A stretch of 39,782 nucleotides of DNA, from positions 1 through 39,782 of the forward strand of contig JALXCZ010000047.1 in the NCBI GenBank assembly GCA_026990595.1, in the 5' to 3' direction. Both the position numbers and the translations under genes were made by a program. The DNA comes from Sulfurovum sp. GTDB lineage: Bacteria; Campylobacterota; Campylobacteria; Campylobacterales; Sulfurovaceae. This document shows positions 1 through 39,782 of this stretch, one piece after another. Below the pieces are notes generated by a model that did no database searches, was not told the origin of the DNA, and saw only the letters and a program-made list of their open reading frames with translations. Numbering within the stretch: the stretch's first letter is position 1; each line of letters starts with the position of its first letter.

Positions 1-206
1 ATACCTTTGACTTGTAGTATATCTAATGCTTGTTGCATCTGGATGAGGAAGTCTCCAGAGCCACAACCAACATCTAAAAGCGTGTCAAAATCTATAGTCT
101 GTAAAAAAAGAAGGTAATGGGCATAGAGATGAGGTGCCGCCTCTTTTACGCCAAGTAAATCCTCTACTTTGGCATAGAGGTCAAGAGAGTTGGAGCTGTT
201 AGGCAT
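1..206 (-). CDS. SAM-dependent methyltransferase, 5' part only (runs off the window)
   Basis: The ATG at 206 overlaps the hisG stop by 8 nt (ATGCCTAA), so this gene is translationally coupled to hisG. The visible 68 or so residues contain LLDVGCGSGDF, a class I methyltransferase motif I (SAM-binding glycine loop) at about residues 42-52, preceded by an N-terminal helical part (DLYAKVEDLLGVKEAAPHLY). The substrate cannot be told from this fragment. The 3' end lies outside the window, so length and C-terminal motifs are unknown. Family call is firm; function is open. Confidence 0.8.
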   Translation of the reverse strand, partial: MPNSSNSLDLYAKVEDLLGVKEAAPHLYAHYLLFLQTIDFDTLLDVGCGSGDFLIQMQQALDILQVKG

Positions 207-819
207 TTCTTTCTACAACTGCTTTGATTTTTTCATACAGAGAAAGAATTTCTTCTTTTTTTGCATAAAAACTGTTTTTATTTGAGATAAGATGTGCAGA
301 AGAATCCATGATATCTTCAGCTACTTTCAGCCCGTTCTCTCGCATAGTATTACCGGTCTCCACAATGTCTACAATGGCATCTGCTAGTCCTACAAGAGGT
401 GCAAGTTCTATAGAACCGTACAGTTTTACCACTTCTACACCTACTGCCTTTTTAGCAAAGTAGTTTTTTGTAATGTTTACCATCTTGGTAGCTACTTTAA
501 TGTTCGGGCGTGACCAGTCAAGTTCATCTTCATTTTTGATACCAATGGCAACTTTACACTTACCCAATTGCATATCAAGCAGTTGGATAATATCTAGCTC
601 TTTTTCAGTAATAACATCAAGCCCTACCACACCAATGTCTGCGGCACCATGTTTTACATACGTCGGTACATCCTGATTACGTACATTAAGAAAACGGAAA
701 TCACCCATATCCAAAATAAGTTCTCTACCCTCAAACTTAAATTCTCCACCGAAAATCTGGGCAAATATCTCTAGTGTCTGCTCTGCAATTCTTCCTTTTG
801 GAAGTGCTACTGTTAACAT
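199..819 (-). CDS. hisG: ATP phosphoribosyltransferase, short form
   Basis: Catalyses the first step of histidine synthesis, joining ATP and PRPP to give N1-phosphoribosyl-ATP in the cytosol. The 206-residue protein starts MLTVALPKGRI, typical of HisG, and carries the PRPP-loop signature DIVETGNTMRENGL near residues 153-166. It ends soon after, without the roughly 80-residue C-terminal regulatory domain of long HisG. Short HisG proteins are known to need the HisRS-like partner HisZ for activity; no hisZ is in the window. No other his gene is adjacent: hisG is between coaX (7-nt overlap at its start) and a methyltransferase gene (8-nt overlap at its end), so it appears to be expressed from the long upstream operon. 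Confidence 0.96.
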   Translation of the reverse strand: MLTVALPKGRIAEQTLEIFAQIFGGEFKFEGRELILDMGDFRFLNVRNQDVPTYVKHGAADIGVVGLDVITEKELDIIQLLDMQLGKCKVAIGIKNEDELDWSRPNIKVATKMVNITKNYFAKKAVGVEVVKLYGSIELAPLVGLADAIVDIVETGNTMRENGLKVAEDIMDSSAHLISNKNSFYAKKEEILSLYEKIKAVVERNA

Positions 820-1481
820 ATCTTTTTATCCTTTATTGCCTTTAGCATACCTCTAAATACTAAAGTTTCATCATAGACAGCATTCTCGAAGAAAGTAGTG
901 AGTAATAACCCGTCTCCACCCGTGATATAAAGCTGTTTTTCAGCTCTATGTTTCTCTATGAGTGCTTTTACAGACGCGATTATACCATAGCTTATCTGCT
1001 CTTTTGTTGTAATAGGAAGTTCCCTTAAATCTAAATTTATATCTAATGTTGTAGCAAGTGCAGGAGAAATAGTTTTATATCCTTGTATATATGTCTTCAA
1101 CCCTGGCAATATAAAACCACCTAAGTATGTACCCTTTTCCATCACATCTACGGTAATAGCAGAACCTGCATCTACAAACATTCCACTGTCATGACTCAAA
1201 CAGAGTGCTTTTCTGTCAACACCCATTGTCTCATACTCACCTTCTATCTTCATCAAAGATGAGATACTCTTCCACTTATTTATAGAAGCTATCTCATGCG
1301 AAAGTTGATGTTTGACAGAAATATATAAAAGTTTACTTTCTTTATATTTTTCTATAGCATCTGCATGTGTAAGATGTTCCACTTTTTTACCATCATATAT
1401 ATGAAAATGGGTATTTCCGATATCGGCTAAAAGTGTTTCATACTTTGTACCAAGGTCACTTGTCATTTTATTCGGACTCAT
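813..1481 (-). CDS. coaX: Type III pantothenate kinase
   Basis: Phosphorylates pantothenate, the first step of coenzyme A synthesis. Type III signatures are present: LLADIGNTH near the N-terminus (phosphate/acidic motif), GVDRKAL in the middle (GxDR), and DAGSAITVDV (second acidic motif); GFILPGL follows as in the family. The start is uncertain. ATG codons exist at 1499, 1481 and 1466; I prefer 1481 because it has a GGA about 9 nt upstream, while 1466 would lie 1 nt after the stop of the upstream gene. The kinase core begins only at the ADIGNTH motif, so any choice keeps it intact. It overlaps hisG by 7 nt. Confidence 0.93.
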   Translation of the reverse strand: MSPNKMTSDLGTKYETLLADIGNTHFHIYDGKKVEHLTHADAIEKYKESKLLYISVKHQLSHEIASINKWKSISSLMKIEGEYETMGVDRKALCLSHDSGMFVDAGSAITVDVMEKGTYLGGFILPGLKTYIQGYKTISPALATTLDINLDLRELPITTKEQISYGIIASVKALIEKHRAEKQLYITGGDGLLLTTFFENAVYDETLVFRGMLKAIKDKKIC

Positions 1482-1800
1482 GATAGATTTTCCATCCATT
1501 CTCTTCTAGCATTTTTTTAGCATGAGAGCAGAGTGGTGCTTTGATGATGATATATTTTTTCTTTATCTTACTGTCAATATACTGCTCCATTTTTTCATGT
1601 AAAGCCATAAACTCTCCTACCTCTTTTCGAAGCACTCTGCTTTTCTTTTCAACTTGCATTACCAGAACATAATACCCTTTAAGATCAACGCCAAGATAGA
1701 GTACGATCTTTTTTCGTGAACCCAACTCTTTGGGTGCTACTTCTTTAAGTGATTTGAAAATAATATTTTTCTGTTGTAAATACTCTACTATCTCTTTCAT
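1468..1800 (-). CDS. Conserved-looking small protein of unknown function
   Basis: A 110-residue basic protein without signal peptide or membrane segment. It alternates beta-like stretches (KKIVLYLGVDLKGYYVLVMQVEKKSRVLRKE, cut here for description as residues about 29-59) with helical ones, and ends in KKMLEENGWKIYH. I do not recognise the family. It lies 18 nt after the recombinase stop and overlaps coaX, so it is expressed with them. Its tight packing and ordinary codon use argue that it is a real gene. The repeated KKIV/KYIII strands hint at a small alpha/beta fold, but this is only an impression. Confidence 0.75.
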   Translation of the reverse strand: MKEIVEYLQQKNIIFKSLKEVAPKELGSRKKIVLYLGVDLKGYYVLVMQVEKKSRVLRKEVGEFMALHEKMEQYIDSKIKKKYIIIKAPLCSHAKKMLEENGWKIYHESE

Positions 1801-1818
1801 ATTGCAATCATACCCAAA

Positions 1819-2634
1819 TCAACTCAAAGGATGGAAACTTTGCATCGTATCTTGCAAATTCTGCTTTTGTATATGTGTATATATCTGTGTAGTCTCAAGA
1901 GAGCTGTGCCCCAAAAGCTCCTGGACAACACGTAAGTCAGCCCCTCCTATGATGAGTGAAGAGGCAAAAGAGTGACGTAGCACATGGGGTGAAACACCTA
2001 AATATTTTTTAACTATTTTATACGCAGAGATACGGCTTAATACCTCACCTCTATAGTTTAACCACAGATAAGAACTTGCCATATCCTGTTTTTGAAGGTA
2101 TGCATCCAGTGCTTCTGTAGCTACTGGAGCCAAAGGAACTACCCTCTCTTTTTCTCCTTTGGCAAAACGTATCTTCAGCCACCCCTCCAAAATATCCGAG
2201 CGTTGGACACTGAGTGCTTCACTGATGCGGCATCCGCTCGCATACAAAAAGAGTATAAGGGCATGGTCGCGTAACCCCATCAATGTACTTTTATCTATTA
2301 ATTCCAACCCACACATGATCTCTTGGGGAGTTAAATACTTAGGTAAATTTTTAGGCACTTTAGCCATAGGAATCTTGATCTTCTCATGGGTAAAGCTTTG
2401 AATGTGACAGAAATGAAAAAAAGTATTGATAGAAGAGAGTTTTCGGTTGAGTGTCCGTTTATTTTCAAATGTTGCTAAAAATTTCAATACATCCGTAGTA
2501 TCAAGTTTTGTAAGTATTTTTTGCGTAAACAGTTCTAACTGTTTTAAGTCACCAAGGTAAGAGGAGACCGTAAGTGTATCAAGTGCCTTGGTAACACTCA
2601 AATACTCTTCAAAGGCAACTAATAAATTAGAAAT
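1819..2634 (-). CDS. Xer-type tyrosine recombinase, probable ATT start
   Basis: Site-specific recombinase of the XerC/XerD/XerH class, which may resolve chromosome dimers. With the ATT start it has 271 residues. The catalytic set is complete: R136 (GCRISEAL), K159 (KGEKERVVPL), H217 and R220 (HVLRHSFAS), H243 (LLGHSS) and Y252 (TQIYTH). The first usual start codon is a TTG at 2601, with no ribosome site, and it would cut into the conserved N-terminal helix FEEYLSV. Eleven codons upstream, ATT at 2634-2632 sits 5 nt after a perfect AAAGGAG (2646-2640), so I place the start there. The frame is open to a TAA at 2694-2692 with no ATG. Helicobacter XerH is about 350 residues, so this is a shorter type. 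Confidence 0.85.
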   Translation of the reverse strand: MSNLLVAFEEYLSVTKALDTLTVSSYLGDLKQLELFTQKILTKLDTTDVLKFLATFENKRTLNRKLSSINTFFHFCHIQSFTHEKIKIPMAKVPKNLPKYLTPQEIMCGLELIDKSTLMGLRDHALILFLYASGCRISEALSVQRSDILEGWLKIRFAKGEKERVVPLAPVATEALDAYLQKQDMASSYLWLNYRGEVLSRISAYKIVKKYLGVSPHVLRHSFASSLIIGGADLRVVQELLGHSSLETTQIYTHIQKQNLQDTMQSFHPLS

Positions 2635-2639
2635 ACCAA

Positions 2640-2646
2640 CTCCTTT
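2640..2646 (-). promoter_or_regulatory. Shine-Dalgarno AAAGGAG placing the recombinase start at ATT
   Basis: AAAGGAG on the minus strand is followed by TTGGT and then ATT in the recombinase frame, an ideal 5-nt spacing. The only other start nearby, TTG at 2639, is in another frame and hits a stop after six codons. This site is the main evidence for the ATT start. Confidence 0.65.
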
Positions 2647-2648
2647 AA

Positions 2649-2664
2649 AATCGACTAGTCGATT
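2649..2664. repeat. Perfect 16-bp palindrome in the recombinase leader
   Basis: AATCGACTAGTCGATT is a perfect palindrome. On the transcribed strand it ends two bases before the AAAGGAG ribosome site of the recombinase gene. As RNA it can fold into a 6-bp hairpin with a CTAG loop; as DNA it could be an operator for a dimeric protein. Neither role can be decided from sequence. Confidence 0.7.
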
Positions 2665-2699
2665 GAGCTGCCTGCTGAAGGCAACCCAGTGTTAACGTA

Positions 2700-2725
2700 G
2701 CAAAAACGTACTTTGTTCGTTTTGC
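2700..2725 (-). terminator. Weak hairpin after the BamB-like gene
   Basis: GCAAAACG (2725-2718) can pair with CGTTTTTGC (2708-2700) with one bulged base and a 9-nt loop, starting about 27 nt after the stop of the lipoprotein gene. No uridine tract follows, so it may attenuate rather than stop transcription into the recombinase gene. A second small stem, TGCCT/AGGCA, lies between it and the palindrome at 2649. Confidence 0.3.
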
Positions 2726-2751
2726 GTTCTTATCATAGTAAATTACTGTTA

Positions 2752-3780
2752 CTACTCATAACCTAATTTTGAAAGTTCAATGATCTTACCGTCTTTATAG
2801 AGTTTGCTTCCAGTAATAAATACCGGACTGTCAACTTCACCAAGGTCGTATACCTTGTATTTGCTTAAATCACTGTTCAGCACAATAAGCGAGCCTTCCT
2901 GATCTAAAGCAAATACTTTTCCGCCAAATGCTGTTGATGCAGAAAAGTGTGCATATTTGAATCTCTTTTTCGCTAATGGATTAAGTGCGATATCCAGCTT
3001 AATGATATCTCCCTCTTTTGTGAAAAGATAAACATTCCCGTCTGCAATTGCTACGTCAGAGATATTGGCACGATACTCTCTCTTACCTCCGTTACCTAAA
3101 GTGATCAATTTTTTCGGTGTTGCGGCAACCATAGTATTACCCATACGAGAAAGATAGACCACATTATTGAAGACTTTTTCACTACTGAGGTAGACCACCT
3201 TTGCGTCTTCTGTATTTTTTCCATTTACAATAATCAGTTTACCATCAAGCATCGGCATAACTGCCAAATTATCTATAAACATTGGACTTGCTGCTCTTGT
3301 ATCAATGGCAAATGTTCTCTCAGATCTGCTCTCAATCACTTTTCTGTTATCTGCTATCTGATAGACACCAAAAGCATTATTATTCAAGATATAGGCTATG
3401 ACCCCGTTTTTAATGGTTGCAGAAACAATAGGCACATGTAATGCTACCGCTCTTACCGCATCTCCTGTACTTTTATCAATAATTTTCAAAACACCTTCAG
3501 CATTACCCGCCAATACATAGGAAGGACTTTCACTTAGAAACCTGTATCCTTCACCAAGATCAATGGTACTGACTCCTGCTTTACCGATGTACTTTCCGTT
3601 TTTAAGTGTTGCTCCGTCACGGCTAAGGTCAACAATAGTACCGCCATATGAATTAGCAGCATTAGATGCCGAAAATGTCTGCTTCGGTTCAAAATACTGC
3701 TTGCTGCTGCATCCTGAGAAGATCAATGATGCCGTCATTAAAGAGATAAAAGAAAAGATAGACAAAGATAATTTTTGCAT
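2752..3780 (-). CDS. BamB-like beta-propeller lipoprotein
   Basis: A 342-residue exported lipoprotein: the signal sequence has a hydrophobic core and a lipobox-like FSGC with Cys24. The rest is a run of short beta-rich repeats (for example YVLAGNAEGVLKIIDKSTG, KVFALDQEGSLIVLNSDLS, NVYLFTKEGDIIKLDIALN), the pattern of PQQ/WD-type propellers such as BamB, a scaffold of the outer-membrane protein assembly machine. The gene starts inside the stop of a YfgM-like gene (TAATG); E. coli also has yfgM next to bamB. This neighbour is the best support for a BamB role. The sequence is too diverged to call bamB outright; another periplasmic propeller lipoprotein remains possible. Confidence 0.7.
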   Translation of the reverse strand: MQKLSLSIFSFISLMTASLIFSGCSSKQYFEPKQTFSASNAANSYGGTIVDLSRDGATLKNGKYIGKAGVSTIDLGEGYRFLSESPSYVLAGNAEGVLKIIDKSTGDAVRAVALHVPIVSATIKNGVIAYILNNNAFGVYQIADNRKVIESRSERTFAIDTRAASPMFIDNLAVMPMLDGKLIIVNGKNTEDAKVVYLSSEKVFNNVVYLSRMGNTMVAATPKKLITLGNGGKREYRANISDVAIADGNVYLFTKEGDIIKLDIALNPLAKKRFKYAHFSASTAFGGKVFALDQEGSLIVLNSDLSKYKVYDLGEVDSPVFITGSKLYKDGKIIELSKLGYE

Positions 3781-4346
3781 TATTTAGCCTTTAATGTAGA
3801 ATGCATAAGAAGCTGCGCTACCATTGAAAGAGGGGAATGCTCATCGATCAGCTCCAATTTTTCTTTAGCCTTGTTTACATCTCCAGATTTAATGGAAAGA
3901 TAGGCTTCTTCAAGAAATGCCATCTCTTTATAGAGCTTTGAATCTACCGGCTTTTTTTCAATGACCCCTGCCGTATATCGGCTTGCATCAGCAATCACTT
4001 CATTAGAGCTTCCAGCTAATGCATTTAATGTTTTCGTATCTTTATTTTTAGCTGATCGGGCATACATAAAAAGTGCATAAAGTGTCGGATTTTTCTCTTT
4101 AAGTATAGCCAATGCTGATGTATCATCCGCTTTTGTTTGTAATGTTAAAAAAGCTTTATTCGCCTCTTCCAATTTTGCCTGTTTTATTGCTTCCATTATC
4201 TTTGTTCCGGCAAACAAAAGAAACAATACTGCAACAACACCCCAAATAATAAATTTATATTTTTTATAAAGTGTCTCTAATTTAAAGGCACTCTCAAGTA
4301 ATTTTTCATCACTGCTTAACTCTTTTTTTACATCTGCAATATCCAC
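3780..4346 (-). CDS. YfgM-like membrane-anchored TPR protein
   Basis: A 188-residue protein with a short charged cytoplasmic N-terminus, one membrane helix at about residues 33-51 (KFIIWGVVAVLFLLFAGTKI) and a helical, alanine- and lysine-rich C-terminal domain with TPR-like spacing (EEAYLSIKSGDVNKAKEKLELI). This is the architecture of YfgM, an inner-membrane protein that works with the SecYEG translocon and periplasmic chaperones. The start is GTG at 4346, set by AGGAG with a 6-nt spacer; an ATG at 4351 is in another frame. It overlaps the BamB-like gene by one base. Identity with true YfgM is an inference from architecture and neighbour. Confidence 0.7.
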   Translation of the reverse strand: MDIADVKKELSSDEKLLESAFKLETLYKKYKFIIWGVVAVLFLLFAGTKIMEAIKQAKLEEANKAFLTLQTKADDTSALAILKEKNPTLYALFMYARSAKNKDTKTLNALAGSSNEVIADASRYTAGVIEKKPVDSKLYKEMAFLEEAYLSIKSGDVNKAKEKLELIDEHSPLSMVAQLLMHSTLKAK

Positions 4347-4377
4347 TGCATACTCCTACAAACATTTTAATGCATAT

Positions 4378-4383
4378 ATTATA
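4378..4383 (-). promoter_or_regulatory. Predicted -10 (TATAAT) for the YfgM-like operon
   Basis: GGTATAATAT lies in the 59-nt gap between mutS2 and the YfgM-like gene, about 32 nt upstream of its GTG. TATAAT matches the sigma-70 consensus fully. There is no clear -35, as is usual in Campylobacterota. It probably starts the transcript that runs to hisG. Confidence 0.5.
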
Positions 4384-4405
4384 CCTTTTGGAGTTAAAAA
4401 AAGGG

Positions 4406-6634
4406 TTATAGTTCAACAACTGTGATTCCCAAATTCCCCGGCATTCTATAGAATTTTTGGATTTTTGGATGTTTCTTAAGATATTCTGTCACCAATTTTG
4501 ACAGAACTCCTCCACCTGTACCGTGAATGATCTGCACTTCACTGAGATTATTGACCAATGCATCTGAGAGGAATTTATCTACCGTATCAATAGCTTCATC
4601 TGCATACATACCAAGTAACTTCACAGAGACAGAAGCACCGGATTTTTCTACATTTACATCTGCTTTTGGCTTTCGTGGTTTTGGTTTGAGTTTGACTTGT
4701 GGAGTGTCACCTCTTCTCTTTAGCTGAGAAAGTGGCACACGCATCTTCAAACCATCCACAATAATCGTTGCATCTTTCCCACGTAAAGAGATTAATTCAC
4801 CCTTGTGAGAACGGTACTTTACTTTATCGCCCTCTTTTAAAGGTGCTTCATCCACCTTAGCCAACTCTTTTTGTTTGAAGTCTTTACGTTGATGTGCCAC
4901 ATTAAGTAGTCGCCTGCCCTCTGTTGACTCTTTGACTTTAAGCGCTTCACGTGCCTTTTTTGTTGCTGCATTGTAACGGTTTTCAAGTGTCGCTATAGCT
5001 TTTCTATGTTGCTCCTGAAGTTTAAACTCATCCTCTTCCAACTTAACTTTTTTCGCTTCTACTGCTTTTAGCTCTGCGTCTATCTTGGCTATTTTCATAC
5101 GCATTTCACGCTCAAGTGAGGTAGACTTTTCTATGAGTTCATTGAGGTTGTCTTTGTCTTCGCCATAGACTCTCTTTGCCTGCTTCACTATGCCTATAGG
5201 TACGCCATAACGCTCTGCTGTTTCAAAGGCATATGACTTACCAATGCTTCCTTGCAAAAAGGTATAGGTAGGTAAACGACGTTCTTCATCGTACAGTGCA
5301 GCGATGAGTTCTACCTCATCATCACTTGCCATAAGTGATGCCAAACGTTTATGGTGTGTCGTGACAATAAAGCTGATGCCTTTTTTACGAAGTTCATCAA
5401 GCATCACCCTAAAGAGACTTGCTGCTTCATCGGAGTCTGTACCTAGTTCTATCTCATCTACACCTACAATAGCATCTTCTTTATTGAAAAGTTTGGCGAA
5501 CTCCTGCATACGTCCTGCAAAAGTTGAGATATCATTCTTCACAGACTGTGGGTCATCGATAACTGCTTCTATACTTTTATAATGTCCTACCTCTGTTTTG
5601 GAGGCATCACATTTGAATGGCAGCAGGTACTTACTCATATATACGGCGCTTAAAATAGATTTAAGCAGCATGGTCTTACCTCCGGCATTCACTCCGGTAA
5701 CCAGCATGATCTGTTTATGCATATCTATTGTTACTGGTACCGGATTTTCTATGGCGGGGTGGGCAAAGTCTTGAAGTTTGATACGCTTGGATCTGCTTGG
5801 CAAAACAAAAGCATACTCTTTGGCTCTGGCAAACTGTACACGTGCCTGATAGTGATCAAAACGGTCATACTCTTTGTTAATAAAATGTAAAAAACGCTCC
5901 CATTTAAAAAAGATTGCGGATATTTCTTTGCAGTAACGGTAGATGATCGCCTCTTTACCAGAAAGCAGAGCTGATTCTTTCTCTTTTAAATGAGAGATAC
6001 TTTGGGGAAGGATATAAAAAAACCCTGCAGAACTTCGGGCTACTACTGTTGCTTTAATGGCATTATTAAACCCGCCACGTACTAAAAGTGTCTCTTCTCC
6101 ACCGTTAAAATGCACCTGTGTATCTACCAGATAATCTCTGAGTTTCGAAGAATGTGTCAATCTATAAAGTGTCTCTTTGATCTCTGTTTTGTTTTGCTTG
6201 ATCGCACGTTCAAGTTTATAGAGTTCAGGATCACGTTCAGGGTTGATATCTCCCTCTTCCGTGAAATAGCCTATGATCTCTACAATCTCCTCAGGTATCT
6301 CTATACTTTGTATCCATGAAATGAGCGGCTCAGTGAAACCTGCGGCATTTAAACTGTTAAAATAAGAGAACATCGTTACAAAAGCATAAATCTCATCTAA
6401 ACCAAGTACTGCCTGTTTTTTGATACGTGCCAATTCATTATCAAGATTGGGTACCTGCTTTGGCAGGGGAAACTGTACCTTTGAAAGTGCCTGTATATAA
6501 CGGTAATGCTGATTGATATCTCCCTGCATTGCTACAGGTTTTTCTCTGGCTAAAAACTGTTTGAACTGTGAGAGATATCCATCAAGATCCAGTTTTTGAA
6601 TAATGGATTTTTCATTATTCTGCTGTTCAAGCAT
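4406..6634 (-). CDS. mutS2: MutS2 family ATPase/endonuclease
   Basis: MutS2 proteins suppress recombination and, in other bacteria, act on branched DNA or stalled collided ribosomes. This 742-residue protein has a coiled N-terminal/clamp region, a MutS ATPase with Walker A GVNAGGKTMLLKS at about 314-326 and Walker B IVGVDEIELGTD near 390-402, then a long charged coiled coil (about 500-590), and a C-terminal Smr nuclease domain (about 672-742) with HGTGGGVLSKLV. There is no MutS mismatch-reading domain, as expected for MutS2. The ATG at 6634 follows GAGG with a 9-nt spacer and lies 4 nt after murC. The murC-mutS2 order matches Helicobacter and Campylobacter. Confidence 0.95.
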   Translation of the reverse strand: MLEQQNNEKSIIQKLDLDGYLSQFKQFLAREKPVAMQGDINQHYRYIQALSKVQFPLPKQVPNLDNELARIKKQAVLGLDEIYAFVTMFSYFNSLNAAGFTEPLISWIQSIEIPEEIVEIIGYFTEEGDINPERDPELYKLERAIKQNKTEIKETLYRLTHSSKLRDYLVDTQVHFNGGEETLLVRGGFNNAIKATVVARSSAGFFYILPQSISHLKEKESALLSGKEAIIYRYCKEISAIFFKWERFLHFINKEYDRFDHYQARVQFARAKEYAFVLPSRSKRIKLQDFAHPAIENPVPVTIDMHKQIMLVTGVNAGGKTMLLKSILSAVYMSKYLLPFKCDASKTEVGHYKSIEAVIDDPQSVKNDISTFAGRMQEFAKLFNKEDAIVGVDEIELGTDSDEAASLFRVMLDELRKKGISFIVTTHHKRLASLMASDDEVELIAALYDEERRLPTYTFLQGSIGKSYAFETAERYGVPIGIVKQAKRVYGEDKDNLNELIEKSTSLEREMRMKIAKIDAELKAVEAKKVKLEEDEFKLQEQHRKAIATLENRYNAATKKAREALKVKESTEGRRLLNVAHQRKDFKQKELAKVDEAPLKEGDKVKYRSHKGELISLRGKDATIIVDGLKMRVPLSQLKRRGDTPQVKLKPKPRKPKADVNVEKSGASVSVKLLGMYADEAIDTVDKFLSDALVNNLSEVQIIHGTGGGVLSKLVTEYLKKHPKIQKFYRMPGNLGITVVEL

Positions 6635-6638
6635 CTAT

Positions 6639-7952
6639 CTATGCCTCTCCACGTATCTGATAGGTAATATCTCCGGCACCAAAAGCCGTCACCAAGCCTT
6701 CAGCATATTCACGTATAATATTTCCGTCACGCAAAACTTTAACAACACCGTCTTCCTTTGTCACGCTGTCCGCCATAAGTAGTTTATAGCGGGAGAATGC
6801 ACCTTTTAGATCTATGTCTACTTCTAATTCCCCTGCAGACCAGATAGGAAGAATGACAAGCTCATCCACCCCTTCAAAACACTCTACGAATCCTTGCAGG
6901 TTATCCATAGTTCTGGAATACTTATGCGGCTGCCAAATGACATTGAGTTGTGTAAAATTACGTAGATTTTTATAACTATGCAAAGATTCCATTGTTACCT
7001 TAATCTCTGTAGGATGATGCCCATAGTCATCTATGACCACACACTTCTCCTGATTTTGCACAATATCAAAACGTTTCTTTATTCCTTTATATTTCAAAAG
7101 ATTTTGTCGTATCTCTTCCAGTTTTTCACCAAGTTCCAACGCTGCTAAAATAGCCAGTGCCGCATCCAATGCAATATGTGCTCCAAAACCGAAAACTTCA
7201 AAAGTACCCAAGTCCAAAAATTCAAATTTTGTGTGCGGTTCACCATTTACCAATACAAATTCTATATTTCTAATATCTTGGCTTGGATAGAGTTTAATAC
7301 TCTGCATATCAAGTGAAGAGAGGAATTCATCTTCTGCATTGATCACACGCACTTTAGCTAAAGAAAGAAAGTTTCTGTAAGCATTGTAAAAACGCTCTTC
7401 ATCATACTCATAGTACTCCATATGCTCAGGTTCCACATTTGTCACAATAGCCAGATACGGGTTGGAATTCAAGAAACTTTCATCACTTTCATCTGCTTCA
7501 AAGACCACCTTGTCGTTAGGATAGTTTCGTACATTGGATCCAAACGCTTTGGAGATCGCACCGATAAGGGCATTGGACTCAGGAATGATGGAAGCAAGCA
7601 TTGCTGAAGTCGTACTTTTCCCGTGTGCCCCACCTACCGCATATACCTCTTTTTCACCTAAAATGAACTTGAGTGCCTCTTTTCTTGAAAGCAGTTCAAT
7701 ACCTAATGCCTGAGCTTTTTGATACTCCGGATTATTTTTACGTACCGCAGCAGAGTAGATGACCCTCTCCACACCAATGACTGCATCTTCATGGTGAGGA
7801 ATAGTGATCTTGGCATCAAAATTGGTTGCCAGGTCATTGGTGATCTCTGTCTGTTTGATGTCTGAACCGGAGATTTTATGTCCGTCATTATGCAAAAATT
7901 TTGCCAAAGCTGAGAGCCCTATACCTCCTATGCCGATAAAGTGTATTTTCAC
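6639..7952 (-). CDS. murC: UDP-N-acetylmuramate--L-alanine ligase
   Basis: Adds L-alanine to UDP-N-acetylmuramic acid, the first amino-acid step of peptidoglycan precursor synthesis in the cytosol. The 437 residues show the N-terminal nucleotide-binding start MKIHFIGIGGIGLSALA, the ATP loop GGAHGKSTTSAML near residue 107, the acidic metal site FEADESDESFL, and the Mur ligase C-terminal motif DDYGHHPTEI followed by WQPHKYSRT. Length is normal for MurC. The gene starts one base after the stop of the upstream unknown gene and is followed after 4 nt by mutS2, forming one operon. Confidence 0.97.
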   Translation of the reverse strand: MKIHFIGIGGIGLSALAKFLHNDGHKISGSDIKQTEITNDLATNFDAKITIPHHEDAVIGVERVIYSAAVRKNNPEYQKAQALGIELLSRKEALKFILGEKEVYAVGGAHGKSTTSAMLASIIPESNALIGAISKAFGSNVRNYPNDKVVFEADESDESFLNSNPYLAIVTNVEPEHMEYYEYDEERFYNAYRNFLSLAKVRVINAEDEFLSSLDMQSIKLYPSQDIRNIEFVLVNGEPHTKFEFLDLGTFEVFGFGAHIALDAALAILAALELGEKLEEIRQNLLKYKGIKKRFDIVQNQEKCVVIDDYGHHPTEIKVTMESLHSYKNLRNFTQLNVIWQPHKYSRTMDNLQGFVECFEGVDELVILPIWSAGELEVDIDLKGAFSRYKLLMADSVTKEDGVVKVLRDGNIIREYAEGLVTAFGAGDITYQIRGEA

Positions 7953-7953
7953 G

Positions 7954-8556
7954 CTATGACTCCTTACTCTTTTCCAAAACTTTTAACTCTTCTTTTCCCT
8001 GTTCTACATAGTTGGCATACATAGCAAGCAGCATATCATTTGGCTGCACAAAGGTCTGAATGAAAAATGCCAAAGGATCCTTCGGATCAATATCATTCAC
8101 ATCTACCATCTCTTCAATAAAATCTTCAAAACTGATCCCAGCCATAACTGCACAGGCATGGATCATCATCGCTTCTTTAAGCCCTTCATGATCTATGGTG
8201 TGATAAAGCACCAAGAACATCTCTTTGGCTGCTTTCTTGTCATTCTCACTATAGCGTTGGATGGCATGTTCATAGATGGCTCTTGCAATGGCTCTCTCTT
8301 CTAAATTGTTGACAACATCAAATGACTTATGCTCAGAGAGATACTCTGCCAATCTGTCAAAGGCTGTATTGACAATAAACGTAAAGACTTCATTGATCTC
8401 ATCTTCAGATGATTCTATCACCAAATGGGCATCTAAAAGCTGATATCCCTTGGCAATGCTCTCTTCTTCTTTGCACTCCTGTTCCAGTCTTTTGATATTT
8501 GCTAAAAACTCCGGATCTTTTTTTAACTCTTCTACGTGTATTTCTGGGGTTTCCAT
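7954..8556 (-). CDS. Acidic helical protein of unknown function
   Basis: A 200-residue, strongly acidic, predicted all-helical cytosolic protein with no signal or membrane segment. I recognise no domain. It is fixed between the aminotransferase (directly adjacent stop and start) and murC (1-nt gap). As I recall, Helicobacter and Campylobacter keep one unknown gene in this murC-mutS2 block too, which suggests a conserved role linked to cell-wall precursor or diaminopimelate synthesis, but nothing in the sequence shows an activity. Confidence 0.8.
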   Translation of the reverse strand: METPEIHVEELKKDPEFLANIKRLEQECKEEESIAKGYQLLDAHLVIESSEDEINEVFTFIVNTAFDRLAEYLSEHKSFDVVNNLEERAIARAIYEHAIQRYSENDKKAAKEMFLVLYHTIDHEGLKEAMMIHACAVMAGISFEDFIEEMVDVNDIDPKDPLAFFIQTFVQPNDMLLAMYANYVEQGKEELKVLEKSKES

Positions 8557-9684
8557 TTAATTATTCTCCAATGCTAATTTTATTCTCTCTAATGCTTCTC
8601 TTGTCTTGTCTGCTTCATACACCAGCGCAAGTCGTATATACCCTTTGCCTTCACCCTCACGCCCCAGAAATGAACCAGGAATCACCTTGAGGTTGTACTC
8701 TTGGTAGAGCTTTATGGTAAAGTCAATTTCATCTTCTATTTTTAGCCAAATATAAAAGGTCGCTTCAGGTGCATCTACTCCTAGTACTTCTTTGGCAATA
8801 TTAAAATTCTTTTTATACTTCTTCCTAAACACATCCACATGTGTCTGGTCTGCCCAAGCTACAGTTGCAGCATACTGTAAAGGTAGAGGCGAGGCACATC
8901 CGACATAGGTACGATACACCATATAGGCTTTAAGAATCTCGGCATCTCCTGCAATAAACCCGCTTCTAAGTCCCGGTGCGGAAGAACGCTTGGAGATAGA
9001 GTTGATGACCAATATATTTTTAAAACTTTCATTACCTGCTTCTATACTTGCATTGAGTAACGACGGCAGAGGCTTATTAAGATAAAGATCGGCATAACAC
9101 TCATCATTAAGCAAAACAAAGTCATGTTTGAGTGCCAACTTTACCCACTGCTTTAAAGCATCCATAGGCATCACTGAGCTTGTCGGATTATTGGGTGAAT
9201 TGAGTATAACAAAGTCTGCTTTGGCAAGCGCTTCTTCATTTACTTCCGGCTGAAAATCATTTGCTTCATTGAGATTTAGGTAAATCACATCTGCTCTACA
9301 TGCTTTAGCTGCTCCTTCATAGATTTGATAAAAGGGATTAGGAAAGACCATGACAGGATTTTCAACATCATACAGTAGAAACTGTGGAAAGTTAAATAGT
9401 ACTTCTCTTGTTCCAAAGGTTGGGATGATCTGTCTGTTTTCTAGGCGTAAACAAAAACGGTTTTCAAGATACTTCAGCATCCCTTCTCTTAACTCTGCTT
9501 CTCCTGCTGTTTTCGGATATTTGTTAAGCAGTGAAGCACTTTTATTCAATGCATCCAAAATAAATTGTGGTGTAGCAAACTGGGGTTCACCGATGGTCAA
9601 AGAAAGTGGTGTGTGGTCACTGTTTGGTTCTACATTCTCAAGAAGAAGGTTAAGTTTCTCAAAGGGGTATGTCTCAAAGTTCAT
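8557..9684 (-). CDS. dapC: PLP-dependent aminotransferase, probably N-succinyldiaminopimelate aminotransferase
   Basis: Class I/II aminotransferase fold, 375 residues. Visible motifs are LTIGEPQFATP at the N-terminus, NSPNNPTSSVM (Asn binding PLP), NDECYADLY (Asp), SISKRSSAPGLRSG with the Schiff-base lysine, and GYIRLALV with the carboxylate-binding arginine. The KRSSAPGLRSGF pattern is typical of DapC-type enzymes of the succinylase lysine/diaminopimelate pathway. Diaminopimelate supplies peptidoglycan, which suits its place upstream of murC. Other aminotransferase specificities are possible. The ATG at 9684 has AGGG 5 nt upstream. Confidence 0.8.
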   Translation of the reverse strand: MNFETYPFEKLNLLLENVEPNSDHTPLSLTIGEPQFATPQFILDALNKSASLLNKYPKTAGEAELREGMLKYLENRFCLRLENRQIIPTFGTREVLFNFPQFLLYDVENPVMVFPNPFYQIYEGAAKACRADVIYLNLNEANDFQPEVNEEALAKADFVILNSPNNPTSSVMPMDALKQWVKLALKHDFVLLNDECYADLYLNKPLPSLLNASIEAGNESFKNILVINSISKRSSAPGLRSGFIAGDAEILKAYMVYRTYVGCASPLPLQYAATVAWADQTHVDVFRKKYKKNFNIAKEVLGVDAPEATFYIWLKIEDEIDFTIKLYQEYNLKVIPGSFLGREGEGKGYIRLALVYEADKTREALERIKLALENN

Positions 9685-9690
9685 TGCTGC

Positions 9691-9712
9691 CCTAAATTTT
9701 TAGGAAATTATA
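9691..9712 (-). promoter_or_regulatory. Promoter -10 plus small palindrome before dapC
   Basis: TATAAT (9712-9707) is followed at once by CCTAAA-AA-TTTAGG (9704-9691), a 6-bp inverted repeat whose second arm runs into the AGGG ribosome site. The transcript should start in or just before the repeat, so it could be an operator or a small hairpin hiding the ribosome site. Confidence 0.4.
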
Positions 9713-9738
9713 GCGTAGTTGGGGTTAAGATTTAAAAA

Positions 9739-10173
9739 CTATTGTTCCTCTGCTTCAATCAATAAACGATTTAATGAGGAAGAACTTTCAAATCTGTTCT
9801 CCATCCAACTTTTAAATGTATTTCTTCCTCTCCTCATATATTCCATACCTTTGCTCTCTTTACTTAACTCCCATACAAAACAGTTCAAAGACTTTGCTAT
9901 TTTCATATCTCCGTTTGTAAAATTATTGGCAAGGTATATTTGAAATATTTTTCTTGTCTCTGTTTTCTTGACATTATTATTTTGTCCTAAGTAATCCATA
10001 GCACCCAAAAAATAACTAAAAATAATAGGATAGTACACTTCGTTATCAAATAAATTTTTTCTTTTTTGCATAGGTATTTTCAATGACATTTCAGTAAATA
10101 GATTCAAAAGTTCATGAATTTCACCATATATACTCTTTTTCTTTTTTTTAGTCAATATATCAAGAATACTCAT
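9739..10173 (-). CDS. Unknown helical protein, single gene
   Basis: A 144-residue protein starting MSILDILTKKKKKS, chosen because TAGGAG lies about 5 nt before this ATG; longer in-frame starts up to 10239 have no such site. It is rich in Asn, Lys and Phe, with no signal peptide. The lysine run is coded by long A tracts, which could slip. I do not recognise the family. It stands alone: a likely -10, TATACT (10210-10205), lies upstream, and gaps separate it from dacB and dapC. Its higher AT content than its neighbours suggests an accessory gene. Confidence 0.65.
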   Translation of the reverse strand: MSILDILTKKKKKSIYGEIHELLNLFTEMSLKIPMQKRKNLFDNEVYYPIIFSYFLGAMDYLGQNNNVKKTETRKIFQIYLANNFTNGDMKIAKSLNCFVWELSKESKGMEYMRRGRNTFKSWMENRFESSSSLNRLLIEAEEQ

Positions 10174-10312
10174 TTTATCTCCTATCTCAAGATTCATAGA
10201 AATCAGTATAGAAAAAAAATAAAGAGATGATAAGAGCATATTGAAGAAAAAAATTTATAAAGAAATGCCAATCTTACCGTATAGTAGTCAGCCTGATTAA
10301 GAGAATAGACTA

Positions 10313-10351
10313 TTGAACCCTCTGAATAGCCTAGACGTTCAGAGGATTCAA
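10313..10351 (-). terminator. Long hairpin directly after dacB
   Basis: TTGAATCCTCTGAA (10351-10338) pairs with TTCAGAGGGTTCAA (10326-10313) with one mismatch and an 11-nt loop, starting 1 nt after the dacB stop. The stem is strong, but no uridine tract follows, so it may act as a 3' stability element or a weak terminator of the ovoA-ovoB-dacB transcript. Confidence 0.5.
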
Positions 10352-10352
10352 T

Positions 10353-12044
10353 TTATTCTTTGAGTAAAAAAGCTCCGTTATTAATATATTTGCGAATGAT
10401 TGCCAATACCTCCCGTGCTTTTTGTTCATCACTATAGGCACCAACAAGCACTTTATGTCTATTTCCGTAACGTACTTTGTAGCGAAACCCTAAATGCTCA
10501 ATACGCTGTAAATACTGCTTACTGGGAATATCGGTAAAGGCACCTGCCTGTACGTAATATTTTTGCAAAGACGAAATTTCATATGAAGAAGGACTCTTGG
10601 TTTTTATGTCCCATAATTCACTTTTGATATTGACTGGCTGAACAACTGCATCTTTATGCTCTACCAACCATTTGATAATATTATTTTGCAGCCCGGAAGC
10701 TCTCCAATTTCCTTTTTTGGTATTTACAAGTATTACAACTGTATAGAATTTTCCTGACTTACTCTTTACATATCCACCGATATTTTTTACCCGTTTCAAT
10801 GTTCCTGTTTTCATCCAGGCATGATTCTTGACAACCGTACCGCGAAAACGTTTTTTAATTGTACCATCCACACCTGCGACAGAGAGAATATTCATCCACC
10901 TTTGTCCATATCTCTCATATGCATTATCATACATATCTGCCAAAAGTTTTGCAGTAAGTTTTGCAGATCGGGAAAGCCCGCATCCATTATCTATTTTTAA
11001 TGCACCAAAGCCCAATACACCTTTACTTCTCAAGATGGTTTCAACTGCTCTTCGTCCTTTATCAAGTGTAGCAGGAGCACCATATTGCTTAGCTCCCAAA
11101 AGAAGAAGTAAATGTCGCGCATAAAGGTTGTTGCTCTTTTTAGCTGTTTTGGAGACTATCTCTTCCAAAGGTTTGGCATAATGTGTAAAAAGTCTTTTTG
11201 CATAAGGAGGTACTTTTTTTAAACGAAGTGTACCTTCTACAGTAATACCTTTCTCTTCTAACTTATCTCTTAATGCATAGTAGAATGATCGATAAGGTTT
11301 AGTCACTACTTTACAAATATTGCGTTTACCACACCGTTTGGAAATCTTTCCCTGAAGCAAGACAGTCGGTATGATATGAGATTTGTCTATCCTGACACCA
11401 GGCCATGAGTATCTGCCACTGCAAGGCTTATTGACCCCTTTTAATTTGTTAAGTAATGTATAACTGTGATCGACTGTTTTTTTTGTCACACTGTTTTTAT
11501 TGGGTGTAACACAAATGGTACTGACACGTTCATTGAACATCATAGCATCAGGCATAGCATTATAGGGGCTGTATGGGTGTTCATCAAAGCCTGAACTGTC
11601 TTTTGTGCCTACTTGAAAATAAGAGCGGTCAATGACAATATTGCCTTTGATCCTGTGTACACCATAGCGATAAATATTGTCTACAATATTTTCAAGATCT
11701 TTATCTGAAAGTGTAGGATCTCCAAATCCTTTAATCACAAGATCACCTTGCAGCACACCTTTACTAAGAAAACCTGCCGTATAGAATTGGGTTGGCCATC
11801 TGTAGTTAAAACCTAACTTTAAAATAGTTGCATAGATTGTCAGTACTTTGATGACAGAAGCCGGTGTTCTGGATTGATTTTCATTAAGGGATGCAATAAT
11901 ATGGCTGCTGTTTCCTGCTTCTTTCATATAAATACTGATATCTTTTTTGGGAATACCGGATCTTTTAATAGCTTCTTCTATACCTAAAGGCAAGCCATAT
12001 GCCCAATAGGTTAGTAACATATAGAATATAACAAACTGTCTCAT
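10353..12044 (-). CDS. dacB: D-Ala-D-Ala carboxypeptidase/endopeptidase (PBP4, family S13) with C-terminal SPOR domain
   Basis: A periplasmic peptidoglycan hydrolase that trims or opens stem-peptide crosslinks. The 563 residues have a signal sequence, then the three penicillin-binding motifs: SVIK (Ser63-Lys66), SNN (304-306) and KTG (412-414). The inserted region between the first two motifs is as in PBP4. Residues about 495-560 (YYVQAGAFTD to the end) form a SPOR domain, which binds glycan strands lacking stem peptides at the division septum. The SPOR tail is not part of E. coli PBP4. The start ATG overlaps the stop of the ovoB-like gene (ATGA), so the two are coupled. Confidence 0.92.
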   Translation of the reverse strand: MRQFVIFYMLLTYWAYGLPLGIEEAIKRSGIPKKDISIYMKEAGNSSHIIASLNENQSRTPASVIKVLTIYATILKLGFNYRWPTQFYTAGFLSKGVLQGDLVIKGFGDPTLSDKDLENIVDNIYRYGVHRIKGNIVIDRSYFQVGTKDSSGFDEHPYSPYNAMPDAMMFNERVSTICVTPNKNSVTKKTVDHSYTLLNKLKGVNKPCSGRYSWPGVRIDKSHIIPTVLLQGKISKRCGKRNICKVVTKPYRSFYYALRDKLEEKGITVEGTLRLKKVPPYAKRLFTHYAKPLEEIVSKTAKKSNNLYARHLLLLLGAKQYGAPATLDKGRRAVETILRSKGVLGFGALKIDNGCGLSRSAKLTAKLLADMYDNAYERYGQRWMNILSVAGVDGTIKKRFRGTVVKNHAWMKTGTLKRVKNIGGYVKSKSGKFYTVVILVNTKKGNWRASGLQNNIIKWLVEHKDAVVQPVNIKSELWDIKTKSPSSYEISSLQKYYVQAGAFTDIPSKQYLQRIEHLGFRYKVRYGNRHKVLVGAYSDEQKAREVLAIIRKYINNGAFLLKE

Positions 12045-13195
12045 ATTTTTTCCTTATATGCACACGATAATCTCTGCATCGCTTCTTCTAAAACTTCTTT
12101 TGATGTTCCTATATTCAAACGCATAAACCCTTTGCCTGCTTGACCGAAACTCAATCCGTCATTCAGCCCAAGCCTTGCATGATGTACAAAAAAATCCACA
12201 AGTACTTCCTGACTGACACCACATCCCCTACAGTCAAGCCACATTAAAAAAGTAGCTTCAGTAGAGATCGTTCTTATGGGAAAAGGGTGTGCTTCTATAA
12301 ATGAACTAACATACGTTATATTGGCTTCTAAATACTTCTTAAGTTCCCCAAGCCAAGCCTCACCTTCTTCATAGGCACTTATCAGTGCTTCTATCCCGAA
12401 CGGATTGCCGTTTGTGATACCTGATCTTTGTTGCTCTATATTATAAGCCTTACGAAGCTTTTTATCGGGGATGATCGCATAGGAGGTATTGAGCCCTGCT
12501 ACATTGAAAGTTTTGGAAGGCGCATTGAGTATAATACATCTGTTACGTGCCTTCTCAAAACTTCCTAGGATATGGTGTGTTTTAGTATAGACAATATCGG
12601 CATGGATCTCATCAGAGATGATCAAGACATTATACATCGTACAGATCGCTACCATCCTCTCCAACTCCTCCTTATTCCATACTCTTCCTGTCGGATTGTG
12701 TGGGGAACAGAGTAGAAAAAGTACTGCATCTTTTGCTTTTTTCTCAAAATCCTCAAAGTCAATATAGTATGCATTATTTTCATAGATCAGTGTATTGTCA
12801 AGCAATGTTCTGTTCCTGTGTTTTACAGAAGAAGCAAAAGGAGGATAAAGCGGTGTTTGAATAAGTATCCCATCACCCTCTTTACTATAGGCTTCAATGG
12901 CAAAATTGATAGAAGGAACAACACCGTAACACGGTACGATCCACTCCTCTTCTATCTCCCAATCAAAACGCTTTTTCACCCATTTGCTAATAGCATCATA
13001 ATATCTTTGGGGATAGACCGTATAGCCGTAAATAGGATGTGAGGCTCTTTTCTGCATCGCTTTTTGCACACACTCAGGCGAAGCTAGATCCATATCTGCT
13101 ACCCAAAGGGGTAAAAGATCATCCATACCGAATTTCTTTTTGGTTTCATCCAATTTAACAGCATAAGTACCTTTTCTCTCTACAGCTTCAAACAT
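12041..13195 (-). CDS. ovoB: PLP-dependent C-S lyase (MalY/PatB type), likely ovothiol sulfoxide lyase OvoB
   Basis: Fold-type I PLP enzyme of 384 residues, close in pattern to MalY/PatB cystathionine beta-lyases: LPLWVADMDLASP, CSPHNPTGRVW, SDEIHAD (194-200) and NAPSKTFNVAGLNTS with the PLP lysine K228. It lies 3 nt after ovoA. In ovothiol synthesis OvoA makes 5-histidylcysteine sulfoxide and a PLP lyase, OvoB, then cleaves the C-S bond to release 5-thiohistidine. The placement makes that the best role. A plain cystathionine beta-lyase cannot be excluded by sequence, so the symbol is an inference from context. Confidence 0.78.
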   Translation of the reverse strand: MFEAVERKGTYAVKLDETKKKFGMDDLLPLWVADMDLASPECVQKAMQKRASHPIYGYTVYPQRYYDAISKWVKKRFDWEIEEEWIVPCYGVVPSINFAIEAYSKEGDGILIQTPLYPPFASSVKHRNRTLLDNTLIYENNAYYIDFEDFEKKAKDAVLFLLCSPHNPTGRVWNKEELERMVAICTMYNVLIISDEIHADIVYTKTHHILGSFEKARNRCIILNAPSKTFNVAGLNTSYAIIPDKKLRKAYNIEQQRSGITNGNPFGIEALISAYEEGEAWLGELKKYLEANITYVSSFIEAHPFPIRTISTEATFLMWLDCRGCGVSQEVLVDFFVHHARLGLNDGLSFGQAGKGFMRLNIGTSKEVLEEAMQRLSCAYKEKI

Positions 13196-13198
13196 ATT

Positions 13199-15310
13199 TT
13201 ATCTCTTTTTCCATACTGTCATTTCTGCAACTGTATGCTGATGTTTTCTGGCTGTCTCTTGGATCACAAAAGGAATATCCTGTCTGTCAAACAGTTCAAA
13301 TTGAGGTTCAAGAATCTCTTTGAGTCCCTCTAATGTACTCACATTTTCTCCGTCTTTTTTGTACCCGCCTATCCACTTTTCTTTAGGTGTAGACTCTTCC
13401 TGCCAGGTATACGGAGATGTCATAATGAACAATCCGCCTTCATTAAGCCGTGAAGCGATCGAATCCAAAAACTTTTTAGGATCATAGAGTCTATCCAAAA
13501 GATTACCTGCAAAAATAAGATCAAAATCTTTGAAGATCGGTTTGAGATTACAGGCATCCGCCTGCCAAAATGCTACTTTTTTACATTCATTTTCCAGACC
13601 AAAGGCAGTAAGACTCACTTCATGAAATGTTTCCAAGTCACCTTCTGTAGGCATAACGTACCGGAGTATGCCATTCTCTTTGAGTTTTTGGGCTTCCTGT
13701 ATGAAACGGGTGGAGAAATCCACACCGATCACTTCATCAAACCCCCGTGCAAGTTCAAATGTACTGCGCCCAATAGCACAACCGATATCAAACGCTTTTC
13801 GTTTTGGTCTGTTTTTCATATATGCCAAAGCAATACCTGCACATTTTGCAGGATAGTTCTCTACTTTCAATCTATTCTCACCCCATCCAAAGTGGCAATA
13901 TTGAGAAATAATACTGTCGGTGGTGTAACTATTGGTGGTTACTTGCTCCGTATATCCACTCTCCACATATCTGAAACCTGCATGCTGATAGAAATGGCGT
14001 CTAAATCCGTAACGGCTCTTTTGTGTAGCAAGATTTCCACAGCTTATCCATGATCCGCCATTGATGAGATTGTGTTTCCCGTCAAAGGTTGGAACAGTGA
14101 AATCATCATAGACAGGATGCACTTTAAAGCCCTCAAAAGGGTAGATAGGCGTACGCGACCACTGCCATGCATTCCCTATGACATCATAGAAGTCACCGTG
14201 TCTATAGTGATCCACGGGCACAGAGGAAGCAAAGCCTTCAAGATCAATGTTGGCTATTGTTTCACCTCTATCTCTCCACTCAAGATAGGAAGGTATATCA
14301 CACACATCCTGCAATCTGATATATTCATCTTCAGCAGGAAGCCTCACTGTAATACCCTCTTTCTGACTCTTCCATTTACAAAACGCTTCTGCCTCCAGAT
14401 AGTTTACTTCCACAGGCCAATTCAGCGGAAGTGCTATCTTTCGGCTAAGTGTACGGAGTATATATCCGTTTTCACTCTTTTTCCAGAAAAGAGGATGCTT
14501 AGCTTTGGTAAATGTTTTCCATGCCCTGCCTTCATTACACCAGAAAATATCGTTCTCATATCCACCATCCTGTATAAAAGCAAGGAACTCACTGTTGGAT
14601 GTTAAATATTTGGATGCTTTAAATGCAGGAATATCTGCCTGATGCGTAGCATACTCATTGTCCCAGCCGAAAAGTATGGCATCTTTACTCTTACCGAGAG
14701 TTACCTTTCCTGCAGTAACTTCTAAGAGTTCATTTTGTGGTGCCTCACCATATTGCATACACTCTTGCCAGCGTCTGTCTTCTCTAATACTCTCAAAAGG
14801 GAGTTGGCGTATCAATACAGAAGAAGTTTCCAGATGGATATTTTCATGTTCTATCCCCATCAGGATTACCCACCAGGGGGATTCCCAAGTGATAGGCAAT
14901 GTTAACGGCAAACTGTCGATCAGTTCAGAAACAAGGGTATAAACTTTGTCGCGATATGCCTGTGTCTGAGAAAGCGTCGGCCACTCATAATGGGCATCAT
15001 TGAGATCATCCCAACTCATTTCATCTACACCTACGGCAAAAATAGACTCCAGATTCGGATCTATGCGTGTATCAATGATCTTGGCAAGTTTGAGTTTGTT
15101 GATAAAAAAGGTAGCAGTATGTCCATAGTAAAAGATAATAGGATGTCGAAGAGGATCAGCTTTTTGAAAGTAGGCATCTTTATCTGCTACTATATTGAAA
15201 AGTGATTCATAACGTTTATAACAGCTTTGAAAATACGTTTTTATCTCTTTACGTTTTTCTTCACTGTTGTTGCCTGCAAGTGTAGGCAGTTTAATCACAT
15301 GCTTCATCAT
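13199..15310 (-). CDS. ovoA: 5-histidylcysteine sulfoxide synthase / thiohistidine methyltransferase
   Basis: OvoA is a non-haem iron enzyme that joins cysteine to histidine C5 with oxygen; its C-terminal domain methylates 5-thiohistidine to give ovothiol A, a redox thiol. The 703 residues show a DinB-like N-terminal domain with the iron ligands H64 (YYGH) and the HX3HXE motif H155/H159/E161, a formylglycine-enzyme-like domain (about 195-450: INGGSWISCG, YGFRRHFYQHAGFRYVE), and a methyltransferase domain (about 465-703) with DIGCAIG at 508-514. All parts are intact. The first ATG is at 15310, with a second directly after it; only a weak AAAGA precedes them. The next gene is an ovoB-like lyase. 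Confidence 0.94.
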   Translation of the reverse strand: MMKHVIKLPTLAGNNSEEKRKEIKTYFQSCYKRYESLFNIVADKDAYFQKADPLRHPIIFYYGHTATFFINKLKLAKIIDTRIDPNLESIFAVGVDEMSWDDLNDAHYEWPTLSQTQAYRDKVYTLVSELIDSLPLTLPITWESPWWVILMGIEHENIHLETSSVLIRQLPFESIREDRRWQECMQYGEAPQNELLEVTAGKVTLGKSKDAILFGWDNEYATHQADIPAFKASKYLTSNSEFLAFIQDGGYENDIFWCNEGRAWKTFTKAKHPLFWKKSENGYILRTLSRKIALPLNWPVEVNYLEAEAFCKWKSQKEGITVRLPAEDEYIRLQDVCDIPSYLEWRDRGETIANIDLEGFASSVPVDHYRHGDFYDVIGNAWQWSRTPIYPFEGFKVHPVYDDFTVPTFDGKHNLINGGSWISCGNLATQKSRYGFRRHFYQHAGFRYVESGYTEQVTTNSYTTDSIISQYCHFGWGENRLKVENYPAKCAGIALAYMKNRPKRKAFDIGCAIGRSTFELARGFDEVIGVDFSTRFIQEAQKLKENGILRYVMPTEGDLETFHEVSLTAFGLENECKKVAFWQADACNLKPIFKDFDLIFAGNLLDRLYDPKKFLDSIASRLNEGGLFIMTSPYTWQEESTPKEKWIGGYKKDGENVSTLEGLKEILEPQFELFDRQDIPFVIQETARKHQHTVAEMTVWKKR

Positions 15311-15326
15311 ACGAATCTTTCATGCT

Positions 15327-15332
15327 ATTATA
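15327..15332 (-). promoter_or_regulatory. Predicted -10 for ovoA, with a very short leader
   Basis: TATAAT (15332-15327) in the 35-nt gap before ovoA. A transcript starting 6-7 nt downstream would leave a leader of about 10 nt before the ATG at 15310, just enough for the weak AAAGA. There is no clear -35 element. Confidence 0.45.
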
Positions 15333-15345
15333 TACCCAGTCAAGA

Positions 15346-15684
15346 TCAAAAATCTATTTTTTCTTTTGAACTTTCTATCATAGAGACAATGATCGTATAG
15401 AGATTGGCGATCACTGCACCGATCACAAGTCCAATAGCCATAGTTCTATTTTCATAAAATTTCATAGCAAAAAATGCAGGGATCAAATGCAAGTCTGCTA
15501 CAAGTGAACCTGCCAGAAGTTCCGCAGAGAGTATATTTCTTACTCCGATCTTCAGTATCGTAGAAACCATATTGACCGAACCAGCGACAAACAGTGCCAC
15601 CAGTGAATCTTCATACAAAAATGCTGCTGATGTTGTCAATGACATCAACGTAAAGAAGATATAAAAAACTTTTCCCCATTGCAT
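15346..15684 (-). CDS. Small polytopic membrane protein, DUF6394-like
   Basis: A 112-residue inner-membrane protein with about three hydrophobic helices: residues 5-30, 62-75 as a weaker one, and 80-103. It resembles the DUF6394 family, which I know mainly from Campylobacterota and which has no known function. MQWGKVFYIFFTLMS at the start and GLVIGAVIANLYTIIVSMIE near the end are its clearest stretches. The ATG at 15684 follows AAGGAG. It lies 29 nt after secF, with its own -10 across the secF stop codon, and 35 nt before ovoA. The family name is from memory. Confidence 0.75.
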   Translation of the reverse strand: MQWGKVFYIFFTLMSLTTSAAFLYEDSLVALFVAGSVNMVSTILKIGVRNILSAELLAGSLVADLHLIPAFFAMKFYENRTMAIGLVIGAVIANLYTIIVSMIESSKEKIDF

Positions 15685-15712
15685 AGTTACTCCTTAATGA
15701 TACTTAGCCAAT

Positions 15713-15718
15713 ATTATA
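15713..15718 (-). promoter_or_regulatory. Predicted -10 overlapping the secF stop codon
   Basis: TATAAT (15718-15713) includes the TAA stop of secF (15716-15714) and lies 29 nt upstream of the ATG of the DUF6394-like gene. It would allow that gene to be expressed apart from secDF. Confidence 0.4.
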
Positions 15719-16685
15719 GCGTACCATTCTCATACATAGCACGCATTTTCTCTTTTTCTTTCTCTCTTTTGAGTTTTGCTGCTTCTTTTTCTCTAAAGTC
15801 ACTCACAGAGAAACCAAGCCACATTAAAATAGGAGATGCTACAAAAATAGAAGAGTAGGTACCTACAACTACACCCACCAAAAGTGTAAAACTAAACCCT
15901 CGAATGATCTCCCCACCAAAGACGAACAGTGTCAGAACAACAAAGAATGTCGTCAATGAAGTCAGTGTTGTTCTTGAAAGTGTCTGGGTAACAGATTCAT
16001 CAATGATCCCTGCCAGATCTGGATCTTTAATGTCTCTGATACCCTCACGGATACGGTCAAAAACAATGATCGTGTCATTTAGAGAATATCCGAGAATAGT
16101 AAGCAGTGCTGCCAAGGTATCGAGGTTTACTTCTATCCCAAAAAGCACTACCGCTCCCATAGCAATGGTAACATCATGCACAAGTGCCATAACTGATGCT
16201 ACAGCAAAACGCCACTCAAACCGGAAAGAGACATAGATAAGAATACCAAGAATCGCCAGGAAGAGAGACATCAATCCTTTTTCTCTCAGCTCAGAACCTA
16301 CCTTGGCTCCAACCATATCAACCCTTCTTATTTCAAAGTTCCCTGTGCCTTTAAGCAGCTCACGCATCGTATCACCCATATCTTTACCCAATGCTTTGGA
16401 ACTGTTTTTGGTACGTATTATAATCTCATTATCATTTCCGAAATAGGTAACACTCGCACTTTCATAGTTTTTATCTTGTGCAATCGCTTTTCTCACTGCC
16501 TCTATCGGTGCTTTCTTCTCATAATGCACTTGTACCAGTGTACCACCGGCAAAATCAAGCCCATAGTTAAAACCTTTGGTAAAAATGAGTCCCAGTGATA
16601 TAATTACCAATGCCAAAGAGAGCACACCAAAACGTTTACTTTTGCTCATCAAAGAGAGCGGTTTTTTATACTTAAAGACTTCCAT
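15714..16685 (-). CDS. secF: Protein translocase subunit SecF
   Basis: Membrane partner of SecD; the pair uses the proton or sodium gradient to pull proteins out of the SecYEG channel on the periplasmic side. The 323 residues show the first membrane helix (GVLSLALVIISLGLIF), the periplasmic start DFAGGTLVQV, and five further helices carrying YSLNDTIIVFDRIREG, the hallmark of SecF. A basic coiled tail (KEAAKLKREKEKEKMR) ends the protein. Its ATG overlaps the secD stop by one base (TAATG). Confidence 0.97.
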   Translation of the reverse strand: MEVFKYKKPLSLMSKSKRFGVLSLALVIISLGLIFTKGFNYGLDFAGGTLVQVHYEKKAPIEAVRKAIAQDKNYESASVTYFGNDNEIIIRTKNSSKALGKDMGDTMRELLKGTGNFEIRRVDMVGAKVGSELREKGLMSLFLAILGILIYVSFRFEWRFAVASVMALVHDVTIAMGAVVLFGIEVNLDTLAALLTILGYSLNDTIIVFDRIREGIRDIKDPDLAGIIDESVTQTLSRTTLTSLTTFFVVLTLFVFGGEIIRGFSFTLLVGVVVGTYSSIFVASPILMWLGFSVSDFREKEAAKLKREKEKEKMRAMYENGTL

Positions 16686-18268
16686 TATTTTGCTCCCTCT
16701 GTTTTAATACCAAACCACAATCCCAGTTTTTTTCTGTCTATCTTTGGCATAAGCCACTGATACATCCCATGTGTCCCGACAATCGCTGTAAGCATCGATG
16801 CCAAAATACCGATCCCCATCGTCAAAGCGAATCCTTTAAGTGGTCCTGTACCGTATGCCCAAAGTACCACTGCTGCGATCAGTGTGGTTACGTTCGCATC
16901 TAAAATGGCGGTAAAAGCTTTATCATACCCATCTTCAACAGCTTTTGCTACCGACTTGCCTGCATGCAGCAGTTCACGTATACGTTCATTAATGATCACG
17001 TTCGCATCCACTGCCATACCTACCGTCAGGACAATACCTGCCATACCTGGCAACGTCAGTGTTGCACCAAAAAGTGACATAATTGCAATAATCAAAAAGA
17101 GGTTTCCTACCAGCGCCACATTGGCAATCACCCCTGCCATACCGTAATAAAGAATCATAAAAAGTACAACCAGTACAAACCCTAAAGCTAACGCTAGAGA
17201 ACTTGCTTTAATATTATCTGCTCCAAGGCTGGGTCCTACAGAACGTTTTTCCATGACATATACAGGAGCAAGCAATGCTCCAGAACGCAAAGCAATCGCA
17301 AGGTCATGTGCTTCATTGAGTTTAAAGTTACCAGAAATCTGTACATGTCCGCCGCCAATGCGCTCTCTAATGACCGGAGCAGAGTAGACCTTATTATCAA
17401 GTACAACTGCCATACGTTTGCCTACAGCCTTAGCTGTATAATCACCAAAGATCTTTGATCCTTCTCCATTGAGTGCAAAGTTGATCACCGGTTGGTTATT
17501 TTTATCAAATCCTACTTTAGCATCCGTCAGTTTAGAACCATCTAATACTGGTATCTGTCTGAGCAGATAACGTCTTTGTTCATCATAGACATCAGGTAGG
17601 ATAACATCACCATATTTTTTGGCTTCATTACTGTTCATTGTCATCACCCTGGCTGCTCTGTCTTCATCGACTGCCATAAGCTGCAGGTGTGCCGCACGGG
17701 CAATAAGTTCACGAATACGCTGTTCATCCGCCTGTGTCTTGATACCCGGTACTTCTACAAGGATCTTGTCTTCACCCTGCTTTGCCACTGTAGGCTCGGC
17801 AAGACCAAATTCATTAAGTCTGTTTCGTATGGTATCTACTGCCTGTTTAATGGCATTTTGTTTGGTTCTTTTTGCCTCTTTGGGTGTCATTTCAACTGAG
17901 AATTTTAAGCCATTCTCACTCAATACTGTACCCGGAAGCTCTTTTTTCAAAAGGGTCTTGGCTTTAGCAACATCATCCTTGTCAAGTAATTCAAAAGTGA
18001 TCTGTTTACCCTCCACGATACGAAGATCATCAAAAATGATCTCTTCATCATCAAAAATATATTTGATCGTTCCCGCCATTGATTTTATACGGGATTCTAT
18101 AGCTGTTTCACTTTTGATCCCAAGCAACATATGAAGCCCGCCCTGAAGGTCAAGCCCTAACGTGATCTTTTCTCCACTTTTACTTTGCATAATGGAAGGA
18201 ATGGAAAAAACCACTCCAAAAATAAGTGCAAAAGCAAAAAGAACAACTCTGAAATTAAGCGTTTTCAT
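16685..18268 (-). CDS. secD: Protein translocase subunit SecD
   Basis: SecD of 527 residues. GLDLQGGLHMLLG follows the first membrane helix, then come the large periplasmic P1 domain and the C-terminal helices with GMAVDANVIINERIREL, the conserved SecD membrane motif. The start is the ATG at 18268 (MKTLNFRVVL), with AGCAGG just upstream and a 14-nt overlap with yajC. An upstream in-frame start at 18328 would put 20 extra residues before the first membrane helix and lie deep in yajC, so it is not used. Confidence 0.97.
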   Translation of the reverse strand: MKTLNFRVVLFAFALIFGVVFSIPSIMQSKSGEKITLGLDLQGGLHMLLGIKSETAIESRIKSMAGTIKYIFDDEEIIFDDLRIVEGKQITFELLDKDDVAKAKTLLKKELPGTVLSENGLKFSVEMTPKEAKRTKQNAIKQAVDTIRNRLNEFGLAEPTVAKQGEDKILVEVPGIKTQADEQRIRELIARAAHLQLMAVDEDRAARVMTMNSNEAKKYGDVILPDVYDEQRRYLLRQIPVLDGSKLTDAKVGFDKNNQPVINFALNGEGSKIFGDYTAKAVGKRMAVVLDNKVYSAPVIRERIGGGHVQISGNFKLNEAHDLAIALRSGALLAPVYVMEKRSVGPSLGADNIKASSLALALGFVLVVLFMILYYGMAGVIANVALVGNLFLIIAIMSLFGATLTLPGMAGIVLTVGMAVDANVIINERIRELLHAGKSVAKAVEDGYDKAFTAILDANVTTLIAAVVLWAYGTGPLKGFALTMGIGILASMLTAIVGTHGMYQWLMPKIDRKKLGLWFGIKTEGAK

Positions 18269-18542
18269 TACCTGCTTCAACCTTTCTGGCAACAAATGCT
18301 CTGTCAAGCTTGACAATCGTGTCATCATTTAATTTGATTTTGATAAAATCTTCTTCAGGTTTAACGATCACCGCGATAAGTCCACCTGAAGTGACAATAT
18401 TGTCACCTTTGGTTAAGCCTTCAAGCATCTCTTTGTGTGCTTTTTGCTGTTTCTGCTGTGGTCTGATGATTAAAAAATAAAAAATTGCAAATAAAATAAG
18501 TAGTGGTGCAAGTGAACCAATTACGCTACCTTGTTGTCCCAT
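18255..18542 (-). CDS. yajC: Sec translocon accessory protein YajC
   Basis: A 95-residue protein with one membrane helix (LAPLLILFAIFYFLIIRP, about residues 10-27) followed by the basic stretch QQKQQKAHKEMLEGL and the family motif LTKGDNIVTSGGLI. YajC associates with SecDF and the translocon. It is the first gene of the yajC-secD-secF operon and its ATG stands only 11 bp from the lnt start on the other strand. AAAGGA is 6 nt before the ATG. Confidence 0.96.
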   Translation of the reverse strand: MGQQGSVIGSLAPLLILFAIFYFLIIRPQQKQQKAHKEMLEGLTKGDNIVTSGGLIAVIVKPEEDFIKIKLNDDTIVKLDRAFVARKVEAGNENA

Positions 18543-18553
18543 GAGGAATCCTT
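18543..18553. promoter_or_regulatory. 11-bp spacer holding the ribosome sites of both yajC and lnt
   Basis: On the plus strand GAGGA (18543-18547) lies 6 nt before the TTG start of lnt. On the minus strand AAAGGA (18554-18549) lies 6 nt before the ATG of yajC. The spacer GAGGAATCCTT is nearly self-complementary, so the two leaders are complementary and each promoter must lie inside the other gene. Confidence 0.7.
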
Positions 18554-19846
18554 TTGAATAAAATTAGACAATATATTAGCACCTTTGTACTAATAAGAGG
18601 CTTTGCTATCTCCCTTTTGAGCTCAGCTTTTATCTACCTCAACCATTATGGCTTCTCCTCTGCACTGATTAACACTCTTTTAGCTATCATTTCTCTCTAT
18701 CTTCTACTTCAACAAGATAAAAAAACATGGTTCTGGTACGGTTTTTTTATCGGTATTCTCTGGTTCTGGTGGATAGGACTGAGTTTCAAACACTACCATA
18801 TGATATGGGCAATCCCTTTTGTCATACTTTTTGTAGGATTGGCTTACGGAATAATATTTTTATGTATTGCATGGATAGCTGAAAAAATTTCCAATTATTT
18901 TATCGGGATGGGGACAACCCACTCTACATTCCTCGCTTTAGCACTAAAAGCTTTAGGGCTTTTAGTGCTAAGCTACCTCCACCCTTTCAGTTTTGACTGG
19001 TACAAACCTGAACTGATGTTTATAGAGAGTTATCTTGGCATAGAAAAATGGCAGTTTGGTATTATTCTACTGGCTATAGTTCTAAGTCTATGGAAAAAAC
19101 AGTTTCTTTATCTTTTTCTCACGCTTCTTGCCTATCAACCTACCATACAAATGAACCATCATATACCTGATACTGTGCAGATAGTCACGACCTATACCAC
19201 GGTAGAAGACAAATGGAATGAAGCACTTCACCCCAAACAGTTTAAAAAGCTCTTTGCTTCTATAGACAAAGCTATTGATGAACATAAAACACTTGTGATT
19301 CTGCCCGAATCTGTTTTTCCTGTCTTTATCAATCATTCTCAAACGCTTATAGACAAACTGCAAGAAAGAGCTAAACATATTTCCATCATCACAGGTGGTC
19401 TCTATTGGGATGGTAAGACACCAAGAAATTCTGCCTATATTTTTACTAAGAATAAAGTATCTGTTGCAAACAAAGTAGTCCTTGTTCCTTTTGGAGAAAG
19501 CAACCCCCTTCCTGATTTTTTAAGCAACTGGGTCAATAGAGTGTTTTATGATGGTGCCGTAGATTATAAGGCAAGCCAAAATGTTGTGGACTATCGTATA
19601 AATAATACCACCTACCGAAATGCTATTTGTTTTGAAGCCACAAGTGAAAAACTCTATGAAGGTCATCCTGAAAATATGATCGTCTTAAGCAATAATGGCT
19701 GGTTTACCCCCTCCATAGAGCCTACTTTACAAAAACTCTTGTTAGAATATTATAGTAAAAAGTATGGTACCACGATCTATCATAGTGTGAATATGTCAAA
19801 GTCGTATATGATACAAAACGGTACAGTCATAAAGGATCTGAAATGA
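18554..19846 (+). CDS. lnt: Apolipoprotein N-acyltransferase
   Basis: Adds the third acyl chain to lipoproteins at the outer face of the inner membrane. The 430 residues start with several membrane helices and continue with a nitrilase-like catalytic domain. The Glu-Lys-Cys triad is visible in LPESVFPVF, NKVVLVPFGE (the lysine is before the VPFGE segment) and NAICFEATS. It is somewhat shorter than the E. coli enzyme (about 512). The start is TTG at 18554, set by GAGGA 6 nt upstream; no in-frame ATG fits. It overlaps yidD by 4 nt (ATGA). The same divergent yajC/lnt order is, as I recall, found in Campylobacter jejuni. Confidence 0.93.
   Translation: MNKIRQYISTFVLIRGFAISLLSSAFIYLNHYGFSSALINTLLAIISLYLLLQQDKKTWFWYGFFIGILWFWWIGLSFKHYHMIWAIPFVILFVGLAYGIIFLCIAWIAEKISNYFIGMGTTHSTFLALALKALGLLVLSYLHPFSFDWYKPELMFIESYLGIEKWQFGIILLAIVLSLWKKQFLYLFLTLLAYQPTIQMNHHIPDTVQIVTTYTTVEDKWNEALHPKQFKKLFASIDKAIDEHKTLVILPESVFPVFINHSQTLIDKLQERAKHISIITGGLYWDGKTPRNSAYIFTKNKVSVANKVVLVPFGESNPLPDFLSNWVNRVFYDGAVDYKASQNVVDYRINNTTYRNAICFEATSEKLYEGHPENMIVLSNNGWFTPSIEPTLQKLLLEYYSKKYGTTIYHSVNMSKSYMIQNGTVIKDLK
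18573..18581 (-). promoter_or_regulatory. Predicted extended -10 for yajC inside lnt
   Basis: TGCTAATAT (18581-18573) fits an extended -10 and would start the yajC transcript about 25 nt before its ATG, within the first codons of lnt. Confidence 0.35.
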
Positions 19847-20199
19847 AAAAATTCTGGATAGCGCCTATTAAAGGCTATCAGTATATTTCAAAAATATTAC
19901 CGGCAAACTGCAGATACTATCCTACCTGTTCAGAGTACGCAAAATGGCAGTTTGAATTCAATGTCCCACATCAAGCACTTTGGAAAAGTTCTTTGCGTAT
20001 TTTACGATGCAATCAATTATTTGCCGGAGGTATTGACTATCCGCTCATTCATTACACACCGCCAAAGACCTCTGCTTTACGCATATCTAATGCAAATTAT
20101 GGCAAAATGAAAATACTTTATTGGCTTGTGCCAAAAAATAAAAACCAGTTTTATATTTTAAAGGACTTTGATGGAACTTACACTCCAGGCACCACTTGA
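19843..20199 (+). CDS. yidD: Membrane protein insertion efficiency factor YidD
   Basis: A 118-residue protein with the YidD core: [28 protein letters not shown], cut here as residues about 6-33, then [23 protein letters not shown]. YidD helps YidC insert inner-membrane proteins. In many bacteria it sits next to rnpA-yidC; here it is coupled to lnt instead. The C-terminal 40 or so residues ([23 protein letters not shown]) go beyond the usual 70-90 residue family length. It overlaps pyrC by 29 nt. Confidence 0.93.
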
Positions 20200-21178
20200 T
20201 ATGCACCTGCATCTCAGAGACACAGAGATGTTGGAGAATATCGCACAGGCAAGCACCCATACTTTTTCAGGGGCTATTGTAATGCCAAATCTTGTTCCCC
20301 CAGTAAGCAGTAAGGAAGAAGTGATTGCCTATAAAGAACGTATTATGGATTCGATTGGGAATGAAAACTTTATCCCCTATATGACACTCTTTTTCAAACC
20401 AGATTATGATAGAGTTTTTCTTGAAACCATAAGAGAGAAGATCACTGCTATCAAGCTCTATCCTGCGGGTATAACCACCAACTCAGAAGGTGGAGTGAGT
20501 GGTTTTGACGTAGAAGAATTACGTCCTGCCCTTGAGGCGATGAGTGATCTGAACATTCCTCTGTGTGTGCATGGGGAGACCAATGGATTTGTGATGGACA
20601 GAGAGGCTGAGTTTGTCTCTATTTATGAAAAACTTGCAGCTGCCTTTCCTAAACTCAAGATCATCATGGAACATATTACCACAAAAGAGAGTGTCGCTGC
20701 ACTAGATAGATTTGAGAACCTTTATGCGACGATCACGATCCATCATCTGCTTATTACTCTTGATGATGTAGCTGGCGGTATGCTTCAGCCTCATCTTTTT
20801 TGCAAACCTATTGCCAAACGCCCTGAAGACAAAGAAGCATTGCTTAAAGTCGCATTGGCAGCACATCCAAAAGTGATGTTTGGTTCAGATTCAGCACCGC
20901 ACCCAAGACATGCAAAAGAAAACTGTGGCTGTGCTGCCGGAGTATTTACAGCACCTATCGCACTGCAACTTTTAGTTGAACTCTTTGAAAAACACCATGC
21001 ATTGGATAATCTGCAAGCTTTTGTCTCTGACAATGCACAACAAATTTATGGGGTAACCCCCCTAAACAAAACCGTAACACTTGAGAAAAAACCATTTAAA
21101 GTTCCGACAGATTACAATGGTGTAGTACCTATGTATGCTGGGGAAGAGATAGCCTATAGTATTAAGGAGGCGAAGTAA
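20171..21178 (+). CDS. pyrC: Dihydroorotase, class II
   Basis: Closes N-carbamoyl-aspartate to dihydroorotate in pyrimidine synthesis. The 335 residues contain the zinc motif DMHLHLRD at the N-terminus, [14 protein letters not shown] with the lysine that is carbamylated in the family, CVHGE and MEHITT (histidine ligands), and GSDSAPH with the catalytic aspartate. The ATG at 20171 is preferred over the TTG directly before it because AAAGGA lies 6 nt upstream. It starts inside yidD and ends directly before the carbonic anhydrase ATG. Confidence 0.96.
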
Positions 21179-21817
21179 ATGGACAAACGTTTGGAAGATT
21201 TTGGGAAAGGTCATGCCTCGTTTAAGAAAGTAAAATTCAAAAAAAATGAAGACCGCTTTAGAAAACTTGTAGAAGAGGGTCAAAATCCAAGAGCTCTTTT
21301 TATAGGATGCTCTGATTCACGAGTGATGCCTGCATTGATTACCGGAAGTAAACCGGGAGATCTGTTTATTGTAAGAAATATCGGTAATTTTGTTGCACCT
21401 TTTAACCCAGAGGCTGACTACCATGCTACCGCTTCTGCCATAGAATATGCCGTAAGTATCTTGAAGGTTTCAGATATCATTGTCTGCGGACATAGCCATT
21501 GTGGAGCGATAAGTGCTCTTTATAAAGAGATACAACAGACTCCGGAAAATATTCATACGATCAAATGGCTGGAGCTGGGAGCTGATGCCAAAAAAGTAGC
21601 GCTGCTTGCACACAAGAGTTCTCCCAAAGAAGAACTCTTGCATTACACAGAACAGATTTCTGTCGTCTATCAACTGGATAATCTACTTACCTATCCGGCA
21701 GTAAAGCAACGTGTTGAGGAAGGTTCACTTTTTTTGCATGGCTGGCATTATGATATAGAAAACGGTCATATTGACTATTATAATGATGAAGATTATGAAT
21801 TTAAGCCACTTATATAA
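21179..21817 (+). CDS. can: Beta-class carbonic anhydrase
   Basis: Interconverts CO2 and bicarbonate; in autotrophic relatives this supplies inorganic carbon. The 212 residues have the zinc and catalytic motifs CSDSRV (Cys44, Asp46, Arg48) and CGHSHCGA (His and Cys ligands near residue 105), with VRNIGNFVAPF and ATASAIEYAV between them as in the family. No signal peptide is seen, so it is cytosolic. AAGGAGG inside the last codons of pyrC serves as its ribosome site; the stop of pyrC and this ATG touch. Confidence 0.96.
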   Translation: MDKRLEDFGKGHASFKKVKFKKNEDRFRKLVEEGQNPRALFIGCSDSRVMPALITGSKPGDLFIVRNIGNFVAPFNPEADYHATASAIEYAVSILKVSDIIVCGHSHCGAISALYKEIQQTPENIHTIKWLELGADAKKVALLAHKSSPKEELLHYTEQISVVYQLDNLLTYPAVKQRVEEGSLFLHGWHYDIENGHIDYYNDEDYEFKPLI

Positions 21818-21831
21818 AAATGATAATATAG

Positions 21832-21860
21832 TATAATATAAATTAATATTTAAAGGAGGG
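21832..21860 (+). promoter_or_regulatory. Promoter -10 and very strong ribosome site for cysK
   Basis: TATAAT at 21832-21837 lies in an AT-only stretch after the carbonic anhydrase gene, followed by AAAGGAGGG (21852-21860), nearly the full anti-16S complement, 4-5 nt before the cysK ATG. This predicts strong, separate expression of cysK. Confidence 0.55.
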
Positions 21861-21864
21861 TAAT

Positions 21865-22779
21865 ATGATCGCAAACAGTATTGAAGAGCTTATAGGAAAC
21901 ACTCCATTGGTTAGGATCAATTCACTCTCTAATGAAACAGGTACTACGATCTTGGGGAAATGTGAATTCATGAACCCTACTTCCTCTGTTAAAGACAGGA
22001 TAGCACTGAACATGGTCAATAAAGCTATAGAAGCGGGCAAGATTACTAAAAAAACAACCATTATTGAACCTACAAGCGGAAATACAGGTATAGGACTTGC
22101 GGCTATCTGTGCTGCCAAAGGTCTGAAGCTTATACTTACAATGCCTGACTCAATGAGTATTGAGAGACAAAAACTGCTTACTTATCTGGGAGCCAAACTA
22201 GTGCTGACTCCTGCATCTATGGGGATGAACGGTTCTATTGAAAAAGCCAATGCATTAGAAAAAGAGATGGATGATGCACTTGTACTACAGCAATTTCAAA
22301 ATCCTGATAACCCTGAGATTCACAGAAAAACAACAGCAGTAGAAATACTTAATGACACCAACGCAAATGTAGACATCTTTATTGCAGCTGTTGGTACAGG
22401 CGGGACACTTACAGGTACTTCAGAAGCCTTGAAAGAAATCCTTCCGTCACTCACTGCTATCGCTGTTGAACCTGCAACTTCCGCTGTACTCAGTGGGAGC
22501 AATGCTGGACCACATAAAATACAAGGTATAGGCGCAGGCTTTATTCCTGATATTCTCAATACTACTATTTATGATGAAACGATTGCAGTTAAAGACACTG
22601 ATGCTTTCCACATGGCAAGAAAAGTAGCCAAAGAAGATGGTTTGCTTGTAGGTATCTCGTCCGGAGCCAATCTCCATGCTGCCTATCAAACAGCACTTAA
22701 ACCTGAGAACAAAGGCAAAGTGATCGTGACCATCCTTTGTGATACGGCAGAGCGATACCTCTCTACCGAACTTTTTTAG
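21865..22779 (+). CDS. cysK: Cysteine synthase A (O-acetylserine sulfhydrylase)
   Basis: PLP enzyme that makes cysteine from O-acetylserine and sulfide. The 304 residues carry IGNTPLVRI, the PLP lysine in NPTSSVKDR, the substrate loop TSGNTGIG, the phosphate-binding loop GTGGTLTG, and LVGISSGAN near the C-terminus, all in the CysK order. Length is typical. It has its own promoter and a very strong ribosome site. It supplies cysteine, which is also a substrate of the OvoA encoded in the same window. Confidence 0.95.
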   Translation: MIANSIEELIGNTPLVRINSLSNETGTTILGKCEFMNPTSSVKDRIALNMVNKAIEAGKITKKTTIIEPTSGNTGIGLAAICAAKGLKLILTMPDSMSIERQKLLTYLGAKLVLTPASMGMNGSIEKANALEKEMDDALVLQQFQNPDNPEIHRKTTAVEILNDTNANVDIFIAAVGTGGTLTGTSEALKEILPSLTAIAVEPATSAVLSGSNAGPHKIQGIGAGFIPDILNTTIYDETIAVKDTDAFHMARKVAKEDGLLVGISSGANLHAAYQTALKPENKGKVIVTILCDTAERYLSTELF

Positions 22780-22788
22780 GCGTATCCA

Positions 22789-23382
22789 TTGCCTCTTCTT
22801 TTAGAAACGATCAAAATAGAAGATGGAAATATCCATAACCTTTCCTATCATCAGGCACGCTGCGACAAAAGCAGAGAAGCACTTTTTGGTTTGCATGACA
22901 GTTTAGATCTTGCTTCTGTGATCAAAGCACCTCTAAAGGGAGTTTACCGCTGTCGTATTCTCTATAACAAAACCATTCATTCTATTGAATATCTTCCTTA
23001 TGTACCCAAAGAGATACACACATTAAAGATTATCTCCTCAACCATAAAATATGATCATAAATATGCCCATAGAGAAGCATTGGACGCTTTGCTTCATGGA
23101 CAAGAGGGGATTGACGAGATCATCATAGAAAAAGAGGGATATTTGACCGATACAACTATTTCAAACATCGCCTTTTATGATGGCATACAATGGTTTACAC
23201 CAACAAAACCTCTTTTGGAAGGTACTATGAGAGCTAAACTGCTTGATGAAGGATTTCTTTTGAAAAAAGATATCAAAAAAAAAGATATAGTTCACTACAC
23301 ACAAGTTGCTCTAATGAATGCTATGATAGGATTTAAGATCCTAAATCATTTTAATATAGCACAATACAAAGAGGATCAATGA
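22789..23382 (+). CDS. Small class IV PLP enzyme, possibly aminodeoxychorismate lyase
   Basis: A 197-residue fold-type IV PLP protein. The likely PLP lysine is in TIKYDHKYAHREALDALL; DEIIIEKEGYLTDTTISNIAFY and TPTKPLLEGTMRAKLL follow the class IV pattern of E. coli PabC and BCAT. It lacks the usual N-terminal 40 or so residues with the GDGVFET-type motif, so it is a short form. PabC-like lyases release 4-aminobenzoate for folate; this is the most likely role but not certain. The start is TTG at 22789, 9 nt after cysK, with only a weak AGGCG upstream. It overlaps the next gene by 4 nt. Confidence 0.75.
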   Translation: MPLLLETIKIEDGNIHNLSYHQARCDKSREALFGLHDSLDLASVIKAPLKGVYRCRILYNKTIHSIEYLPYVPKEIHTLKIISSTIKYDHKYAHREALDALLHGQEGIDEIIIEKEGYLTDTTISNIAFYDGIQWFTPTKPLLEGTMRAKLLDEGFLLKKDIKKKDIVHYTQVALMNAMIGFKILNHFNIAQYKEDQ

Positions 23383-23825
23383 CTATTAACCTTTTTCAAA
23401 CACCGGAATACAGAGCACTGATACAAGAGCATATAGAAAAAACCATAGGATATCTCTTTACAAAAAATCAGGAATTCGCGCTTGCATGTGAAATAAAAAA
23501 TGTTCATTTCACCCCTGAACTTCCTTTAAGTGTACAAGAAACATTTCAAGAAACAGTACTTTTTATTTTAAGTGGATATACCTTTGAGAGTGCAACACTT
23601 GAAGAAGGGTATTTCTCTTTTGAAGCAGGGTTCGGAGAGGAGAATTTCGGCTCAACAGTCACGGTACCTCTACTTGCTATAAAGCAGTTATTTGTAGGTG
23701 ATCATCCTATCGTCTTGAATCTTGCCCAACCTGTCAAAAAAGAGAAAGTTGAACAAAAAAGTTCCATGGAAGCCCTACTCAATAATCCGGAGAATAAAAA
23801 ACTTATCAAGAAAAAGAAATCTTAG
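23379..23825 (+). CDS. Protein of unknown function
   Basis: A 148-residue cytosolic protein with no recognised domain. An N-terminal helix (PEYRALIQEHIEKTIGYLF) is followed by beta-type segments with alternating acidic and aromatic residues (ESATLEEGYFSFEAGFGEENFGSTVTVP) and a lysine-rich tail (NKKLIKKKKS). Its ATG overlaps the stop of the class IV PLP gene (ATGA), so it is the last gene of that unit. Its stop overlaps the stop of the convergent LysR gene by 4 nt. Confidence 0.75.
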   Translation: MTINLFQTPEYRALIQEHIEKTIGYLFTKNQEFALACEIKNVHFTPELPLSVQETFQETVLFILSGYTFESATLEEGYFSFEAGFGEENFGSTVTVPLLAIKQLFVGDHPIVLNLAQPVKKEKVEQKSSMEALLNNPENKKLIKKKKS

Positions 23826-24724
23826 CATTGCCCTGCTAAGATATAGTCTACTACATTATCCACATACGCATTGTGTTTATTCTCCTTCGAGTAAACAATG
23901 AAAAACTTGCGTATCATAGTAAATCCTCTTAAACGCGCTTCATAAAGTTCACCTGCAGCAACCTCATCTGCAATTGCATGTTTGGAAATAATGGTTACAA
24001 CCGGCTTGGCAGGATCTTTTTTACTTTTTTTGATCGTTTGCAGTACCGCAGTCGTATTACTCACTTCACTCACTACATCAAAACTTTTACATGAGACACC
24101 CAGTTCTTCAAACACTTCAGAGACAACGCGTCTGGTATGGGAAGTCTCTTCCCGACAGATCCATCGATACTCATACAACTCTTCTGTTTTAACAATTTTG
24201 GGAATAGGAACATTACTGACAAGAACAAGTTCATCTTCAAGCCATTCTCTATAGATAAGGTCATTATCTATTACTGGTGATTCAATAAGCCCGACATCCA
24301 ATTTTCTATCTTTAAGTTTTTGAACAATAGCATCACTTACATCAATACTTAAATTCACATCATTATTGATCGCTTCACTCATAGCATTGAGACATTCTCC
24401 GGGAATCACATAGGTTCCAATCGTGTAGGATGCTCCCAATCTAAAAGTCATCTCTTTATTGATGATCTTTAATATGTCTTTCTCCGAGGAGTTGATCTCT
24501 TTTTCCAGCCTTGCAGCAATTTTGTAAAGTTCTTCACCCTCACCTGTAAGTTTGATCCCATTCTTTTTACGCTCAATAGTCTTGCATCCAAGATATTTCT
24601 CAATAAACTTTATTTGCTGTGTTACTGCTGGTTGGGATATGCCTAGTTTGGCTGAAGCTTTAGAGAAACTTCTTTCTCTGGCAACCGTCAAAAAAGTTTC
24701 CAACTTTACAAAATCTTTTAACAT
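23822..24724 (-). CDS. LysR family transcription regulator
   Basis: A 300-residue LysR protein: N-terminal winged helix-turn-helix (FLTVARERSFSKASAKLGISQPAVTQQIKFIE, residues about 11-42, given in part), a linker helix, and a two-lobed effector domain with FRLGASYTIGTYVIP. The target is not visible. LysR regulators often control a neighbouring divergent gene, which here would be uvrD, an unlikely partner; a remote or convergent target such as the cysK unit is possible. The ATG at 24724 has AGGGGAAG upstream. Confidence 0.9.
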   Translation of the reverse strand: MLKDFVKLETFLTVARERSFSKASAKLGISQPAVTQQIKFIEKYLGCKTIERKKNGIKLTGEGEELYKIAARLEKEINSSEKDILKIINKEMTFRLGASYTIGTYVIPGECLNAMSEAINNDVNLSIDVSDAIVQKLKDRKLDVGLIESPVIDNDLIYREWLEDELVLVSNVPIPKIVKTEELYEYRWICREETSHTRRVVSEVFEELGVSCKSFDVVSEVSNTTAVLQTIKKSKKDPAKPVVTIISKHAIADEVAAGELYEARLRGFTMIRKFFIVYSKENKHNAYVDNVVDYILAGQC

Positions 24725-24906
24725 TACTTCCCCTTATTATTTTACATATAAAAATTTAACTATTTGTATTGTAACAAATTATACTTAACTGTGCATAAGG
24801 ATTTCTTATTAATTATGTAAAATTCATTTTACTTATAGTTATCCATAGAGCTCATCTTAATTATTTTAACGATATAATATCTACTATATAGGAGTGTAAT
24901 AAACTT
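24725..24906. promoter_or_regulatory. Divergent promoter region between LysR gene and uvrD
   Basis: 182 nt of very AT-rich DNA. TATAAT at 24873-24878 faces uvrD. The uvrD ribosome site TAGGAG (24889-24894) is 12 nt from the ATG, longer than usual, but an in-frame TAG at 24889 and no nearer start codon leave no alternative. AT-rich partial repeats around 24760-24800 could hold a LysR site, but none is clear. Confidence 0.45.
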
Positions 24907-26973
24907 ATGGAACAGATACTAGAGGAACTCAATCCTTCACAGCGTGAAGCGGTTGAACATATTGATGGGGCTATGCTCATTCTTGCCGGCGCAGGAAGCG
25001 GAAAAACAAAAACCCTGACAACAAGACTTGCCTACCTTGTAGGAGAAGTAGGTATTGATCCTGCCAATACACTTACTCTTACCTTTACCAATAAAGCTGC
25101 TTCAGAGATGAGAGAACGTGCACTTAAACTCATCTCAAACAAAGTCTCCTATCCTCCTCTTTTATGTACTTTTCATAAGTTTGGTCTGCTTTTTTTAAAA
25201 TTCCATATTGAAAAACTGGGACGAAGTAATACTTTTGTTATTATTGACAGCGATGACAAAAAACGTCTTTTGCGTTCTATTGCCAAAGAGTTGAAGATTG
25301 ACCTAAACATTTCATTTATTGCCTCAGAGATCTCAAAATATAAAAATTCTCTGCTAACACCTGAAATCGTACTACAAAAAGCAGAACTTCCAGACTATAA
25401 AAAAGTAGCAAAAATCTATGAACAGTATCAGGCAAATATCGAAGAGAATAATCTTGTAGATTTTGATGATCTTCTTATGCTTACCTATAAGATCCTTGAT
25501 GAAAATGATGCACTACGGCGCGAGACAAGCAACCGATACAAATACATTATGGTCGATGAATATCAAGATACCAACGAACTCCAGTCCCGTTTACTAGAAC
25601 ATCTCTGTTCAGAACACAACAATCTTTGTGTAGTGGGAGATGATGATCAGAGTATTTATGGATGGAGAGGGGCAAATATTCGTAATATCCTAGAATTTTC
25701 AGATAACTTTCAAGAGACAAAAGTTGTCAAACTTGAAACAAACTACCGTTCTACAGATCCTATTCTAAAAGCCGCCAATACCCTGATAGAACACAACTCT
25801 ACCCGTTTAGGCAAGAAACTTACTTCTCATAAAGGAAGTGGTGAGGATGTGAAACTTCTACACTCACTGGATGAATCTATGGAAGCAAAAGCTATCGCAC
25901 ACCAGATACATACACTTTTAGATAAAGGGGTTGACCCGGATGAGATAGCAGTACTTTACCGTATTAACGCGCTTTCACGTTCACTTGAAGAGGGTTTTAG
26001 CAAAGAGGGACTTGCATTCAAGCTTATAGGTGGTATGCGCTTCTATGAACGTGCAGAAATTAAAGATATCATCTCCTATTTTAGGGTACTTTCAAACCCT
26101 CATGATGATTTTTCACTTATTCGTATTATCAATAAACCCAAACGAGGAATCGGAAAAGCCTCTATAGAAAAGCTGCAAAAAGCTGCTTTTGATACACATC
26201 TCTCACTTTATAGTTATATAGAACAAAGTATAGGTGGTAAATTTCCTGTAGTTGTCAGTAAAAAAGTAGCATCTGCGCTGGCTAACCTTGTTGAAGATAT
26301 TCAACTTTTACAAGAAGAGATAAAAAATTCTCTTGGAAACTTCATAACACTTTTTGAAGAACGTATTAAACTCAAAGATCACTATGCAGGCATGGTTGAC
26401 GGGTTTGACCGTCTTTTAAATATCGATGAATTTTATGGGTACTTCAGAGATGCGGTCATTAAAAATCCGGATCTTACTTTAGACGAATTTCTCAATGACA
26501 TTTCTTTACAGAGTGATCAGGATCAGATAGAAGAGAATGCCATTACGATCATGAGTATTCATGCCGCCAAAGGATTGGAGTTTGAACACCTTTTTGTCAT
26601 AGGACTGGAAGAAGAGTTTTTTCCTCTGCTTGGTGATGGATGCAATATGGAAGAGGAGCGTCGTTTAGGGTATGTTGCCATCACCAGAGCCAAGTCGGAT
26701 CTTACCCTTTGCTATGTCGACAGCCGTTTCTATAAAGGTCGTCGTAAAATGATAGACAAGAGCCGTTTTCTCGGAGAAGCCGGGCTCATTCAAGATACAA
26801 GCCTCAAAATAACCAAGAGCTCAGCCTTTAAAAAAGGTGACCTGGTCAAACACAAGATCTTTGGTATCGGACGAGTGCAGGCTGCCAACAAGTCCGGTAA
26901 AGAATATAAACTTCTCATTAATTTCGGTGGGAACAAAAAAGAGATTTTGAGCTCTTTCGTACAGTCAATCTAA
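24907..26973 (+). CDS. uvrD: ATP-dependent 3'-5' DNA helicase, UvrD/Rep/PcrA family
   Basis: Superfamily 1A helicase of 688 residues for DNA repair and replication restart. Motifs in order: Q motif LNPSQREAV, Walker A LAGAGSGKTKTL (about 27-38), Ia FTNKAASEM, II VDEYQDTN, III GDDDQSIYGWRGA, IV ETNYRS, V IMSIHAAKGLEFEHLFVIGL and VI RRLGYVAITRAK. A C-terminal GDLVKHKIFGIGRV segment is the UvrD/PcrA tudor-like domain that contacts RNA polymerase. Whether it corresponds to UvrD or Rep is not settled here. It leads the uvrD-truB-ispE run, an order shared with Campylobacter. Confidence 0.95.
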   Translation: MEQILEELNPSQREAVEHIDGAMLILAGAGSGKTKTLTTRLAYLVGEVGIDPANTLTLTFTNKAASEMRERALKLISNKVSYPPLLCTFHKFGLLFLKFHIEKLGRSNTFVIIDSDDKKRLLRSIAKELKIDLNISFIASEISKYKNSLLTPEIVLQKAELPDYKKVAKIYEQYQANIEENNLVDFDDLLMLTYKILDENDALRRETSNRYKYIMVDEYQDTNELQSRLLEHLCSEHNNLCVVGDDDQSIYGWRGANIRNILEFSDNFQETKVVKLETNYRSTDPILKAANTLIEHNSTRLGKKLTSHKGSGEDVKLLHSLDESMEAKAIAHQIHTLLDKGVDPDEIAVLYRINALSRSLEEGFSKEGLAFKLIGGMRFYERAEIKDIISYFRVLSNPHDDFSLIRIINKPKRGIGKASIEKLQKAAFDTHLSLYSYIEQSIGGKFPVVVSKKVASALANLVEDIQLLQEEIKNSLGNFITLFEERIKLKDHYAGMVDGFDRLLNIDEFYGYFRDAVIKNPDLTLDEFLNDISLQSDQDQIEENAITIMSIHAAKGLEFEHLFVIGLEEEFFPLLGDGCNMEEERRLGYVAITRAKSDLTLCYVDSRFYKGRRKMIDKSRFLGEAGLIQDTSLKITKSSAFKKGDLVKHKIFGIGRVQAANKSGKEYKLLINFGGNKKEILSSFVQSI

Positions 26974-27005
26974 TGTAGCTCAAGGTGCACTACGAGGAAA
27001 GAACA

Positions 27006-27866
27006 GTGAACAGACTTTTTGTCGTCAACAAACCCATTTTCAGAACATCAAACGGCTATATGCGCTATGTCAAACGGAAATATAGTACCAAAAAAGTAGG
27101 CTTCTCTGGTACGCTTGACCCCTTTGCTACCGGTTGCCTTATTGTGGCTACAGGGCAATATACAAAGCTATTCCAATATCTAAACAAAACACCCAAAAGC
27201 TATAAAGCAACTTTATGGCTGGGAGCAAATTCTCCCAGTCTTGATATTGAACAGATAGACAGCATTAAAGAAACAGGAGCTTTTAAAGAGCAGGTTATTA
27301 AAGATATACTTGCTTCACTCCAGGGAGAACTAACGTACTATCCTCCAAAATTCTGTGCTAAAAAAATTAATGGAAAACGTGCCTATGAACTTGCACGCCA
27401 AGGGGAAGAAGTAGCACTTAAAACCATCACTTCTACCATCTACGACATCAGGCTTATCAACTACAACCACCCTTTTGTACATTTTGAAGCCAAAGTAAGC
27501 GAAGGAACCTACATCCGTTCTCTTGGTGCTCTCCTTGCAGATAAGCTGGGAGTTGACGGTACACTTTCCAGCCTTCACCGTATCCATGAGGGACAATTTT
27601 ACTATGACAATGAAAAAGCACTTGATCCCTTTACCCATTTAGCTATTCCTTCCAATATTTATACGGGAGAAGAATCATATTTAGAGTTAGGGAAAAAACT
27701 TTCTATAGACTATTTTGACACTAAAGAGGACGGTATCTATCTTATTGAGACATTAAACTTTTTCTCTATTATTGAGATACATAACCAAGAGGTTGCATAC
27801 CGATTTAACAGAATATCAAAATTTGAGGAAAATGAATGTACAGCATCAAAGCCCATGCAAAAGTAA
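27006..27866 (+). CDS. truB: tRNA pseudouridine-55 synthase
   Basis: Makes pseudouridine 55 in the T loop of tRNA. The core motif GFSGTLDPFATGCLIV contains the catalytic aspartate; KKINGKRAYELARQG and VSEGTYIRSLGALLADKLG follow as in TruB. The start is GTG at 27006 (translated MNRLFVVNKP), with GAGGAAA 5 nt upstream; an earlier GTG at 26985 lacks such a site. With this start the protein has 286 residues. Its C-terminus overlaps ispE by 31 nt, and no csrA gene separates them. Confidence 0.95.
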   Translation: MNRLFVVNKPIFRTSNGYMRYVKRKYSTKKVGFSGTLDPFATGCLIVATGQYTKLFQYLNKTPKSYKATLWLGANSPSLDIEQIDSIKETGAFKEQVIKDILASLQGELTYYPPKFCAKKINGKRAYELARQGEEVALKTITSTIYDIRLINYNHPFVHFEAKVSEGTYIRSLGALLADKLGVDGTLSSLHRIHEGQFYYDNEKALDPFTHLAIPSNIYTGEESYLELGKKLSIDYFDTKEDGIYLIETLNFFSIIEIHNQEVAYRFNRISKFEENECTASKPMQK

Positions 27867-28612
27867 ATATTTTTTTAAAGATCACCGGTCATAAAGAGGG
27901 TTACCATACTCTGCTTTCAAGATTTGTAAGAGTGGACGATCTCTACGATACCATAGAATTCATACCCTGCGAATGTGATAGTTTTACCATAGAGGGGTGT
28001 GAGAGTGTACCCTTGGAGTCCAACACCATTTACAAAGCCTACAAAATACTTAATGAATATACAGGTGATCTGGACATTCTGAACTTCTTTTACAAACACA
28101 AGGTGGTTGTAACCAAACGTATACCTTCTCAGGCAGGCTTAGGCGGAGGCAGTTCAGATGCTGCTGCTTTTATGCGTTTAGTCAAAGAGGCTTGTAATCT
28201 CCTACTCTCCACAGAAGAGTTGGCACAAATAGGCAGTAAGATCGGTGCAGACATTCCCTTTTTCATCTACAACTATCCCTCTGCCAATGTAAGCGGTTTT
28301 GGAGAAGTGGTACATCCTTTTGATGAGCCTCCTTTGAGCTTAGAACTGTTTACTCCTGAATTGGGATGTGATACTTCTGAAGTTTACAAAACATACCACA
28401 AATACCTTATGCGAACAATGGATCCAACTTCATTTTTCGGATGGGAAAAAATAGATTCAAAAACCCTACTTGGTCTCATCGCTGATCCTATAGCTTTAAA
28501 TGATCTCTATCCTGCTGCACTTGCTACCTATCCGGAGATAGAAAAGCTAGATACAAAAGGATGGTTTTTCAGCGGGAGCGGGAGCACATTTTTTAAACCA
28601 AAAACAAACTAA
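27836..28612 (+). CDS. ispE: 4-diphosphocytidyl-2-C-methyl-D-erythritol kinase
   Basis: GHMP kinase of the MEP isoprenoid pathway. The 258 residues have AKVNIFLKITGHKEGYH at the N-terminus (substrate Lys and His), the ATP loop QAGLGGGSSDAAAF, IGADIPFF and GWFFSGSGSTFF at the C-terminus, all in family order. The ATG at 27836 has GAGGAAAA upstream. It starts inside truB and is the last gene of the uvrD unit; about 100 nt without a gene follow before a new promoter. Confidence 0.95.
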   Translation: MYSIKAHAKVNIFLKITGHKEGYHTLLSRFVRVDDLYDTIEFIPCECDSFTIEGCESVPLESNTIYKAYKILNEYTGDLDILNFFYKHKVVVTKRIPSQAGLGGGSSDAAAFMRLVKEACNLLLSTEELAQIGSKIGADIPFFIYNYPSANVSGFGEVVHPFDEPPLSLELFTPELGCDTSEVYKTYHKYLMRTMDPTSFFGWEKIDSKTLLGLIADPIALNDLYPAALATYPEIEKLDTKGWFFSGSGSTFFKPKTN

Positions 28613-28676
28613 TATTTTCTGGTTTTGGAACTACTTTTATCATAATACAATATATTAAAAACACATGAAGAGGTTA

Positions 28677-28685
28677 TGCTATAAT
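28677..28685 (+). promoter_or_regulatory. Consensus extended -10 promoter for the DUF2853 gene
   Basis: TGCTATAAT is a perfect extended -10 (TGnTATAAT), 26 nt before the ATG at 28711, which has AAAGGA as ribosome site. The leader would be about 20 nt. This is the best-formed promoter in the window. Confidence 0.65.
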
Positions 28686-28710
28686 AAAATAAAACTCCAA
28701 AGGATACATC

Positions 28711-29490
28711 ATGGCAATTGTTATAACAATCACAAAGATATTTAAAAAAATTTTGACCATAGGAACACCTCCTGATGATGATGTCCTCTACAGTAAAATA
28801 GTAAAACGAAAGATTCCTGACAAAAGTGCTGAAGCACTTGTAGTCGAGGATTTTAAAAATGCTATACAAAGTGTAAAAAGTAAATTTGCGAATACTGACT
28901 CTCCTGCTAAAGAAGAAAAAACCACATCTGCCAAATTTGAGTCTAATCCTACAGCATCAATAGCTAAAAGTTCCTCTGCTAAAACAGACTCAAACATAAA
29001 GAAAAGTACCACTAAAAAAACTGAAACAAAGAAAAACACAATAAAAAGTAGAGAAAAAAAAGTAGAGAAAAAAACAACTGTAAAAAAGAAAAAACCAGTA
29101 ACTACAAAAAAAACTGCTACTGACACAACAAAGAAAAAAAGTACCCCAAAAGGAAGTAAGAGAACTGAAAAAATTGCTTTATATATCAAAGATATTAAGA
29201 AACATTACGGTGAAGCAGATAAAGATTTTGTAACTATTATCGTGAAAAATCTTGGACCATCTATCTACAGAAAGGATGCTGAATTGGTATCCTGCTCTGA
29301 CCCCAAGGAACTTGACACTGTCAGAAGAAACTTTCTTGTGAAAAAATTAGGGTTGAAACTCAGCAAAAAAGACCTTGATGCCGCAATACAGGAAGTATGT
29401 CTGGAGTTAAAAAGCACTCGGAAAAAGTACCGTGCGACTTTTTATTACAGACTTGCGCAAAAATTTAAAAAAGAATCCGTACTTAGTTAA
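28711..29490 (+). CDS. DUF2853 protein with a long lysine-rich, histone-like tail
   Basis: A 259-residue protein in three parts. Residues 1-60 are an unrecognised start (MAIVITITKIFKKILTIG, then PPDDDVLYSKIVKRK). Residues about 65-150 are low-complexity Lys/Thr/Ser with repeats of KKTETKK/KKKKPVTTKK type, like histone H1 or AlgP-like tails, and are probably disordered and nucleic-acid binding. Residues about 150-255 match DUF2853 as I know it: LGPSIYRKDAELVSCSDPKELDTV, RNFLVKKLGL and RKKYRATFYYRLAQKF. DUF2853 proteins usually stand alone at about 110 residues and have no firm function. A strong promoter precedes it. Confidence 0.8.
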   Translation: MAIVITITKIFKKILTIGTPPDDDVLYSKIVKRKIPDKSAEALVVEDFKNAIQSVKSKFANTDSPAKEEKTTSAKFESNPTASIAKSSSAKTDSNIKKSTTKKTETKKNTIKSREKKVEKKTTVKKKKPVTTKKTATDTTKKKSTPKGSKRTEKIALYIKDIKKHYGEADKDFVTIIVKNLGPSIYRKDAELVSCSDPKELDTVRRNFLVKKLGLKLSKKDLDAAIQEVCLELKSTRKKYRATFYYRLAQKFKKESVLS

Positions 29491-29501
29491 GAAAAAAAAG
29501 C

Positions 29502-30086
29502 TCATTGCATCTCTTTTACATTTGCAATAATCTGATCTCGTATCTGTTTTGCCGTATGGTCACTCTGTATATCCAATTCACCAACTAAATCTGCTCGTAT
29601 ATAAACAGTAAGTCTTGCCAAAGCTTCGGAGAGAAGATCGGCATCATGTATACTGATATGTTTATCATCAGCAACTTCCTGATTAAATATATTTAAAAAA
29701 TTTTGATACTCCTTTAAGACGGCAGGTGAAGCAAAAATTGCAAGACGGTGTGTATGAAACTGTAACCTAGTTAATATCTCTCGAGAGACATCTTTTTGAA
29801 GTACAATCTCTTCAATCGTATCTATAAGACGTTGGTATGTCTCTGTTTTTAACTCTATGAATTTAACACTTTGTTCTTTTTCAAGTTCTACACTTGTTTG
29901 TTTATTCAAAAGCATTGCCGTAATTAAAATCGTCGCGAGTGTACCTAGTACAACTAAAATGATCTCTTGCGTAAACGGCATAGTATCTGTGATTTTATAT
30001 GCCAAACGCAAGAAAAAGTAACCACCTATAAAGACAACTCCACTTAATATCATTAAAGTTATATTGTTTGTAAACCATTTTTTCAT
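29502..30086 (-). CDS. Two-helix membrane protein of unknown function
   Basis: A 194-residue protein with two membrane helices near the N-terminus (about residues 10-28 and 41-60) and a helical cytosolic domain rich in Glu, Ile and Leu (SVELEKEQSVKFIELKTETYQRLIDTIEEIVLQ, given in part as residues about 64-95), likely a coiled coil. I do not recognise it. It has its own extended -10 at 30129-30121 and follows the two hsp20 genes. Its stop lies 11 nt from the stop of the convergent DUF2853 gene with no clear terminator between them. Confidence 0.75.
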   Translation of the reverse strand: MKKWFTNNITLMILSGVVFIGGYFFLRLAYKITDTMPFTQEIILVVLGTLATILITAMLLNKQTSVELEKEQSVKFIELKTETYQRLIDTIEEIVLQKDVSREILTRLQFHTHRLAIFASPAVLKEYQNFLNIFNQEVADDKHISIHDADLLSEALARLTVYIRADLVGELDIQSDHTAKQIRDQIIANVKEMQ

Positions 30087-30120
30087 TATCTTGTTGCCTC
30101 TATAGTTATTGATTTTCTAA

Positions 30121-30149
30121 ATTATATCAGAGTAATCTAGGATTACTCT
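30121..30149 (-). promoter_or_regulatory. Hairpin after hsp20 overlapping an extended -10
   Basis: AGAGTAATC-CTA-GATTACTCT (30149-30129) is a perfect 9-bp hairpin starting 9 nt after the second hsp20 stop. It is followed by GATATAATTT, and TGATATAAT (30129-30121) is itself a consensus extended -10 for the membrane-protein gene. One short stretch thus can end one transcript and start the next. Confidence 0.5.
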
Positions 30150-30158
30150 TGAAATATT

Positions 30159-30584
30159 CTAGCTCACAGCAATACTTTTAGCTTTACGAGATTCCTCTTT
30201 TTCGAGTGTGACATAAAGTCTGCCATCCTCATATTTGGCATCTATTTTTTCTGTATCTATACCTTCTGGAAGCACAAAACTTCTGGAAATAAGACCAAAA
30301 TTGCTTTCACAAAGATAATAATCATCTTTCTTGACTTCGTTCTTCATTTTTCTTACCCCTTTAACAGTTAGAATATTATCTTCCACCTTTAGCACGATAT
30401 CCTCTTTTTTTACACCAGGAAGGTCTATCTCAACTCTAAAAGTATCGTTTCCTTTTTTTGCCAGATTCGCAAAGGGAAGATGACTGGCAACATTGGCAAA
30501 TGACTCTTTTGCTACCTCAAGACCATGTTCAACTTTTTCTTCAACATTATGTCCGACTTCTTTTGCAGTTTTTACAATATCCAT
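30159..30584 (-). CDS. Small heat-shock protein (Hsp20/alpha-crystallin)
   Basis: Holds unfolding proteins in a refoldable state. The 141 residues contain the alpha-crystallin domain at about 46-132: FRVEIDLPGVKKEDIVLKVEDNILTVKG, given as its key stretch in part, then FVLPEGIDTEKIDAKYEDGRLYVTLEK. The N-terminal arm (MDIVKTAKEVGHNVEEKVEHGLEVAKE) is a charged amphipathic helix, unlike the usual hydrophobic arm and unlike the partner gene. It lacks a clear C-terminal I-x-I tail. GGAG with a 6-nt spacer sets the ATG. It lies 10 nt after the other hsp20 gene. Confidence 0.9.
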   Translation of the reverse strand: MDIVKTAKEVGHNVEEKVEHGLEVAKESFANVASHLPFANLAKKGNDTFRVEIDLPGVKKEDIVLKVEDNILTVKGVRKMKNEVKKDDYYLCESNFGLISRSFVLPEGIDTEKIDAKYEDGRLYVTLEKEESRKAKSIAVS

Positions 30585-30594
30585 TATATTCTCC

Positions 30595-31041
30595 TTATTT
30601 TATCTCTATTTTTTTAGGTTTTTTCTCTTCTTCTTTAAGCTTTGGAATTACTACTTCCAAAACACCTTCTTTTGACTCAGCATGAATATCCTCTACATTA
30701 ACCTTTTCAGGCAACGTAAAACTTCTTGAGAATTTACCGTAACGGCTTTCTACTTTATAGTAATCCTCTTCTTTTGCCTCTTCTTTAAGTTTTCTTTCTC
30801 CTGAAATAGTTAAAACATTGTCCTCTGTGGTGATTTCAATATCCTCTTTTTTAATACCAGGAAGATCAAGCTCAATATAATACGCTTCCTCACCTTCTCT
30901 TGTATTGACGGCAGGAAGAAATGATGCAATTTCACTTTCATCTCTGCCAAGATCAAGATTGTTCATGATGGTATTAAGTACTTCAAATCCTCTTTTTACA
31001 TCACTGAACTCATTGTGTGGGTTATATCTTGTTACAAACAT
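30595..31041 (-). CDS. Small heat-shock protein (Hsp20/alpha-crystallin)
   Basis: A 148-residue Hsp20 with a conventional arm (RGFEVLNTIMNNLDL) and an alpha-crystallin domain at about 50-138 (YYIELDLPGIKKEDIEITTEDNVLTISGERK as the core, shown in part; FTLPEKVNVEDIHAESKEGVLEVVIPK). The lysine-rich end KKPKKIEIK contains IEI, the I-x-I anchor that locks Hsp20 oligomers. It is the first gene of a two-gene hsp20 operon; the partner lacks this anchor, so the two may form mixed complexes. A dyad at 31067-31091 lies 26 nt upstream of the ATG. Confidence 0.93.
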   Translation of the reverse strand: MFVTRYNPHNEFSDVKRGFEVLNTIMNNLDLGRDESEIASFLPAVNTREGEEAYYIELDLPGIKKEDIEITTEDNVLTISGERKLKEEAKEEDYYKVESRYGKFSRSFTLPEKVNVEDIHAESKEGVLEVVIPKLKEEEKKPKKIEIK

Positions 31042-31066
31042 CGTATATCCTTTTTATGTAAATTCT

Positions 31067-31091
31067 TATTTAGCATAAATTTGGCTAAATA
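31067..31091. promoter_or_regulatory. Inverted repeat upstream of the hsp20 operon, possible operator
   Basis: TATTTAGC-N9-GCTAAATA is a perfect 8-bp inverted repeat with a 9-nt spacer, 26-50 nt upstream of the first hsp20 ATG. TGCTAAATA within it could be the -10, so a bound protein would block the promoter. It is not the CIRCE (HrcA) or HAIR (HspR) element. The Crp-family regulator next door is a candidate binder. As RNA it could instead form a leader hairpin. Confidence 0.5.
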
Positions 31092-31126
31092 TTTAAAGAT
31101 ATAATAACAATTTTGAATAGGATTTG

Positions 31127-31144
31127 ATGCTACTTTAGTAGCAT
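31127..31144. terminator. Hairpin between the Crp-family gene and the hsp20 operon
   Basis: ATGCTAC-TTTA-GTAGCAT is a perfect 7-bp stem. On the plus strand it is followed by TTTTT, the form of an intrinsic terminator, although no plus gene leads into it. On the minus strand it starts 9 nt after the regulator's stop but has A-rich flanks, so it would be a weak terminator there. Confidence 0.4.
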
Positions 31145-31153
31145 TTTTAAATG

Positions 31154-31819
31154 TTAGATAAGTTTTATTTTTTTCAGTAACTTGTTCGCATCAAGTATTT
31201 GAAGTTTTCTCTTCTTCTCATCAATAATTCCATCCTCTTTGAGTGCTTTAAGATGTCGTTCAACCACATGACGTACCGTACCTATGAGTTTGGCTATTTC
31301 GGTATGAGAAAGTCCATGAATCAAATTATACTTCATCACATTTGAAGGATCAAGACTTTGCAATAGAAGTTTAATAAGTCTTTCAGAGGTGGTGTAGAGA
31401 GAAATATCTGTTGCCAACTCCTCCATATTTCTCATTTGCATTGCAAGATATGGAAAGAATTTTTTATTAAATTCAGAGTTGGTATATACAAGTTCTCTTA
31501 CTTTTTCTATAGGAAGTTCTATTGCCTCTGTATCTTCAAGTGCTTCATACATCACATCATGTGCTTTCCCGTCAAGCAGAATAATAGTGTCAAACATATC
31601 ACCTTCTCTAAATATAAAGATAGTCTGTTCCTTGGCATTTTGCAAATTAAGTTGATAACTCTTTATTTTTCCTTTTACGATCACATAGAAATAGTGTGTC
31701 AATGCACCATCTGAAAAAAGAGCCTCTCCTTTTTTAAATGTTTTATGTTTTGTATAGGGTGTTATCTCATGTTCTACACTTTGCGTTAAAAGTTGAAATG
31801 AATGATGATTCTCTTGCAC
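31154..31819 (-). CDS. Crp/Fnr family transcription regulator
   Basis: A 221-residue regulator with an N-terminal cyclic-nucleotide-type beta-roll (FKKGEALFSDGALTHYFYVIVKGKIKSY), a dimer helix, and a C-terminal helix-turn-helix GLSHTEIAKLIGTVRHVVERHLKALKEDG. There is no cysteine in the whole protein, so it cannot hold an FNR-type iron-sulfur cluster. Whether it binds a nucleotide, haem or nothing is unclear. It is upstream of and in line with the hsp20 operon and divergent from smpB. AAAGG before the ATG at 31819 is the ribosome site. Confidence 0.9.
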   Translation of the reverse strand: MQENHHSFQLLTQSVEHEITPYTKHKTFKKGEALFSDGALTHYFYVIVKGKIKSYQLNLQNAKEQTIFIFREGDMFDTIILLDGKAHDVMYEALEDTEAIELPIEKVRELVYTNSEFNKKFFPYLAMQMRNMEELATDISLYTTSERLIKLLLQSLDPSNVMKYNLIHGLSHTEIAKLIGTVRHVVERHLKALKEDGIIDEKKRKLQILDANKLLKKIKLI

Positions 31820-31938
31820 ATGTTACCTTTTACTTTTAATATATTGTACCCTATCCACACAAAGAATGAAAGCAGATATCTCTTACTGTTTATTACACTC
31901 TTATTTGTGCTATAATTCTACAAAAAAGGCTGCTTAAC

Positions 31939-32400
31939 TTGGCTATCAATATCGTTGCACAAAACAAAAAAGCCAGACATGATTATGAGATACTTGAAAA
32001 ATTCGAAGCTGGTATCGTACTGCAAGGCAGTGAAGTCAAAGCATTGCGTGCCAAGCGTGCCAATCTTTCAGATGCTTTTTGCCGTTTTATTCAAGGTGAA
32101 CTGCATCTAATGAATGCACATATTGCACATCTTGAAACAACCAATAAACATTACAGTAGAGACACACGGACGCCTAGAAAACTTTTACTTCACAAAAAAG
32201 AGCTTGAAAAACTCTATATCAAGGTCCACAAAGAAGGTCTAACCATTGTTCCACTCATGCTCTATTTTAATGAACGTAATTTTGCCAAAGTAAGCATTGC
32301 CATAGCCAAAGGTAAGAAACTGCATGACAAACGTGCCGACATGAAAGCAAAAACACTTGACAGAGAAGCACAACAGGCGATGAAGAATCGATCTTATTAA
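31939..32400 (+). CDS. smpB: SsrA-binding protein SmpB
   Basis: Binds tmRNA and brings it to stalled ribosomes. The 153 residues show NKKARHDYEILEKFEAGIVLQGSEVKALR, cut here as the N-terminal OB-fold core, then KLLLHKKELEKLY and the basic C-terminal tail GKKLHDKRADMKAKTLDREAQQAMKN. The start is TTG at 31939, with AAGG about 10 nt upstream; no ATG precedes the conserved core. No ssrA gene is visible in the window. Its stop overlaps the stop of the convergent membrane-protein gene. Confidence 0.96.
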   Translation: MAINIVAQNKKARHDYEILEKFEAGIVLQGSEVKALRAKRANLSDAFCRFIQGELHLMNAHIAHLETTNKHYSRDTRTPRKLLLHKKELEKLYIKVHKEGLTIVPLMLYFNERNFAKVSIAIAKGKKLHDKRADMKAKTLDREAQQAMKNRSY

Positions 32401-33323
32401 CTCTTTCTTCTTTTAATTTGTAATCTTTCCCTCACAGAGATATAGGTTCTTTTCTTTTTTTCTAAAACTACTTTACGCTTTTTTAACAGCTTTATATGAT
32501 AATTTGGTACAAGTTCTCGTACTTCTTGTAAACGTTTCCAGGCAGAAACTCTCTCATACCCTATAAAAGTATAAATACTCTTTTTGATCCTTCGTACCAA
32601 ATATTTGAAAAAACGTCTCACAGGGAGATGAAACACTTTTTCCAAATACACCTCTATCCATATAAATAGATCCATCAAAAAAGCATAGATCTTAACTAAA
32701 TATTTTTTCAAAAAAGGTATATTTTCCATCCACTCTAAGATCCATGAAAAGAGTAATACTTCTACAAGCGGTGCGATCCAGCTTCCCCAGAGAAAATCCG
32801 TAAAAAAATAAACTACACCTGTCGTTACTTTAAGAAAAATCGCTAAAAGCAGACTCCAGAACCTTGCAATAAAGACTTTCATAACAAGCATTCCACCCAT
32901 GAGTTTACCTATAAACCCCAACGAACCTAAAAACGTAATACCGGTAATTAACTGTTTTGCCAGAGGAAAGGTAGCGAAATTTTTTTTAATATAGGCAACA
33001 AGTCGTTTTATATCATCACTGATAGGATCAAAAAAATGTATTTTTAGATTTTTACTGATCACTTTTTCTATAAGATAACGTTTACTTAAGCCCGTAGCAC
33101 CGATAAATGTCATTTTTTTTAGAAAAAGGGTGAAGATAAATTTCCCTTTAACCAAAAAAAATGTACTCAGTATCATAATAATATGTTTTTTTGCAAAAAA
33201 AAGCATACGCAACAATAATGCGATCAAAAAAGTACGACTCTGCTCTATAGAAAAAAGTATAACAAGTAACACAATGATCGGTAGCAATACCCACCATATT
33301 TTTTTGTCAAACACTTTATGCAT
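32397..33323 (-). CDS. Polytopic membrane protein of unknown function, aromatic- and lysine-rich
   Basis: A 308-residue protein with hydrophobic helices at about 10-27, 31-50, 53-70, 129-150 and 155-215, many Phe and Trp residues, and a very basic C-terminal region (VRRIKKSIYTFIG, then KLLKKRKVVLEKKKRTY and RERLQIKRRKS). I recognise no family. It follows directly (1-nt gap) after a second membrane protein of similar style. The basic tail should face the cytosol and could bind nucleic acid, ribosomes or lipid head groups; this is only inference. Confidence 0.75.
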   Translation of the reverse strand: MHKVFDKKIWWVLLPIIVLLVILFSIEQSRTFLIALLLRMLFFAKKHIIMILSTFFLVKGKFIFTLFLKKMTFIGATGLSKRYLIEKVISKNLKIHFFDPISDDIKRLVAYIKKNFATFPLAKQLITGITFLGSLGFIGKLMGGMLVMKVFIARFWSLLLAIFLKVTTGVVYFFTDFLWGSWIAPLVEVLLFSWILEWMENIPFLKKYLVKIYAFLMDLFIWIEVYLEKVFHLPVRRFFKYLVRRIKKSIYTFIGYERVSAWKRLQEVRELVPNYHIKLLKKRKVVLEKKKRTYISVRERLQIKRRKS

Positions 33324-33324
33324 A

Positions 33325-33900
33325 TTATTTATCCAAAGAGTCTTTAAGATGTCTGTAATACTTTTTCAATTTTTTCACAAGAGGACTCTCCTCTTTGAAA
33401 TATCTCTCTTTTACCTTATTCCTAAATCGTTTTAAAGTCTCTTTGAGCTTTTCAAGACGCACCATGGTGTCTTTATATATCTGAAGTGATTTAAGCCAAT
33501 CTATTCCCTGCATGATACGCTCATAGATCCACTTAAACCATCCAAACTGCATAAGCTTCTCTTCTGTAGCCCTAAATAACCAAAATGTAAATGCTGCTAT
33601 AGGTATCTTCATAAGATACAAAGAAAGTCCCATAATAACTCTGCCACTTAAAAAGAGCATACCTGCATAAATACCGAAAGTCTCTACTACAGCAAGTAAT
33701 ACTACAAAAAATACAAGGATTACAAAAGGATTTACACGTTGCAGTTTTACTTCTATTTTTTGCAATATTTTAAGGGAATGCACTGCATCATAAATAGGTT
33801 TGGCGATGCCCTCCCATATTAACTCTTCAAAAATAATAAAAATAAGTACAAGCAGAAGCTGGAGAAGAGAGATGATCCTATTTTTGATCTTTAATAGCAT
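33325..33900 (-). CDS. Membrane protein of unknown function, partner of the next gene
   Basis: A 191-residue protein with hydrophobic helices at about 8-28, 58-80 and 84-110 and a long basic amphipathic C-terminal part (LEKLKETLKRFRNKVKERYF, KKLKKYYRHLKDSLDK). I recognise no family. EELIWEGIAKPIYDAVHSLKIL after the first helix and the FGWFKWIYERIMQGIDWL segment stand out. It shares style with the 308-residue protein that follows after 1 nt: tryptophan-rich membrane part, basic tail. The ATG at 33900 has AAGGAT about 5 nt upstream, and 280 nt without a gene lie before it. Confidence 0.72.
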   Translation of the reverse strand: MLLKIKNRIISLLQLLLVLIFIIFEELIWEGIAKPIYDAVHSLKILQKIEVKLQRVNPFVILVFFVVLLAVVETFGIYAGMLFLSGRVIMGLSLYLMKIPIAAFTFWLFRATEEKLMQFGWFKWIYERIMQGIDWLKSLQIYKDTMVRLEKLKETLKRFRNKVKERYFKEESPLVKKLKKYYRHLKDSLDK

Positions 33901-34180
33901 TAAAATTTATCCTTGGTGATTTTGAAAAACATTATATCAAAAATTAATAGTAAAAATGTCAAATAAGGAAGGAGTATATGAGTACTAATTTACATTAAAA
34001 TAGATTATTTCATAATAGTTGTGCTTAGATTTGTGGGTTTGGATAAAAGAACTTACAATATTTCAAAAAATAAAGATTTCTTTTTGATTTTACGTAGATT
34101 TGTAGGTTATGAAGAACCAACCTACAAATAGTAAGTAGCTGAACAATTCCCACAAAGATACGGGAAGGCAGAAAGAAAAA
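33901..34180. other. Gene-free stretch after rplS with repeats
   Basis: 280 nt without a credible gene. TAGATTTGTGGGTT (34026-34039) and TAGATTTGTAGGTT (34095-34108) are direct repeats differing at one base, and AACCTACAAAT (34119-34129) is an inverted copy that pairs with the second. The promoter of the 191-residue membrane-protein gene should lie in its AT-rich left part. Confidence 0.55.
34098..34129 (-). terminator. Hairpin downstream of rplS
   Basis: ATTTGTAGGTT pairs perfectly (11 bp) with AACCTACAAAT around a 10-nt loop, about 50 nt after the rplS stop. A smaller stem TTCCC/GGGAA (34147-34166) precedes it on the transcript. No strong uridine tract follows. It is a likely 3' end of the ffh-rplS operon. 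Confidence 0.5.
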
Positions 34181-34540
34181 TTATTTTCTGCGGAGTTCTT
34201 TGATACGTGCTGCCTTACCTTTGAGTTCTCTAAGATAGAATAATTTAGCACGTCTAACTCTACCTTTTCTAACGACTTCAATACTTTCGATACTGTCAGA
34301 GTAAAGCGGGAAGATTCTTTCAACACCAACAGAGTTGGCACCGATCTTTCTTACCATAAAAGTACGTCCTGTACCTTGACCTCTGATCGCAATACAAAGC
34401 CCCTCAAAGTTCTGTACTCTCTCTTTAGAACCTTCTTTAATTCTAACGGCTACTCTTAAAGTATCACCCGCTCTAAATTCAGGAACATTTCTGTTTTCCA
34501 ATTGCGCTTGCTCAAAGCTTTCAATGTATTTATTTCTCAT
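34181..34540 (-). CDS. rplS: 50S ribosomal protein L19
   Basis: L19 lies at the 30S-50S interface. The 119 residues show [26 protein letters not shown], given in part, then the signature [43 protein letters not shown], typical in full length and order. It overlaps trmD by 11 nt and is the last gene of the ffh-rpsP-KH-rimM-trmD-rplS operon. Confidence 0.98.
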
Positions 34541-35225
34541 GTGTTATACCTTTTTTGTATAAGTCTGGGCGGAAATACTTTGTTTTACACAAAGCAAGCC
34601 CTCTTTTTAAGTCCGTGATTTTACTATGATTACCCTTTAAAAACTCTGAAACGACTTCATTGTTTTCATAATTTACAGGTTTTGTAAATGAAGGGGCTTC
34701 CAGAAGTGATTCTTCAAAACTTTCTATACTTAACGAATCACTGTTACCAAGGACTTCATCCACATTCCTGCTAATAGCATCACAGACCACCATACTTGCC
34801 AGCTCTCCACCGGTCAAAATAAAATCCCCAATAGAGAAAAGTTCATCTGCCAGTGCTTCTATGACTCTTTCATCTATACCTTCATAGCGTCCGGAAACAA
34901 GAACAATATGCTCTTTTTTTGCCAAACGTTTTGCATCATTTTGTGTAAATCTTTTTGCTACAGGTGTAACAAAAACAATGTGAGCATCAGGAGACTCTTT
35001 TTTTATTACATTCAATGTATCTATCAGGGGCTGCGGAGTCATTAACATCCCTGCCCCACCACCTATCATCGGTGCATCTACACGATTATGTTTATCCGTT
35101 GTAAGATCACGCGGATTAAAAAAATCTATAAAGATCTTTTTATCCTCAATCGCACGTTTTAAGATACTTTCTGAGAAATACCCTTTAATAAGGTTGGGGA
35201 AAAGTGTCACAAAAGAAAAATGCAT
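34530..35225 (-). CDS. trmD: tRNA (guanine-N1-)-methyltransferase
   Basis: Methylates G37 of tRNAs to prevent frameshifting. The 231 residues have [13 protein letters not shown] at the start, [32 protein letters not shown] and the trefoil-knot SAM site [15 protein letters not shown]. The ATG at 35225 overlaps the rimM stop by one base (TGATG); a TTG directly before it is not needed. All family motifs are intact. Confidence 0.97.
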
Positions 35226-35752
35226 CAACTTGCCTCAAGTATATCTTTGGCATCTTGTGTGTAGACTACTTTATCTTCTGTATCTGCCTTGATCACATAA
35301 CGCTTGATATAAGGTAAGAGAAAATGTTTAGGCATCCCTGCTTCTATCAGTGCAGGATCAGTTTTTATGGAAAGATAATCTGTATCAAGCATACGCTGTA
35401 TATCTTCAATCACACCCAGTACCTCATCCCCCTGTTTTACGGTAGAACCGATAATATCGAACCAAAAATGCTCTCCTTCCCGAAGATCACAATTCTCTTT
35501 TGTCTGTGCCATTGTCGAAAAGATTTTAGCATTTGTCAGTTTTTTTGCAGCATCAATACTTTCATAGCCCTGAAAACGGATTGTACCGCGTTTAAAATTT
35601 ATATCGGAAATCGTAAGATCACCTCGATTACTCTTGTAGGTATGCCCTACCTTGAATTGTTCCGGAAAATCTGTATGGAGGTGGAATTTAAGGTCGCCCC
35701 AGAGTCCAATTGTTCGCCCGATCTGAGCGATGAAAAATTGTTCTTGGGACAT
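35225..35752 (-). CDS. rimM: Ribosome maturation factor RimM
   Basis: Helps mature the 30S head around S19. The 175 residues start IAQIGRTIGLWGDLKFHLHTDFPEQF (N-terminal barrel, shown in part) and have the PRC-barrel part VLGVIEDIQRMLDTDYLSIK with HFLLPYIKRYV at the C-terminal side. It lies 4 nt after the KH-domain gene and is coupled to trmD. The family is recognised by domain order and the conserved neighbours. Confidence 0.94.
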   Translation of the reverse strand: MSQEQFFIAQIGRTIGLWGDLKFHLHTDFPEQFKVGHTYKSNRGDLTISDINFKRGTIRFQGYESIDAAKKLTNAKIFSTMAQTKENCDLREGEHFWFDIIGSTVKQGDEVLGVIEDIQRMLDTDYLSIKTDPALIEAGMPKHFLLPYIKRYVIKADTEDKVVYTQDAKDILEAS

Positions 35753-35756
35753 AGTC

Positions 35757-35999
35757 TTAGTCTGCAGGCTTTACATTAACACGGTAATTTTTACCGCCTT
35801 TTGCCTTACAGCCTGAGATAACTGTTTTTATGGAGTTTATCATGCGTCCCTGTTTACCAATGAGCTTACCTATATCTTCACTATTCGCAAAGATTGTGAT
35901 CTCATCGAAATTCTCATCCATCTCTTTTATCTCTATAGAAATATCTTCAGGATGCTCGACTAAAAGCTGAGTATAAGAACGAAGGAATGCATCTACCAT
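35757..35999 (-). CDS. khpA: KH-domain RNA-binding protein KhpA
   Basis: An 80-residue single KH domain protein with the nucleic-acid-binding loop LIGKQGRMINSIKTVI (GKQG) at about residues 46-61. In other bacteria KhpA works with KhpB in RNA binding and cell growth. It has the normal place between rpsP (6 nt upstream) and rimM (4 nt downstream). Confidence 0.93.
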   Translation of the reverse strand: MVDAFLRSYTQLLVEHPEDISIEIKEMDENFDEITIFANSEDIGKLIGKQGRMINSIKTVISGCKAKGGKNYRVNVKPAD

Positions 36000-36005
36000 T
36001 AGAGA

Positions 36006-36233
36006 TTATTTACCTGCAAGTCTTTTTACAGTTGGGCTCATTTGTGCACCAACGCTTAACCAGTAGTTCAATCTTTCTTCATCGAGTGTAAGATCTTTAT
36101 TTGCAGATACCGGGTTATAGTGACCGATCGCTTCGATCCAACCACCATCTCTTCTTTTTCTACTGTCTGTCACTACGATTCTGTAAAATGGCTTCTTTTT
36201 TCTACCCATTCTTGTCATTCTGATCATTGTCAT
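36006..36233 (-). CDS. rpsP: 30S ribosomal protein S16
   Basis: The 75 residues [20 protein letters not shown], with [19 protein letters not shown] and the [18 protein letters not shown] end, are standard S16. AAAGGACACAAT precedes the ATG at 36233; an in-frame ATG two codons later (MIRMTR) is closer to the usual family start, so the first two residues are uncertain. It follows a 166-nt gap with its own promoter-like element. Confidence 0.97.
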
Positions 36234-36354
36234 ATTGTGTCCTTTTAAATGTTATCTTTGCATGATAGATCACTTTGAGGTATAAAGTATCTAACTATCA
36301 AGTCCTGACAACTGCTTTTTAATGACTAAAACACTCATCAAGGCTTAACGGAAC

Positions 36355-36367
36355 GCGATTTTACCAT
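36355..36367 (-). promoter_or_regulatory. Predicted promoter for rpsP and downstream genes
   Basis: TGGTAAAATCGCG (36367-36355) has an extended -10 (TGGTAAAAT). It would give a leader of about 115 nt before rpsP, long enough for regulation by structure. The same GGTAAAATCnCG string lies before ffh. Confidence 0.45.
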
Positions 36368-36399
36368 AATAAGTATAAAAATTTTATTAAATATAAATG

Positions 36400-37758
36400 T
36401 TAACGAGGCATACCAGGGAAACCACCACCGCCCTGCATCTGTTTCATCATATCCTGCATCTGTTTCATCCCGCCTTTTCCTGACATCTTCTTTGCCATCT
36501 TTGCAGCATTCTTAAACTGTTTAAGCACACGGTTGACCTTTGCCTGATCAAGTCCGGCACCTGTAGCCAAACGTCTTTTACGCGTATTGTTCAGAAGATC
36601 AGGATTTTCTCTCTCTTTGGGTGTCATCGAAGAGACCATTGCCTTGATCATCTTGATCTCATCAGAGTTTTCCAGATCCATATCACCAATCTGTTTTGCC
36701 ATATTACCCATACCAGGTATCATTCCCATGATGGATTTCATGCTTCCCAGTTTTTTCATCTGCTCCATTTGACCCAGGAAGTCATTAAAATTGAATTGAC
36801 CCTTTTTAATCTTTTGGGTCATACGTTTTGCCTCTTTAGGATCAATGGCAGCAGCAGCTTTTTCTGCAAGGGATTCCACATCCCCTGCCCCCATCAGACG
36901 ACTGACAATACGGTCTGCAATGAACTGCTCCAAATCAGGCATTTTCTCACCCGCACCAATGAAGCGAAGAGGCACACCTACCTGTTGTGTAAGACCAAGT
37001 GCTACCCCACCCTTGGAGTCACCATCAAACTTGGTCAAGATCACACCGCTTATACCGATCTTTTCTTTAAAGGTCTGTGCTGTTCTGACAGCATCCTGAC
37101 CTGTCATGGCATCAGCTACATAGAAGAGTTCATCAGGGTTGGCTACTTTTTTTACCTCAGCCAACTCACCCATCAGCTCATCATCAATTGCCAAACGACC
37201 TGCAGTATCTATCAGTACTACATCATAAAGCTCTTTTTGGGCCTTTTCAAGCCCCTGTTTAACGATCTGTGTCGGTGTTGTATTCTCATCTGCTACCAGT
37301 TCTACTTCTATTTGGGAAGTGATCTGTCTAAGCTGTTCAACCGCTGCAAGTCGTTGAAGGTCAGCTGCGATTACAAGGACTTTTTTCTTCTTTTGCTCTT
37401 TAAGGAAATATGCCAATTTCCCTGTGGTTGTTGTTTTACCTGAGCCCTGAAGACCGATCATCAGTACCACAGTCGGTGGTTTGGATGCAAAGGTGAATCC
37501 TTTTGGTGCACCTTCTATCGTAAGAATATCTGTAAGTTTATTTTGAAGAGCAAGAAGAAAATTATCTTTACCTACACCATTCTTTTTTGTTTCAATTTCA
37601 ACAGTTGAAATAAGATCTTTAACAACTTTATGATGCACATCAGCCTTAAGAAGTGACTTTTTAAGTTCTGTTGTTGCTTTTTTGAGCGCCTTATCATCAT
37701 CATGGAAACGAATCTTTCCAATGGCATTTTTAAAACTGTCAGTTAACGTATCAAACAT
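36400..37758 (-). CDS. ffh: Signal recognition particle protein Ffh
   Basis: The SRP GTPase that brings membrane proteins to SecYEG. The 452 residues show an N-terminal helical bundle, G1 LQGSGKTTTTGKLA (about 104-117), DLQRLAAVEQL, G3 DTAGRLAIDDELM, G4 TKFDGDSKGG, and the methionine-rich M domain that binds 4.5S RNA and signal peptides, ending MKQMQDMMKQMQ and GGGGFPGMPR. Length is normal. It leads the translation operon; a promoter-like element lies 30 nt upstream. The 4.5S RNA gene itself was not found in the window. Confidence 0.98.
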   Translation of the reverse strand: MFDTLTDSFKNAIGKIRFHDDDKALKKATTELKKSLLKADVHHKVVKDLISTVEIETKKNGVGKDNFLLALQNKLTDILTIEGAPKGFTFASKPPTVVLMIGLQGSGKTTTTGKLAYFLKEQKKKKVLVIAADLQRLAAVEQLRQITSQIEVELVADENTTPTQIVKQGLEKAQKELYDVVLIDTAGRLAIDDELMGELAEVKKVANPDELFYVADAMTGQDAVRTAQTFKEKIGISGVILTKFDGDSKGGVALGLTQQVGVPLRFIGAGEKMPDLEQFIADRIVSRLMGAGDVESLAEKAAAAIDPKEAKRMTQKIKKGQFNFNDFLGQMEQMKKLGSMKSIMGMIPGMGNMAKQIGDMDLENSDEIKMIKAMVSSMTPKERENPDLLNNTRKRRLATGAGLDQAKVNRVLKQFKNAAKMAKKMSGKGGMKQMQDMMKQMQGGGGFPGMPR

Positions 37759-37780
37759 TTCTTACCCTGTTATTTTGAAT

Positions 37781-37795
37781 TACGTGATTTTACCC
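37781..37795 (-). promoter_or_regulatory. Predicted promoter for ffh
   Basis: GGGTAAAATCACGTA (37795-37781) lies 23 nt before the ffh ATG in the short gap after the outer-membrane protein gene, and matches the rpsP element at 11 of 12 positions of GGTAAAATCnCG. Confidence 0.45.
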
Positions 37796-37810
37796 TAGAT
37801 GGGCTTTAGT

Positions 37811-38728
37811 TTAGAAACTTAAACCAAACCCAAAATTAAATCCGTCAAACTTGTCACCACGTACCATATTGATATCTAACGTTACTTCTTTGATCCACTC
37901 TTTTTCTACAGGACTTGCCAAGTGAAATGTCGTTCCCAGAACAAAAAATTTATCACATCCCACTACATCATCCATATCTCCTGCCAAAAATATTTCTGAA
38001 GCATATATTTCAAGCTTCAGAGGAAGATCATATATCTTGGTAAGCTCAGGAGTGATCACCCCTGCTTTAAGTTTTGTAATGAGGGAGGTCGTATCTGAAA
38101 TCGTTGCATACTCACTGTCCACATTGGTCTTAAAGTGTCTTATCCCTGCTCTAAAATAAGGTTGATATGCATTGATCATCGGATGGTAGCCTATAGATGT
38201 AGAGAGCTCATAGGTATGATGTGTCCGGTTACTGTTTAGAATATCATCTATGGCTTTATCATCAGGGTTATTCCTATCCAATGATTGAGATGTTTTGTAG
38301 TCACCATTCACTTTAGAGTAGATATAGGCTGCCCCCATCATCATATCGGTATCAGGTAAAATATTCAACCGGACACCACCACCTACTTTAACTGCATACG
38401 TGGTCATTTTTTCTGTATCTTCTACCCCTCTGCCAAAATCAATATGCTCTTCTTCGTATTTACTGAATCCTACGCTCCCGTTTGCATAGAAATTGTAAAA
38501 ATCACTGTCACTTTTAAACTGGTAAGTAAAAGGAAGAAAGTGTGTATCAAGTGTTGTATCCGAATCATCAAACGTATAATATCCTGAACTGATGATATCT
38601 TCAGAGGTAAAGAAGAGAATACTGTTGACCCCTTCTGCATATATATTTGCCAGATCATTTTTAAAATCTGCACTGGCTGTAGAGATATAAAGTGCCGATA
38701 AAATCGGTAATAATACTAAATTTTTCAC
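37811..38728 (-). CDS. Predicted outer-membrane beta-barrel protein
   Basis: A 305-residue exported protein: signal peptide MKNLVLLPILSALYISTASA with cleavage after ASA, then alternating polar/aromatic strands (FLPFTYQFKSDSDFYNFYANGSVGF, TYAVKVGGGVRLNILPD, TYELSTSIGYHP, QPYFRAGIRHF) and a C-terminal strand ending in Phe (FDGFNFGFGLSF), the signal read by BamA. I count about 10-12 possible strands. It resembles autotransporter-like solitary barrels, but this is not firm. The start is GTG at 38728 with AAGGA upstream. Confidence 0.8.
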   Translation of the reverse strand: MKNLVLLPILSALYISTASADFKNDLANIYAEGVNSILFFTSEDIISSGYYTFDDSDTTLDTHFLPFTYQFKSDSDFYNFYANGSVGFSKYEEEHIDFGRGVEDTEKMTTYAVKVGGGVRLNILPDTDMMMGAAYIYSKVNGDYKTSQSLDRNNPDDKAIDDILNSNRTHHTYELSTSIGYHPMINAYQPYFRAGIRHFKTNVDSEYATISDTTSLITKLKAGVITPELTKIYDLPLKLEIYASEIFLAGDMDDVVGCDKFFVLGTTFHLASPVEKEWIKEVTLDINMVRGDKFDGFNFGFGLSF

Positions 38729-38952
38729 TTAATTTCCTTTTTTGTTATGATTTTCATATGACTCTAACTATAAGTTTATCATAAGCAATCATAGAACTTC
38801 ATCCTATCATCCGGTTCTACCTATGCTGTAATATATAGAGAATTGCTTACGGAAAAGGTCTTTGATCTTTCCTAAAAAGTTCTTCATACTGGGAAACTAC
38901 ATAAATTTTCAAGATAGCAGACTTTTACCCACACTAAAAATAAACCTCTTTT
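38729..38952. other. Upstream region of the outer-membrane protein gene
   Basis: 224 nt without a good gene. TAAGCAAT (38782-38789) and ATTGCTTA (38842-38849) form a perfect 8-bp inverted repeat with a 52-nt spacer, which could be paired regulator sites. A clear -10 was not found with confidence. No RNA gene was recognised. Confidence 0.35.
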
Positions 38953-39156
38953 TTATTGCACTATTCCCATTTCTCTACTATATTCTCTCACATCTTCGTT
39001 AAACTGGTCTATTTCCATCTTTAAAAACTGCTTATAATGCCCGCGTATAATGATGACCGGCATCCCCACTTTTTTCTGATAATCTAATTCATATTCTATA
39101 CTAAAAATGACAAAAAGAGAATGACATCTTTGGCTCTTTTTTTTCGATTGTGCCAA
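38953..39156 (-). CDS. Doubtful small open frame, possibly a gene remnant
   Basis: The frame is open from just after the stop of the lipoprotein gene (39237) down to 38953, about 94 codons, but has no ATG until 39063 and no clear ribosome site. The first possible start is TTG at 39156 (67 residues). The C-terminal 36 residues (MPVIIIRGHYKQFLKMEIDQ and on) look protein-like. It could be a decayed 3' end of a gene, a small real protein, or chance. Confidence 0.22.
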   Translation of the reverse strand: MAQSKKKSQRCHSLFVIFSIEYELDYQKKVGMPVIIIRGHYKQFLKMEIDQFNEDVREYSREMGIVQ

Positions 39157-39237
39157 GTTTGGATGTATGAATACTGTGTGAAAGATTGTTTTTAAAAAAA
39201 TAACAAACAGAAAAGGTACAAAACAGCACTTTTGTAG

Positions 39238-39663
39238 TTATTTGCCGAAATTCTGAAGAGCTTTTCTGTCAGAAGTTGACATGTTGTCCATGCTGTCACG
39301 TGCTGCATCTTTTGCTACTTTATCATAGCTGTTCTCTTGTTTATAACTGTCACGTATCGCTTGATCTCTTGAAGCTGCTCTTGTATTCCTTTCTATCTGC
39401 TCAAACTCAGCTTTACAGGTTCGGTATCCGTCTTTCCAGCCTTCTCTGTATTTAAGGTTTCTATTAAAAAGATTAACATTTTTTTTGAATTGGCTGAACA
39501 TATCTCCTGCAGATTTTTTACCGGTTTCACATCCGTCACCGTACCCTTGGGAGTAATTCGATCCATATCCCTGTGCCATCATGTTCTCTGCTGTACTTGC
39601 ACACCCGCTAAAAAGTATTGCTGCTGTTCCCATAGCCAGGATCATTAAAACTCTTTTTGCCAT
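39238..39663 (-). CDS. Small lipoprotein with an internal repeat
   Basis: A 141-residue exported lipoprotein: signal sequence, then lipobox LFSGC with Cys21. Two copies of a 13-residue motif follow: YSQGYGDGCETGK (37-49) and YREGWKDGYRTCK (72-84), consensus YxxG(Y/W)xDGxxTxK with one cysteine in each at different positions. The rest is charged and helical. The start at 39663 is chosen because GGAG lies 6 nt upstream; the ATG at 39675 has no site. Function is unknown; the cysteines could form a disulfide. A weak -10-like TATGCT (39699-39694) precedes it. Confidence 0.8.
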   Translation of the reverse strand: MAKRVLMILAMGTAAILFSGCASTAENMMAQGYGSNYSQGYGDGCETGKKSAGDMFSQFKKNVNLFNRNLKYREGWKDGYRTCKAEFEQIERNTRAASRDQAIRDSYKQENSYDKVAKDAARDSMDNMSTSDRKALQNFGK

Positions 39664-39782
39664 TTTCTTCTCCATTTTTTGATTTAATCGATTAGCATAA
39701 CGTATTTTCTGTAAAAAGTGAATATCATTTTTAAGTAATACTCTTTTCTATTATGATAAATACACAACAACAGTTTATTTAA
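39664..39782. other. Upstream region of the small lipoprotein gene
   Basis: AT-rich DNA to the window end, with a possible -10 TATGCTAAT for the minus-strand lipoprotein gene. No plus-strand gene start is seen. Confidence 0.35.

Follow-up and report, generated by a model that had tools for sequence, protein, structure and literature searches.

An ovoA-lyase gene pair, predicted to direct ovothiol A synthesis, upstream of dacB in a sec/cell-wall gene string of Sulfurovum

Described ovothiol enzymes and the genes of the locus

The closest described counterparts of the proteins discussed here are OvoA (a solved representative is 8khq), which combines a sulfoxide synthase domain containing iron-binding histidines with a methyltransferase domain; the PLP-dependent fold-type I lyase OvoB from Erwinia tasmaniensis (described by Naowarojna et al. 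2018 according to the review PMC9103826; 5z0q, “Crystal Structure of OvoB”), the genomic partner of ovoA; the C-S beta-lyases of the PatB/MalY type (TIGR04350, e.g., PatB from B. subtilis, 6qp3); and the PBP4/DacB peptidases (TIGR00666, family S13). In a literature search that did not take in the bacterial ovothiol survey PMC8433421, no paper was found to connect the antioxidant ovothiol to Sulfurovum, or ovoA to Epsilonproteobacteria.

In the 39,782-nucleotide stretch of Sulfurovum DNA analyzed here (hereafter, the window), the open reading frames include a tandem on the minus strand that consists of ovoA (13199..15310, 703 aa), a gene for an OvoB-like PLP-dependent C-S beta-lyase of the PatB/MalY type (12041..13195, 384 aa) and dacB (10353..12044, 563 aa), which encodes a PBP4-type (S13) D-Ala-D-Ala carboxypeptidase/endopeptidase. 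The stop of ovoA and the start of the lyase gene are separated by 3 nt, and the lyase stop overlaps the dacB start by 4 nt within an ATGA on the same strand (12041..12044), an arrangement that is likely to couple translation of dacB to that of the lyase gene. These coordinates bear out the layout given in the first-pass annotation. The spacing of the three genes is not a matter of chance: ovoA and the lyase gene adjoin in five families of Campylobacterota, and an overlapping or nearly abutting lyase/dacB junction recurs in most of the relatives that keep this pair. The genes are presumably co-transcribed; a consensus scan, which yielded 39 promoter-like sites (26.9 +/- 5.2 in shuffles) and 7 terminator-like sites (5.9 +/- 2.5), gave no informative pattern with regard to a promoter or terminator splitting the tandem.

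The OvoA protein scores well above the cut-offs of both domain models, namely the sulfoxide synthase (TIGR04344, 680.5 bits, cut-off 400) and, at the C-terminus, the 5-thiohistidine methyltransferase (TIGR04345, 340.2 bits, cut-off 170). Its alignment with 8khq covers residues 10-702 (954 bits), and H64, H155 and H159, the latter two within the motif EHENIHLE, align with the iron-binding histidines of 8khq and of EgtB (4x8b), so that a three-histidine iron site is predicted. The models for EgtB (160 bits, cut-off 360) and SenA (156 bits, cut-off 420) were rejected for this protein. Judged by sequence, it is a full-length fusion of 5-histidylcysteine sulfoxide synthase and 5-thiohistidine N-methyltransferase, as the first-pass annotation had claimed in listing all iron ligands and the methyltransferase domain. 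The protein shows no notable difference from the solved OvoA; the distinction lies in the position of its gene within a sec/cell-wall gene string.

It appears highly probable that ovoA and the lyase gene constitute a two-gene ovothiol A pathway that entered an established sec/cell-wall housekeeping string a single time and was inherited thereafter. In such a pathway, 5-histidylcysteine sulfoxide would be formed from histidine and cysteine by the iron domain of OvoA, elimination of the cysteine part by the PLP lyase (OvoB) would leave 5-thiohistidine, and the methyltransferase domain of OvoA would convert the latter to ovothiol A. The placement of the pair, between yajC-secD-secF-DUF6394 and dacB-dapC-murC-mutS2, would date to an ancestor shared by some members of the Sulfurovum-containing family, and the coupling of dacB translation to the lyase gene would reflect position rather than a chemistry that connects ovothiol with peptidoglycan.

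Assignment of the lyase

The lyase is the sole match to TIGR04350 above the cut-off in the window's genome (498.8 bits, cut-off 340), and its PLP lysine, K228, does not vary among 37 aligned lyases. The nearest named records come from Sulfurovum metagenome-assembled genomes (68-85% identity) and, given this affinity, the genus coded g1 is taken to be Sulfurovum or a close relative; the window's family is coded f1. The AlphaFold model of the lyase (pLDDT 94) matches OvoB 5z0q over the whole length (Z 51.6, 34% identity), whereas the match to the B. subtilis C-S lyase PatB (6qp3) has a Z of 57.5, 38% identity and an rmsd of 1.0 A. The nearest solved structures are C-S lyases of Bacillus and Clostridium rather than OvoB, with Gram-positive enzymes being as close or closer (38-41% identity), an observation that counts against the main reading. 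Homology and fold alone do not separate OvoB from the cystathionine-lyase PatB; the OvoB role is favored by the genomic context, which, unlike that of other PatB/MalY lyases, is ovothiol synthesis and not sulfur salvage.

OvoA was detected in 119 of the 397 sampled genomes of Campylobacterota. All 119 encode a lyase of the TIGR04350 family, compared to 74 of the 278 OvoA-negative genomes, a contrast for which the Fisher p-value is merely descriptive because the genomes are not independent. The lyase gene adjoins ovoA in 59 of the 119, representing five families, and lyases with such a neighbor fall into several distinct clades of the lyase tree. A search for neighbors beyond Campylobacterota covered the flanks of 80 lyase loci; the fetched flanks of loci L166-L240, mostly from other phyla, contained no ovoA, save one Campylobacterales locus. 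In the OvoA tree, the genomes with the ovoA-lyase-dacB tandem form one clade (100/98), and the order of genera, g6, g4, g1, is the same as in the lyase tree. Given that the two genes co-occur, adjoin repeatedly and have congruent trees, the lyase is very probably OvoB, and the same evidence lends good support to the original suggestion that it supplies the missing step of the pathway.

Some genomes of family f7 contain ovoA open reading frames of approximately 470-500 aa, without the methyltransferase domain and directly followed by the lyase gene (L124 6176-8649 in G176; L125 1154-3686 in G133). G234, which also has a normal ovoA, encodes a second, more distant sulfoxide synthase (G234:C77:3304-4599, 473 aa) that scores 355 bits with TIGR04344, under the cut-off of 400.

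Alternatively, although this seems rather unlikely, the lyase could be a general PatB-type cysteine-conjugate/cystathionine beta-lyase for which OvoB activity is a sideline and the conserved partner is dacB, not ovoA. Apart from its closest solved structure being B. subtilis PatB, this possibility is in keeping with the persistence of lyase-dacB pairs in 19 of the 150 genomes of the family in which no ovoA was found, including G058 (one contig), G399 and G003, all about 100% complete. The lyase and dacB genes overlap or nearly abut in most of the relatives that keep them together, with or without ovoA, the exceptions being G284, G405 and G422, which have an 840-nt gap. The ovoA-less lyases are also under purifying selection (dN/dS of 0.165 for G058/G424, compared to 0.07-0.12 in the genomes with all three genes; for G399, G408 and G413, in which no ovoA was found, pN is 0.17-0.20 and pS is saturated). 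However, the lyase is missing from 64 of the 150 genomes, most of which keep dacB, so dacB does not need the lyase; every sampled OvoA-positive genome of Campylobacterota has a lyase of this family; and the nearest outgroup lyases adjoin ovoA, not dacB. Moreover, G238 and G347 have an ovoA from an f11-like source, and the dacB-linked lyase is the single one in these genomes to pass the cut-off. A main role as the cystathionine beta-lyase of the methionine pathway was considered and rejected: all 17 genomes checked, whether or not they have the lyase, encode a metY-type sulfhydrylase, so that methionine synthesis can be explained without invoking the lyase, and the lyase is absent from many genomes.

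The 19 genomes without a detected ovoA are heterogeneous. G485 and G477 are cut by contig ends; G475, G479, G503 and others keep part of ovoA in front of the lyase gene; and in G058, a broken remnant of the ovoA methyltransferase lies elsewhere in the genome, which makes the loss look recent. In the related, Sulfurovum-type G479, G475 and G503 (L105 8231-9276, L107 6677-7585 and L106 10253-10996, respectively), the sulfoxide synthase part is deleted or broken, with remnants that differ in each; what persists as an open reading frame is the methyltransferase part, which has an ATG and a GAGGAG-type ribosome site of its own and is followed by an intact lyase gene and dacB. The dN between these frames is low (0.045-0.089), but the losses in these three genomes may be recent.

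Given that lyase-dacB pairs persist in these 19 genomes and that the lyase remains under purifying selection, the enzyme probably has a use beyond ovothiol. The retention of the lyase/dacB junction over deep divergence counts against the main reading and could mean a real link, such as a second, ovothiol-independent role of the lyase that goes with DacB and involves, e.g., a sulfur-containing amino acid from or for peptidoglycan. Such a role is improbable; if true, it would explain the survival of lyase-dacB after the loss of ovoA in several genera as well as the re-acquisition of ovoA alone, using the resident lyase.

dacB and the housekeeping string

The dacB product is a PBP4 by the TIGR00666 (205.2 bits, cut-off 107.8) and Peptidase_S13 (PF02113, 255.1 bits, cut-off 22.8) profiles, with the S13 domain spanning the mature protein; it differs from the described PBP4/DacB in bearing a C-terminal SPOR domain (PF05036). 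The usual gene order in the family is yajC-secD-secF-DUF6394-[site]-dacB-dapC-murC-mutS2, where the site is the position that ovoA and the lyase gene occupy in the window. Upstream of this position, on the minus strand as are all genes named here, the window contains the gene for a conserved DUF6394 protein (15346..15684, PF19931; 79-88% identity among the relatives that have it) and the housekeeping genes secF (15714..16685) and secD (16685..18328), identified by synteny and named from sequence and operon order. Downstream of dacB are dapC, encoding succinyldiaminopimelate transaminase (8557..9684; NF004494, 625 bits), the usual next gene in the family, murC (6639..7952; TIGR01082, 371 bits) and mutS2 (4406..6634; TIGR01069, 555 bits). 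Two additional open reading frames in this region have no Pfam or NCBIfam match. The first one (166 aa, 9739-10239, minus strand), between dacB and dapC, has no match in the fetched relatives; the second one (200 aa, 7954-8556, minus strand), between dapC and murC, is conserved across much of the family (51-82% identity) and is a candidate envelope or cell-wall gene.

Of the 150 family genomes, 144 have dacB, 86 the lyase gene and 67 ovoA. By coordinates, all three genes lie together in 43 genomes of the genera g1, g6 and g4. The lyase gene and dacB are paired with ovoA elsewhere in 7 genomes; ovoA and the lyase gene are paired with dacB elsewhere in 9, and one more genome, G393, has the pair and no dacB match; dacB stands alone in 58. 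In the fetched loci, some of which are cut by contig ends, the genes that flank dacB do not differ between genomes with and without the ovoA-lyase pair, and the string without either gene before dacB is seen in G204, G316, G365, G285, G473, G446, G364, G250, G131 and G096; in genus g7, dacB has a different context. Outside the family, dacB was tried as a recurring partner of ovoA and rejected: PBP4 was found in 15 of 80 OvoA-positive genomes, all from the window's family, and in none of the other OvoA-positive families of Campylobacterota examined. Because its place is kept in the absence of ovoA and the lyase gene, and PBP4 is absent from these other families, dacB is a housekeeping gene native to this position, and it is the ovothiol pair that varies.

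In the lyase tree, the window's enzyme falls within a clade of f1 lyases that are nearly all dacB-linked. The successive outgroups, namely G393 with two other Campylobacterales, family f11, and then family f8 with G420, are mostly ovoA-adjacent with no dacB alongside. The branching indicates that the 43 genomes with all three genes trace to one inherited arrangement. Under the simplest reading, in which gain versus loss is inferred from the branching order in trees that have no independently determined root, the ovoA-lyase pair came first and was placed upstream of dacB once, after which ovoA was lost in genera g2, g69 and g71, with the lyase gene staying, and some members of these genera later regained ovoA by transfer: the OvoA tree places the gene of G238 and G347 within f11, and the gene of G406 and G411 within the f7/g7 group. 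In G446 (L148) and G471 (L150), from the window's own genus, the ovoA-lyase pair is nested among f7 in both trees and lies away from dacB, and the usual site upstream of dacB in G446 is empty (L149); the pair in these genomes looks like a horizontal replacement.

The first-pass annotation described an ovothiol operon joined to a cell-wall peptidase, possibly for an oxidative cell-wall response. The ovothiol half of this description is well supported, with a complete OvoA and an OvoB-like lyase; the peptidase half finds no support in the comparison of genomes. It is very unlikely that ovothiol synthesis and DacB are functionally coupled, for protection of the envelope or adjustment of peptidoglycan under oxidative stress. 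What speaks for coupling is the tandem itself, which, with dacB apparently coupled in translation, is seen in 43 genomes from three genera, so that dacB is not separate from the pair in all relatives; nevertheless, all these genomes appear to stem from a single lineage, and the expected conservation of the three genes across Campylobacterota extends no further than this part of one family, given that the other OvoA-positive families examined lack PBP4. Within the family, dacB neither depends on ovoA nor follows it across lineages (144 of 150 genomes compared to 67 of 150), being a core gene whose position does not change when ovoA is absent, and some members, including G446, G471, G407 and G492, have the pair and dacB at separate loci. 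Furthermore, secDF and the DUF6394 gene are as close to ovoA as dacB is, so proximity does not single out dacB.

Product of the pathway and implications

A product other than ovothiol A, such as another 5-thiohistidine or a seleno analogue, is hardly to be expected: the related synthases EgtB, SenA and OvsA make ergothioneine or selenoneine, and acetylation of 5-thiohistidine is known in another bacterium (PMC12631010), but the EgtB and SenA models score far below their cut-offs, whereas the OvoA models are passed widely and the methyltransferase domain is intact.

Thus, as far as sequence comparison goes, the locus appears to be a standard ovothiol A gene pair hitch-hiking in a housekeeping string, and the arrangement mostly ordinary. 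What looks like an operon partner may owe its place to accident: in this case, genomes without the pair show dacB to be part of the housekeeping string. Where lyase-dacB pairs have outlived ovoA, they provide a clean set of enzymes with which to ask whether OvoB-type lyases have other uses. More generally, with OvoA in 119 of the 397 sampled genomes and the lyase gene adjacent to ovoA in half of these, ovothiol A synthesis is placed firmly in many Campylobacterota.
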